Part shown: in pieces, positions 1 to 64,000 of the stretch | How positions within the stretch are numbered: the first letter of the stretch is position 1 | Layout: the number at the start of each line of letters is the position of its first letter | Source of the DNA: Macrocystis pyrifera | Taxonomy: Eukaryota; Sar; Phaeophyceae; Laminariales; Laminariaceae | DNA: 64,000 bases | Assembly: GCA_031763025.1 (NCBI GenBank) | Contig: JASSKH010000020.1 | Location: 8,434,667 to 8,498,666 of the forward strand | Direction: 5' to 3' | The notes under the pieces: generated by a model | What the model saw: the letters and a program-made list of their open reading frames with translations, nothing else | Told to the model about the DNA's origin: nothing | Database searches by the model: none | Made by a program: the position numbers and the translations under genes

Positions 1-29
1 GGATCTTACATTCTCGGTGAGAGAGTTCC

Positions 30-139
30 TATTACGGGGGGTCACGGTAAATAGGACCCACGGTACACGACAAAAAAACTATATGTTCCCCCACTTTTAC
101 TAAAAATATTTGTTCCTATTCAATATGGTCCCCCGTAAC
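30..139 (+). mobile_element. MITE-A copy 1 (~110-bp inverted-repeat element)
   Basis: This is the first of 17 copies of one short non-coding element. The ends are inverted repeats of about 28 bases that start TATTACGGGGGACCATAGTA and close with the reverse complement. The middle is asymmetric, which gives an orientation: forward copies read GGACCTACGGTACACACAAA after the left end, and reverse copies read GGACCAAATATTGTTAGTA. It has no coding capacity, so it must have been moved by a transposase encoded elsewhere. TA flanks many copies, which would fit a Tc1/mariner-like target, but that is inference. This copy is diverged at both ends. Confidence 0.85.
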
Positions 140-337
140 AGACTCCGACCGCTAACGTGAGCAACAGTTGGACTCTGGTATGAAGATCGAACGGAGATTA
201 CATCCCTCAATCCGTAAGAAAAGCAAATGAGGACGAAAAAGCGCGACCGTATCTTTATCCTGCCACGCGTCCTCTGCGTGCGGAAAACGTCAATACGGGT
301 ACAGTAGTACCGTACGAAGGGGGTGGATGGTGGATAG

Positions 338-402
338 GGGAGTGGGGGGCGGGGGGGGGGGGGGAGGAGGAGGAGGGAGAGGAGGAGCGGGGGGGGGGGG
401 GT
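338..402. repeat. G-rich tract bordering repeat R1
   Basis: This is a purine tract of G runs with short GGAGGA interruptions. It ends directly at GTACTC, the start of R1. The same junction recurs at other R1 and R2 copies. Confidence 0.8.
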
Positions 403-960
403 ACTCAATAAGAGAGACGTACTTGATGTCATGCGTGGCCGTAGCCGTACGACCATAGACCCTCGCATCCCTACAATGCCGGGACGGATCGCGTCGGGTT
501 TTAGCCGACCAGGCAGACAATGCTTGCACCAGCGCAAAGCGAAACGTGAGGTGTTCGGCGAGTGGCAGGGAGGGTGACCTGCATCCTGCTAAGAACCGTT
601 TGTGAGGCGGACTTTCACATGGACAACAGCTTCAATGAGCTAATTTAGTTTCCGGTGTGGCGAGTTCCGGAGATAGCAATGGGGGTACCATGTAGCTGCC
701 TCGTGGGTGCCTTACCATAAACACTGACGAAGTACGATCATTCCCCCTTTTGCGGAGTAAAAGTTCTCCAACACGCACAAATGATCTAAGTCGACCGCCA
801 TGTGCGACCGACCGCCAAAAACAAAAAAAACAAAAACAAAAAACGGTACCCTGGCTGTCTATAGTAGCTCAGGTAGTGAGGGGCATGTTTTACAGTGTCG
901 TTGCCAGCAGTTGTCAATCGACGCCAACCCGACGTATATATACCAGGTATATAATATAGG
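403..960 (+). repeat. Interspersed repeat R1, copy a
   Basis: The sequence starts GTACTC, continues through a block reading GGCCGTAGCCGTACGACCAT, and holds an A-rich stretch near 820-845 before GGTACCCTGGCTG. It aligns along most of its length with 40,660-41,190 and in part with 6,145-6,517, 7,257-7,390 and 30,473-30,660. No protein is evident. It is bounded on both sides by G-tracts. I do not recognise the family. A retroposon with a C-rich tail on the minus strand is one reading; see the findings. Confidence 0.75.
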
Positions 961-980
961 GAGAGATCGGGGGGGGGGGT

Positions 981-1330
981 TACTCATTTGTTGCTTTCCT
1001 TAGTAATTTGGCCATTGACCACGCATCCCTTTCGAGACGGAGCACCGTTCCTACTCCTAATGGAGACACCTCCAACATTTGTACGCTTATAACGTTGTTT
1101 CCATATATTGCCCAGAAACATTTCGCAAGACTTATCCCTCTTCCTTGCTCACCGCCTGTGGCCACCATCTTATCTCCTCGGATATCGATCGTTTTCTCGC
1201 TGCTACCTAGTGTACTGAACTCCTCCATGTCACATTCGTATGTTTCCCTCATCTCCTCTTCCAACACATCCCATTCCTCCTTTAAGTACATTTCACATTT
1301 TCCTTCTGTGTGAGTTTTACTCTCTGTTGC
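981..1330 (-). pseudogene. Repeat R2, copy a: decayed ORF fragment of unknown family
   Basis: On the minus strand this stretch encodes a fragment that aligns with 5,791-6,127. Shared blocks include EEMRETYECDMEEF, SSEKTI and, near the end, a VGG...SRNGAPSRKG-like segment ending at a stop. This copy has one extra T near 1,170 relative to the other copy, which shifts the frame after the SSEKTI block. The stop codon (TGAGTAAC on the minus strand) is followed at once by a C run. The acidic, hydrophilic composition suggests a coding past, probably a mobile-element protein. I do not recognise the family and infer no function. A further degenerate piece lies at 8,510-8,640. Confidence 0.55.
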
Positions 1331-1710
1331 TTTGCCACACGGCCACATCTGTGCATATACTTCCACCTCGTCCTCCCGGCTACTGGTGTACCTCGTTTTT
1401 CTTTCTGGCAGGCCCGGGGGGGCGGGGGGGGCGGGCAATCAGTTGGAGGCTTGGGAACCTCAGTTAGAACGCCAAGAGGCCGCAGGCAAGGGTCGACGGC
1501 TGAGGGTATAGTAATCATAAGCCGGGTACGCCAGAGTGCACTCAGTGCAGTAGTGGCCTCTATATAGGGCCTGTTGGGTAGTGCCGGTTGCCCTATATAC
1601 CCCTAGTGCCTGTGCCTGTGGGATCGGTTGGCACAGATGAGAATAAGGCAGCGTGGCAGTATGGCATGGAGTAGTTATTAATAGTGCCGCTATATGTGGT
1701 GCCGGTATTA
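1331..1710. other. Unassigned stretch with a G-tract
   Basis: A G-rich run lies at about 1,415-1,434. No gene or known repeat is otherwise visible. Confidence 0.4.
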
Positions 1711-1803
1711 TTGGCTGGCGCATACATACCGACCGGCACTGTTGGCTGGCGCATACATACCGACCGGTAATATTGGCTGGCGCATACATACCGACCGGCA
1801 CTA
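1711..1803. repeat. 31-bp minisatellite, three units
   Basis: Three consecutive units start TTGGCTGGCGCATACATACC at 1,711, 1,742 and 1,773. They are nearly identical, which suggests recent slippage or unequal exchange. Confidence 0.95.
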
Positions 1804-1914
1804 TATAGGGATCGGCACTGTATGCCCAATCATTACCGAACGCAGAACTCACGATGGACGCAAAAACCAGGCATCTGCCCATGTTGACACAACCGTATTT
1901 ATTTTGCGATCCAC

Positions 1915-2046
1915 TATTACGGGGGACCATAATAAATAGGACCAAATATTTTTAGTAAATAGTGGTAAATATTGTTAGTAAATAGTGGTAAATATATAGG
2001 TTTTTGTGTGCAACGTAGGTCCCATCAACTATCGCTCCCCGTAATA
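1915..2046 (-). mobile_element. MITE-A copy 2, with internal duplication
   Basis: This is a reverse-orientation copy with both ends present. It is about 22 bases longer than the norm because the internal TTAGTAAATAGTGGTAAATA block is repeated. Confidence 0.9.
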
Positions 2047-2436
2047 TGTTTGCCCGACATAGGGCTAACAATAAAAGTATGTAATTGGTACCTCGGTGCC
2101 TTTTTTCGACTGGAACAAGTGACGCTTAGCGCAAGACTACAGTTCCCAGTTAGACTACATACTGTAGTGAGTGTGTGCTGGTATACTACTCAAGGCATCA
2201 AATTGGGAAACCCGGGGAGAGACTCAGGATGTCCCCGGTCCCTTACGACCATACACAGATAGAAACCTCACCTCCGCGACGGCGGGAAGTAGCCGGTGCC
2301 CTCTGCTCGTGCCGATGCGGAAGTCCACGACTTCGTCTAGGTCAGGATCGTCTGCGTCGCTGACAACGAACAACTGGCCACAGACAAAAAAAAAAAACGG
2401 CCATGTTTAACAAACAAGAAAGGACAATCCGATCAA
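2047..2436. other. Unassigned stretch
   Basis: I see no gene or repeat here, apart from a short A run at about 2,386-2,397. Confidence 0.4.
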
Positions 2437-2439
2437 GGG

Positions 2440-2442
<3 letters not shown>

Positions 2443-2503
<61 letters not shown>
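2443..2503. repeat. Uninterrupted poly-G, 61 bases
   Basis: This is 61 consecutive G bases, preceded by GGGGGAG. It is the longest homopolymer in the window and the exact length may be an assembly estimate. Such a tract can form G-quadruplexes. Confidence 0.9.
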
Positions 2504-2504
<1 letters not shown>

Positions 2505-2668
2505 GGGTAGGTTCCCCGCATTGGTCAGTGGGCGTGCTACTTGCGGGTTCATAGAGCAGGTGAGGTTACAATGTTCCAGCAGTATCGGGCCGCCGCAAAA
2601 GAAAAAAACACCTAATGTGACCACTATCCTCGGAAAAAAAAAAATCTCGGAGGTTATCAGGCTATGAT

Positions 2669-2944
2669 ACGTACCTGACAGGATTTAGTGTAGTACCTGG
2701 TATATATGCAGCGCTCGCCGCTGACCACTTTTTCTTCATCTAATTTAATCTTAGACGCGAGTCGACGAGGGAAGGAATTAAGGGGGCTGAGGTCTTCTCG
2801 CGAATAACATACCTGACAAGATTTAGTACAGTACCTGGTATATATACAGCGCTCGCCGCTGACCACTTTTTCTTCGTCTAATTTATTCTTAGACGCGAGT
2901 CGACGAGGGAAGGAAGTAAGGGGACTGAGGTCTTCTCGCGATTA
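2669..2944. repeat. 138-bp tandem duplication
   Basis: There are two direct units, 2,669-2,806 and 2,807-2,944. Each holds ACCTGACA near the start, TACCTGGTATATAT, GCGCTCGCCGCTGACCAC and GGTCTTCTCGCG at the end. They differ at a handful of positions. Confidence 0.93.
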
Positions 2945-3018
2945 AAAGCGCAAGGCACGAAAGGTGGTGGGAAGGAAGGAAAAGAGCCCATCATGTGCCC
3001 CCGGATCTGAATTTCTAC

Positions 3019-3127
3019 TATTACGGGTGACCATAGTAAATAGGATCAACGGTGCACACAAAAACGCATATATTTTCCTATTTTTACTCAAAATATTTAG
3101 TCCTATTTACTATAATCCCCCGCAATA
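3019..3127 (+). mobile_element. MITE-A copy 3
   Basis: This is a forward-orientation copy with both inverted ends. The left end has a GGGTGACC variant. Confidence 0.9.
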
Positions 3128-3484
3128 GCTATTGCTAAATGGGAGAGATACAAAGAAGTGGCGAAGCTAAAGAATGGGTTGGGAAAAAAAAAAAAACGTT
3201 ACCGAGCGCCCCCCCGCCTCCCCCCCCCAAAAAAGCGTGAATGAGCCCTATGTTCTGATGTTCTTATTATACAGCTATTTTCTTATTCACAGGCTCATCC
3301 GGACGCGAGCTGCGATAGCGGTAGACTCCGAAGCACGGAAGCATGGAGATTGTCTGGCCTACGGGGTTCTTAACGGAGGCACTACCCAATGCTGTTTGTT
3401 TTTAATCCTACGCATGTTTCGGCACATTTATTCGCTGTGTACCTAGGGCATGAGAGCGTTCGTCTTTATTGTAGAGTCCCGTAG
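3128..3484. other. Unassigned stretch
   Basis: It holds an A run at 3,184-3,196 and C runs near 3,210-3,230. I see no gene. Confidence 0.4.
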
Positions 3485-3745
3485 GGCTGGGGACCCGACT
3501 GAGTCAGTCAGTAACGATTATGCTGTCGACAAAATCACTCAGTATATTGGATTGAAGCAGCGTGATATCTCTTCTCTCTACGCTCTCCTCCGGAAACGCA
3601 TTCAACGGGTTTCCGTAATGTAGTATGGCGCCTTTTTTGGGCGCGCGCAAGGTAAAACCACTGCCGAACATACTGGCCAGGTCAACCAGTAGATTACCAC
3701 TGTCAGTAGAATACTGCAGCCAGTACATGTAGTGCCAGCGCCCAG
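3485..3745 (-). pseudogene. Repeat R4, copy a: possible ORF remnant
   Basis: The minus strand aligns with the plus strand at 9,310-9,620. Translation gives a 74-residue open stretch (3,728 to 3,504) with a segment reading KKGAILHYGNPLNAFPEESV. The other copy has a recognisably similar segment (KKRALLQYVSPPLINEFREE) followed in both by VERR. Similarity at protein level suggests an old coding repeat, perhaps from a mobile element. The family is not recognised. Confidence 0.45.
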
Positions 3746-4080
3746 CCCCATCTATAATACACCACCCGTTGTATGTCTAAGGCATGGGAGCATTCACCTT
3801 CATTGTTCGTCCCTTTTCGGGCCTCAGAAATAGCAGACGCAACAGGACCTATTGCTCCCACCATACCACGCATCTACCACTACTACTGCACACCAGCGAG
3901 GGCGTGTTTCTTCTCTGTAGGGCGCGGCGATGACGATGGGCGACTGACTGACGTGTCAACAGAAAACGAAAAACTGAAAATGAGGAAAAAAAACGAAAGA
4001 ACGAACGAACGAACGAACGAACGAACGAACAAGGACCCTTTCGGGGGGTATATACGTACTCGTATGTGCTAGTGTCGCGA
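3746..4080. other. Unassigned stretch with a GAAC tetranucleotide array
   Basis: A run of CGAA/GAAC units lies at about 3,996-4,032. The rest shows no gene. Confidence 0.7.
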
Positions 4081-5580
4081 ACCGAGGAGAGGTAAATTCT
4101 GTCGGTGGCCGTGAGCGTTTGTACGTACCGCGTGCCTGCTCCACATAACAAGGCGTCCCTATCCCTCTAGCGTCGCTATGGTAGCGGGGAACAATTCGCC
4201 ACGGAAGAACACATAATTGGACAAGCAAAACAGGGTTCAATCGGAAGGCGAGCGTCATGTCGTGCATCATGAGACAGAAGAGCGGAGATAGACCGTGCCG
4301 GCGGCAGTGAGTGTCGTGTATACTGTTCGCTGGTTCCTGGCACATAAATAAGGTGTGTGTTTCTGCCTGCTCGAGTATCTAGCGATGAACAACGGCTAAT
4401 CAGAAGAGAACGTAAAGGAGCCGAACCGAGAGGGGCGGTCAGGAGACGGCCGTCATGCCATGCGTCATCAAACGAGGACATGCGCCCCCGTGACAGTTGA
4501 GCGTTGTGCAACTTAATGGTGCACAATTTTACAAACAAAAAAACAAGGTGGCTCCCCTTTCTTCTCGCGCCGCTACTTCTAACGATGAACGACCGTCCAC
4601 AGAAGAAACCACGACCTGACGAGACAAGCACAATCGCATGACGGTCGTGATAACACGAATCATGAAACAATGAGGTGTGTGTCCCGGCGGAACTGGGAAG
4701 CGGGCGTTGTGCTGCTTACTCGTTCATAAACACAAGGTGCCTTCCCTTTTCTCTCGTTAATCTTAAGATGAACGACTATTGTCCACAAAAACAAAAACGC
4801 ATGGTTTAAGGACGAGGAGGATGGGAACACGGCCGTTAGTCATGTCACGAGCGACGAAAGCAGGAGAGATACGTCCCCGAAAGGCAGTGAGCGATGTACT
4901 GCCTGCCTGCTTATAGATGAGGCGCCCTCCCTGCCTGCTCACGTCTCGCCACGTAGCGATGAACGACTGTCCGCAAAAGAAAACGGAACAGACCGAGCAA
5001 GGGCAGCCGGAAGGTGACCGCCACTTCGTGGGCCTTGCAACGAGGAGGTAGAGCTTAGGGCGCCCCGCCCGGTGGCGCTGAGCGCCGCACTACTTGCTGG
5101 TTCACTTATGAATGAGATGCCTTCCCTTTTCTTCCCCCAAAGGTACATTGAACGACTGTCCACAGAATAAAACGCTGTGAAATGAACAAGAGCAGCCAGA
5201 AGACGAACCGTCCTCTTACGGGGGTCCATAGGAAATAGGACCAAATACTGTCAGTAAAAATAGGTAAATATATAGGTTTTTGTGTGTATCCTAGGTCCTA
5301 TTAACTATGGTCCCCCGTGATACGTCATGTATCATCAAACGAGTAAGAGGAGTGCGTCATCTCAGCGGAGGGCAGTAAGCGCCATACTCTCCTGCTGGTC
5401 CATCGAACAAGGCGTCTTCGATTTTATCTCCCACATATTGTCCACAGCAAAAAATAAAAAACAGAACATCACATCACTATTGAACAAGCACAGACGCTTG
5501 GAACACGACCGCGGTCATGAGAACACGAGCCGCTCAAACGAGGAGATGTTCGTCCCAGGTTCATAAAACAAGGCCTGCAG
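4081..5580. repeat. Degenerate ~190-bp satellite-like tandem array
   Basis: A block reading GATGAACGACTGTCCACAGA (with variants) recurs at about 4,384, 4,584, 4,767, 4,957 and 5,147, so the period is 183-200 bp. Between anchors, each unit holds a CAT-CAT-motif, a GGCAGTGAGCG-like block, a CTGCTGGTTC-like block and a CCTTCCCTTTTCT-like block in the same order. A further unit resumes after MITE-A copy 4, with its anchor near 5,438. Units are strongly diverged, so the array is old. Confidence 0.75.
5215..5322 (-). mobile_element. MITE-A copy 4, inside the satellite
   Basis: This is a reverse-orientation copy that interrupts the ~190-bp array. Confidence 0.9.
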
Positions 5581-5761
5581 CAGTAGTAATTCCCTTCGTA
5601 CCCTCGCCTGGGTCCTGCGAGCCGCCCCGGGAGGGTGCTTGGGAGGACACCGGCAGGTCGTGGTTCATCATATAAGTGATGGACCATGCCATGGTAGGGA
5701 GAGCGGGGGGTGTACTAATGCCATGGATGGCCGTAGTCGTATATTATATGACCATAGAAAC

Positions 5762-5790
5762 GGGGGGGGGGGGGGGGGGGGGGGGGGGGG
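5762..5790. repeat. Poly-G, 29 bases
   Basis: This is an uninterrupted G run that ends at CGTACTCATT, the start of R2 copy b. Confidence 0.9.
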
Positions 5791-6127
5791 CGTACTCATT
5801 TGTTGCTTGCCTTAGTCATTTGACCATTGACCACGCATCCTTTTCGAGACGGAGCACCGTTCCTACTCCTAATAGAGACACCTCCAACAATTGGGCGCTC
5901 ATTACGTTGTTTCCATATATTACATAGAAACTTTTTGCTAATCGTATCCCCTTCCTGTTTGGCCTCCTGTGGCCACCATCTATCTCCTAGGATAGCGATC
6001 GTTTTCTCGCTGCTATTCATTGTATCAAACTCCTCCATGTCACATTCGTCTGTTTTCCTCATCTCCTCTTGTAACACATCCCGTTCCTCCTTGTATATTT
6101 CACATTCTCCTACTATGTGAGTTCTAC
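5791..6127 (-). pseudogene. Repeat R2, copy b: ORF fragment of unknown family
   Basis: The minus strand is open from 6,077 to the stop at 5,796 (93 residues). It begins in EEMRKTDECDMEEF, passes SSEKTIAILGDRWWPQ and KKFLCNIWKQRNE, and ends SRNGAPSRKG...KASNK-stop. The stop codon is followed at once by GTACG and the C run (poly-G on the plus strand). Compared with copy a this copy lacks the frame-shifting T and is the better guide to the parent protein. It is bounded by G-tracts on both sides. I do not recognise a domain. Confidence 0.55.
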
Positions 6128-6144
6128 TGGGGGGGGGGGGGGGG

Positions 6145-6517
6145 CGGTGTAATCGATATCATGCATGGCCGTAGTCGTATGACCATAGACCCTCGCATCT
6201 CTACCATGCCGTGACGGAGCACGTCGGGTTTTCACCGACCAGGCAGGCATTGCTTGCACCAAGCGCGAAGCGAAACGCGACGTGTTCGGCGAGTCGCATG
6301 AAGGTGAGCTGCATCTTGCTAAGAATCACTTGTGAGGCGGACTTGCATATGGATGACAGCGTCAATGAATCGATTTTATTTCTGGTATGGCCACTTCCAG
6401 AGACAGCAATGGGTTCACTACGTAACTGCCTCGTGGGTGCCTCACCATATACGCACTACGTGATACGATCATCCCCCTTCTGGGGAGCAGAGGTTCTCCA
6501 CCCCGCACAAAATGATG
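6145..6517 (+). repeat. Repeat R1, copy b, 5' part
   Basis: A 17-base G run (6,128-6,144) leads into R1. The match to copy a runs to CGCACAAAATGAT, where a ~740-bp insertion begins. The rest of R1 resumes at 7,257. Confidence 0.75.
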
Positions 6518-7256
6518 TCAAAGTCGTTTCTAACGACATAGTAGGCGAAAACAAAGTTGCCAAAATAGCAAAATTATGGAAAATTCGACTGCCACAAATA
6601 GCAAAAATAAGAAAAAACTTGCCAATTTTTATTTCGGAAAAATTCCCTTCGTAGCTGTTCGAGAGCAAATTTACGGAAAGTGAAGAGAAATTTTCTGTTC
6701 TCGCCATTCCAGCCCAACAACGCCAACGCAAGGTTGTATAAACCGCACGCCGGCGCTAGACTGGCTCGAATCTCTGCAACACAGAGGAGCATCAAGGGTT
6801 CGAGGGTGGTGCCGGTGCTGTCAGCACCGCTGATCGATGGGGCGCACGACGAGGGTGACCCGCCCGTGCGGTTGTGTGACGGGTGGCGTGTACGCGGTGC
6901 TCGAGTCAACCCAACAGCACAGCCGTCCCAGCTTCCCCGAGACAGCATCCCCGTGTTCTTTTAAACGGGCTGGGCTGGGAGACCTGTCCATCTCTGGGGT
7001 CTACGAGCTGCGTTCGCCCGCCTCTCTAGGCCACTGTTTCCTCGACAGAGGATGTCGCCTACAGCGGCTGTCTGCTGTACAGGGTTTGATCAAAACATGA
7101 AGGCGTTTCTTCGCTAGATTTTTTTTTTTTTGCCATTTTGATATGCTTGCCTATTGCAGACTTTCATGCTTGTTTGTGGAAAAGCTTTGCCGATTTTTTG
7201 TAGCAAAAATAACCAAAAAAAAAAAATTGCTATTTTATCTTGTCGTTAAACACGGC
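6518..7256. other. ~740-bp insertion splitting R1 copy b
   Basis: Copies a and d of R1 are continuous here, so this block was inserted. Its ends are A/T-rich and read GTTTCTAACGACA on the left and, as reverse complement, GTTTAACGACA on the right, which may be short terminal inverted repeats. The GC-rich core (6,720-7,090) has no recognised protein. Confidence 0.5.
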
Positions 7257-7390
7257 CCTAACTCGATCGCCAGCTGTGACCGACCGCCAAAAAACAAAAA
7301 AACAAAAAATCTGTATCCTGGTTATTTAGCTCACGTCGTGAGCGGCATGTTTTATAGTCTCGTTGCCAACCGACGCCAACCCAAACCAAC
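7257..7390 (+). repeat. Repeat R1, copy b, 3' part
   Basis: The sequence resumes with CTAACTCGAT and passes the A-rich stretch, TAGCTCACGTCGTGAGCGGC and CCAACCGACGCCAACCC. A 10-base G run closes it. Confidence 0.75.
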
Positions 7391-7433
7391 GGGGGGGGGG
7401 GCTAATAAAAAAGCCTCCTTCGGGATTTCTCAC

Positions 7434-7885
7434 CGGGTGTCGATGGCCGTCTTCACGGTCCCACACCCGCTGCTTGTAGGCCTTCACGAACCCAGCCCGT
7501 TTGCTGTATGTCGTCAGGACCGTCAAGATCCTCGGAAGGCCATCTACCTCCTCTTCCTCCTCCTCCTCCGGGCCCTTCTCCTCCTCCCTTTCCTCCTCCC
7601 CCCCCCCCCCACCTCCTCCGTCACGTCGACCGCCGGGTGGTCTTTCCAATCAGCGCCTCCAACCACCGCAACTCCGACGGTAACGCCATCAGCATGACTA
7701 GTGCTTATGCCACTACCACCATCACTACTGCTACCGCTGCCGCTGTGACTATGGTGGTGATCGCCCCGCAGGCTGGTCGTCCGGGAGGTCTCGGCGCGCC
7801 CGATCGCGTACTGCCCCAGCATCATCACGCAGAGCAGGGCTAGGAAAGTCGCCGCGGCCGAGGCCTTTCGGCCTGAAAACGGCAT
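7434..7885 (-). CDS. Putative first exon of a signal-anchored (type II-like) protein, frameshifted in a G13 run
   Basis: The minus-strand ATG at 7,885 opens a frame with a basic start, then a hydrophobic segment at about residues 12-28 (TFLALLCVMMLGQYAIG) that looks like a signal peptide or signal anchor. A His/Ser/Gly-rich stem follows. At the 13-base G run (7,598-7,610) the frame is lost; one base of change in that run leads into an acidic E-rich linker and then PRILTVLTTYSKRAGFVKAY. The exon can end at 7,434, where the minus strand reads CACCCG followed by GTGAGA, a good splice donor in frame. Signal anchor, stem and then a beta-strand-like ILTVLTTY start is the layout of Golgi glycosyltransferases, but that is inference. 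Later exons were not found. It may be a real gene with a sequencing or assembly indel, or a pseudogene. Confidence 0.4.
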
Positions 7886-8251
7886 GTCAACGTTGAGCCA
7901 CGGGAAGCTGCGAAGCTTCGAGTTTGGGCCCCGTTTGCACCGCCTGGGCTAAGGTTCGCTGCGCTCGCGTCTCGGCCGCCATCGCTGGACGCCATGATTC
8001 CCTCCACCTCCCTGGCAAAAAAAAAACAAAAGTTGAAAAATATGAGCATGTATTTTTCTCTTAAAGTATTATAGAGGCGTTCTACGATAGAGATTCACCC
8101 TAAATTTTCTGAGGCTCCCCGCTAAAGGAGCTCCATACCTAACGCGCAAACTGACTTCAGCCAAAATCAACTTGCATGCCGACGAAAAATCCCATGGTCC
8201 AAGCATTAAAAAACGTCATTTTTCGAAGATTGGCATTCCGGCGATTTTGGG
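7886..8251. other. Possible upstream region of the 7.4-7.9 kb exon
   Basis: GC-rich up to about 8,000, then A/T-rich. It could hold the 5' UTR and promoter of the minus-strand exon. No motif is clear. Confidence 0.3.
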
Positions 8252-8348
8252 TTAACCCCTTTAACACGGCAGTCTCAATTTGGGGGGAAACCAGTCTAAT
8301 TCCAAGTGATGTGTCCCCGAAACGGGACTGGGGTCCTGAATGGGTTAA
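8252..8348. mobile_element. MITE-C copy 1, TTAA-flanked palindromic element
   Basis: TTAA stands at both ends (8,252-8,255 and 8,345-8,348). The inside is an imperfect palindrome of about 90 bases, with CCCCTTTAA...GGCAGTC on the left and GGACTGGGGTCC...GGG on the right. TTAA flanks and CCC-type ends are the hallmark of piggyBac-type elements, so a piggyBac-derived MITE is inferred. Related copies lie near 33.9, 34.0, 43.6, 47.2, 47.7 and 59.9 kb. Confidence 0.7.
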
Positions 8349-8509
8349 GGAACCCCCGTCATTCAGAAACAAAAAAGCGGAAATGTGCTACCTCTATCGT
8401 AGAACGCGTCTAAACACATAGCCGAAACGTGCTCGTAGGAGGAAAAAAGTTGGAAAAAGTGCGAAAATTTCACTTAATTACATACTCATATATCATGGAG
8501 GGAAAACGC

Positions 8510-8710
8510 AGTGACCGCGAAAATGTTGGAGGTCATCTCTAACAAAAAAGCAGGAACGATGCTTCCTCGTCGAAAGGGGCGCGTGGCCGATAGTCACATG
8601 GCCACGGCAAGCGACCCATGAGTACGCCCTACCCCCCCCGTCCACGGTCACGCATCTATGGCCACACGCATGACATGGGTACACCCCCCCCCCCCCCCCC
8701 CCGCCCTCCC
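8510..8710 (-). repeat. R2 and R1 end fragments separated by C-tracts
   Basis: On the plus strand a degenerate R2 end (ATGTTGGAGGTCATCTCTAA through CCATGAGTACGCCC) runs into a C run. A short R1 end (GGCCACACGCATGACATGGG) then runs into a 19-base C run at 8,684-8,702. This arrangement is inverted relative to the copies at 0.4-1.4 and 5.7-6.5 kb. Confidence 0.6.
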
Positions 8711-9309
8711 TGCCGCGCATGACGCCTTCGTCAGCAAGGTTGGAGGACTCGTAAAGGTTTTACTACGCACGATTAAAATGGTCTCCCTGCACCGCACCGC
8801 AGATACATTTCATGGCGTCGATGGTCCAGTTGTGGACGCCTATACATACCAGCACGTGGCGTGATGGGCAACGCTTCCAGTATGAAACGTGTTCATTGGA
8901 CAGCGGCAGCACCGCCGTGCGAGCGTTTTTGCTCCCCCCTCTTCTTTGTCCATCCCAAAACGCTCACGCTTTCTACGTCTATATAGCCTGCTGCTGAGCT
9001 ACCCCGCAAAGTGTACGCCGCAAGACCCGCGAAAAACAAAGCGCCTCATTGAGTAAGCACACAAGGCTCGATTTTTGGGGGGAGGCCACGAAAATCGGAT
9101 TAAGAAATTCGTGTTCAGCGGCAAGGGTCACACTACTGTAAATCTCACCAGAGCATCGCAGTCCGAGCTCAAGGCCAAGGGTGGTCCCACAATAAAGTTC
9201 TAAAGTTTGCTCACTTTACGCGTTTGTTCTTGGCGGCCCCACACCGCAATCAAGTGCCAGGTATATACCAGGTACTACTTGCAGTTTTAGTCGGGCTAGA
9301 CACTGGCAC
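8711..9309. other. Unassigned stretch
   Basis: I see no gene or repeat, except GCCAGGTATATACCAGGTAC near 9,257, an example of a recurrent motif in this window. Confidence 0.4.
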
Positions 9310-9620
9310 GGTGTGTACTGGCAGCAGCGATCTACTGTCAGCAGTAGTCTACTGCCAGTAGTTATCTACTGCCGGAAGAAATCTACTGATTGCCCTGGCC
9401 AGCATATCCACCGGTGGTCTTGCCATACTACTGTACGTGCGCTCAAGAAGCGCGCCTTACTACAGTACGTCAGCCCACCATTGATAAATGAGTTTCGGGA
9501 GGAGAGAGTAGAGAGAAGACACCGAACAGGATACAGCTGCAGTCCAGCATACCGATATTGGTTTCGACGACAGGGCAGTCACTTCCCGCTGAGGCAGCCA
9601 GCGCCCAGCCCTAATTTTTT
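9310..9620 (+). pseudogene. Repeat R4, copy b
   Basis: This is the inverted counterpart of 3,485-3,745. The first part, with three ATCTACTG-type blocks, and the block GGAGGAGAGAGTAGAGAGAAG are shared. The copy is open from 9,313 for 125 residues, but the frame differs from copy a in places, so it is a remnant. Confidence 0.45.
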
Positions 9621-12449
9621 CGTCCATCTGTTGGGCTCGAGAGGGGAAGACAGCAGAACCAGCGAACACCGCGGGCAGGTGACGACCTAGACCACAGGTT
9701 GTTCCCGCTTCATTGTCGAGATCTGCCTTGGAAGGCAGATATGTTCCCGGTCTTGTGCGAGGTACTGTAGCCCGGGTTGCCGAGTGGGACCCGCACAATA
9801 AGCCGCATTTTCTACAGCGGTGGGCCATGTGTTGCCTTCGGGTTGGATGATCTGTCGCTGTACAGATCCCCGCACAAAACCGCTCACAACGGGAGGCGAG
9901 AAACCAAAATGATCTACTGTCGATAGATGATCTAGATCGTGATCTATCTGTCCGAGTCGTGAATTGTTACTAGTATGCCGTATACGGCATCCGTCGGCCG
10001 CAACGACCCAGTCGGGTTTGCTGGAGAAGTTCAGTGGGGGGGGGCTATCCAAACTGCACGGCAGGAGATGTGCGACTTTCCGTTGTTGTTGTTGTTGTTG
10101 TTGTTGTGGTTGTTGTTCCACAATTGCATCTGCTCCGGCCCTTCTTTTTTTTCTGTCTCCTGCCAGCAATTATTCCATATTGATCCTGTTTTTTTTTTCC
10201 TTCAAGTCGCAACTCAGATGCGGGGTCACACACACATTCAGCAGGCTCTTCTTCCCCCCGCCTCCCAATAGGGAGGCCTGTGCGCCTTGCGTCGTCATCG
10301 CGAGAGAAAGACTTCGGCCTTTTCTTTCCCTCGTCGACCCGCGTCGAAACCAGATGCACCCAGGCAGGAACATGCCGATGCTCGTACGCTGCACGATGCT
10401 CCTACATACAGTCAGTAGAATGCTTGTCTCCTCGGTGACACGCGCCACGATCTATCAATGGTTGACCTACGTAGGTAGTTTCCAACCCTTGCCGCTGTAG
10501 AGGTTGTGCAGGACACGCATGACACAGATCCCACCCCAGCGGGAGACATGTGTTCAACAGGTATACGTGGCACCTCGTATATGACAGATCATGCAGACTA
10601 TTGTGCGGTCCACCACTGTCCCGCTGGGCAAGCATGAGATACATAAAGCACACATGTCTGCCTTGAAAGATCTACAGTAGATAGATCATGAACTGTGGGA
10701 GTCGATGATCTAGATCATGATCTCTCCGAGGTGTGGTAGGATGATAAAACGGCACTTGCTTGTCGCTTTTAGCCCGTGTAGGTGCTGTGAGCAGAGGTGT
10801 GGACCGAAAACGAAAAAAATGGCTCGGTGTTTTTTTGGTTTTTTTTTTTCACCGAAAAGTCGATCGGGTAGCCTAAAAAAAAAAAAAAAAAAAAACGGAA
10901 CCGAAAAAAAAATTAGAAAAAAAAAAAAACGGACAAAAAACGAAAAAATATATATATAAATGTATATCGGTCGGTTTCGGTCGTTATCTTGGAATTAACC
11001 GAGTAAACAAAAAAGGCCAATTTTCAGTAGCGAAAAAAAACCGAAAGCAGAACGCTCGAAAAAGTACTTTCCGCTTTCATTTCCACGACACTGGCCGTGA
11101 ATTGGGTGTGGCGAAGTATGCAAACTAACCGACTTTCTTATTTTTGCATTTATCAACAACGAAACACGCACAGCACGAGCCACAAATTGCGCAAATCGGG
11201 TACAAAGGGCCCAGAACTCCGCAAACTAGCATCTAACCTGTAGTATCTGCTGTAGCCAACTACGCCGATAGATTGTGGGGAAAAGATGTGTTTTGGAACC
11301 ATTTTGTTTTTTATTTGTTTTTTATCCTCCGGCGGGTTGGTAAAAATAAAGCTTAAGCTCACCGCACTTCCACGTTCCAATTTCGTGTCGTGCGTCAACT
11401 TAGTGGCTGTGCTCTGTTTCCTGCCAGTACATACTAGCAATCCCAACCCACGAAAACGCAGATTCTATGAGGAAAAGTGCCCAAAATGACGTTTCTTACC
11501 CCGTATACCTTACCGGGTTGGTTAGGAAACGGGGCAACTTCCGATTGGCTGGGGCCTTCGGATTCAGCTGCCTGGCCAATCAGCTCCGCATGTGTGCCAG
11601 TTTCAAATATATATATGACCCCAACTCCATTGGATTATCGCAAACACTGTAATAACGTAGTCGGCGCGACTTATAGTCCGCCAACTAATCACAGCCCCAC
11701 CCAATAGATCTTACCACTTATTCGAGACTCGGTCTGATTGGCTTAGGGTCGGGGTTAGTGCTGCTCTGATAGGTTTAAAGCTAGGGTTAGGGTCGGGGTT
11801 AAGATATACTCGTCTCGTACACAAATAGGGTATACCAAACAGTTTTCTCGAGTATGTAGTTAGCAACCCTCCTACCGTTTGGAGTTTCAAAGAGAAAACA
11901 CGTCCAAACTACATTGATAAAGTTGCTACTGCACCGACTCGGCAGGCTTTCCCGACTATATAATCAAACTCTGGACACAAGCCTATTGAATACGTCTATT
12001 GTATTGAAGGTCGGGGTATTGCACATCGAAAACTATTGCACCCTGCAAATAGGAGAATGAAATTTCTTATCGATTATCGATACCTACCCCCCCACCCTAT
12101 CGGCGTGCCGCAAGAAGGTGAAATACTATTCAGAAGGTCCTGTCGAGTGCGTATTGACCTGAAACCTATCGTCCAGGGTGTGATTGCATATTCAGTAACA
12201 AGGTAGTGATCGGTAGGTAGATGCCGTAAGCCAACAAACTGGCTTTAGTTGGCAAGTCGGCTGAAGAAGCCAGCTGATGGCCAGCTGACTTGCCGACGTA
12301 AGTCGGGCGAGGGAAGCGACCCATGTCAGCCCTCCTCGCCCCAAGGGAACGGCGCCGCCCAAAAACGGGGAAAAAAAAAAAAAAACATGTGTCCCAGTCA
12401 ACTGTCATTACTATCAATACTAATGTGTCCTATACGAGTCTAACACCCG
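9621..12449. other. Unassigned region with simple repeats
   Basis: No convincing gene. A TTG array lies at about 10,082-10,106. Very A-rich DNA with long A runs lies at 10,810-10,960. Two related blocks with a TGATCTAGATC(A/G)TGATCT palindrome stand near 9,911-9,955 and 10,669-10,731. A few TAGGGTT/GGGTCGGGGTTA motifs near 11,750-11,812 are too short and irregular to be a telomere. Confidence 0.5.
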
Positions 12450-12839
12450 TCTCCTTCGGCATGCCCCGTCCTTGGGGTGGGCCGAGGAAGTCCGCCAGAA
12501 CCTGCAACAGTCTAGCGACAGTCACACGAGCATCGAATTTCGGGCTGGGTAGAGAGGGAAGCTTGCGCGGTCCGGCTCTTGGCCTGCTCGCTTCAAGGAC
12601 CGCGTGGGGTGGTGGTCATGTTTTTTCTCCTTATCCTGGATGCCAAGAAGTTCATCCCTCAGGCGGGAGGGGCACATCACCACAGCAGAGAGCGCTACGT
12701 GGGCAGCCGGGGGAGCGGAGAGGCTGGACACAGCGTGGGTATGCGTGCACGACAGGAAGGATGGGAGTGTCGGCGTTGGCTGGGACGGCTGCACCCGGCC
12801 AACGGAAACCAAGGCGCGTACAGGGCTACGAGACGGAGA

Positions 12840-14475
12840 GTTGCTTTCGCCATAGAGAAAAAAAAAAGAGACGAAAGAAGAAAAAAAGGAGGCGCGGAGC
12901 CTCACGCCGGCTGGCAAAGGAAGCAGTACGTGAGGCTCGTAAGAGACAGAAGGAGGCACTTGGGGCGGTGGCGATCTACAATGTGCGCACCCTGGCTGTC
13001 AAGGGAAGAACGGGTACGGACATGACTACCGTGTACTGGCGAAGAGACGGCAACTCGGCTGTAACCTCATTGGCCTGCAGGAAACTCGGAGGTCCGGTAG
13101 CACGACGTTCCGTGCTTCAGGGTATCGCGCTTTCTGTTCAGCTCGGGAAAAAGAAGCTGTCAGGCAAAGGCTGTACGGAGTAGGTCTAGCTGTCAAGGAA
13201 TCGGTGTGCAGCAAGTCTGCGTACACTCACCAGTTCATTGACGCGCTCATGTCTATACGCTTTGAGCTGGCCAGCAAATGCGAGGCAGTTAATTTCGTCG
13301 TTAAGTATGCTCCAACTGATTGCACCAAATACGCCGAACTGAAACGTATTTTCTGGCAGAAGCTGGAGGACTTGGTGGAAAAGATCCCGGCGAAAGAGTG
13401 TCTGCTGTTTGTACTGATGGATGCCAGCGCGCGAACTAGACAGAGGATGGAAGGGTGCGGTGATGATGAAAGTAGAGTGATTGGAGCATATGGACGTGAT
13501 GTTCGAAACGATAATGGCAAACGACTCCGGGACCTAACGTTCTCCACCAATTCCAAGTTAGCTCTCATCAACACGTTTTTCACCACGCGCAAAGGTGGGA
13601 TATCGCATACACACAACGGCACCAGCCCGAATAACCGTAAGCGGATCGACTACATCCTAACCCGTCAAGCCCATCGACCTACAGTACAATGCGTTAAATT
13701 CGTCCCACAGCCTTATGTCCCATCTAAGGCTGAATCAGACCACAACATCTTGTGTATCAAAGTCCGACTCAGTGGTCACTTTGCGCCCAGCAGACAAATA
13801 CGCAGACTGACAAAACGCCGAGAGTTCGACGGGCAGCTTTTTATGTCCGATGACCAGCAGCTGCAGTGTCGTGAACGAGTAGCCGAGAGGGCCGTTTCCA
13901 CTCCCAACCAGCTTATCCAGCCCCGTAGCACGTTTGGCATGGTTGAGTTTTTCACTGCTGATATTATTGATGGGGTCGAAAAAGAGGTACCACCCCCTCC
14001 ATGTTGCCACCGCAGACATGGATGGTGTGAGCCTGCCGAAATCTTGGCGGCATTAGTATTAGCATGGACAGCGAGGGAGGATGCACGGCAATTCTTGCGT
14101 GACCACTCCCGGGATAGAACCGCGTGGAAGACACTGAGATCTGCGTGTGCGAACCTGCAGAAAGTGATTGCCGCAGGACTACATGCGTACTCCCAAGAGT
14201 ATCTCGCCGAAACCGAACGCCTCCTAGCGAACAACGACCAGAGAGGCTTTTACAAGCACCTTAAGAGTACGGTAGGATTGGAAGGGAGTAAAGCGAGGAG
14301 CGAGCAGTTCATTAGGGACGAGGATGGCACGCTATTGCGGGATAAGGTGCGAATTCGTGAACGACGAGCGGGGAAGACCAAATCGCTTAAACTCGACCCC
14401 ACGATCATCGACCTCTTGCCACCGCGACCGCTTAAACTGTCGCTCGGAGATGAACCATCTCCATGGACGAGATGA
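12840..14475 (+). pseudogene. LINE copy 1 endonuclease (APE-type) and linker
   Basis: The endonuclease nicks target DNA so that reverse transcription can start there. Visible motifs in order are a basic stretch, YNVRTLAV (12,979), IGLQETRR (13,069), an MDASA block in place of the usual GDFN (about 13,420), RIDYILTRQ (about 13,644) and SDHNIL (13,738). The frame changes between 12,995 and 13,020, after which the reading runs open from before 13,050 to the stop at 14,473. A two-base insertion near 14,457 then throws the linker out of frame before the RT. The QET and SDH motifs are kept, while the first Asp of GDFN is lost, so activity is unlikely. Confidence 0.8.
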
Positions 14476-16334
14476 CGGAAGCACTTAAGGGGATGTCAAA
14501 TTGGAAAGCTGTCGGGCCAGATGGTCTCCCGGCCGAACTCTGAAAATCGACCACCCCACATTCGCCCTGTGCTTTCACAACATCCTTGTCAATGTTTGGG
14601 TAACAGGAGAAGTCCCCCAGTAATGGAAGTATGCGATCCTCAACTTCCTTCACAAAATTAAGGACCGAACTGATTGCAACAACTACAGAGGGATTTCGCT
14701 TGTTGCCCACGCAGGCAATTTTTTCTTGAAAATCGTCGCGTGCCGCCTTACCAACTACTCACTGCGAGACCGAGGGATGACTCCCGGAGGAGCAGTGTGG
14801 CTTCCGCCCCACCATCAACGATTGATATGTTGTTCGTCGTGAGCCGGGTGCAAGAGCTCGGGCGACAGAGGAAAATCCCCCTGTACGTGTGCTTGATCGA
14901 TCTGCAGAACGCGTACGACTCTGTCGACCGAGAGCTGTTGTGGGAGCTACTCACACGCTTTGGCGTACCAATCAAGATGCTTACAATTATCCGTAATTTC
15001 CACGATGGCATGCGGGCTCGCGTGCGTACGGATGACGGATGTCACGCAGGGGCTGCGGCAAGGCTGTGTGCTATCTCCGTTACTGTTCAACGTATTATTC
15101 GTTGTTGCGTTACACGTCGTACTAGTACACGCTTCAGCCATGACGAAGCCATCGTAAGGGATTTGGTCCAACTCAGTGATGCTGGAGTAGTCAGAACGGA
15201 GGAGCAGGAGCCGTTGGCGTGCGTGCGAAGGGCTGTATGGGGCATGTTGTACGTCGATGACACAGGAATTGTCTCGAAGCCGGCTGAAGGGCTCGCAAAA
15301 ATGATGGCAGTCATCGTGACTGTCTTCGAAGCAGCAGGCCTCACGGTGTCGGAAAAGAAGACAGAGACAATGCTTCTACAAAGCCCAGACCAGACAACCC
15401 TCGCACCACCGCTCGTCATAGAAGCAGCAGGCCAGAGGTATAAGCAGACGGCCCAGTTTTTATACCTAGACGGTATTATTTCACGAAAACGCTGACCTCT
15501 CGCTTGAAATAGGCCGACGGATCCGTCTCATGCGAGCATGCCTCAAACGGTTCGTCCCGGAGTTGTATGATAGGACGACCTCCCCCCCCTTCGCCTGAAA
15601 GTCCGAATGCTGAAGGCCGAGGTGATCGAGACCCTGCTGTACGGGTGTGTGACGTGGACCCTCACAGCGGAACACTTTGCCACGCTTCGAACGGCTCACC
15701 ACCAACTTCTGTTGCGCGTCATTGGCTTCCAGCGCCGGCTTCGTACTGACCATGCCACCCTCTCGTACGCGAAGGCCCTCAGGAGGACACGTTGCGAGAG
15801 CATCGAAACGACCATCCGTAAACAGCGGCTCTTCTTTGCGGGGGGGTCGGCACGGCAAAGCAAGGAGCGCTTACCCAGTCGGGGAATGTTCGGGACGATG
15901 GCCGGTGGGAATAACCCGAGACCTGGTGGACAGTTCAAGATTTGGCATAGATGCATGGTCGAAGACCTTAGGGATCTCCGAGCCAGCGAAGGGTCAACGG
16001 AACTTGCCCCCTTGGTTTTTGGAGTTGAGAGCGCGCTGTGGTCGACTGCAGCAAAATATGCGGGGAAGTGGTACCGGGTGATCCTTGAAGCAGCCGAACG
16101 GTTCATGGTGAGGTGGCACGAGGCTGAGGCCGAGCTGAGTAGGAAGCTCCGCGCATCCGCCGTGGGTGGTGTCCAAGGGAATGGGGGGGTGGGGGGGGCA
16201 ACAGGAGAAGTGGCAGAAAACCCGAGCAAGGGAATGCGGAGAGGGGGGGGGGCAGGAGGAGTAAAAGGGAAACTGCAGTGGACGAAAGTAGGAAGGATAT
16301 GGTGGACAGGGTAGCAAGGCACCAGGCCGACTAG
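14465..16334 (+). pseudogene. LINE copy 1 reverse transcriptase and C-terminal region
   Basis: The RT copies the element RNA at the nicked site. Visible blocks are [11 protein letters not shown] (14,500), CNNYRGISL (14,675), [11 protein letters not shown] (motif A, about 14,896), [15 protein letters not shown] (motif B, about 15,047) and MLYVDDTGIVS (motif C, about 15,244, a YVDD box). A region with LLYGCVTWTL follows (about 15,635), typical of LINE C-termini. Damage seen includes a one-base loss near 14,540, a stop in place of Gln near 14,622, a frame change between motifs A and B that is restored before motif C, and another near 15,480. The last codon is 16,332-16,334. The catalytic residues remain, but the frame is broken many times. 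Confidence 0.85.
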
Positions 16335-17172
16335 GAACTAGAACATGACTATACTACTCTTGCCCCCAACCGGTGCAGCTGGTTCGAACGTGATCTTCCC
16401 TTTCTTCTCTTCTTTCTGTTTTCTTTTTGGTCTTTTTTGGTCTGATCCTCTGTGATTTTCATTCGATTTATTTCTCTTCCTTTCTTCTATTGATAAGCCT
16501 TATTGAAGGAGTCGTGTGGCGTGGGTTTATGACGAGTCTGCTTTGCTTGTTTCATAGTGTCTGACCACGAGGGGCTGGGCACAGTTGACGAACGCAGGAC
16601 GGATACGGCAGTCAGGGTAGGAAGGCGGACTGGCAGGGAGAACCTGGCTATGCTACTCGTACCACAAACTGCTGCCGCTACCTGGAGAGTGCTTTGTGCT
16701 TTGGTTTGCCTGTTATTTCCCCTTGGTTCTTAGTCTTACTATGTTTACAAGTAGCCGCGTTTTCTTTCTTCTTTTTTTTTAGCTCGTTATTTTGTTATTT
16801 TCATGTGCCTGCCACATCCCCTGCGGGTTTGTGTTTTTTCCCTGTATTTTTTCTTTGTTCTTTGTTGTTTTTCTCTTTCAATTTGTCTTCTTTGTTTTCG
16901 TTTTCCTACACTACTACTGTAAGTTTTCTTTCGTGTATCTATTTCATAGAAGTGTGTGTCGTACCTGTCGTATGCAGTATCATGAACATGGTATTGCATT
17001 GTCCACTGTGCTTCTGCGTACGTGGCAACGTGGTGTCTCTGTTGGGTGGTTTTGTGACCACAAAACTTGTACCTGGTATCTGTAGAATTGATTTAAGAAT
17101 CGGCACGGACACTAGTTGTGCTGGATCTCGACGGGTAGAAAGAATGGTTTAATGTGATTAACACACATACAT
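16335..17172 (+). repeat. LINE copy 1 3' UTR and AC-rich tail
   Basis: T-rich pyrimidine tracts dominate. The terminal ~130 bases (from TTTGTGACCACA to TTTAATGTGA) are the best conserved part of the family and mark at least eight truncated copies elsewhere. The tail is AACACACATACATAC here. Confidence 0.85.
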
Positions 17173-17240
17173 ACGAGTATCCCATACGGGGAGGCACGAA
17201 AGTTTTTTTTTTTCTTTATCGGGTACCAGGTATAATATAT

Positions 17241-17346
17241 CTTTTTATGCACGAAAAAGTCCCTCCGAGCATGCACTCGGTGAGACTCGAACTCACGAAA
17301 TTGATCTTGATAGGCTCGCGGACCACCTACCAAGCCACCGGGGACG
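17241..17346 (-). mobile_element. SINE1 copy a, partial (tRNA-like head)
   Basis: This is the reverse complement of the SINE1 head and the start of its body, about 105 bases, truncated on the left at ATATCTTTTTATGCACG. See copy b for the family. Confidence 0.85.
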
Positions 17347-17401
17347 TGGCATTGCATTGTCTGCTGTGCTTACTGCATACGTAACAAGGTAGTATCTAGT
17401 A
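17347..17401 (+). repeat. LINE 3'-end fragment, left of SINE1 copy b
   Basis: GGCATTGCATTGTCTGCTGTG...GGTAGTATCTAG matches the LINE 3' UTR. The match continues after the SINE at 17,742, so the SINE sits inside this fragment. Confidence 0.7.
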
Positions 17402-17740
17402 GGCCGGCGTCCCCGGTGGCTTGGTAGGTGGTCCGCGAGCCTATCAAGATCAATTTCGTGAGTTCGAGTCTCACCGAGTGCATGCTCGTAGGGATTTTTT
17501 CTTGCATAAAATTGATTAGCGGAAAGCGCGAGAGCGTGAGTTAGCTGTGCATTCGATGAAAATCGACGAGCAGTGGGGATGCTGAACCCTATGCGCGATA
17601 AAAACCAAAGGCACGTACCGGGGGGGAGAAGGGACGACACCTGTGACCACGGCTTGTCCAGAAGGTCGTCGAGGGTAAAACCTCATACGAGTGGGCGGGA
17701 AAGTAAAAGTGATGATACAAAAAAAAAAAAAAAAAAAAAA
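17402..17740 (+). mobile_element. SINE1 copy b, full length with poly-A
   Basis: The head is tRNA-like: an A-box-like TGGCTTGGTAGG and a B-box-like GAGTTCGAGTCTC inside a perfect five-pair T-stem (GTGAG/CTCAC). A ~250-bp body follows, with GCGGAAAGCGCGAGAGCGTG, CGATGAAAATCGACGAGCAG and ACACCTGTGACCACGGCTTG. It ends at AGTAAAAGTGATGAT plus a poly-A of about 20. RNA polymerase III transcription is inferred from the boxes; the element encodes no protein. Five copies in the window share head and body. Confidence 0.9.
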
Positions 17741-17741
17741 G

Positions 17742-17872
17742 AACCTCTGTGGCGTAGCTTTGTGACCACAGAACTTGTATCTTCTCTAGGCTTAGAGAAT
17801 CCGCACGGACACTGGTTGTGCTGGATGTCGACGGGTAGAAGAAACGATTTAATGTGAACAACACACAACACA
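17742..17872 (+). repeat. LINE 3'-end fragment, right of SINE1 copy b
   Basis: CTCTGTGGCGTAGCTTTGTG to TTTAATGTGAACAACACACA is the terminal LINE block with its AC-rich tail. Confidence 0.85.
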
Positions 17873-20800
17873 GCAGCTCTCGGTCGACAGAGTCGTACGC
17901 TTTCTGCTGTCGGGCCAGATGGTCTCCCGGCCGAACTCCTGAATATCGACCACCCCGCATTCGCCCAGTGCTTTCACAACATCCTTGTCAATGTTTGGGT
18001 AACAGGAGAAGTCCCCCACCAATGGAAAGATGCGATGATCAAGGTCCTTCACAAAAAGAAGGACCGAACTGATTGCAACAACTACAGAGGGATTTCGCTT
18101 CTTGTTGAAAATCGTCGCGTCCCGCATCAGCAACTACTCACTGCGAGACCGAGGGATGACTCCCGGAGGAGCAGTGTGGCTTCCGCCCCGCACCATCAAC
18201 GATTGATACATTGTTCGTCGTGAGCCGGGTGCAAGAGGTCGAAAACCCCCCTGTACGTGTGCTTGATCGATCTGCAGAACGCGTACGACTCTGTCGACCG
18301 AGAGCTGCTATGGGAGATACTCACACGCTTTGGCGTACCAATCAAGATCCTTACAATTATCCGAAATTTCCACGAAGGCATGCGGGCTCGCGTGCGTATG
18401 GATGACGGCGAGCACTCGGAATGGTTTGATGTCACGCAGGGGCTGCGACAAGGCTGTGTGCTATCACCGTTACTGTTTAACGTATTCTTCACTGCTGCGT
18501 TACACGTCGTACTAGTACGCTTTTGCCATGAGGAAGCCATCGTGAGGGATTCGGACAACTTAGTGATGCTGGAGTAGTCAGAACGGAGGCGCAGGAGCCG
18601 TTGGCGTGCGTGCGAAGTGCTGTATGGGGCATGTTGTACGCCGATGACGCAGGAATTGTCTCGAAGTCGGCTGAAGGGCTCGCGAAAATGCATGGCAGTC
18701 ATCGTGACTGTCTTCGAAGCAGCAGGCCAGAGGTATACGCAGACGGCCCAGTTCTTATACTCGTACCTAGGGGGCATTTTCCACGGAAACGCTGACCTCT
18801 CGCTCGAAATCGACCGACGGATCCGTCTCATGCGAGCATGCATCAAACGGTTCGGCCCGGAGCTGTATGATAGGACGACCGCCCCCCTTAGCCTGAAAGT
18901 CCGAGTGCTGAAGGCCGAGGTGATGGAGACCCTGCTGTACGGGTGTGTGACGTGGACCCTCAGAGCGGGACACTTTGCCAAGCTTCGAACGACTCACCAC
19001 GAAGTCCTGTTGCGAGCCATGGCTTCCAGCGCCAACTCCGTACTGACCATACTACTCTCTCCTACGCCAAGGCCCTCAAGATGACACGTTGGGAGATGAC
19101 ACGTTGCGAGAGCATCGAAACGACCATCCGCAAACGGCGGCTCTTCTTCGCGGGGGGGGTGGCACGGCAAAGCAAGGATCGATTACCCAGTCGGGTGATG
19201 TTCGGGACGATGGCTGGTGAGAACCCTAGACCCTAGACCTGGCGGACAGTTCAAGACTTGGCATTGATGCATAGTCGAAGACCTTTGGGAGTGCCGAGCC
19301 ACCCAAGGGTCAACGGAACTTGCCCCCTTGATGTTTGGAGTTGAGACCGCGCTGTGGTCCACTGCTGCAAAAAAGGTGGGGAAGTGGTACCGGGGGATCC
19401 CCGAAGCAGCCGAACGGTTCATGGTGAGTTGCCACGAGGCTAAGGCTGAGCTGAGTAGGCAGCGCCGCGCATCCGCCGTGGGTGGTGTCCAAGGGAATGG
19501 GGGGAGGGGGGGCAACAAGAGGAGTGGAAGAAAACCCGACCAAGGGAATGCGGAGAGGGGGGGGGACAGGAGTAAAAGGGAAACTGCAGTGGACGAAAGT
19601 AGGAAGGAGATGGCAGGCAGGGTAGCAAGGTACCGGGCGGACTAGGAAGTAGAACATTCCTATACTACTCGTGCCACCAACTGGTGCAGCTGGTTCGAAC
19701 GTGGTGTTATTTGTCTTATTTTTGTTTATTTTTATTCCGTTTTCTTTTTTCTTTTTGCGCTGACCCTATGTGATTTTCATTTTGTTTCTTCCTCTTCCTT
19801 TCTCCGATTGATGAGCCTTATTGAAGGAGTCGTGTGGCGTGGGTGAATGACGAGCCTGCTTTGCTTGTTTGGTATTGTCTGACGCCGAGGGGCCGGGCAT
19901 AGTTGACGAACGCTGGACGGAGGCGGCAGACAGGGTAGCAAGGTACCAGGCGGACTAGCAGGGAGACCCGGGCATGCTACTCGTACCATAAACTGCAGCC
20001 GCAACCTGGAGGATGCTTTGTGCGTTGGTTTGCCTGATATTTTCCCTTGGTTCTTACTCTTACTCTGTTGACGACGACTAGTAGTGTTCTTCTTCCTTTC
20101 CCTTTTTTTTTCCAGCTCGTTTTTTTTTCAAGTTTCTGCCAGATCCCCTGCGGGGGGGGCACGATGGTTTGTTTCTTGCATTTATTTCTTGTTTCTTTTT
20201 CTCTTTCGAATTGTCTTGCTTGTTTTTTTTCTTTGTTTCGTTTCGTTTCTCTAGGTCATGGAATATGTATTTCGTGCCTGTCGTATGCAGAATGATGACA
20301 TGGCATTGCATTGCATACGTGGCAACGTAGTAGAAGGGAAACCGCGGTAGAAGAGAGTAGCAGAGAGACCGCAGATAGGGTAGCAAGGTACCAGGCCGAC
20401 TAATAGGTTGGACTTTTCTTTGCTACTCGTACCGCCAACTGCTGCGGCCGTTCGGTATGCATTTTGATTTTTTTTTTCCTTCTTATCCTTACGAAAGAAG
20501 TACTACAGTGGGTGGGTGACGAGCGTATTTTGGCCCACTCACTATTGCTCTTTTTATTTAGTTAAGTGTTCACCGGGATGCAGTCCCCTTTTTCCTTCTC
20601 GTATATTTCCCCTTGCACGTCCCTTTTGGTTCATGCTCGGGGTAAGTATGTATGTGTCTGAGCTTTGGCTTCCCATTTTATTTATTTATTTGGGATTCTT
20701 CTCCTTTTCTTTTTCTTTTTCTTTGTCTTGTTCTTTTTCGGTTTGGTTTCTTCGTTTCTTCTCTTTCTTTATGGTGTATTTTGGTTGCTGGCGTATGTAT

Positions 20801-21003
20801 GTATGTTGTGTCGGCCGCACCTACTGTAGTGCGAAGGCATGGTATTGCGTAGGCTATTAATGCATTACGGTGTGTTATCTCTGTGTCGTAGTCTGTGACC
20901 ACAGAGCTCGTATCTTTCTAGGGTGAAGAATCAGCACGGACACTGGGCTTGCTGGATGTCGACGAGTAGAAGAACGGTTTAATGTGAAGAACACACACAC
21001 ACA
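17873..21003 (+). mobile_element. LINE copy 2 (5'-truncated, broken)
   Basis: A 38-base inverted piece of the RT motif A region (17,874-17,911) is joined to sense sequence that starts at GTCGGGCCAGATGG. RT motifs follow: [11 protein letters not shown] (18,262), [15 protein letters not shown] (18,437) and MLYADDAGIVS (18,632, a YADD box), then LLYGCVTWTL (18,935) and the ORF end near 19,644. A duplication and a deletion (the VSEKKTETML block is missing near 18,725) break it. The T-rich 3' UTR is extended and contains diverged internal repeats of the GGGTAGCAAGGTACCAGGC block (19,620, 19,935, 20,378). It ends with the terminal block and an AC tail at about 20,990-21,003. The part after 20,300 may be a second copy. 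Confidence 0.8.
17912..19644 (+). pseudogene. LINE copy 2 reverse transcriptase
   Basis: This is the same RT as in copy 1, lacking the endonuclease and the N-terminal linker. Motif C reads YADD here against YVDD in copy 1, and the intact YADD is the usual LINE form. A frame change lies near 18,560, the block between motif C and the QRYTQTAQF segment is deleted, and a 16-base repeat (ACACGTTGGGAGATG) disrupts the C-terminal part near 19,083. It is not functional. Confidence 0.8.
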
Positions 21004-21135
21004 CAGTATCTCTGTGGCGTAGCTTTGTGACCACAGAACTTGCATCTCTTCTATTAATAGGATTGAAGAATCGGCACGGACACTGGTTTTGTTTGATGTC
21101 GACGGGTAGAAAGAACGGTTTAATGTGAAGAAAAC
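21004..21135 (+). repeat. LINE 3'-end fragment with AAC tail
   Basis: A second terminal block follows the first directly (TATCTCTGTGGCGTAGC to TTTAATGTGAAGAA) and ends in AACAACAACAGCAACAAC. The tail unit differs from the AC tail of other copies. Confidence 0.85.
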
Positions 21136-21159
21136 AACAACAGCAACAACAACAACATA

Positions 21160-21529
21160 CAGGGGGGTTTCCCTCTGTCGTCCGAGCTCTTGCAATCGGC
21201 GCATGACGAACAACCCACGAATCGTTGATCGTGCGGAGCGGAAGCCGCTCTGTTCCTCTGGGAGTAATCCCTCGCTGCTCGGTCGTTGCTAAGGCGGCAC
21301 GCCACGATTTGCAACAACACTTAGCCTGCGTGTGCAACAAGCGAGATCCCTCTGTAGTTGTTGCAATCAGCTCGGTCCTTATTTTTGTTATGGACCTCGA
21401 TGATCGCATCTTTCCATTGCTGGGGGACTTCTCCTGTTACCCAAACATTGACAAGGAATGTTGTGAAAGCACTGGGCAAATGCAGGGTGGTCGATATTCG
21501 GGAGTTCGGCCGGGGGGGCACATCTGGCC

Positions 21530-21532
<3 letters not shown>
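21160..21532 (-). pseudogene. LINE RT fragment
   Basis: The minus strand encodes the NWKAVGPDG-to-RRLQELGRQR region of the RT. It is truncated at GGCCAGATG, the same place at which LINE copy 2 begins, and abuts the poly-A end of SINE1 copy c. Confidence 0.8.
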
Positions 21533-21566
<34 letters not shown>

Positions 21567-21875
21567 CATCACTTTTACTTTCCAGCCCACTCGTAGGAGG
21601 TTTTACCCTCGACGATCTTCTGGACAAGCCGTGGTCACAGGTGTCGTCCCTTCTCCCCCCCGGTACGTGCCTTTAGTTTTTATCGCGCATAGGGTTCAGC
21701 ATTCCCACTGCTCGTCGATTTTCATCGAATGTACAGCTAACTCACGCTCTCGCGCTTTCCGCTAATCAATTTTATGCAAGAAAAAGCCCCTATGAGCATG
21801 CACTCGGTGAGACTCGAACTCACGAAATTGATCTTGATAGGCTCGCGGACCACCTACCAAGCCACCGGGGACGCC
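21533..21875 (-). mobile_element. SINE1 copy c, full length with 31-base poly-A
   Basis: The T run at 21,533-21,563 is the poly-A tail on the minus strand. The body and the tRNA-like head (ending GGGGACGCC) are complete and very close to copies b and d. Confidence 0.92.
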
Positions 21876-21937
21876 GTATGTTTCTACTGCTGTACTTGTA
21901 CTTGTAGTCCTATGCTGATTGATGCTGATATCCTACA

Positions 21938-22035
21938 GCGGGGGACCATAGTAAATAGGACCTACGGTAACGCAAAAGCCTATATATTTTTCTAATTTAC
22001 TAACAATATTTAGTCCTAACTACTATGGTCCCCCG
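21938..22035 (+). mobile_element. MITE-A copy 5
   Basis: Forward orientation. The outermost bases are changed on both sides (no TATTA), but the GGGGGACCATAGTAAATAGG end is intact. Confidence 0.88.
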
Positions 22036-22394
22036 GGAGTGCAACGACGACACACATAAAAACACACTCGTAAAAGTTGTATAATGTTGCCGTAATACTC
22101 GGCCGATATATTTGTTGTTTGCCGAGAAGAACAGCCGGAAACGTAAGGACAGTTTAGGTGTTAGTATGCATACCTAAACGTTTCTTAAAATTACGACCGG
22201 ACAGAGCCGTACGTTGACGGTTAACTCTCTGTACTGGTTCCAACAGTCATTCGTTCGCTTGCGCTGTGATCATCAGTGCTATTCATAGTGCATGTACTGC
22301 TTGCTTGCTGTGAGTTTCCTATTTTTAGTGGGCTTCATTCATCATGTCTTGTGTATTCATCATGTCGTGTGTTGCAGCTGCCGAATGAGTGGGT
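22036..22394. other. Unassigned stretch
   Basis: Nothing recognised. A TTG array closes it next to the LINE fragment. Confidence 0.4.
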
Positions 22395-22690
22395 TGTTGT
22401 TGTTGTTGTTTTCTTCACATTAAACCGTTCTTTCTACCCGTCGACATCCAGCACAACCAGTGTCCGTGCCGATTCTTCAATCCTAGAGAGATACAAGTTC
22501 TGTGGTCACAAAGCTACGCCGCAGAGATACTACGTTGTCACGTATTCAATGCAATGCCATGTCATCATACTGCGTACGACAGGCACGACATACCGATTCC
22601 ATGACCTAGAGAAACAAAAACGAAACAAAGAGAGAGAAAAAAAAAAAAATTTAAAAAATTAAAACAAAGACAATTCGATAGAGAAAAGAA
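22395..22690 (-). repeat. LINE 3'-end fragment
   Basis: The minus strand carries the 3' UTR end and the terminal block, and its tail is an AAC array (TTG on the plus strand). Confidence 0.85.
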
Positions 22691-24063
22691 GGAGAGCTTG
22701 GTGATGATGACGACGTTCTCTTATGTATTAGCTCACTTCCCTGAAATAATGTCTGTTGTCACAAAAACAGGCGGTAGCAAAAAATCCTCTCGAAGGGAGA
22801 AAACGAGCACGTACGGAATGTAGTGCTCACGGTAGTACAATTCCACTCCGCAAGGGAAACGGCGGTACTACCGAGCTGTGGAATCAGTGGTAAGCCGTTC
22901 TGCACCACCTGCGACCAAACAAAACAACAAATAACATCGGAGGATCATATCCATCGTATCTACACTCGAAAAAAAACGAAGAGAAAGAAGAAAAGAAAAA
23001 ACGAGAGGAAAAAATATACCGGTATATAAAAGATGAGAAAAACGGAGCAAGCAGGCGCTCGAGGCGCTTTCTGCTTATTTCTGGCCTGTCGACATCCATC
23101 CAGCACAGACAGCCAGTGCCTGCATTGCTGATGCTTCCAAGATTTCGACGTATGTACGCAGTCGCCAAATTGAAATACGAACAACTGTGAAGCACAGCAG
23201 CAGTACTGGTACAGGTTTGACTTGTAAGTTGTACGAGGTAAAACTGCTGCTGTACCTGCAAGCCTGGTACTTAACTACTACTGCTGTACATCAAGTTTAC
23301 GAGTAGTTTGTGGCGGATTTACTGCTGTTATCCTCGGCCCATCTGCACCAATGAGACGAGAACAACGAGCCAACAACCAAAACAAGCGGCCTTCCCTTGG
23401 GTGCTGCTGGGGACCGCTGCGGAGAGCCATCTCTTCATGATACCCCACCCACATCCGCGAAGATTCTCGATGCAATCTGATAGGCTCTCTCTCACCTCAA
23501 TTCGAACGGAAGCAGGGGAAGGAGTGAAAGCGGGAGGAACCAACCTCACAAGCAGTATTACGGCCTGCCTCCACCTCCCCCTCTTCCTCGTCCTCCTCCA
23601 CTGGCCGACGCTATACGTACAGCAGTTGAGTATGTGTAAAGTCTGCTGCTGCTTGCTGGTGCTGCTACTGCTATCGCTGGTGCTTTATGTGCGATCACTC
23701 CGCAAGCACTGCTGGTGCATATCGTCATGATGTCATGATATAATTTCAAATATGCCGTTGGACCGTCTATTGCTGGATTTGACCCGTCAATACCGTCGCT
23801 CACATAATATACCAGTTTTATTATTACGTTAACCTTTAAGGTTCCCCGTCAAGGGTAAGAAGTCCTGTCAATGTAAACTTGCCGTAAAAAAACTGGTCGG
23901 TAAAACTAAATAGTGAACCAGCATGCCATTCGTTTTCCTACTAAAACTTTTCGGCTTTATCGGATCTTTATCCTTTTCACTACTTGTAATGATGAATTGA
24001 CGCGTCATTCCCATTCCACTGATATCTGGCAAGCTGTGTGATCTCCGCTTTCCTGCTTTTCTC
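22691..24063. other. Unassigned region
   Basis: Purine-rich DNA lies near 22,960-23,020. GCTGCTG-rich DNA lies at 23,640-23,700. I see no gene that I can support. Confidence 0.4.
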
Positions 24064-24080
24064 CGAACAAAGGAACAAAT

Positions 24081-24539
24081 CTAAACTTGTACGTAGAGCA
24101 GCAGGCGCCGAGCGAACGGATGATCGACGTTAGAGCGACGGCGCGAGCGGCTCTCGACTCCGAGGGCACACTCAACCTTCGAAGGTTGCCCGTTACAAAT
24201 TAAACCGGTTGTTGATACAGCAGTATTAATATTAATAGTAGTACGCAATAACTCGAAACACGTTTGTTTCTCTTTCGTACTTAGACTCGTCTTCCATGCT
24301 TCGTGCCATATATGTTGAATACAGTATTGGCCGGCCAATAAGAAAGTGCCCAATAAGAGCATAATGCTCAATTTTTGGAGAACGGCGCTAAGAAAATTTG
24401 GGTTAAAGAACAACGGCTCAGTTGTGAATCCTATACAATAATAATGGACTATGCCCAAGGTTGTTTGAATATGGCGCCCCATTAAGGTTCCCAGGCTTAC
24501 CCAGACTAGGTGTTTCTTGTTGGCGGGCCCATACTGCAT
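24081..24539 (-). CDS. Open reading frame of unknown status (152 residues)
   Basis: A minus-strand ATG at 24,539 opens 152 residues with a hydrophobic stretch (LSIMLLLGTFLLAGQYCI, about residues 57-74) and a basic C-terminus (ESRSRRRSN). No known domain is visible and no repeat family overlaps it. It is the longest clean ORF in this unassigned region, but no splice or promoter signals support it, so chance is a real possibility. Confidence 0.15.
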   Translation of the reverse strand: MQYGPANKKHLVWVSLGTLMGRHIQTTLGIVHYYCIGFTTEPLFFNPNFLSAVLQKLSIMLLLGTFLLAGQYCIQHIWHEAWKTSLSTKEKQTCFELLRTTININTAVSTTGLICNGQPSKVECALGVESRSRRRSNVDHPFARRLLLYVQV

Positions 24540-25028
24540 CTAATCTTGTGATTTACAGTTCGTGTCAGAAATCGGGATCCAACGATCCGACACGGCTGCT
24601 TGAACTGAACTGCTTGAATTGATGTGTGACCGCAGACGGGTACACCAACGCGAAACGCTTTTTGCTCGAATCATATCTGATCAGTATGTTCCCGCTCTCA
24701 AATAAGCACAAAAATAATACGTACCACAGAATCTAGACACAAAATGTACACCGATGCGATTGAACAGATCATGATCCACAAGATCTCATCTACGATATCT
24801 ATATATGCCACCGTTCGTTGTTGTAGATGTGCGAAATATATCGTCGGTGTGTTTTCCGTTGTATGATATTATGATATGTGTTGTGCAACAGCCGTGTCAT
24901 ACAGATCCCCCCAAACAAGTAGAAGAGCTGTGCCATGCAGATCCCACTCGGCAAGCACGAGCTACTACCGTAGATCGAGCAGATCATATATATATATATA
25001 CGAAGTATATATGATATACCACCGATAC

Positions 25029-25317
25029 CAGGGCGGGTGGGTATCTTACCGTATATCACACTGGGTGATAAGACAACACACCCCCTTGGTCAAATTTCAG
25101 GCCCTGCTTCCTCCAGAACATGCCTCAAAGGGGTAGACACAAAACGAAAATGGTGGCTTTGGAACTATTTCGTCGAGACATGTTTCCATAGGCACATCAT
25201 CGCTCGTCGTACTCAGTACGTCCTCCCCGTTGTCGAGAAACCCCAGCTTCGAAAATCGTCCGAAGGGGTGTGTTATCTTATCACCAAGTGTGATAGTGTT
25301 ATACATCTGTCCCCGGC
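25029..25317. mobile_element. Foldback element with ~60-bp inverted ends
   Basis: The left arm (about 25,029-25,110) and right arm (about 25,245-25,317) are inverted copies. Both hold TATCACAC(T)(T/G)GGTGATAAGA and AACACACCCC. About 130 bases separate the arms and encode nothing recognisable. Confidence 0.75.
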
Positions 25318-26574
25318 ATATGTATACATATATATATATATATTTACGTACGGTAGATCATAGCGAAACGTCGGGAGGGATGATCTATCGTGGAACAAAA
25401 GTGGCGCCCGGTGTGAATAAAACGTCAATGTGGTGTCCAGGCTAAATTTCTTACTTCGTTTCCGATGTTGATCTCACACTCTAATTGTAGTCTAGGATTT
25501 CGAGTGCATCCCACTGTTGAGCTGTGTTTTTCAAGGCGACGCTGGTGCGCTCAGGAATGCGTCGTCAAGTACCCACACGCGTAGGCGTTTCGGCAATATA
25601 TGCGTACGACTTGGAATTAGACTGAGGGATTTGCACCCAAGATCCGCATTTCATGGTTGTAGAATGATTGACGCAAATATTCGAGAAATCTGGGCTTTTT
25701 AGCCCATTTGTGCACTTTTTGGGCCCAATACCTTATGAGCATACTACCATCAAGGGACCGTATTTTAAGCCCAGAAGCATCTTCGACGACGCCTCCCAAG
25801 ATATATATCATCCACCTGGAGAACAATAATCTTCTAGTGAAAGCCATTTCTTTTTCGGTGATGTAGCCACATTGTGCCATGCTCGCTTGCGTGAAATGAA
25901 ACACTTTAGCGTTTTTGCGAGCTTTTGGTGCTACTCGCTCGCAACTTCGAACACACGAAAACACCTCGTGAGTCGTTTCTCGGTGCGTACGACTGCCGTC
26001 TGGCGCACCCGACGCCCTCACAGACCCCATCATTAGCATCCCTCACTTTCGCGAGCTGTAGTTTCCTGTGAAGAGCTGTGTTGCTGTCTGCAAGTGAAGT
26101 ACAAACGTTCAGTTGGGGGTAGTTTATAGTCAGCTTTTGAGCACCCCAAATTTCGACCAATTTCGACCACTGGAGCACCTCTTAGTCGAGAGGTGTAGGC
26201 CTTTGTTGAGAATCTGCGGGGGATGGACCTCGAGAGACACACAAGCTGCCGTAATGAATTTCTAACAAGTCAATGCCGCTCTCCGGTGAGCACGAACCAG
26301 CCGAAATTCTAAACGCAGCGTTTTAAGATAGCGATGTTTTATTTCTGTTCCGATAAAACATCTAGAGATTAGAGTAACCGGAAACCCGGGGACCAGGGGA
26401 CGCTTGGGTGCCCGCGTCCCTTTAACCCAAATTTCCTTGTTGTTCTTGCCACGCAAAGCCTATTTTGTTCAACATCACGTTTGTTAACTTCGAGCGCCCG
26501 CTGTGTTTACTGTCCAACGTGTGCAGACTTCTCCGTTCGTTGTTTATACCCATGCTTCTTCGGGAGCATTGAGA
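25318..26574. other. Unassigned region
   Basis: AT repeats lie at 25,318-25,345. A 140-residue minus-strand ORF (26,039 to 25,617) has no recognisable domain. No known repeat is seen. Confidence 0.35.
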
Positions 26575-26800
26575 GAGGGGGGGCGTTCCTTGTGGGTGGA
26601 GGTTGCAAGGTTAAGAGTGGGAGGAGTAGTGTTTGGGGGGGGGGGGGGAGAGCAGAGCTATTAGCGAGACAGCAAGGGGCATTCCCTTCGTACGACCGGT
26701 AGCAAGCAGTGTTATGAGGCCGCAATAAAACAGTGCCGTACAGCCTTCTGCACGTTGAAGCTTATGCGCGCAGCAGGCAATGACGAACCCGTTTTGTGGA
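26575..26800 (+). repeat. Repeat R3, copy a
   Basis: G-rich start, then GTGGGTGGAGGTTGCAAGG, a G14-type run near 26,635 and GTACAGCCTTCTGCACGTTGAAG. It aligns loosely with 30,665-30,940 and 30,985-31,290. Confidence 0.5.
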
Positions 26801-26854
26801 CATTAGGCTAGACCGTTCAATTCTTCTCCGGGAGTGCTTGGTGGGGGGGTGGGG

Positions 26855-26877
26855 TGTACTCGATAAGAGAGATGTAC
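26855..26877 (+). repeat. R1 5' end fragment
   Basis: GGGGTGTACTCGATAAGAGA matches the start of R1 and is cut by MITE-D copy 1. Confidence 0.6.
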
Positions 26878-27143
26878 TGTTGATTGTACTCAGATACACG
26901 ACATATAGGATCCATGGTAGATTGGGGAATTCCACGCTGGAAAGGGATTCCGGCGGTAGGGTATTGGGATATCGGGGTAATGTGTGCCCACCAATGCCAC
27001 TCGTCAGGTGGAACCCTCTACTGCATGTGAGGCGAGTCAACTCGACAGCGAGGATGTAATATAAGAGGAGTTCCGTGTCATGTCTGGAGTCAGCCACGCG
27101 TTCCCGTGCCAGCTGCGCCTTTACCTTTAGGGATCAATCAACA
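26878..27143 (+). mobile_element. MITE-D copy 1 (266 bp, TIR TGTTGATTG)
   Basis: It begins TGTTGATTG and ends CAATCAACA, a perfect 9-base inverted repeat. It is almost identical over all 266 bases to 30,206-30,471. TAC stands on both sides and may be a 3-bp target duplication. No transposase is encoded. Confidence 0.8.
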
Positions 27144-27159
27144 TACCAGTGGGATACCG

Positions 27160-28080
27160 GTGATCTTCTATTGGCAAGCGTAGCCCAGGCCAACCCAAAG
27201 AGGCGGGAACCTGCTTCCAGTATGTCTATTCTTTTTAGATGATGTGCTTCGTGAGGGAGCCAGCATGTGTGTGTATTTTGAAGATGAGATCGAGGTCCTG
27301 GAGGAGAGGGCGTGTGTGTGAGAAGAGTGAGGAGATGCCGCACCAGGAGAGCAGCAGCGATCCCAGCGGGGCCAAGTTTGAGCCGGACCTCGTAGAATCG
27401 CTTGGCACTGGTGGCGAAGGCGCTGGAAAGTAGTAGTTGCAGGGACAGCAGCAGCTCCAGCAGCACCGTCAGCAACGTCGGCAGTCAGAGGATTGCTGCA
27501 CTTTTGTTGCGACGATGAAGCGCATGCAGTAAGCACCGTTACCGCCGCCGTCGTGTCGACCGCCGCGTAACCGTCGCTGCTGCAACACCCCGGGATAGCC
27601 AGGCAGCTGAACCTGTGGGTTCGCTGCGCGCTGGCGACGTAAATGTAGAACGTATATTATTACATGAAAGAGAGAGTTTGGCCGGCAGGAGCCGGGAGGG
27701 AAGGTAGAGACCGCGGGATCGACGCTGAAAGTGTTCTGGCAGAATCCGCCTGGACTGCTGAAGCACCACGCCCGCAGGTGGTTGTTGGGGGGGGACGTTG
27801 CCCCCGAGGAAGGAGTCGAGGGAGAGAGCGAAGATGGGCGCAGGGGGAGGAGTCTGCATCATCATCTGTTCGGGATGCGGTGCCCCGAGAGAAAGGAGGA
27901 CAGAGAAGGGATCGAGGCGCCACCGGCAAGGACTTACGTCCGCACCAGGCACGTTTGGCTTTGTTGATTGATGTGGTGATTTTCGTTTTTAAATTGATTG
28001 TGTATCGATTTGAGAGTAGGAGAGAATCTGCGAACATTGGAGATTCAGATTTATTTGGGAATACTGGATTTTGAAATGAG
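27160..28080. other. GC-rich unassigned block
   Basis: Composition is clearly more GC-rich (27,160-27,960) than the flanks, with long open frames on both strands, as expected from GC content. None shows a recognised domain. A host exon cannot be excluded. Confidence 0.3.
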
Positions 28081-28088
28081 ATGAACAG

Positions 28089-28113
28089 ACGTATACGTAT
28101 ACGTATACGTATA
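28089..28113. repeat. GTATAC hexanucleotide repeat
   Basis: Four palindromic ACGTAT/GTATAC units stand in tandem. Confidence 0.85.
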
Positions 28114-28548
28114 GCTTCCCTCACTGAGGTTTTTCTGTAGACACATTGCTGTAGGACTATGACGTCTGTCCGTTTTATGGTTGACTGGTCGAGGGCTCAT
28201 GTTGAGCATCGACACGAGTACAGCAGGAAGAGGTGTATGTGATGAACCGTTGTGCCCAACTACAGCAACACGTCTGTTTGCGGCATTTCACATATTTACA
28301 TCTTTGTATGCGGGTATCTCGTTTTTGAGTTGTTGGGTTGGTGTGTAGCACGACCCGCGCCACTTGTTACGTGCTAACGGCAAGATATTTGCGGGCGGAG
28401 TAATATACCATACGAGTACAGCAGCAGCAGAAGTAGTATGGTACTTTGAGCTGAGACGAAAACGGTTTACTTGGCACTGCTGTATATGTTCATCAAGTAT
28501 GTACTGCAGCAAATATAGTGGTCTAGAGGAATACATGGGTTTGATGTT
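28114..28548. other. Unassigned stretch
   Basis: I see no gene or repeat. Confidence 0.4.
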
Positions 28549-28857
28549 CATCACTTTTACTTTCCAGCCCACTCGTAGGAGGTTTTACCCTCGACGATCT
28601 TCTGGACAAGCCGTGGTCACAGGTGTCGTCCCTTCTCCCCCCCGGTACGTGCCTTTAGTTTTTATCGCGCATAGGGTTCAGCATTCCCACTGCTCGTCGA
28701 CTTTCATCGAATGTACAGCTAACTCACGCTCTCGCGCTTTCCGCAAATCAATTTTATGCAAGAAAAAGTCCCTACGAGCATGCACTCGGTGAGACTCGAA
28801 CTCACGAAATTGATCTTGATAGGCTCGCGGACCACCTACCAAGCCACCGGGGACGCC
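28549..28857 (-). mobile_element. SINE1 copy d, without poly-A
   Basis: Head and body are complete on the minus strand. The end at GTGATGA joins directly to AACATCAAACC without an A run. Confidence 0.92.
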
Positions 28858-29277
28858 GGTATGGAACCAGATATTCTCGTTGACAAGTAGCTGTTTATTT
28901 GCAGTAGCATTTGAGAAGAGGAATTTGCAAGCAGTGCATACGTGAAAAGAGCGAAACACCCAATGCAGACCTGATCGCTCGAATGCACGTCCCATCCCTT
29001 CTGTATGCCGGGTCAATGCTGCGGAGGCGACGTTTGATTTCACCCAGGAGGAATAGCTGGATGACCCGAGCTGCGGTGACGCCATGAGACCGAACGGAGA
29101 GGCAGCCGCGGCGGAGGCAACAGCAGTAGTGTTCGGGGCATCGGGGTGATTCTTACTGAAATGTGGTTGCCTTTGAATCTGGATGAATATTTTCATTGCT
29201 TGTATTTTGGAATTGTTTTTCTGGTCGATTTGGAGTCCGCGAGAGTTACTGGAGTTTTCGAGTAGTTTCAATATCAA
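28858..29277 (-). CDS. Possible coding remnant (minus strand)
   Basis: The frame from 29,277 is open into the SINE. It contains an alanine/serine-rich part (AVASAAAASPFGLMASPQLG) and a more complex part (FRSFHVCTACKFLFSNATAN). The last ~60 residues are translation of the SINE1 head and body, so the SINE supplied the current stop. GC content is higher at 28,980-29,170 than around it. No family is recognised; it may be a host exon remnant. Confidence 0.2.
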
Positions 29278-30205
29278 ATAAAATTCAAGTGAAGGAATGT
29301 ATGCTATCTCGCATTACCGTCGAGATCTGTGTATCTATGGCGGGAGTAGGGGATAAGGGGAGACTCTTGTCCGGGGGAACGGGGTTCCTAGCGATCTCTG
29401 GCATTTAATTTCTTGGCTTAACTATATTTTTGATGAGTAGGACTACTGTGATATTTTATATGATTTGCATTAATTCCTCATGAAATAGAGGGAGATTTTT
29501 TGGATATGGTTGAAGAGAGGCTATGAAGCGCCTGGGGGCGTGTGCGGTTCATAGGAAATGTTTTCTGATTTGGAAGGTTTGGGTAGTACTTCGGAAATTG
29601 AGAGTTTGATTTTTTTGGTTCTTGAAAATTTGTGCTTTCGTTCAAAGTCAGTACTGACTGAGTGGTCTAGCAGGTAGTGCTATATAGTTCCCTAGGGTGG
29701 GTCGGGAGTTGAAGTCTCGCCGAATTCGTACGTTGATCTTTTCGAGCGTGCGCGCTGGAGACAATACGAATGATTATGATAGTGTGCCCGTAGACACCAG
29801 TAGCGTTTGGCGAGGGGAAGGCCCCGGAGATCACTGTACTAAGTCGACCAGATTCCACTGAATATCTTTTGACCAATTCCGCGGAAAATGCCGTTTTACC
29901 TGACTGAATCCGAGAAGAATGCCGTTTTACCTGGCATTGGATTTCGAGAGTTTTATGTGTTTGCAACAGAGAGGCTGGGGATTTGAGCATTTGAATACTG
30001 ATTTGAGGGTTTGAGTGCTGATTCAAGAATTTGATTTTTGAGTTACAGATTGGATTTTTGACTTTCTGAGTTTGATTCGAGTTGATATTTTTATTGAGAT
30101 GCCCTGCGATGTCGTACATTTTCATGTGCAGAGCTGAGGGGAATATTGCTCATGCACAGGAGCAGGGGGGGTATGAGTATGGTCGTGTATATTGAGTAGG
30201 GGGGA
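29278..30205. other. T/G-rich unassigned region with a tRNA-like segment
   Basis: At about 29,655-29,735 the plus strand reads TGGTCTAGCAGG (A-box-like), then GGGAGTTGAAGTCTCGCC with a five-pair T-stem around a seven-base loop. The loop reads GTTGAAG instead of the usual TTCRANY type, so it is at best a tRNA-derived relic. The rest has short ATTTGAG/GATTTTTG-type repeats near 29,960-30,070. Confidence 0.35.
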
Positions 30206-30471
30206 TGTTGATTGTACTCAGATACACGACATATAGGATCCATGGTAGATTGGGGAATTCCACGCTGGAAAGGGGTTCCGGCAGTAGGGTATTGGGATAT
30301 CGGGGTAATGTGTGCCCACCAATGCCACTCGTCAGGTGGAACCCTCTACTGCATGTGAGGCGAGTCAACTCGACAGCGAGGATGTAATATAAGAGGAGTT
30401 CCGTGTCATGTCTAGAGTCAGCCACGCGTTCCCGTGCCAGCTGCGCCTTTACCTTTAGGGATCAATCAACA
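30206..30471 (+). mobile_element. MITE-D copy 2
   Basis: 266 bases, nearly identical to copy 1, with the same 9-base inverted ends. It stands between a degraded R1 start and the next R1 bases. Confidence 0.82.
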
Positions 30472-30660
30472 TGTACTCGATCTCATGCATGGCCGTAGTC
30501 GTATGACCGTAGACCCTCGCATCCCTACAATGACGGAACGGAGCATGTCGAGTTTTCACCGACCAGGCAGACATTGCTTGCACCAAGCGCGAAGCGCCGT
30601 GAGGTGTCCAACGAGTCGCATGAAGGATGAGCTGCATCCTACTAAGAACCGCTTGTGGTG
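30472..30660 (+). repeat. Repeat R1, copy c, partial
   Basis: It runs from GTACTCGATCTCATGCATGG to CATCCTACTAAGAACCGCTT and is then replaced by R3. Confidence 0.75.
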
Positions 30661-30664
30661 GGAG

Positions 30665-31290
30665 GGGGGACTTGGTCCTTTCGGTTGGAGGTGGCAAGAT
30701 CATCAGGGATGGGGGAAGCAGTGTTTGGGTCGGGGAGGGTGGAAAGGGGAGAACAACAGAGGGAGATGACGGGGAGTCTCTTTCCTTGGTACTATCGGTG
30801 TAGAGTAGTATAATCAGCAGCACATACCGCACAGCCTTCTGTGCGTTCAAGCACGCGCAGCGACCATGCATACAAAAGCCGTTGTAGTTTTTAGTGTTTT
30901 CAATAGAAATCAAGCGGTTAATATGGACAGCTCCAGGGTTGTAGTTCGATGCTTCCTTGAAAGAGTTTGGAGAGGAGGGGCTACGTCCTTGCGTTTTGGA
31001 AGGCAAGGTCAGGGGTAGGAGCAGAAAAAGTGCTTGGGGGGGGGGGGAATCAAGCGGGAAGAACGGCAGGGAGCGAATGAGACAGGGGGGGGGTGAGTCT
31101 GTCTTTTGGGTAGACCCATGTCAGTTTTCGGCAGTAACACCGCACACGCACAGTGTTCTGATGCGCGTTGAAGAATACGCACAGCAAATACAAACAACCC
31201 TTTGGATCCAAAATGGACAGCGGGTTTCGCCGTTCGATGCTTGTCCCGGGGGGGGGGGGGTTGGGGGGGTGACCCTTGCAATTGGATGTG
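30665..31290 (+). repeat. Repeat R3, copies b and c
   Basis: Two diverged units (30,665-30,940 and 30,985-31,290) stand in tandem. Each has a GGGGAG-rich start, a long G run and an ACCGCACA(C/G)..TTCTG(T/A)(G/T)CG block followed by a GTTCAAG/GTTGAAG-like step. Confidence 0.5.
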
Positions 31291-31340
31291 AATTTTGGCA
31301 TATGGACGTTGATATTCGTACGTATATATATATTTATTTA

Positions 31341-31660
31341 TTTTTTTATCCATCACTTTTACTTCCCAGCCCACTCGTACGAGGTGTTACCCTCGACGAT
31401 TTTCTGGACAAGCCGTGGTCACAGGTGTCGTCCCTTCTCCCCCCCGGTACGTGCCTTTATTTTTTGTCGCGCATAGGGTCCAGCATTCCCACTGCTCGTC
31501 GATCTTCATCGAATGTAGCCAACTCGCGCTTTCGCGCTTTCCGCTTATCAAATTTTTTATGCAAGAAAAAGTCCCTATGAGCATGCACTCGGTGGGACTT
31601 GAACCCACGAAATTGATCTTGACAGGCACGCGGACCACCTACCAAGCCACCGGGGACGCC
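31341..31660 (-). mobile_element. SINE1 copy e, full length
   Basis: On the minus strand the head and body are complete, and an A-rich end (T run on plus, about 31,341-31,348) follows. It is slightly more diverged than copies b to d. Confidence 0.9.
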
Positions 31661-32449
31661 GGTTATATACTTTGATGTGCAGTCACTACGCAAGTACGAG
31701 TATATGCATATCTTAGTTGGGATGTTCGGGTAGACGCAATCTGCAGATGGAGTGCGAGTCTGTCGTACTCGTAGTACCAGGTACGGCATATTGTATACGT
31801 ATACAATGCGCCGCCATCAGTAACGATGCTGAGAACATTACTAGAACGTTGCCAGAACGTTATAGAGAACATTACCGGGAACAGCACGGGCTACGATAGG
31901 GTACACCTTCCCGTAGCATGGGCATTGTCCCGAGATGACAAAGTGTTGGCCACGCCCACCTACTCACTACCCTCCTCCTCTGTCTTCCCCACTTCTCCTA
32001 TCCTCCTCCCCTGTCCTCTCTCCGCGTATCCCCTCCACTTTTCTTCTCCTCTTGGTATCCGCGATCAATCTTCTTTCTACAATGCCCACATATACGCCCA
32101 TTCCAAACCATCATATTTCTTTTCTTCACGAGTGTATTTGACAGACAGCTCGGTGCCACCTCTGCCATCTCTCTTCACAGAGACAGACTCGACACATGCA
32201 TCATTACCTCAGTGAAGAGTCCAAGGAAACGCAATTATTTCCAAAGGCAAAAACGAGACAATATACATATATGTATGTTTTGGGGTTCGACTCCCCCCGA
32301 TACTCGATACGGACTGCGCTCTGAGAAAACGGGAACCTTGAACCCTCGTTCGAAACAAGAAAACGACGTGGAGATACTGCTGGGAATCGAACGCACCAAG
32401 TTAACCAGAGAACCACGTGACGAAGAGCGAGTATACGAACAGGTGGAGA
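31661..32449. other. Unassigned stretch
   Basis: A palindrome TTGTATACGTATACAATG lies near 31,792. C/T-rich DNA lies at 31,960-32,060. I see no gene. Confidence 0.4.
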
Positions 32450-33615
32450 GAGACCCTGTACCCTGTATTACCCTGCAATGTTACTCTGTGGTACCCTGTG
32501 TGGCACCCTGTGTGATATTCTGCGGTACCCCGTGGTACCCTGTGATACCCTGTGTGGTACCCTGTTGCACGCTGTGATACTTTGTGGTACCCTGTGGTAT
32601 CCTGTGGTACCTCGTCGTGGTGCCTTGTGTCGTGCACTATGGTATTCCAGTACTCTGTGGTAGCCTGTGGTACCGTGATGTGCCGTGTGGTGCTTTGGGG
32701 CACCCTGGGACACCGGCCTCGGGTGCCCTGTGTAGTGCCCTGTGCTACCGTGTGGCACCCTGTGGGACTTTTGGGTGTCCTGGGGTGCCTTCTAATAGTG
32801 ACCTGTGAGTCCCTTGGTGTGGTGCCTGCGATAGTGCCCGTGGTGGTGCCTGCTGGGGCCCTGTGATGCCCGGTGGTGCTTGATGGTACCCGGGTAGTCC
32901 CCTACTGCGGTGCCTTGTGGTGCCCTCCAGTGCCTTGCAGTGCCGTGAGGTGTACTACGGTGCCCGGTGGTGCACTATGCTGCACTGTGCTGCATTGTGG
33001 TACCACCCTGTTTCTGGTGGTACCCTATTGTAATGCCCTGTTTCCTGTGGCCCCCTTTGGGCCTTGTGGCACTCGGTGGCTCATTTTCCCCCTGTAGCCC
33101 CTTCTGTGACTCCTCTGTAGCCCCTTGTCGCCCCTTGTGGTCCCTTGTGGTCCCCTGTGTCCCCGTCTATGGCCCCTGATGACCCCCTTGTGGCCCCCGG
33201 TGGCACCTTATGGAACCCTGCTTCGCCCTGTGACGCCCTGTGCCACTCGGGTACACTCCGTATAGCACCTTGGGGTACTCTGTGGTAGCATATCGTATCC
33301 TGCGCCACATTTTGGTACCCTGTGACGCCCCTGTGGTACCCTCGGTGGTACTCTGTCGCACCCAGTGGCACCGGGTGTAGCACCATGCGGCACCCTTCAG
33401 CACCCGGTAAAGCGTCCTATGGAACCCTGTGCCCCTCCGTATCTCCCTGTGGCACCCCGTGCAAGATGTTGGCGGCTGACAGCACCCTGTGGCACCCTGT
33501 AGTATATGTGGTACCCTATGTGGCGCCCTGTGAGCATCCCGGGATACCCGGTGTGAAGTGCCTCCATGGCACCCTACCGCGGTACTCCACAAGTGGTACC
33601 CCGTGGCGTATAGTA
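32450..33615. repeat. Degenerate minisatellite, GTGGTACCCT-type unit
   Basis: For almost 1.2 kb the plus strand is built from variants of CCCTGTGGTA, about 10 bases each, with drift to CCCTTGTGG in the middle (33,090-33,200). All frames stay open over long spans, which creates false ORFs rich in Val, Pro and Cys. No boundary motif is seen. Confidence 0.9.
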
Positions 33616-33908
33616 CGGCATACATTTTTTGTGGTTATCTCACCCTTACTCACTTGCCATCAAATAGAGGAAGAGGTTTCACCACCAGCGAGCGTTTAGA
33701 CAAGGCCTCCCGTGGTTACTGGGCGGCATACATACTGCTGTGCCGTGCGCTTGGCGCTATTCGTGGAGAGAGAGAGGGCACACAATGATTTTACTCGTCA
33801 TGGTGGTACGCATGGCTTTTCACGACGGACTACATGGGAAAAGCGGTGATTACGTACTGCCTATGGCAAGGATTCCTTTAGGACGTCGGACAGGAAAATG
33901 ATGGCGAA

Positions 33909-34003
33909 AACCCTTTGCGGAGCGCAGTCCGGTTCTGGGGACAAATTACGTGGAATTTGACTGGCTTTTCTCCAAAGCGGGACTGCAGTTCTGAAGGGGT
34001 TAG
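33909..34003. mobile_element. MITE-C copy 2
   Basis: An imperfect palindrome from ACCCTTTGCGG to CTGAAGGGGTTAG, with GCAGTCC and GGACTGC-type inner blocks. Confidence 0.65.
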
Positions 34004-34008
34004 GCTAT

Positions 34009-34207
34009 AACCCTTTCGGGACCACAGTCAGTCCCGTTTGAGGAACAAACTATTTAGGGGGACTATAGTAAATAGGACCTACGGTATACACAAAAAACTT
34101 AGATATGCACCTATTTTTACTAGCAATATTTGGTCCTATTTACTACGGCCCCCCGAATTTTGGGTGGTTTAGTCCCAACAATGGGACTGCGGTTTGCCCT
34201 AAAAGTG
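34009..34207. mobile_element. MITE-C copy 3, split by MITE-A
   Basis: The left half (CCCTTTCGGGACCACAGTC...ACAAACTATT) and right half (TTTTGGGTGGTTTAGTCCC...GGGACTGCGG) form one palindrome cut near its centre by MITE-A copy 6. Confidence 0.7.
34054..34156 (+). mobile_element. MITE-A copy 6, nested in MITE-C
   Basis: Forward orientation, with both inverted ends. The nesting shows that MITE-A moved after this MITE-C copy had landed. Confidence 0.88.
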
Positions 34208-35055
34208 TTGATATGACGAATCAGCATATATATGTATATATATATGTATATATATCTGCCACATGAATATCTGACGCGCAACGTGAGGAGGTGTGTGTTT
34301 TCTTCACATTAAAGCGTTCTTTCTACCCGTCGACATCCAGCACAACCAGTGTGCGTGTTGATTCTTCAACCCTAGAAGAGATACAAATTATTTGGTCACA
34401 AAACTACGCTACAGAGATAACTCGTTGCCGCGTATGCAGGAAGCACAGCAGCTAGTGGGTAAAGCCATGCCATGCCATCATACTGGATACGACAGGCACG
34501 ACATACACATTTTATAAAATAGAAAAACGAAACAAAACAAAGAAAAAAACAGAAACAAATGAAACAAATCGAAAGAGAGAAAGATAAAATAAGAAAATAA
34601 AACAGACAAATTGTCGTGCCCCCCCGCAGGGGATGTGGCAGACACTTGAAAAGAACGAGCTGGAAAAAAAGAAGAAAACACCACTACTACTTGTAAACAG
34701 AGTAAGACTAAGAACCTGAAAAAACAGGCAAACCAAAACACAAAGCACCCTCCAGGTAGCGGCAGCAATTCGTGGTACGAGTAGCATAGCCAGGTTCTCC
34801 CTGCTAGTCCGCCTGGTACGTTGCTACCCTGTCTGCCCTTTCCGGGCTGCGTTCGTCAACTATAAACCTCCCCTCTGTGTCAACAAGCAAAGCAGGCTCG
34901 TCATCCACCCACGCCACACGACTCCTTAAATAAGGCTTGTCACAGTAGAAGAAAGGAACAGAAAGAAATAAAATAAAATAAAAAGATGAACAAGAGAAGA
35001 CGAACGAAGACCACGTTCGAATCGGCTGCATCAGTTGGCGGCACGAGTAGTATCT

Positions 35056-36950
35056 AGGCATGTTCTACTTCCTTGTCGGCCTGGTGCCTTGCTACCCTGT
35101 CTGCCATCTCCTTCCTACTTTCGTCCACCGCAGCTTCCCTTCTACTCCTCCTGTTCCCCCCGCTCCCCGCATTCCCTTGGTCGGGTTTTCTGCCACTCCT
35201 CCTGTTGCCCCCCCTCCCCCCATTCCCTTGGACACGGACCCACGTCGGATGCGAGGCTCTGCCTACTCAGCTCAGCCTCATTCTCGTGCCACCTCACCAT
35301 GAACCGTTCGGCTGCTTCGATAAATACCCCGGTACCACTTCCCCGCCTTTTTTGCTGCAGTCGACCACAAGTGCGGTCTCAACTCCAAACACCAAGGGGG
35401 CAAGTTCCGTTGACCCTTCGGTGGTTCGGAACTCCCAAAGATCTTCGACGATGCATCTATATCAAGTCTTAGACTGTCCACCAGGTCTCGGGTTATTCCC
35501 ACCAGCCATCGCCCCGAACATTACCCGACTGGGTAATCGATCCTTGCTTTGCCGTGCTACGCCCCCCCCAAAGAAGAGACGCCGGTTACGAATGGTCGTT
35601 TCCATGCTCTCTCAACGTGTCATCCTGAGGGCCTTCGCGTACGAGAGGGTGGTATGGTCAGTACGAACCCGGCGCTAGAAGCCAATGACTCGCAACAGGA
35701 CTTGGCGGTAAGCCGTTCGAAACTTGGCGAAGTGTTCTGCTCTGAGGGTCCACGTCACACACCCGTACAGCAGGGTCTTAATCACCTCGGCCTTCAGCAT
35801 TCGGACTTTCAGGCAAGGGGGGGGGGGGAGGTCGTCCTATCATACAGCTCCGGGCCGAACTGCTTGAGGCATGCTCGCATAAGACGGATCCGTCGGTCGA
35901 TTTTGAGCGAGAGGTCAGCGTTTTCGTGGATAATGCCGCCTAGGTATAAGAACTGGGCTTCGATGACGAGCGGTGGTGCGAGGGTTGTCTGGTCTGGTGT
36001 TTGTAGAAGCATTGTCTCTGTCTTCTTTTCCGACACCGTGAGGCCTGCTGCTTCGAAGACAGTCACGATGACTGTCATCATTTTCGCGAGCCCTTCAGCC
36101 GGCTTCGAGACAATTCCTGTGCCATGGGCGTACAGCATGCCCCATACAGCCCTTCGCACGCACACCAACGGCTCCTGCTCCTCCGTTCCGACTACTCCAG
36201 CATCGCTGAGTTGGACCAAATTCCATACGATGGCTCCGTCGTGGCTAAAGCGTGTACTAGTACGAAGTGTAACGAAGCAGCGGAGATCACGTTGAACAAT
36301 AACGGTGATCGCACACAGCCTTGCCGCAGCCCCTGCGTGGCATCACACCAATCCGAGTGCTCGCCGTCATCCGTAAGCACGCGAGCCTGCATGCCATCGT
36401 GGAAATTACGGATAATTGTAAGCATCTTGGTTGGTACGGCCATAGCGTGTGAGTACCTCCCACTATAACAGCTCTCGGTCGACAGAGTCGTACGCTTTCT
36501 GCAGATCGATGAAGTACGCGTACAGGGGGATTTTCCTCTGTTCTCCGAGCTCTTGCAACCAGCGCACGACGAACAATGTATCAGTCGTTGATCGTGTGGG
36601 GCGGAAGCCGCACTGCTCCTCCGGGAGTAATTCCTCGGTCTCGCAGTAGTTGCTGGGGCGAGATGCGACGATTTTCAACAAAATTTTGCCTGCGTGGGCA
36701 ACAAGCGAAAGCCCCCTGTGTAATTGTTGCAATCAGTTCGGTCCTAAATTTTGTGAAGGACGTTGATGATCGCATATTTCCATGGCTGGGGGACTTCTCC
36801 TGTTACCCAAACATTGACAAGGATGTTGTGAAAGCACTGGGCGAATGCGGGGCGGTCGATTTTCAGGAGTTCGGCGGGGGAGACAATCTGTCGTCCGACA
36901 GCTTTCCAATTTGACATCCCCTTAAGTGCTTCCGTCATATATTTCATGAA
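35056..36950 (-). pseudogene. LINE copy 3 reverse transcriptase and C-terminal region
   Basis: The minus strand shows NWKAVG (36,910), [11 protein letters not shown] (about 36,510-36,480), [15 protein letters not shown] (about 36,335) and MLYAHGTGIVS (about 36,140). In the last block the catalytic DD of YADD has become HG, so this RT is dead regardless of frame. The C-terminal LLYGCVTWTL region lies near 35,760. Frame changes occur at several points. Confidence 0.82.
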
Positions 36951-37039
36951 TGGTTCATCTCCGAGCGACAGTTTAAGTCGCGGTGGCAGGAGGCGATGAT
37001 CGTGGGGTCGAGTTTAAGCAGTTTCGTGTTCAAGAGTTT

Positions 37040-38268
37040 GAGGTAAAACCCCGCCCGTCGTTCACGAATTCGCACCTTATCCCGCAACAGCGTGCCATCC
37101 TCGTCCCTAATGAACTGCTCGCTCCTCGCTTTACTCCCTTCCAATCCTACCGTACTCTTAAGGTGCTTGTAAAAGCCTTTCTGGTCGTTGTTCGCTAAGA
37201 GTCGTTCGGTTTCGGCGAGATACGTTTCGAAGTACGCATGCAGTCCTGCGGCAATCACCTTCTGCGGGTTCGCACACGCAGATCTCAGTGTCTTGCATGC
37301 AAGTCTATCCCGGGAGTGGTCACGCAAGAATTGTAGTGCGTCCTCCCTCGCAGTCCATGCTAGTACGAATGCCGCCAAGATTTTGGCAGACTCACACCAT
37401 CCATGTCTGCGGTGACAACATGGAGGGGGTGGTACCTCTTTTTCGACCCCATCAATAGTAGCAGCAGTGAAAAACTCAACCATGCCAGACATGTTACGGG
37501 GGCTAGATAAGCTGGTTGGGAGTGGAAACGGCCCTCGCGACTACTCGTTCACGACACTGCAGCTGCTGTCGATCGGACTTAAAAAGCTGCCTGTCGAACT
37601 CTCGGCGTTTCGTCAGTCTGCGTATTTGTCTGCTGGGCGCAAAGTGACCACTGAGTCGGACTTTGATATACAAGATGTTGTGGTCTGAAGCTGGTTGGGA
37701 GTGGAAACGGCCCTCGCGACTACTCGTTCACGACACTGCAGCTGCTGTCGATCGGACTTAAAAAGCTGCCTGTCGAACTCTCGTCGTTTCGTCAGTCTGC
37801 GTATTTGTCTGCTGGGCGCAAAGTGACCACTGAGTCGGACTTTGATATACAAGATGTTGTGGTCTGAGTCAGTCTTAGTTTGCTGGGGCATAAGGCTGTG
37901 GGACGACTTTAACATATTGTACTCTAGGTCGGTAGGCTTGACGGGTTAGGATGTAGTCGATGCGCTTACGGTTATTCGGGCTAGTGCCGTTGTGTGTATG
38001 CGATATCCCACCCTTGCGCGTGCTGAAAAACGTGCTGGTGAGAGCTAACTTGCAATTGGTGGTGAACGACAGGTCCTGGGGTCGTTTGCCATTATCGTTA
38101 CGAACATCACGTCCATAAGCTCCAAGCACTCTACTTTCATCATTACCGCACCCTTCCATCCTCTGTCTAGTTCGCGCGCTGGCATCCCTCAGTACAAACA
38201 GCAGACACTCTTTCGTCGGGATCTTTTCCACCAAGTCCTCCAGCTTCTGCCAGAAAATACGTTTCACG
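37040..38268 (-). pseudogene. LINE copy 3 endonuclease remnant with duplication
   Basis: The minus strand encodes KECLLFVLRDASARTRQRM, RIDYILTRQAYRP and SDHNILYIKVRL. The 178-bp unit that includes SDHNIL repeats once, with a single clear mismatch (CTCGGCG against CTCGTCG). The first Asp of GDFN is again replaced. Confidence 0.8.
37511..37867. repeat. 178-bp tandem duplication inside LINE copy 3
   Basis: Units 37,511-37,688 and 37,690-37,867 are nearly identical, separated by one A. Both start GCTGGTTGGGAGTGGAAACG. Confidence 0.96.
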
Positions 38269-38557
38269 TTTCAATCCGTGCTTTCCGGATGCCACTTTTT
38301 CTTGCTCTTCGTGAGGTGCATACAGACTCGAGTCCCAATTCAAAGGTTCGATAATGACGCAGGATACAGAGTTTCGTCTCCGTGTCACCGTCTGTCTGCG
38401 GTCATCGTTGCGATCCCGTATGGAGCTTGTATCTTATGTCCCTACACCTACCTTCAGAGAGCGACCGATACGCTACTACTAGGTTCAAGCGGCCATTTCG
38501 CGCACCATCCCGGAGACATGCTACAGTGTTCGTAGGGGACCTGCATACAGCTGCCAG

Positions 38558-38690
38558 TAGTTTGTGACCACAGCACTTGTTGTCTATCTCTCTAGGATTG
38601 AAGAAGAAGAATCTGCACGGACACTGGTTGTGCTGGATGTCGACGGCCAGAAACAACGGTTTAATGTGAAGAGCACACACCACAGCAGCA
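38558..38690 (+). repeat. LINE 3'-end fragment
   Basis: TAGTTTGTGACCACAGCACT to TTTAATGTGAAGAGCACACA. Confidence 0.85.
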
Positions 38691-38714
38691 GTAGTTTTCT
38701 TCAGGCTTCTTGTT

Positions 38715-39175
38715 AGAAGGCTTGGATTTGGGTAGGCGATTGGTTAAGCTTTAACCAGTAGCCCAACGGACTATTACGGAGGATCATAGTAAATAGGACC
38801 ACATATTGTTCGTAAAAATACGGGAGTACATAGGTTTTTATGTGTATCGTAGGTCCTATTTACTATGGTCCCCCGTATTAAGACCTGAATAAATGGCGTC
38901 TATCGGCAGGAAATGGGTCTTTGGTAGTGGGTTCGAGTATCACGTTCACCATGAAAACGCTTTGATTTGGGAGAAAAGTGACTTTCCTCGTGTCGATATA
39001 AATGTAGAACTTTTTTCCTGGGTCTCCATTGTGAAGAATTGCGGACTACTTGTAGGCATGTATGATGGCCCTCTACGAAGACCAGGGGCCTGCTGTTCCG
39101 AAGCGGGAGAGTGTCATAACAAGGCTTAGCTTGGGTAATAGGCGATTGGTCAACCTTTTACCAGTAGACCAACCG
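38715..39175. repeat. Pair of ~55-bp direct repeats around MITE-A copy 7 and unassigned DNA
   Basis: GGCGATTGGTTAAGCTTTAA (38,735) and GGCGATTGGTCAACCTTTTA (39,142) begin similar blocks, each followed by CCAGTAG(C/A)CCAAC. The spacer holds MITE-A copy 7 and about 240 bases without a recognised gene. Confidence 0.6.
38772..38880 (-). mobile_element. MITE-A copy 7
   Basis: Reverse orientation, with both ends present. Confidence 0.9.
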
Positions 39176-39494
39176 CCTAAGACCTAAACACTCCTCCTGT
39201 GATACGTGATACGTGGAGCCCTCGTATGGGGGTGCACCTACAGTATGTTGAACATTGTGGGGATCCTCACTTCACGATGGGAAGCGTCGTACGTATACAC
39301 CTCAAGTCTCAAAACTGACGTCTTTCGCCTCGTCTTGGCTTGGGGTTGCAGCCAAGACGCAAAGGAAAGTCCAATCACACTGTATACCAGTACAAAATGA
39401 CACGAAGACTTTTTTTTTTTTCGTTGAGCTTGTGCGAATGATTTATGATTTACTATTAATTACGTATATAAGAGTAATTGTTTCTCTTTGTATG
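39176..39494. other. Unassigned stretch
   Basis: A T run lies at about 39,410-39,421. I see no gene. Confidence 0.4.
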
Positions 39495-40502
39495 GTGTCC
39501 ATGGGAATCGGGGGGTGGGGAGCAACAGGAGAGGAGTGGCAGAAAACCCGACCAAGTGAATGCGGAGAGGGGGGGAACAGGAGTAGAAGGGAAACTGCAG
39601 TGGACGAAAGTAGGAAGGAGATGGCAGACAGGGTAGCAAGGTACCGGATAGACTAGGAAGTAGAATATGCCTATACTACTCGTGCCACCAACTGGTGCAG
39701 CTGGTTCGAACGTAGTCTTCCTGAGTCTTCATTTTCTTTTTTATTATTATTTCTTGCGCTGATCCTCAGTGGTTTCTTATATATATATATTTCTCTTCCT
39801 TTCTCCGATTGATAAGCCTTATTGAAGGAGCCGTGTGGCGTGGGTGGACAGGATGATGAGCCTGCTTTTTTACTTGTTTCGTAGTGTCTGATGCCAAGGG
39901 GCCGGGCATAGTTGACGAACGCTGGACGGCAGCGGTAGACAGGGTAGCAGGTGCCAGGCGGACTAGCAGGGAGAACCTGGCCATGCTACTCGTACCACAC
40001 ACTGCTGCCGCTACCTGGAGGATGCTTTGTGCTTTGGTTTGCCTGTTATTTTCCCTTGGTTCTTATCAATAGTCTTACTCTGTTTACGACGAGTAGTTGT
40101 TTTATTCCTATTTTTCCTTTTTTTTCCCAGCTCGCTCTCTTCAAGTGTCTGACACATCCCCTGCGGGGGGGGCACGACAGTTTGCTTCTTATATTGTTTT
40201 TTTTAGATTTTATTTTTCTCTTTCAATTTGTCTTCTTCGTTTTTGTTTTTTTTCTTTGTTTCGTTTCGTTTCTCTATTTCATCGAATGTGTATGTCGCGC
40301 CTGTCGTATCCAGTGTGATGTCATGGCATCGCATTGCCCACTGCTGTGCTTACTGCATACGTGGCCAGGTAGTATCTCCGTGGCGTAGCTTTGTGACCAC
40401 AGAGCTCGTATCTCTTCTAGGATTGAAGAATCGGCACGGACACTGGTTGCGCTGGATGTAGACGGGCAGAAAGAACGGTTTAATGTGAAGAACACACACA
40501 TA
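39495..40502 (+). mobile_element. LINE copy 4, last ~1 kb only
   Basis: It starts in the glycine-rich C-terminal tail of the RT ORF (GGGGTGGGGAGCAACAGGAG), has the ORF end near 39,655, the T-rich 3' UTR, the terminal block and an ACACACA tail. This is a typical 5'-truncated insertion. Confidence 0.87.
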
Positions 40503-40659
40503 GATCAAGGAGACCTTCTAAGTATTACAGGCGTTTTCATCCATGTATCCTCGATCTTACAGCTGTCGTTGTGCTTTATTTAATAGTTATTGAATACATG
40601 CGAGGCACACACGATATGCGCGATAAATACCATGAGCAAGTGAAGGCGGAACTACCGGA

Positions 40660-41226
40660 GGGGGGGTGTACTCGATAGGGGAGATGTGCTCGATCTCACG
40701 CATGGCCGTAGTCGTATGACCATAGACCCTCGCATCCCTACAATGCCGGGACGGAGCAAGTCGGGTTTTCACCGACCTGGCAGGCACTGCTTGCACCAAG
40801 CGCGAAGCGCCTTAAGGTGTCCGGCGAGTCGCATGAAGGGTGAGCTGCATCCTACTAAGAATCGCTTGTGAGGCGGACTTGCATATGGATGACAGCTTCA
40901 ATGAGTTAGGTTAATTTCCGGTGTAGCCACTTCCAGAGACAGCAATGGGAGTGTTAAGTAACTGCCTCTTGGGTGCCTTACCTTGAACACTACGTGGTAC
41001 GAACAATTCCCTTGTGCAGAGTAAAGGTTATTTACCTCGCACAAATGATCTAACTCGACGACCAGCTGTGGGCGACCGCCAAAAAAAAAAAAAAAAAAAA
41101 AAAAACGGTACCCTGGATGTCTAGCTCACGTAGTGAGCGGCATGTTTTACAGTGTCGTTGCCAACCGACGCCAACCCAACTCATATACAATATATATAAT
41201 AGGGGGGGGGGGGGGGGGGGGGGGGG
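40660..41226 (+). repeat. Repeat R1, copy d, with A25 and G25 runs
   Basis: It is the most complete copy along with copy a. The internal A run is 25 bases (41,081-41,105). A 25-base G run follows at 41,202-41,226. Confidence 0.8.
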
Positions 41227-41564
41227 TACCGGAGGGGGGGGGGGACGAGAAATGAAACAAAACAGGACACGTGCTGCCGGCGACCACCGTGTTTTGGGGT
41301 GTATTGGTGTAGTGTCCAGAAGGCCGAGCTGGAAAGTAACCGTGGTGACAAAACACGCATACACGCACGCGCACACGTATACTACTACAGAGAGCAGTAT
41401 AAGCGACAGCAGTTAATAATATGACCTATGTCGGCTAAAAGGCTCACGCCCATGTTGTGATCTGAGCGTTGAGCATAGATAGCGTCTTAGAGGCTACCTG
41501 GCATTACATACTGGTAGGAGTTAGAGGGGCGTCGCTCGCTGAGCACAAAATGCCTGCAGTATAC
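41227..41564. other. Unassigned stretch
   Basis: A second G run lies at about 41,233-41,244. I see no gene. Confidence 0.4.
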
Positions 41565-41673
41565 TATTACGGGGGACCATAGTTAATAGGACCTACGGTA
41601 CACACAACCACCCATACATTCCCATATTTTTACCAACAATATTTGGTCCTATTTACTGTGGCCCCCCGTAATA
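41565..41673 (+). mobile_element. MITE-A copy 8
   Basis: Forward orientation, both TATTACGGGGG ends intact. Confidence 0.92.
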
Positions 41674-42670
41674 ATACCTCTGTAAATTCTTCAAGTGAAA
41701 CAACAGTTTCAGCCTGGAATGATTATCTCTCTTCTAATCACAGCACGTGTCACGCACTGCACGATACTCACATACATGATGAGGTGCAACCGCGTGACAC
41801 GCCACTTACCGTGCGAGGTATTACTGGTCGGACCCTCCATCATAGTCGCCTCAGGGACAGAGAATCAACGAAGTCCAGCCAGCTTACTCGTCCGTGAGCC
41901 CCTCGTGCAAAAAGAGACCTCGCCGATTTTTTGGGGCTGCGATTTTGTTGCGCTGCTCGTGCCCGGGTCCTTCCTCCTCCTGGAAGCAGAATGGGGTGCC
42001 AACATCAATGCCACAGATAGTTGTTGTTGTGCTGGCGCGTGGTTTACTCCATGTTTTTACTCTGAGTGCGCACCCACAACAAAACAGAGTTTTCGACAAC
42101 CCGCACCCATGTGAATGCCCTGGCTCTCACGGTTTGTTCCTTGCATCTGTACTCATACAATATTGGAGATTGTGTTCGCACCTGCTTGCCTTATGGGGCC
42201 TATGCCCAACACTCAACACACAGCAGCAGCAGTAGCAGTAATACCACCAGGTAGGTGCTGTGTTGAGTAGAAAGGGAAGGGTGAAATCGTGGCTATGTGA
42301 TTTCGGCATTCATTCAAGGCTTACACGCAACCAATACCCATAACAACAGCACTATTAACACTCAACAGCAAAGGCAGCAGTAGTGGTGGTAGTTTTGATG
42401 ATGTGGCACTCGCGTGTCGGTCCCACGGGGGGGTTGTGTCATACGTAAAAGCACCTCGTACACAAGCAGGTGGCCTATACAACTCAACCCGCCTGTCCTG
42501 TGACATAAAAATGCGAACCAACTGAAACAACATGTCATTCATGGAGGAAATATCTACGTGCGTGGACGAACCTACCGGATTCATTGTGGGCAATCACGCA
42601 CCAAGACATGTGAGGTGACACTGCTGAAACTACTGCTCAAGCGCCACGGGCGGAGGCGTGGCCGTGCCGC
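41674..42670. other. Unassigned region
   Basis: Overlapping short ORFs occur but none has a recognisable domain. CAGCAG and CAACA steps lie near 42,215-42,240 and 42,360-42,390. Confidence 0.35.
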
Positions 42671-42779
42671 TATTACGGAGGACCATAGTAAATAGGACCA
42701 AATATTGTTGGTATAAATAGGAAAACATATAGGCTTTCGTCTGTATGGTAGGTCCTATTTACTATGGTCCCCTGTAATA
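42671..42779 (-). mobile_element. MITE-A copy 9
   Basis: Reverse orientation, both ends intact. Confidence 0.92.
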
Positions 42780-43149
42780 GTAGTAATGTCGCTGGAATCA
42801 ATGTAAACCCTTAGGACGGGGTGTCTCCCGCGACCTTCACCACCACAATCAAATCGAAAGCTCTCGTTATTTTTGGCGTCGGATATCGAACGAGAATCGA
42901 GTCCGATGCGATACCAATAAACCTAGTCGGTACCATTTCGATATTTATGCGATACCGCACAGCGAAGCTTTCGTTCGGTACCCGAATCGAAACCACGGGG
43001 CTGCCAGGGCGGGGTGGAGGGCGAAACACGACATTCGATACGATATATACGCGTAGCGAACTCGATTTTGGGGGCTTAACGTTCGATACGATATCCAACA
43101 CAACAGTAGTAATGAGTGCCTTTTAGGGCTTGGGGATAGTAGGTGTGAA
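42780..43149. other. Unassigned stretch with CGATACGATAT-type motifs
   Basis: CGATAC and GATATCG steps recur (42,880-43,095). I do not recognise the element. Confidence 0.35.
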
Positions 43150-43512
43150 GGTGTAAACTACTGATTAAGCTATAGGGGTAAAATATCGATCGAATACCCA
43201 GCCCAGGGAAAATCCTTATAACACTCTCCCCCCCCCCCCCCTCTCTGAACGGCGGGATCTTTGGGGCTTCGGAACCGTGTACATCTGTACGGCGGTGATC
43301 TATCCGCTTCGTTTCATTACCTGGGGAACCAGGCAGGCAGATGCGTTTTTTTTTCTTAAGGCACGCGCAAGCGTTTCTTCTGTAAAAGAAACGTTCGAAG
43401 TGAGGTTCGAACCTGTGACCTGGACGACGTCAAGTGTGATGGTGCTGCTACCTACTGAGCTATAGGGGTAAAAGATCGGTCGAATAACCAGCCCAGGGTA
43501 ATCCTTATAACA
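43150..43512 (-). mobile_element. SINE2 copies 1a (partial) and 1b, tandem
   Basis: On the minus strand the head reads CCCTATAGCTCAGTAGGTAG (A box TAGCTCAGTAGG) and later CAGGTTCGAACCTCAC (B box GGTTCGAACC), so it derives from a tRNA. A leader CCCTGGGCTGGG precedes it, and a body with CCTGGTTCCCCAGG and CCCCAAAGATCCCGCCG follows. The body runs into a second leader and a truncated head at 43,150-43,242. The five-pair T-stem is imperfect, so it is unlikely to be a working tRNA. Confidence 0.75.
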
Positions 43513-43553
43513 TAGGGGACCCGGTTGTTGGGGTAGGGTTGATTTTTACCTTC

Positions 43554-43642
43554 TTAAAACCGCAGTCCCGTTCTGGGGATAAACTACTTAAAATTTAAGT
43601 GGTTTGTCCCCAAAACTGTACTGCACTCTTGAAGGGGCTAAG
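43554..43642. mobile_element. MITE-C copy 4
   Basis: TTAA at the left edge, then AACCGCAGTCCCGTTCTGGG and its inverted counterpart CCCCAAAACTGTACTGC. The right edge reads GGGGCTAAG. Confidence 0.75.
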
Positions 43643-44030
43643 GTTCAAGGGCACTGCTGTACAGTAGTAGGGGATCGGTGTAGCGAGGTAAGGTTAAGTT
43701 TGTTAAGGCTAAAGAAAGCTCATGAGTGCAAGACCGATAACAATACAACAAGCCTGAGAGCCTTTCTTTTGTAATCTATATGATCTTCTGAGTTTGATAG
43801 GCGTATTATACGCAGCAACCAGCTGGCAAAGCTCTCAGCTGATGATAGTGCTTACCTCCACCGCGGGCTGCCTGGCGTAACTCAGGAGCCGCGTACCACA
43901 CGCTCAATGCAGAGTTCCTGGTAAGATTCAATACACCATGCATCGAAATCATTCGTAAATTACCCTGTTCATTGATGCGCGTATCAACGAATGACATTGT
44001 TATCCACTAGGCAGAGTAGACAACACAACG
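43643..44030. other. Unassigned stretch
   Basis: I see no gene or known repeat. Confidence 0.4.
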
Positions 44031-44308
44031 CCATGTCATCATACTGGATACGACAGGCACGACATACACATTCTATCAAATAGAGATAACAGAAACAAAA
44101 AAGTTAGTCGAAAAAAAAAAAGGAAAAAAAGGACAGAGAAAGAATCGTGCTCCCCCCCCCCCCCTAGGGAATATGTGGCGGACAATACAGAATGAGGTAA
44201 AGAAACAGCCCCACTACATACGAAGAGAGCAAGACTAAGAGGCAAGAAAAGTGACAGGCAAACCGTAGCACAACACACTGAAGAAACAACGAGCACCCTG
44301 CAGTGTGA
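44031..44308 (-). repeat. LINE 3' UTR fragment
   Basis: On the minus strand this matches the T-rich 3' UTR, from TGTGCTACGGTTTGCCTGTC to the CGTGCCTGTCGTATCCAGTA block. The terminal block is missing. Confidence 0.65.
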
Positions 44309-44662
44309 AGGCACTACCTACTGAGCTATAGGGGTAAAAGATCGACCGATTGCCCAGCCCAGGGTATAATCGTTATAACACTCTCGTCCCCCCCTCTGAA
44401 CGGTGGGATCTTTGGGACATCGGCACCGTATACGGAAGTACGCTGATCTACATACCCGCTTCGTTTCAATGCCTGGGGAACCAGGGATGTGTGTTTTTAG
44501 GGACGCACGTGCAAACGTTTCCATATAAGAAACAATCAAAGTGAGATTCGAACCCGTGCCCTCGACGACGTCGAATATGAAGGTAGGCGTTACCTACTGA
44601 CCTATATATGTAGGGGTTGAGGATCGATCGATTGCCCAGCCCACGGTAATCAATCCTTACAA
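44309..44662 (-). mobile_element. SINE2 copies 2a (partial) and 2b, tandem
   Basis: Same layout as at 43,150-43,512: one complete unit (44,393-44,662) and a partial second leader plus head start (44,309-44,392). The B box here reads GGGTTCGAATCTC. Confidence 0.75.
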
Positions 44663-44674
44663 CCCCAGCCAGGC

Positions 44675-45142
44675 AGCCGCAGCAGAGTGTGGCACAAGTA
44701 TTGCAGACAGGTTCTACCTCAATACTATTATTAGCAGTCGGTCTGGTGCCTTGACACCCTTCTTGCCGTCTCCGCCCTGCTCTCGTCGACCCACCCCCGG
44801 AAACGATGCGTCAGACAAAAATACCTGGCACACGAAGAAGCAAAGCAGGCTCGTTATCCACCCACGCCACAAGATCCCTGTCATATGGGGGACAAGAGGA
44901 AAAAGGACAACCGTATAAAAGTGGCAACAAGAAAATCACGGAGGATCGAAGCGGAAGACGAAAAAAAGGAAACTGAGGAAGATCACGTCCGAACCAGCTA
45001 CTACATACAGTACTACTGCAGCGGTTTGAAGCGCGAGTAGCATAGATAGACAGACATACATGCTCCACTTACTAGTCGGCCTGGTGCCTTGCTACCACCC
45101 TGTCTGCCGTCTCCTTCCTACTTTCGTCCACCGCAGTAGAAT
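44675..45142 (-). repeat. LINE fragments, ORF end and 3' UTR
   Basis: The plus strand holds GTCGGCCTGGTGCCTTGCTA (45,075) and GCAAAGCAGGCTCGTTATCC (44,842), both reverse complements of LINE 3' sequence. The piece is diverged and partly rearranged. Confidence 0.65.
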
Positions 45143-45149
45143 TCAGAGC

Positions 45150-45310
45150 TGCTCACGGGTGGGGCCAAACCTCGCGGGTCAGGTAGGGTCGGGTCGGGTA
45201 AGGGCGACCCGACCCGATCTGTGGAAGTATGACATCCTCCTGACCCGATCCGACCCAATTCAACCCGACTGGTGATGTATCGAATACTTCCTGACCCGGT
45301 CGACGGGGTG
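45150..45310. repeat. GGGTC/GACCC pentanucleotide-type block
   Basis: GGGTCGGGTCGGGTAAGGGC is followed at once by GACCCGACCCGATC, so the block can fold on itself. Further GACCCGAT-type units extend to about 45,310. Confidence 0.75.
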
Positions 45311-45317
45311 AAGTCAT

Positions 45318-45620
45318 GACCTGCGAAGAGGTCCATCAATCCATCCATTCATTCATACATTCATCCATACATTCGTCCATCCACCCATTCATTCACTCAT
45401 CCATTCATCGTAAGTGACCAATTCATTCTTCCGTTCATACATCCATCCGTTCATGCATCCATTCATTAATTCAGTCAGTCATTCACTCATCCTTTCATCC
45501 ATTCATTCATTTGTTCATACATATTTTCATTCGTTGATCCCCCCATTCATTCACATGTGCATTCAATCGTAAACCTCACCAACTCCATCCACCATCAACG
45601 AATGCCTTCATTCATTCATG
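45318..45620. repeat. CATT/CATC tetranucleotide array
   Basis: TCCATCCATTCATTCATACA and related units continue for about 300 bases, with increasing drift to the right. Confidence 0.9.
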
Positions 45621-46100
45621 CACCCTTTCGTCTGTCCTTCGAAATCGAAAAGGCCCTTCAGGTAAGGGAGGAGGAGTCAGGAGACAGCATTGTCAACCCT
45701 TGACGGACAGAAACATTGCCTTGACATGCCTTGACTGACACCAAACTATACCACTACCAGGTAGGTTTCAGTCGGGTACACTCGGCCCTACACTCTTGAC
45801 AGCGCACGTCCAACCTTGCTTGACATATCTCCTCACATCTTTGGTTCAGGGAGCCACCAACGCCACACATTACTGTACTCTGAGACTCGACCTACGTGCA
45901 GCTGCTTCCGGCACAAAAACAAAATGTGCAGGGTGCGGGTCTTATTGGCCAAGGCGGCTCTTCGACCGCCCAGCGTTATTCTGGAAAAACGCAACCAAAA
46001 CACGCGGCGGGGCGCCTGACTGCCTCTGCTGACCTTGAGGCCTGGTGTTGGGCTGGCCTGGGCCCACACGCAAGGTTGAAATTGACGACACACGACTAAC
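45621..46100. other. Unassigned stretch
   Basis: I see no gene or known repeat. Confidence 0.4.
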
Positions 46101-46209
46101 TATTACGGGGGACCATAGTAAATAGGACCAAATAGTTATGGTGCAAATAGGGAAATATCTAGGTTTTTGGGTGTGCCGTAGGTCTTATTTACTATGGTCC
46201 CCCGTAATA
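46101..46209 (-). mobile_element. MITE-A copy 10
   Basis: Reverse orientation, both ends intact. Confidence 0.93.
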
Positions 46210-46822
46210 GTACAAATGTTTGTGCGGGATAAAGCTGCACACCATAGCGGGAGCCCTATTCTGAGTATTGTTAAGATATGGTCTTGTATGAGATTGAAAG
46301 CCCGGTAACTACCTGGGTTTAATCACTGGGAACGTATTTGTCGTACTTGGAAGGCGTATCTTAGATGGAAAACCAGGGGTTTTCCAGAGGAGCACGAGCT
46401 TGGTCTCAGTCTCCGCGTGCACGAAAGGAATAAGACTGCTCTTCTTCTATAGCTAAGCAAACAACACATGTGAGTGCAATGTTTACCGACTTAAAAGGCA
46501 TACCTGTCCAGGGATACAAAGTGTCCCGCAACCCTTGACCTTAACAGTATATACATCATGAACGGCATGTGTTTCGTTTTGCTTCGCGTCCTTGTCATTT
46601 GTGTGACTTCATCTACCACCGTCGCGCACCGGCGCACCGACGCGAGTACAATGTGCATGGGTAACCCTGCTGCTGCTGTGTCACCTATGTTGACGGGTGG
46701 GGGTGCGGGCGGGTGTCAAGTTTTAACGCCACTCTGCCACTCTGTCTCTAGATATGATGATCGTTTCTACACTAATATTCAATCAAAACGGTCCTTCCAT
46801 TCAGAGGAAAACAGTAGAATAC
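46210..46822. other. Unassigned stretch
   Basis: An ORF from 46,558 begins with a signal-peptide-like segment but runs into MITE-A copy 11; I do not support it as a gene. Confidence 0.35.
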
Positions 46823-46933
46823 TAATACGGGGGGCCATGGTAAACAGGACCTACAGTACACAAAAAAAACTATATATTTACCTATTTTTGCTAGCAATAT
46901 TTGGTCCTATTAACTATAAGGTCTCCCGTAATA
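46823..46933 (+). mobile_element. MITE-A copy 11
   Basis: Forward orientation, ends diverged (GGGGGGCCATGGTAAACAGG). Confidence 0.88.
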
Positions 46934-47059
46934 TTGTCTTGAGTTAGTATAGATATGTGAATTTATTTAGCTACGTCAAGGGACCATAAATCGGTCGACA
47001 TCCTGGCTTGGCTATATTTTAGAACATACTGTCAATGTCAATACGTACCTGGAAACTAT

Positions 47060-47172
47060 TATTACGGGGCACCATACTGTAGTTAATAGGACCAACTGTT
47101 GTTAGTAAAAATAGGTAAATATATAGGTTTTTATGTATACCATAGGTATTATTAACTATGGACCCCCGTAAT
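47060..47172 (-). mobile_element. MITE-A copy 12
   Basis: Reverse orientation. The left end has a small insertion (ACCATACTGTAGTTAATAGG). Confidence 0.9.
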
Positions 47173-47231
47173 AATGAACTGCATGCAGTACGCGACATGT
47201 GTTCAGAATTTGGTATTAATAGCAACTTTTG

Positions 47232-47325
47232 AGAACTGCAGTTCTGTTTTCGGGGACCAACCGCTCAAAACTCAATCAAACCCTCAGTGGTTTGACACCT
47301 AAACGGGACTGCACTCATAAAAGGC
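47232..47325. mobile_element. MITE-C copy 5, degenerate
   Basis: Palindromic blocks AACTGCAGTTCTGTTTTCGG and AAACGGGACTGCACTCATAA remain. Confidence 0.55.
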
Positions 47326-47697
47326 AGGGGCTGAGAATTCCAGGCTGAACTATAATGCATCTCAAGGATTCACAGCTCAGCATTTATTTCTGCTTGGTAG
47401 CAAGGATGCCGCTCTAAATTCTATGCCTTAGCCTTCAAGAGTCCGTGCTCAACGCCGACATCACTACAAGCTGCGAGCCTTATTAGCCGAAACAGAACGT
47501 CGCATATTTGTACTAATAGTAACATCAATGAATACATCGATATTTTTTTGAGGGGGAGACGATATATTACATACTACGTTGTTTCGTCCAGTTTTTTTTT
47601 CTGTTTCCTTTGTACCAATCGACGAATGAATGATGCGTGCGGAAGGATAGGAGGCATGGTAGTACGGTGGTAGGGGTAGCCCCTACACTCTCTGAGG
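47326..47697. other. Unassigned stretch
   Basis: I see no gene or repeat. Confidence 0.4.
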
Positions 47698-47800
47698 TTA
47701 ATTATCCCATTGAGGACGACCGCAGTCCCGTCCTGGGTACAAAGCAGTCAAAGTCTATGTAGTTTGTCCCCAAAACGGAGCTGCGGCGCTAAAAGGACTT
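47698..47800. mobile_element. MITE-C copy 6
   Basis: TTAA at the left edge, GACCGCAGTCCCGTCCTGGG and GTCCCCAAAACGGAGCTGCG inside. Confidence 0.65.
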
Positions 47801-48594
47801 TATTATACTTGAGGGGCCTCGATGTTCCCCGACCCTTCGTACGTATATGTACGTACATAGAACCATCCGGTCCTCACAAATAGTTAAAACGCGCGAACGG
47901 TTCACTCAGCTTGCAAACTTGAGTATCGACCGATCGGTTGAACTCACAGCCGACGACGTACTATTTATTTTTTTTATCAAATAATATGTGTACAGGCTAA
48001 TCAATCCTGACGCAAAAACAAAATAAGTAAATGGGCATGCAAATAATATTGTGCAAGGCTATACTCACCAGTCGAGCAGACCCCGCCCTCCCCTTACCCC
48101 CCCCCCCTCGATGTCGATTTATTTATTGGGTAATTGTGGATATACTAGTGTAGTACGGCATGGTACTGCTGTTGTAGTATTAACATGTCGCAAGCAGGGA
48201 GGCTGTAGGATGTTGCAGTTACTGGCGACAAGGTCGATTAGGTGTTACCGTATGAGTTCTGTGGAGTTGCGGCAGTGGTTTGTTTCCCTCAATTGGAGCT
48301 TTTATGGGGTCCCAGAATGATTTGAAAGAGAATGGACGGAATTCTTCATTGCACTTTTTGAACGGTCTGAATACCTGATGCCTGGTCCTCCTTCTACTCC
48401 CGCCTGATGGCAACCCTGGCCTCGAGTTAGTCTCACTTCGTGATAGAGCCAACCCTGTGCATGAGCGGATTGATTATGCTCACAACGGTGTTGAGCTGAT
48501 ATCCAGGAAGACATAGTTTATCAACTGTATTCTTATTTACCATGATGGAATTCCAATGGGTTCGGTGTTTTCACAGAAGGAAGGCAGCCATTAC
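47801..48594. other. Unassigned region left of the LTR-like end
   Basis: A C run lies near 48,099-48,107. I see no supported gene. Confidence 0.4.
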
Positions 48595-49099
48595 TCTACG
48601 GCCAGCTCCCCGGCATGAGCCGTCAACGCTCACCTAACTTGCCTCTTCAGTTCGTAAGTTGGACCCGTTGGCAGTCCAAGTGACTCCAGTGCTTCGCTCG
48701 GACTAGAGAGGAGCAAACGATGACCAAAGTCCCCCATTACGGGCGATGCAGACACTCGATTAAACTCGTAGTCACGCGGAATGATGCGCTTATGCGAGCG
48801 GACGGTCGGTTTAGCCTTTTGTTATTTAGCACTTAGTCCTTTAGTTAAATTTTAGGTTCTGCATGTTTTTTCTTTTGTGCCTGGCAGCGTCTAACGATTA
48901 TTGGTGAAGGCCTTGGCCCTTCATGCGGTGTTCACCTTAGTCAGGCGTTTTGCATTCAGCAGACTGAAACCGTTCCCTGAATGAAACGCAAGTCCTACAC
49001 CCACGGAGTGACCCGTCTCTACTCTGCGCCCGACGACTCGTGGCTGAATGCCTCGACCCGTCGTGCTTTTGATGGCTCCCACGTCCTTCCGCCGCAACA
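48595..49099 (-). repeat. Ty3/gypsy LTR-like end (3' LTR in element orientation)
   Basis: It aligns over nearly its whole length with 63,387-63,881, at roughly 80% by eye. On the minus strand it starts TGTTGCGGCGGAAGG. The low-coordinate end is degraded (TCTACGGCC against TGTTACGGT). Confidence 0.75.
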
Positions 49100-49110
49100 C
49101 CCCCCCACGT
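49100..49110 (-). other. Polypurine tract before the 3' LTR
   Basis: On the minus strand ACGTGGGGGGG stands immediately before the LTR start. A purine run here is what primes second-strand DNA in LTR elements. Confidence 0.65.
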
Positions 49111-50429
49111 CTGGTATTGTCTTTCAAATCTTAAACAGTGCGGCCCCGGATGGCAGAGTTCTTCCCGTTCCCCCCCCGGTCCTTCCCATCCGCTCCATAC
49201 CCACCGTTTGGACCAACGGTTTAGATCGGGGTTGTCGATAGCTCCTTCCCCCTTCGTGATTATTGACGACCCATATCTTATCATTGTCCTTGCCTTCTAT
49301 TTGGCCGGACCCGCCATTTGAATACACGGTTGAGTTAACGCTGTCGCCAGCTCTCTCCCTTGCGTTAGCTCCTGGCTATTCATCTCCCCCCGATCTCCGC
49401 CACCAGTACGAGTCGCTTAAGTCGTACACCTTTCCATCGAATACCTTGCTTCGACCTCTGTCAGATGTCCATGAACTCCCTCTTGACTCTGGTTCTTATC
49501 GGGTGTACCTTGAGCGCCTCTTCCCTGGAAGCCGCTTTCCTTTCTCCCATTGTCGGCGTCCCGGCCGAGTGAGTCTTGCAACCCGCTGCATGATATAGTT
49601 CTCACAGAGCGTGGAATACGTCCAGGTGCAGTGGGGTAAAGCTCTCCCTCGCCCGCTCCTAGTTCAGTCAGTTAGAGTCCGCACCGTCCTGGTGCTTCCC
49701 CTTGTACTCCCAGGACCACGAGTCTGCAGTATCCCACGAGACCCTGCGGCCACTCGGCGTATACAGCGGCGCTGCGGTTGTGGACGTCTCGGCGGTCCCC
49801 AAGCCGGGTGCACGAACTCGTCTTGAAACGCGTGGCGCAGACCTGCTTGGCGTTCATGAAAGGGCTTCATATCCACAGCGGACATCAGCCTTTTTCTGAT
49901 GCTGCAACCATTCAGGTTGACTGCGTAGCTGAGACCCGAGTGCCACAAAGCGCTTACTTGCTACGGCCCGTCCAATAATTTTGTGCTAGCTTCGAGCAAG
50001 CACTTTCTCTCTGCCATGCGCTTGCTGCCTCCTTAAGCACCACGTGGTCGCCTACCTTGACTTGCCCCACCGTTGAAGCTAGGCCTACGCTGTCGTTTTG
50101 GCCTTGTTTAGTTCGGTCTTTGGCGGCTTGTCTCTACTCTAAAACATTGCGTGTCTCTCAGACGGCTTACTGCTCGTCCAACACGAAGGCATCCAGTCCT
50201 CCTCTGCACTCCCCTCCATGGACTGCAGGCGTGATAGAGTCTAGCTGTGTGTGAGCATCTCGACCGAACATTAAGCGGAATGGGATCAGGTTCGACCTCA
50301 GGCTGGAGTCGAGGGTGACACGCTGGATCCAACAAGCGCGGAATATGCATCTGTCCCACGACCAAAGCCAAGCCTTGCAGAGCCCCGACAGTACCTCCTG
50401 GAGCCACGCGCATGCTCTTTCAACTGCTC
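49111..50429 (-). pseudogene. Gypsy pol, region after integrase (decayed)
   Basis: Open stretches lie on the minus strand (for example 49,948 to 49,664), but I cannot place a domain such as a chromodomain with confidence. It fills the space between integrase and the 3' LTR in the right order for a Ty3/gypsy element. Confidence 0.45.
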
Positions 50430-51213
50430 CCTACGCTCGGGGGTGGTTGGCAGGACCTTCGCCTGTCCACACCCTTAAGAATTGACACAAGTGTCTCGCC
50501 ACGTGCGCGGTGAACTCCCCCCGTGTGTCACTCCGAATCGATAGCGGTGCGCCAAAAGTTAAGAGGAGTTCCAGCAGCTTACGACTCACCCCGCTGCTTC
50601 CTTTGACGGTAGCGAGCAAGCGAACACGACCTTGCCGACTCGATCCACCACGACTAGAATAATATGCCCTGCCAACCATTTCTGATTAAAGGCTTGGATA
50701 TCCACCTCAAGGACTCCCCACGGCCATAGGATCCTGGAAGGCGTCATGGCCACTCGCTGGCTACTCGCCCTTTCCCTTCTCCTGCACCCGCACGAAAGCA
50801 AATACTCGTGTTCATCCCCGACAAGCGTATGCCGGCTGTACTTTCCCCGAACTAGCAGAGTTGTACGCGCCACGGCCAAACGTACTGTGGGCCAGAGCCA
50901 ACACCCCTGGCACGATGGCTCTGGGTATGGCCAACTTTGTCTCCTCCTATCTTCGGACGTGCCACAGGATACCTTCATCGTCCAACAGATACGATCGGTC
51001 CTCGCCTGAGCCGCGCTTGGCTAAGATAAGTCTTAGCACTCCTTCTCTGCTCTGGGCTTCCGCCAACCGTCGTGCGTTCTGAAGCGTGGCGGCTATCTGG
51101 GCCAGTATGGGCGACGAGGGATTTGCAGGCTCCACATCCCTTGCTGCGTTTCTCTTGTGGTTACTAGTAGTATCCTTAGGCTCAGCATCGGGCGAGGGCT
51201 GAGGTAGCCGCAC
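50430..51213 (-). pseudogene. Gypsy integrase remnant
   Basis: Integrase joins element DNA to the host chromosome. The minus strand shows YLLDDEGILWHVRR (about 50,990-50,950), a zinc-binding-like SCGCRRRE (about 50,790), PWGVLEVDIQ with the first catalytic Asp near 50,702, and an ILVVVDRVGKVVF strand. FGAPLSIRSDTRGEF holds the second Asp (about 50,530), and a HPRA segment stands just before the expected Glu. Frame changes between about 50,585 and 50,680 and again near 50,440 break it. The order zinc site, D, D, (E) is as expected for Ty3/gypsy. Confidence 0.8.
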
Positions 51214-51614
51214 CGTCCCAAGGGTTCGTGTTGGGGGTCGAGAGGATGACGTTGCTACCGCTCTGGTGGCCGTCGTGATATCGCTCAGCCCAGTGAGTCC
51301 TCCGGGACTCTGGCCATCTTCGCTTTAGTCTCTGACCCGCCCTCCGTCCGCTTCCAGAGGCCCCGGGAGTGGAAGAATTTTCTCACCCGACCTGCCCTCC
51401 ACCCCGACCGAAGTGAGAGCTACCCCTGCAACTGTTATGAAGTTCCCTGCTGCCTGCACGTCCATCACGTCTGCACCGAGTTCCGTATCGGGAATCCCTT
51501 CCAGCACCGGTCCCTCCGGCCTCCGGTATACCTGGCGACTCGACCTATCGTCCGAGTGCGTCGTGGATATCCTCTCCTGGTGGTTCAGGGCGCGGCAGTC
51601 TTCATAGTGCATGC
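51214..51614 (-). pseudogene. Gypsy RNase H-integrase linker, decayed
   Basis: Minus-strand open stretch of about 95 residues (51,612 to 51,325) without a recognisable domain. Its place between RNase H and integrase suggests it is the pol linker. Confidence 0.5.
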
Positions 51615-51703
51615 GGGAGCTGGTGGCGGACGCCTGGTCACCATTGTAGCACCATGCCGTACTCGTTCAGGCGCAGAGACCATCGGTGTAGCTTCGCGGA
51701 GAA
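51615..51703 (-). pseudogene. Gypsy RNase H, C-terminal piece
   Basis: The minus strand reads KLHRWSLRLNEYGMVLQW and then PGVRHQLPHALSRL, the usual end of a gypsy RNase H. The 5' part of the domain lies beyond the 2.47-kb insertion, at 54,190-54,480. Confidence 0.8.
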
Positions 51704-51711
51704 TGTTTTTC
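51704..51711. other. Target-site duplication, left (TGTTTTTC)
   Basis: The same 8 bases stand at 54,182-54,189. Confidence 0.8.
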
Positions 51712-52254
51712 GAAATATGGTGAAAGGGGGGTATACCTCCCCGGGTTGTTTTTTAAACCGTATGGAGGTGTAGGCAAAACACGGCCGCGGGAAGCTTTCC
51801 CACGTGCCCCAACCGGCTCCGAATTCAATTCTGACGTACTGGTAAGGTGCCCGCAGCCCATGCCGAGCACCCCCGCCTTTTTTTTATTTAGTCGGGTACG
51901 TTGTTGGGACTAACGGCATCGCCGCGCGGGAGGGGTTCCAAGAATTCCCCTTTTTGACCAAATGTTGTGGTATATGCCCCCGCAACTCTGCATAAATGTA
52001 TGTAGTACCCCCCCGTGACCATCGTCTTTCCCCTCTTTGACCGAGTCACTACCCCGCGATGACCACTTACTTATCACAGCCTCAGAAATAGATATAAACA
52101 CTTGTATACGTCACCCTATGCAGCAGCCCGAACAGCCCAAGGGTGGAACATCCAGCAGTTGCGAACAGTCCCCGTCGAAATTTGCGGAAAACCCACACGG
52201 GGCAACAAATAATACGTAAAATCAAATATTTATATTATACAAAAACATGCCAAT

Positions 52255-52582
52255 CTTTGCAACGTACCAAATTCAAATCGGAAGAAAAAAAAGGGGTCGA
52301 TGGGTAGGCGATGATGGGAGTGGACCGTGTGTACCAGTTCTATAATGAGACATTGACTGCTCTCAGCAGCCAGCAACAGACACGCTCAAAGTCGCTGGGT
52401 ACCATGTGCTGTTCGCTGCTGCCCGGTGTGCGAGTTCGCTGTGTTGCCTGGTTTCTGGTCTGTTGCTGTCTGCTGGGAGCAGTCAGTGTCTCGTTACAGA
52501 CCTGGTGCACACGACCCACTCCCATCATCACCCACGCATCGAACCCCTTTTTTCCTTCCGACTTTATTTGTACGTTACAAAG
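52255..52582. mobile_element. Foldback element inside the left arm, 328 bp
   Basis: Arms of about 130 bases (52,255-52,385 and 52,455-52,582) are inverted copies, both with AACGTAC, GGGGT(T)CGATG and GATGATGGGAGTGG. The ends read CTTTGCAACG and CGTTACAAAG. The right arm of the host element is continuous at the matching place, which shows that the foldback is a later insertion. Confidence 0.85.
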
Positions 52583-52734
52583 ATTAGAGTGTCTGCGCAC
52601 AAATAGTTTGTTTATCAAGGATTTCCATGGGAAAGGTACTCATAATCGAAAGCCTTCCGGCATGCGCATAATCGGAGACGAAAACTCCCTAAATATTGGA
52701 TTCTTACGTATGTTAGAAAAAAAAAGCACTTGCA

Positions 52735-53340
52735 GCCGAACAGAAATTGTGCAAGCAGAGGTAGTACCTACCTGCAGCACCAGTAGCACCTGCAGCAAGC
52801 TGCAGAAGTAGTGTGCAGCAGCAAGTACCAACAGGCAGAAGTGCGATCTATCTTGTGCTCCTCGACACTCGCTGTGCAAGCAATGCCGCCACAACGAGGA
52901 GATCGTCCTCTTTCTTCTTCGTTGTCCATTCTGCCCGAAAAGAGATCGTGGCGGCGAAGATCAGGGGCGTGGCGGCAAGAGTGCACGCGCTTGCAGCAGC
53001 AGCAACAGCAGCAGCAGCCGCAAGCAGCAGTAGCGCCTGCAACAGCGCTTGCAGCAGCGCTTGTTTGAGGCAGCTCTCTTGCTCGCAGCAGAGCTTGCTT
53101 GTGCAGCAGCGCTCTCTTGCAGCAGCGTTTTTATTTGCAGCAGCGTCTACTCACCACAGTGCTTGGTTGCCGCAGCGCTTGCGGCAACAGCACTGCAGCA
53201 AGCAGCACACTTACTTGCAGCAGCAGCAGCAACAACAACAACAACAACAACACAAAACATGCATTCATAGTAGCAGTACTCGTAGTCCATGACGTGCAGC
53301 AGCAGCTGCAGCAGCAGGCAGCAGATGCGTGCAGCATCAG
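52735..53340. repeat. GCA/CAG-rich low-complexity core
   Basis: GCAGCAGC and CAACAACAAC runs dominate (53,217-53,258 is densest). Open frames here are rich in Gln, Ala, Leu or Ser and are composition artefacts. Confidence 0.85.
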
Positions 53341-54181
53341 CGGCAGCACTTCATCTCGCAAAACCCCGCCGGTAGCAGACATGTTCCGAGATCCGAGGCC
53401 ATTCTCGAGGCGAGCTTGGCCGATTCAAAGCGTCCGGAGAGTTTTCGGCGGACAGAATGCAGGGATCGAATGTCATCTTACACAAATTTGGCTCTACAGT
53501 AGTATATTATGCTATCCAAAAATGCGTAACTTCGTCATTTTTGTGCAAATTTGATCAGGCTTTTTGATCAGTCGGTCGGGAACGGGGGAGCAGATAATAA
53601 CCATACCTGGTACTTCGAAATATTTTTTTATTTTGCGCAGACACTCTATTGGTATGTTTTGTACAAAATAAATATTTGTTTTGCATAGCATCTGTTGCCC
53701 CGTGTGTTTTTTCCGCAAATTTCGATGGAGACTACTCGCAACTGCTGGATTTTCCGCCCCTGGGCTGTTTGGGCTGCTGTATAGGGTAACGTGTACAAGT
53801 GGTTGTATCTGTCTCTGGGGCTGTGATAAGTGGTCATCGCAGGGTAGTCACTCAGTCTAATGGGGGAAAGATGATAGTCACGCGGGGGTACTACATAAAT
53901 TGGGTAGAGTTGCGGGGGTATATCGCGCAACACTTGTTCAATGGGGGGATTTTTTTTACCCCTCCCGCGCGACGGTGCCGTTAGCCCCAACGACGTGCTC
54001 GACAAAAAAACAAAGAGGCGAGCGTGTTCAGAATGAGCTGCCGGCGCTTTGCCAGTGCGTCAAAATTGAATTCGGAGCCAGTTGGGGCACGTGGGAGCGC
54101 CTCCCGCGGGCGTGTTTTGCCTATACCTCCCTGTGGCTAGAAGAAAACCGGGGGGTATACCCCCCTTTCGCCATTTCCCTT

Positions 54182-54189
54182 TGTTTTTC
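54182..54189. other. Target-site duplication, right (TGTTTTTC)
   Basis: Matches 51,704-51,711. Confidence 0.8.
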
Positions 54190-54480
54190 AACGTCCAAAT
54201 CAGCGCCGAACAGCCGGTGATAAGGGTGAACCTCCTACCCTACATACATATATGGTCTGAAGCGGGTTACTGCCCACAACACCACCATCACCTCTAGTTT
54301 GTTCCGTGGGTGACCTCTTCGCGTCGGTTCTTCGAGCCGGTCTGCGACCACTCGTGGCTCGCGAATGCTGACACATGTTCCGAGTTGTCGGTACCTTGGA
54401 TAAGAGCCACTCCTGCTCCTAGCTCGCTGAAATCCGTGTGCGGCTGAAGTGGGGTGTTCCAGTCTGTCATGGTCAAGATC
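54190..54480 (-). pseudogene. Gypsy RNase H, N-terminal piece
   Basis: The minus strand reads HTDFSELGAGVALIQ, the usual first catalytic-Asp block of gypsy RNase H, then SAFASHEWS. An ITGCSALIWTLKN segment (where TDHSAL is usual) stands directly before the insertion point. A stop and frame changes lie between, so the domain is broken even without the insertion. Confidence 0.78.
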
Positions 54481-54544
54481 GGGGGGATGTCAAAACCTGA
54501 ATCAGCCCTGCCAGCGCCGTATCTTGTCCCTCACCCCATGGTAC

Positions 54545-55470
54545 CTTCATTGTTCGAGCCCGTTTCGACGAAAATATCTTGTCTCTCGGAGTAGATCTGA
54601 GATAGGCGATACCTGGGCGCTATATCGGGGAACGAGCTTCCTCAGATAGCCAGTCAATCCCAACAAGGCCCTCACCTCCTCCACTGTATCAGCCTTGGCA
54701 AGCTGGGCGGCGGCGTCGATCTTAGACTGCGACGAGCGCACTCCCAGCCTGTCCACGACCACGCCCACGCCCACAAACTCTTGCGGGAGGCACTACCACC
54801 AGAATTTTGAGAGAAGTTCACCGACAAGCCCGCAGCCGATACATGTAGCTCATCTAGCACTTGCCTCACAAGGACCAGGTGTCCCTTTACCTAGTTAGTG
54901 TAGATAATGATGATGATGTCGTCGAGCCATTTTTGGAGTCCCTTGCCTTTCAAAGGGCCGAGGGTTCCACCAAAAGCCCGCTGGTATAATATATCAGTCC
55001 GAATCCGCATCGGTTGAGCTCCCACAATGTCCCGTAGGCGTCTCGCAACGCGGTCTTGTGCTTGTCTTCCTCTGCGATCTCTAGTTGCGTGAAGCCCGAC
55101 GATAGGTCTATCGACGTGAAGCAGCCTGCCCCCTTCACGCCGTCGAGGATGATTTGGATGTCTCCGACGCCTCCACTGTTCGATTTAACAACGTGTTGAG
55201 ATCTCGATAGTTCTGGCAGACCCTCGCTATCCCACCCTTCTTGCGAACGACCAAACAGTTAGCCACCCATGTCGATGACGACCCGCGGATGGCCCCTGCG
55301 TTGAACTGCTTCACAAATTCACTCTGGATCATAGTTTCTTGCTCTGGTGAGTATCGTCGTTGTCTGGCCGCGTCTGGCATGATATCTTCTTTGATCAGGG
55401 GTAATCGAAGCTTGGCCCCCGTGCACGCCGGCACAATCTTGGGGTTGACTGTAAATAGTCCCCATTCCCA
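54545..55470 (-). pseudogene. Gypsy reverse transcriptase
   Basis: The minus strand shows, in order, AGAIRGSSSTWVANCLVVRK (about 55,300), RVCQNYRDLN (about 55,225), FTSIDLSSGFTQLEIAEEDK with the first catalytic Asp (about 55,110), RCGFGL (about 55,015), WLDD followed by an Ile run (54,918-54,929) and VRALLGLTGYLRKLVPRYS (about 54,660). These are the standard Ty3/gypsy RT blocks. WLDD replaces the usual YLDD or YVDD, and an ATC repeat has added Ile residues after it. Frame changes lie near 55,160, 55,000 and 54,890. Confidence 0.88.
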
Positions 55471-55538
55471 GAAAACCCGTGGCATCTCGAGCAAGTCCGG
55501 CTCGTACCTCTCGCCTAGCTGTTTCATGTCGGCTTCTG

Positions 55539-56240
55539 CTAGGTCGACTCCCGCTGGTTCTCTGACCCTTTCCCCCCCTCCCGTCTGCCTTTCCGCTCCC
55601 CTTCCATCAACCTCCGAAACTGGGGTCCCTCCTCCGGGCCGCTCCAGCAGTAGCCGCATCCTCTCCTTGTCGCTTGCGTTGGTTGCGCGTGTACCTTCGC
55701 TACCACGAGAAATTTCGGCACGGCTAGTGGCGTGTTCGTCCGATTGATGACTGTACACTGAAGGAGGTTACCAGGGTACCACCACTGTACTGCCCTCGCT
55801 ACCCCCAGCTCAGCTACGATCTCCATGTCGAATGGCCTTGTCGAAACCACCAGCACTAGTTGTCTGTCCTTCGGTTGAGGACCCTTCACAAAGGTCTCCG
55901 TCTGCATACTGACTAAACCCCCTACCTCTGCCTTCTTTGCCATGCGCAAGTTCCACTGCAAGCTACCGTCGTCCTCGCACGCTATTTCATCTTTCTTTGG
56001 AACTGCCGCAGGCACTGCCAGTCCCTCGGGTTCCCCTACCGTTGGAGCCTGCACAACAGCACACAAACGGTCCCATGTTTTCTCCACCGTTTACATTGCT
56101 GCAGTGCAGATCCCCTGGGTCTTCGTCCGTCTCTCTTGCCAGTCGGCCGCCGTGCCGTCTCGTTGTACTGAATTTTCTGACCTCAGTGGCATCCACGGCG
56201 ACTCCGGCGCTGGCTTGAAGCCTCCCCTTCTGCGAAATTA
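55539..56240 (-). pseudogene. Gypsy pol segment between protease and RT
   Basis: A minus-strand frame of 182 residues runs from 56,087 and includes DMEIVAELGVARAVQWWYPG, VINRTNTPLAVP and KFLVVAKVHA. This looks like the region after the protease in which host-like beta strands precede the RT. A frame change near 55,700 follows. Confidence 0.6.
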
Positions 56241-56379
56241 ATGGCGCTTTCGTTCTGTCTCAGGAATGCGGCGCCTAGAATCAACCCGTACGTAGGGCAA
56301 CCCTTCCACCGCCCGGACCGTCATCCTGCGAACGCGGTCCTCCGGCACGAATACCAACGGAATATCGCATGATCCTACG

Positions 56380-56620
56380 ATGTCGTGGGGGCACCTCTAC
56401 TCCGACTTGAGATGGATACCCTAAACAACCCCTTAGCACTGGAGCTGATCATCCTCTGCTCCCCCCTTGCGTTTCGCTCAACCGAGCAAACGAAACACTC
56501 CAACGCGTAACCCCGCCCCCTGCTCCCGTGTCTACCAATACATCCACTGGCAACCGAAAGCTGTTTCTGTTGGAGTGCCAGACTGTTGCCGTGACCCACA
56601 CCTGTCTCGGTGTTCCCGTT
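56380..56620 (-). pseudogene. Gypsy aspartic protease
   Basis: The minus strand reads VDVLVDTGAGG with the DTGA catalytic triad at 56,521-56,532. Retroelement proteases cut the Gag-Pol polyprotein and work as dimers. Downstream residues are interrupted by stops and frame changes. Confidence 0.75.
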
Positions 56621-59176
56621 TACACTCTTGATGGAAGTGATGGTCGGCCCTTTGGTGTCCCCGCTTGTTATCTCCGTCCATGACGATTTCCAGGGTTCCC
56701 CAGCTGATGTTCCTCTGGGGCGCACCTTCTTGCCTCCTGGTCCAAGTCCACGTCTTTGGTCGGCTGCACGGTGTCCACCTCGTTCGCCTGTTCCATCTCA
56801 CACGGCTTCAGCTCCGACAGAGCGACCGCCTCATTCAGGGGGTAGTGGCCAAACTAGATGACTGTGTCGTCGTGCAAAACTCGGCATCCGTTCCGTTGTT
56901 ACTTGCGGCACTCGTCACCTCTGGCATGATAACAATGTACCTTGTGGTGCTTGACGGCCTCGTTGGCGCTTCCGAGGTCGTCCGATGGGGCCGGCAGCCC
57001 TTGCTACATTTCTACCTGCTCCGCATCCCTGTCTTTGTTTCCGCCGACGGTTGAGGCTGCTCCCCCCCTCCTTCCTGTTGGGGCGTATATCGTTCCGCTT
57101 ACAAGACCTCCTCGTAAAAAGGGGGTTCCGTGGCGGCCTGGAGTGGAAGCTGGCACATTCGCGAATGCTGCTGCTGGTTCTCCTAGGCTGGATTCGGTGC
57201 CCTCGTCCCCCTCGTTCGCTTGGGTAACCAAGACTCTCCAGTGACGCCATCACTGGTTCTGCAAGCGCCTGTATCGCGTTGAGCTGCCTCGTCGTCCAGG
57301 GCATGACCCCCTTGAAGGACTGTCTCTGCGGCTGCCTCATCGGAGTGGTGTCGTCTTGCTCTTCGTCCAAGAATCTCTTCAGCTTCCGTAGCCCCACGAC
57401 CCCGAGAGCCCGGATTCGACTCGTCGGGGTGGCGGTCTCTGTACGTGGGTGATAGCGGGGTGCCCTGCCGGCCAAGTCACACACGAATCTAACGTAGATG
57501 GCTCTTGAGATGCGTCCCTTCTACACCATATACTCAGACTCTGGGTTGTTGATGTTCACAGACACTCGTGCTAGGTGTGCCGTGACCTCCTTCTGCACCA
57601 GGACCACATAAGAAATCGGCGACAGTCTGTCGAGCATGGGTGGGAAGAACAAGTCCAGCGCTCGCTCCACCAGGGTGATTAGGTGCATCTCTGAAAAGAA
57701 ACACCAGACGTATATCTCGTGTAAAGCGTAAGGCCTAGAGTGGTCGACTTGAGCTTCACCCTCGTGTGGAGTACAAGCCTGGTCGACCCGGACAGCCAGG
57801 CTTCGCCGTTCGTGAGCCTGATATTCTCCTGAGCCAGTCGGGCTGTCTCACGTGTCCCACCTTGTTTCGACACTTCCGCTAGAAGCAGGCGGGCCCAGTC
57901 TGTTGTCGTGACTTGATGAAACGGGATAAACGACCGCCCGCCCGCCATGCACCGTGTAGATTTCGACGATGGTGTTGTGCACCATCGCGTCCCACGTAGC
58001 CAGGTTGGGTGAGACCAGATTCATAAAATATTCTACCCGCATAAGAGTTAGGCTGTCCGCCGGGTGAGGGATGCTGGAGCCGTTCGCCGCTGTTTATTCC
58101 GCGGGCATGGCCCACATCCCTCCCTCCTCGCCTTCCATCACCTCTTTAAGCGCGTCACAGAAGCAGAAAATTTGGTTTCTTGACGAGAGGGGCTTTTGGC
58201 TGGTCGGTAGATAGGCCTGTAAACGCGTTTCTTTCCCAATCCTTGGGCTAGCTATCTCAATAGGGAAGCAATTCGGTTGGTGGTCGCCCTTGCGTCTTGG
58301 TGCCTATGGCCATGGTCATCTTCTCCTGGCGCCTGCGGTTCCTGCTCTCCGCCAAGATTAATCGCCCACTGAGACCGGCTCCAGCAGGGTGGGCCATACT
58401 GCATGGGTTGGCCCTAAGCGAGAAAGGAATTACTGGAGCTGCCGTGAGTGGCCAATACTGACTAGGTTGCGGTGGTTACTGGCGTTGGATTTTCTGTGGC
58501 CACTGTTGGTACTGGGGGTATGGGGCTCTCCCCCCAATAGCTGAAGGCGGGAGCGACAAGATGGGGGCTGCTGAGGCTGTAGGCTGTGACTGCGCCTGGA
58601 CTAGGTTGCGGTGGATACTGGCGCTGGATTTGCTGTGGCCACTGTTGGTACTGGGGGTATGGGGCTCTCCCCCCTATAGCTGAAGGCGGGAGCGACAAGA
58701 TGGGGGCTGCTGAGGCTGTAGGCTGTGACTGCGCCTGAAGCGAATAGTGTTGCGGTTCTCCCCCGACTGACGGGGCCGGGGACCAGGGTCGATGCTGGAG
58801 CAGCAGCAGAAAGACCCGACTGCACCGGGAGCTGTTGGCGGGACGACGGAGGCGGCGGGATCGGATCTCCTGCACCGTCGGCCGGTGACGCGCTAATTCC
58901 CCATGGCCATAAACCGGCTGGGGAGACGTCGAGACCGTGCGGGTGGCGGTATGCCCCCACCTGAAGAGGTTTGTGCGTAGTTGGTGCGATGACACGATCT
59001 TCCTTCTGGTTTTTACTCTGTTTGTACATACTTGTATTTCCTTTCTTCTTTCTTTCTTGTTTCCTTCCGTCCTCCGCCAGTTTTCTTTTGTGTTTCTTTC
59101 TTTCTTGTTCTAGGGCGATAGCGACGATCGGGATACTGTGATATTCAGGCGGTTTTATCTTGGAACAATAGTGCAT
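56621..59176 (-). pseudogene. Gypsy gag-like region, decayed
   Basis: Several minus-strand open stretches overlap in different frames. They include a Lys/Glu-rich start (59,176: QERKKHKRKLAEDGRKQERK), a Pro-rich segment (PIPPPPSS and later YSLSSPHLVAPAFSYRGES), an arginine-rich part (57,484 to 56,915) and a Cys/His cluster (KHHKVHCYHARGDECRK, about 56,930) that may be a nucleic-acid-binding site. A 139-bp tandem duplication (58,461-58,738) shifts the frame. The position and composition fit gag, but no classical CCHC knuckle is clear. Confidence 0.55.
58461..58738. repeat. 139-bp tandem duplication in gag
   Basis: ACTAGGTTGCGGTGG starts at 58,461 and again at 58,600. The unit is not a multiple of three. 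Confidence 0.9.
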
Positions 59177-59773
59177 CTGTTCGTTTGCGTGTTGTATATC
59201 TATATATTTATTTATGCATTTATTCGTTTTCTTATTATCGGCGAGCAGTATTGATAAACTGCGAACATGCTGGCGAACGGCTTGAAACTGACATGATCAT
59301 GGCTCTGCCGAAACTACGTGGGGGGAATGTAGTGTACGAACATTAACAACGGCAACGTAGCACCATTTCTGTGCCACCCCCTTTTCTTGACGTGTATCAG
59401 GATACCTCATACACCCTCAAACATACCAGCCTATCAACCCCACCCCCGAACGTACCACCCTGTCAACCCCACCCCCCCCCCCCCCTTGTTTTGTATGCTA
59501 TTGCATAGAGATAATGACCAGATGACAAAAGGGCCTCTCCCATTACGCATACATGATGTCCAAGCTTCGTATGTTTCCGAGCTTGGCATGTGAGCGCTTG
59601 TCCCGTCATACCAGCAACATCGATAAACCGGCAGTACCTGGTCACAAGTTTCTCACGCCCGTGTCGAAACTAAAGGGTAATAATGTGTACTGAACGACTG
59701 ACTCCGTGTCTCCTACGGTAGTAGAGACAGCTGTTCATCGCCTACCCGCTCTGCGAATCGCGCTGAGACGATT
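59177..59773. other. Gypsy leader or unassigned DNA
   Basis: C-rich run near 59,469-59,485. I see no gene. Confidence 0.4.
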
Positions 59774-59888
59774 TATTACGGGGGACCATAGTAAAACAAA
59801 TAGGACCAAATATTGTTAACAAAAATTGGGGGATATGTGTAGATTTTTTGTGCGTATCGTAGGTCCCATCTACTATGGTCCCCCGTAA
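59774..59888 (-). mobile_element. MITE-A copy 13
   Basis: Reverse orientation, with an AACAA insertion in the left end. Confidence 0.9.
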
Positions 59889-59899
59889 GGGTAGGCTCT

Positions 59900-59990
59900 C
59901 TCTTTTCAGGACCGCAGTCCCGCTGTGGCAACAAACTACTTGGAAATTGAGTGAAATGTCCCCCAAAGGGCACTGCAGTTCTAAATGTGC
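59900..59990. mobile_element. MITE-C copy 7
   Basis: GGACCGCAGTCCCGCTGTGG and AGGGCACTGCAGTTCTAAAT bracket a palindrome directly beside MITE-A copy 13. Confidence 0.65.
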
Positions 59991-60018
59991 CGCAATAGTA
60001 GTTCATATATACCGGTAC

Positions 60019-60127
60019 TATTACGGGGGTCCATAGTTAACGGGACTAAATTTTGTTTGTAAAAATAGGTAAATATATAGGTTTTTATGTCCACCATAGG
60101 TGCTATTAACTATGGACCCCCGTAATA
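60019..60127 (-). mobile_element. MITE-A copy 14
   Basis: Reverse orientation, both ends intact. Confidence 0.92.
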
Positions 60128-60867
60128 CCACATGGTACGGTATAACGTATATGACTTTGTGCCGCTGTACAGGGGGTTTACTTTTCTCAGGCGCCGCTAT
60201 CAGGGGACCACGACCGCCGTATACCAGTATATGTTACGATTGCTTTCAGCTTATGTTGTATAAAAAGCTCTGTTGATATGCTGGTGATCACAATGATGGA
60301 TGGTGGGCCTAAAATATACTGATACCTGGTAGTTGATACGTACCACTTGCTGAGTTGTTCGATGGGGGGGCGGGGGCGACAGCAGCAGTACTGACACTTT
60401 ACACTGCTATTGACGAGAGTACGAGGCAGACGACAAAGGGTATGGCTAGGTTCCCGAATCGATTTTCTAGCAGAAACCGGCACCCAGGTGACTTATCACC
60501 GCATTGTTTCGGCGTTCTCTCTTCCTTCTTGCTTTGTGCCTTGTCTAAGCTCACTGTGTTTCCTTTCCCCTCCCCGCCGTCCTTATGCCGGCATCTTCCT
60601 CTGCTTCGTGTTTCTTCGTCCGTGCAGCAGCTATCTGTCCTTCTTGAGCAAATATGTTTTCCTTCTAGCAGCCTTCCTGACATCTGCATCGTTTGTATTA
60701 TGTTTCATTTCAGAATTGATTAATTTATTGTCTTGTTGTTTTTACTTTCTTGTCTCGCTTGATTGAGCTGGAGTTGCGTTCTCGTACTGTACGGCGGCAT
60801 TTCGCTTGCTTCACCCGCGAATTTGCGATATTTTTGTTCTTGCTTTTGGGCTTTCTCTGTCCCAGTC
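60128..60867. other. Unassigned stretch
   Basis: C/T-rich DNA at 60,500-60,720. I see no supported gene. Confidence 0.4.
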
Positions 60868-60975
60868 TTTGTGACCACAGAATTAGTATCACTCTAGGAT
60901 AAGGAATCAGGACGGACGCTGGGTGCACTGATGATGAAGCTGGGTAGAACGGACGATTTAATGTGAAATCAGCAC
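60868..60975 (+). repeat. LINE 3'-end fragment, diverged
   Basis: GTCTTTGTGACCACAGAATT to GATTTAATGTGAAATC matches the terminal block only. Confidence 0.75.
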
Positions 60976-61708
60976 TCACGGCAGTACTACGTACGGTACA
61001 TACAACCGTAAAGGCTTGCCTTCCGACAAGATAGCGTAGATAGATGCCGTTCCTATATAAACCGAACATACTTCGGTAAATCAGTAGTATCGCTCATACG
61101 CTTCTCTGCCAGTCGTTCCCCAATTTCTATTCCCCATATCATTTCATTTTTGCTACGTACCGGTACAGTACATCTTGTTCCTCATCAACGTCCCATCCCC
61201 AGGTCATTGGTCGTATTCCTCCGGTTTCTTCCTCCTTTCCCCTAGCGGCCTGGCGGTCCCTCGGGGCTAGTTTATACGTACGTACTCGTACCTATTCGCC
61301 CACAAGAAAGACGAGTCCTTTTCGGCAAGCCGGTGATTATATCCATGATGCTGGCACATGCACGAGGTACTATTTTAGCATAAATTGCATGAGCACAACT
61401 CACTGCAGGTCACCAGTGTGCGATTTTTTATATATTTTATGCGCCATAAATCCCTTACCTGGTTTTTAGAGGTGTCCAGATTAAAACTACCGTTGTAATT
61501 GTAGCGGCTATCGGAGATACGAGTGTTCGTGGCACCGCTCGATACCCTGGCTACTGCTGTGATCAGGTGATTGCTTCCATGACACTGCAGGGATGCGGCA
61601 CGGATATTTCTTGTTAGCCTTGCCGGGCATGGCCAGGGCATCGTCTAGGCGTGGCATTTACAGAAGCTTGGCGGCACCGCCCTACCGACGCTTCTGCTGA
61701 CAGGACTG
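60976..61708. other. Unassigned stretch
   Basis: I see no gene or repeat. Confidence 0.4.
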
Positions 61709-61813
61709 TAACGGGGCCCATAGTTAATAGGACCTATGGTATACATAAAAACGTATATGTTTACCTATTTTTGCTAAAAATATTTGGTCCTATTTACTAT
61801 GGTCCCCCGTGAT
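61709..61813 (+). mobile_element. MITE-A copy 15
   Basis: Forward orientation; the left end has lost a few G bases. Confidence 0.9.
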
Positions 61814-62827
61814 AACACACCTGTATGTGCAGCTTACGGCAGGTGTTATCAACAGTGCTCTAACAAACTGCAGCAGGCCCAATAACTCACTGCTCAGATT
61901 CCATGCATGGTTTCTAGCGTGGGCGGGTGACCCAACTCTTAACTCGTCAATGTGAGGCAGCCTGCCTCCCCCTCTTGTTTGCTCGCGGCCGATAGCAAGC
62001 ACCATGTCAGCATTTTTTTAACCTCCTACTGTGGTAGGCGCCTATGTGTACAATGTAAATTATTCCAAAAAGGCAATCAATGTTAAAAGCTTGTCGATAG
62101 TCTCCGTCTGCTCACGTCAACGAAAACACGGCCGCAAACAAGTCCCAAACGAGTCCTGGTAGTCACCAGGTGCCTGGTCAGCGCAGCTAACCCGCATGCA
62201 TGTGTGTGGTCTTGATATTAAATCGCTTGCTATGCCGGGCTAAATATCTCTCGTCACGCCAAAGGGCAGCACAATTGCATGTTTCGGAGCACTCGGCAAT
62301 GACAGCTACGAATAGCCGCAGTATGTACCACAGGTACTACTACAGTAAATATATCGTGGGTCGCCAGTTTGTTTCAAACTTCTATTTTTTTGTTTGACCT
62401 TCTGAAATTCTCAACTGCTGCGTTGTTGTCGCGTACTTGTGCTTCAGCATACAACCTGAATTCTCCGCTCCCCAGTTGTATGTACGTATAATACATACAT
62501 GCATACCTGGTACTTACTATGACAGCGGTATATGTAGTGATATCTTGCATCATTGATATACACGAATATACATATCGTACTACTTCTGGTACCTACTCCG
62601 AGTATGGCAGCTCTGCTCCTATCGCGTGGCATTGTCCAATGTCTTGCTGTCATCAGTCTGTTGCTTCATTGACACCGCCGGCAGCACAACCGGCAGACGG
62701 TTCAGCTACGCGCGGTCTCTGTGAGGGTTCGTTCTCTGCCCAATCGCATTTTCCTGTCCGCACGTGCTCCTCTTATAACACCATCTATGGCCGGTTCACG
62801 ATAAAAAGCTGGCTTCTATTTTTGTAT
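61814..62827. other. Unassigned region
   Basis: TACCTGGTAC and CTGGTACCTA motifs occur near 62,505 and 62,588. I see no gene. Confidence 0.4.
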
Positions 62828-62929
62828 TATTACGGGGGACCATAGTAAATAGGACCTGCGGCACACACAAAAACCTACATATGTCCCCATTTTTACTAAC
62901 AATATATATTTATTATGGTCCTCCGTAAT
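62828..62929 (+). mobile_element. MITE-A copy 16
   Basis: Forward orientation with a short deletion in the right half. Confidence 0.9.
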
Positions 62930-63368
62930 GGAATATAGATTACCGGCCGTAGGTCGTCATTTACGTGATGTGATACGTACGAGCGTAGAGAGCGATACAG
63001 CGAAAACCCCTTCACTTTCCTGCTCCTCAGTGCTCACCGTCACCTTGAGCGCTACCCCCGCGAAGCGCTCACCCCGCGACACGTCTACTGTGTAGCTGGC
63101 GGGCGCTCACCTTCGCTTTCCAGCTGCGTACGGTGACTTACAACTGTTCAGCAGGTTCCACCAGTTCGCGACGCCAAAGCTTTGCCAGACCAAAAGCATT
63201 ATCGGATTCCATCAAGTTCACAAAACAAGCACAACATATCAGATTCCATCAGTTCGCCGAACCTCCTCGATTTTTGTTCAGACCCCAGCCCTACTGCTCG
63301 TGTGACTTGCTCTCCGACCTGCACGGTGCTCGTACCACTATCACCACTTCATGATCCTGTCTGGGTCG
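62930..63368. other. Unassigned stretch, possible gypsy leader
   Basis: I see no gene. It leads up to the primer-binding site. Confidence 0.4.
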
Positions 63369-63386
63369 ATCTCCCTGGGTCCACCA
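63369..63386 (-). other. Primer-binding site next to the 5' LTR
   Basis: On the minus strand TGGTGGACCCAGGGAGAT follows the LTR end directly. TGG matches the CCA 3' end that all tRNAs carry, and the next bases would pair with an acceptor stem. I cannot name the tRNA. Confidence 0.65.
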
Positions 63387-63881
63387 TGTTACGGTAAGCT
63401 CTCTGGTGACAGTCACCTGACTTGCCTCCTCAGGTCGTAAGTTGGACCCGTCGGCAGTCCCAGTGGCTCCAATGCTTCGCTCGGACTAGAGAGGAGCAAA
63501 CGATGACGAAACCTCCCGATCACGAGCGATGCAGATGCTTGATTGAGCTCACAAACACGTGAAGTGATGCGCTTATGCGAGTGGATGGTTGGTTTGGCCT
63601 TTTATCCTTTGGCACGTAGTCCTTTAGTTAACTTTTTAGGTTTTGCACTTTTCCTCGTTATTGCCTCTCGTCTGAAGACACTCGGTGCAGGCCTCGGCGT
63701 TGCATGATTTGTCGACCTTGGTCAGGCGTTTTGTATTCAGCAGACTGAAATCGTCTGCTCAAGGAAACGCAAGTCCGCACACCCACAGAATGATCCGCCT
63801 CCACCCTGCGCCCGACGACTCGTGGCTGCATGCCTCAGCCCGTCGTACTTTTGATTGCTCCCACGTCCCTCCGCCGTGACA
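63387..63881 (-). repeat. Ty3/gypsy LTR (5' LTR in element orientation), 495 bp
   Basis: The ends are TGTTACGG and CCGTGACA, so it has the TG...CA ends and short inverted repeats of an LTR. The primer-binding site abuts its low-coordinate edge. It aligns with 48,595-49,099 in the same orientation. Whether both LTRs belong to one element is open, because they differ at roughly one base in five. Confidence 0.8.
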
Positions 63882-63908
63882 GTTTGTCGTTGTTTACGTC
63901 GTACTGGC

Positions 63909-64000
63909 ATTACGGGGGACCATAGTAAATAGGACCTACGGTACACACAAAAACCTGTGTATTTCCCTATTTTCACCAACAATATTTGGCCCTATTTACT
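63909..64000 (+). mobile_element. MITE-A copy 17, cut by the window end
   Basis: Forward orientation; the left end is intact and the right end lies beyond the window. Confidence 0.9.

Follow-up and report, generated by a model that had tools for sequence, protein, structure and literature searches.

The window, a stretch of 64,000 nucleotides of the giant kelp Macrocystis pyrifera (C201:8,434,667-8,498,666), contains a nest of three levels: a decayed gypsy-type retrotransposon, a foldback element and a 1,062-bp element. The genome searched for relatives was the M. pyrifera assembly (537,376,219 bases, 223 contigs). The features, in window coordinates, are as follows.

50,170-51,711, minus strand: decayed gypsy-type pol, 3' part (remaining RNase H and beyond), left flank, with the KLHRWSLRLNEYG block and genomic relatives of 51,300-51,711
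51,704-51,711: left copy of the probable 8-bp target-site duplication TGTTTTTC, which at family level does not pass its control
51,712-54,181: foldback (long terminal inverted repeat, TIR) element, 2,470 bp as present, about 1,405 bp minus the 1,062-bp insert and one ATT
51,712-52,381, plus strand: left arm of the foldback element, outer 541 bp (51,712-52,252) and inner 129 bp
52,382-52,457: central loop, 76 bp, from the inverted repeat and the arm alignment
52,458-52,585, plus strand: right arm, inner 128 bp (second half of a 328-bp piece formerly called a foldback)
52,583-52,585: left copy of the 3-bp target-site duplication ATT of the 1,062-bp element
52,586-53,647, plus strand: third-level insertion of 1,062 bp, CAG-rich, apparently non-coding, an independent genomic repeat
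52,586-52,599, plus strand: 14-bp TIR AGAGTGTCTGCGCA of the 1,062-bp element
53,634-53,647, minus strand: 14-bp TIR, other end of the 1,062-bp element
53,648-53,650: right copy of the duplication ATT
53,648-54,181, plus strand: right arm of the foldback element, outer part
54,182-54,189: right copy of the probable duplication TGTTTTTC, with the same proviso at family level
54,182-55,767, minus strand: decayed gypsy-type pol, reverse transcriptase to first part of RNase H, right flank, with Pfam matches and genomic relatives of 54,182-54,800

The decayed gypsy-type pol and its empty sites

Gypsy-type reading blocks are present on the minus strand on both sides of the foldback element, in differing frames. 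Ten stop-free minus-strand pieces of these flanks, five per side, were each scanned separately against Pfam. Two pieces, both in the right flank, gave matches: one to RT_RNaseH_2 (E 6.7e-7; 29.7 bits, just under the cut-off of 29.8) and to RT_RNaseH (E 0.0029), the other a weak match to RVT_1 (E 0.0074). The eight other pieces, including all five of the left flank, have no Pfam match; on this side integrase-like words can be read by eye downstream of RNase H, in sequence where Pfam gives no match. The relation between the two sides can be followed in the genomic relative L042. Here the stretch before the insertion site is RT_RNaseH (E 1.4e-23, over the cut-off) and the stretch after it starts SQNLSAKLHRWSLRLNEYD, in a piece with no Pfam match, while the KLHRWSLRLNEYG block of the window also has its counterpart. 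Since the RT_RNaseH and SQNLSAKLHRWSLRLNEYD stretches adjoin the site in L042, the two blocks flanking the foldback element belong to one pol reading, in agreement with the earlier note, which had placed a gypsy RNase H reading on both sides.

The order of reverse transcriptase and RNase H on one strand, and the RT_RNaseH match of L042, are shared with Ty3/gypsy LTR retrotransposons, from which the window copy differs in being broken in many places. Reverse transcriptase and RNase H of the LTR-retrotransposon type are indicated by the RT_RNaseH_2 match just under the cut-off in the window and by the RT_RNaseH match over it in L042. The matched Pfam families are not exclusive to Ty3/gypsy, and the window pol is presumably Ty3/gypsy rather than of another LTR group, an assignment that we take from the general features of the group.

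A search with the left flank (51,300-51,711) gave 11 matches: the window itself, eight near-full-length relatives (72-77% identity) and two short matches of 62 and 87 bp, which were not fetched. The right flank (54,182-54,800) matches the same eight relatives at 75-78%. In all eight gypsy relatives fetched (L038-L045, of ten found) the two flanks lie 3-17 bp apart, and foldback sequence is absent from the 2 kb read at each. Because the flanks are adjacent in 8/8 relatives, with no foldback sequence, gypsy copies without the foldback element exist. Such empty sites, which had been suggested as a check, are the main proof that the foldback element was inserted, rather than the 8-bp duplication.

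The foldback element and its relatives

Both copies of TGTTTTTC, reported earlier at 51,704 and 54,182, are present, identical at 8/8 positions and placed exactly at the ends of the foldback element. The chance level is low for this locus, 8-mers at random positions of the 1-kb flanks agreeing in 13 of 986,049 pairs. In the family as a whole, the flanks of ten two-ended copies agree with at most one mismatch in 4/10 cases vs 18/90 for mismatched pairings, and a further two-ended copy, L055, has no clear duplication by eye. TGTTTTTC is a likely target-site duplication of the window copy. Some of its bases may predate the foldback insertion, as two short T-runs are present at this site in the gypsy relatives.

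With the 1,062-bp element removed, the two arms can be paired in 655 ungapped columns, 83.5% of them identical, which leaves the 76-bp loop. An element of 2,470 bp with long inverted arms had been described before, and this stands; the arms measure about 660 bp and not the ~550 bp then given. Aligned with the limits first proposed (51,712-52,606 against the reverse complement of 53,632-54,181), they show the same 83.5% over ungapped columns, but matching them along their full length requires a gap of ~340 bp. Beyond this gap, the final 15 bases that match are TAGAGTGTCTGCGCA, the end of the 1,062-bp element, and the former arm limits 52,606 and 53,632 fall at the ends of that element.

The 328-bp piece (52,253-52,580), previously considered an extra element present in one arm, is the centre, or apex, of the foldback element and not a later insertion. 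It consists of the 76-bp loop, the inner 129 bp of the left arm and 123 bp of the right arm, and includes an inverted repeat of 112 bp (84%, spacer 76 bp) at 52,270-52,569. Once the 1,062-bp element is set aside, its halves are the inner parts of the two arms. Among the best 40 of 62 candidates scored in the genome, two copies of this core reach 90% of its length or more, that of the window and that of L009, and both are inside arms. The next longest match (87%, C222:8,440,586-8,440,847) has an end motif of the family (C222:8,441,333) ~0.5 kb away, and the other matches are shorter pieces.

Searching the genome with a 2,486-bp query, of which the best 40 of 1,012 candidates were scored, divides the query into three repeat sets with common limits: 14-664 (left arm and half of the 328-bp piece), ~882-1946, and 1945-2477 (right arm). 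Sister copies often match the left arm only as far as 52,367. L009 (C212:2,091,429-2,092,835) matches query 14-889 and then 1945-2477 with a 10-bp overlap, the middle piece being absent. This unsplit sister of 1.4 kb is an inverted repeat across its entire length (76%) and folds into a single hairpin of -557.6 kcal/mol (DNA parameters; no shuffle control above 1,000 bases). Other relatives have the same arms and longer centres, with lengths of 2.1 kb (five places on C196), 3.0 kb (L033) and ~8.2 kb (L032 with L047). The other copies that the earlier note suggested looking for are therefore numerous: the end motif ATGGTCAAAGGGGGGTATACCCCC has 61 genomic matches at no more than 2 mismatches (reversed control, 0) and arm matches are spread over many contigs. 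Inverted arms forming most of the element around a short unique centre, together with dispersed copies that share their ends, correspond to a foldback-type element.

Several of these relatives are unusual in their own right. The five ~2.1 kb relatives on C196 (L010/L029, L012/L030, L013/L034, L014/L035 and L016/L036, at ~7.02-7.45 Mb) have nearly the same outer flank and occur in both orientations within 0.44 Mb, which looks like one insertion that was duplicated rather than five insertions. In L021 (C219:9,340,700-9,344,700) the two flanks of the foldback copy are inverted repeats of each other (~24 bp, 1 mismatch), as if the copy had been placed at the centre of another palindrome. Direct and inverted repeats abound inside the 8.2-kb relative (C205:10,753,947-10,762,171), which has the same arms.

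Searches that covered part of the possible frames and end places gave no transposase for either DNA element. For the foldback family, ten frames of L032 (104-233 aa, of 23 listed) scanned against Pfam contained no transposase domain and gave one weak zinc-knuckle and one weak phospholipase match, both below the cut-off. Mutator elements (MULEs) make target duplications of 8-11 bp, and it is possible, although the case falls somewhat short of probable, that the kelp foldback is a member of this superfamily comparable to the MULE foldback Tm1 and owes its movement to a MULE transposase of the kelp; such an affiliation is compatible with an order of three insertions. The long arms, the foldback form and the 8-bp duplication fit Mutator, and the MULE transposase domain is matched at no fewer than 94 places in the genome. 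The duplication is perfect (8/8) in the window copy and not clearly above its control in the ten-copy family. Against Mutator, the 8-kb relative has no transposase domain in the ten frames scanned, a similar form is known from the P superfamily, and the MULE matches lie far off: the closest approach is 144.7 kb for the 61 end motifs and 110.9 kb for the 27 arm places compared (of 45 rows; introns not modelled). Twelve of the MULE matches share an E value of 4.6e-7 and an open frame of 208 aa; they look like a uniform, perhaps young family without visible link to the foldback ends.

Tm1, a Mutator/Foldback family of root-knot nematodes, is described as having composite inverted repeats that vary in length, 9-bp target duplications, members with a hairpin motif or of MITE-like form, and some members that code for a MULE-type transposase (PMC3169594). 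The kelp foldback shares with it the variable composite repeats, the hairpin and MITE-like members and the long target duplication. It differs in the transposase, none having been found in the searches described above, and in a duplication of 8 bp that is clear only in the window copy; the hosts are unrelated. The P superfamily offers a similar form. Galileo of Drosophila is reported to have long TIRs of variable structure, some of them lengthened through tandem repeats or through other transposons inserted in them, and 7-8-bp duplications (PMC4168063), so that it resembles the kelp foldback in both respects. A P-type transposase was not seen in the ten frames of L032 scanned against Pfam. The foldback form and the 8-bp duplication fit Mutator-type (Tm1) as well as P-type (Galileo) elements, and the family is filed in neither. 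Close to its foldback centre, L015 (C218:15,173,000-15,176,500) carries tandem duplications of 173-176 bp (90% and 97%), which recall the way in which Galileo TIRs are reported to be extended by tandem repeats (PMC4168063).

It is very improbable that the palindrome is instead an immobile inverted duplication formed in place and later broken by the 1,062-bp element. The arms within one copy are 73-87% identical (nine copies), about as different from each other as arms are between copies, which would suit such an origin, as would the weakness of the 8-bp duplication at family level. Duplication in place would have copied local gypsy sequence, and the arms are not gypsy; moreover, these arms, outer end included, recur at many unlinked places and are missing from 8/8 fetched gypsy relatives. 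Formation in place is rejected on these grounds, the gypsy empty sites and the dispersed end motifs and arms, in favour of a mobile foldback element.

The 1,062-bp element within the right arm

The CAG-rich interval had been taken for the middle of the long-TIR element. It is a true third insertion, inside the right arm of the foldback element, with its own ends, a 3-bp duplication, many other copies and empty sister arms. Twenty places outside the window (among the best 40 of the 1,012 candidates) match this element alone and with the same limits, from query 876-885 to 1944-1954. Copies start AGAGTGTCTGCGCA and end TGCGCAGACACTCT, with small variation, and the terminal 15-mer TAGAGTGTCTGCGCA has 497 exact genomic copies (reversed control, 0). 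Among 100 of these 497 end places, 29 of 34 neighbouring convergent pairs are spaced 1,038-1,179 bp, the other five being 1,946, 13,455, 96,354, 426,231 and 3,235,640 bp apart. These spacings yielded no autonomous partner of the element. The first 7 kb of the 13.5-kb pair (L054) hold a piece of the element of ~330 bp followed by other sequence, and contain 7 open frames of at least 150 aa.

Sixteen copies were examined for target duplications, and three that are without an end (L003, L025 and L027) were left out. A perfect 3-bp duplication is present in 11 of the remaining 13 (ATT 6, AAT 4, ACT 1); L002 and the first copy of L022 have no matching 3-bp flank. PIF/Harbinger elements duplicate TWA, to which these 11 perfect duplications do not conform.

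In the window the element is flanked by AAAGATT and ATTGG, and the empty sister arm of L009 reads AAAGATTGG. The two sides are likewise adjacent in 12 foldback sister arms, where they overlap by 2-3 bp; this overlap is the 3-bp duplication, so these arms represent the empty site of the 1,062-bp element. The 12 arms come from 24 loci, which gave 20 rows, eight of which repeat a place from an overlapping locus (L020/L037, L021, L048 and L049 gave no row). They are partly dependent and count as seven elements or groups, because five are near-identical C196 duplicates and two belong to one element (L033). Its own TIRs, a target duplication and empty sites identify the 1,062-bp element as an independent transposable element.

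These results leave almost no room for the scheme in which gypsy first received a long-TIR element, made of ~550-bp arms around a unique CAG-rich centre, whose left arm was afterwards the target of a separate 328-bp foldback. Although the 328-bp piece is itself an inverted repeat and the right arm beside the CAG-rich interval seems to be without it, the CAG-rich interval repeats independently and has ends and a duplication of its own, sister arms run uninterrupted from outer to inner part with its site empty, L009 carries the 328 bp at its centre without this interval, and the full-length core was not found outside arms among the best 40 of 62 candidates, so that the 328-bp foldback is rejected as the third insertion.

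The third insertion, then, is the 1,062-bp element, which resembles short-TIR non-autonomous (MITE-like) transposons in having a 14-bp TIR, a short fixed duplication, hundreds of ends, copies that are in some cases 99% alike and no coding family found; it is longer than a classical MITE. Its two long plus-strand frames have no Pfam match, and the element looks non-autonomous on this reading of its sequence. Superfamily signatures include CACTA ends and TA or TWA targets, and neither the A-N-T duplication nor the end AGAGTGTCTGCGCA fits these. Twelve other copies share 84-86% identity with the window copy, and several of the twelve are 99% identical to one another; the family thus probably moved recently, the window copy being old or of another lineage.

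Order of the insertions and the two transposon families

The ends, the repeat families and the empty sites of both insertions are directly visible in the genome, and the sequence of insertions is almost certainly gypsy-type retrotransposon, foldback element, 1,062-bp element. The earlier note had likewise put gypsy first and the long-TIR element second, as the eight empty relatives bear out, and had placed a foldback third, a position that falls to the 1,062-bp element.

A gypsy-type retrotransposon entered the locus and decayed afterwards. Its RNase H region then received a non-autonomous DNA transposon of ~1.4 kb, in essence a single palindrome with two arms of ~660 bp each and a 76-bp loop between them, which probably made the 8-bp target duplication. 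This transposon was probably mobilised in trans by a transposase recognising the end common to its relatives, about AAGGGAAATGGTCAAAGGGGGGTATACCCCC. Finally, an unrelated non-autonomous transposon, the 1,062-bp element with its 14-bp ends and 3-bp A-N-T duplication, entered the right arm 128 bp from the loop, presumably also mobilised in trans. For both DNA elements we infer the transposases and the exact mechanism. By splitting the palindrome unequally, the last insertion imitates a small foldback seated in one arm. This is a trap of some generality: a later insertion that splits a palindromic transposon can cause the last steps of a nest to be misread.

The nest is ordinary in kind. Its value lies in the description of two DNA-transposon families of the giant kelp genome, defined by empty sites and without superfamily assignment. 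The published giant kelp assembly is reported to have a transposable element annotation made with RepeatModeler (PMC10498591), and either family may therefore already be in its library under an unknown label. Among the literature matches listed, titles and abstract openings revealed no publication on either family in kelp. It seems unlikely that both elements represent superfamilies so far undescribed, at least in brown algae. Should this be so, one would be a foldback family with AAGGGAAATGGTCAAAGGGGGGTATACCCCC-like ends and without a tie to the many MULE transposase matches of the genome, and the second a family whose ends number in the hundreds, with a 3-bp A-N-T target duplication and some copies 99% alike, probably recently mobile.

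With its near-identical copies, the 1,062-bp family could mark recent transposition in kelp. Copies or ends of this element abut or lie less than 300 bp apart at L022, L023, C127:3,290,744-3,290,918 and C185:93,535-93,574, a clustering that may hint at target preference or rearrangement.
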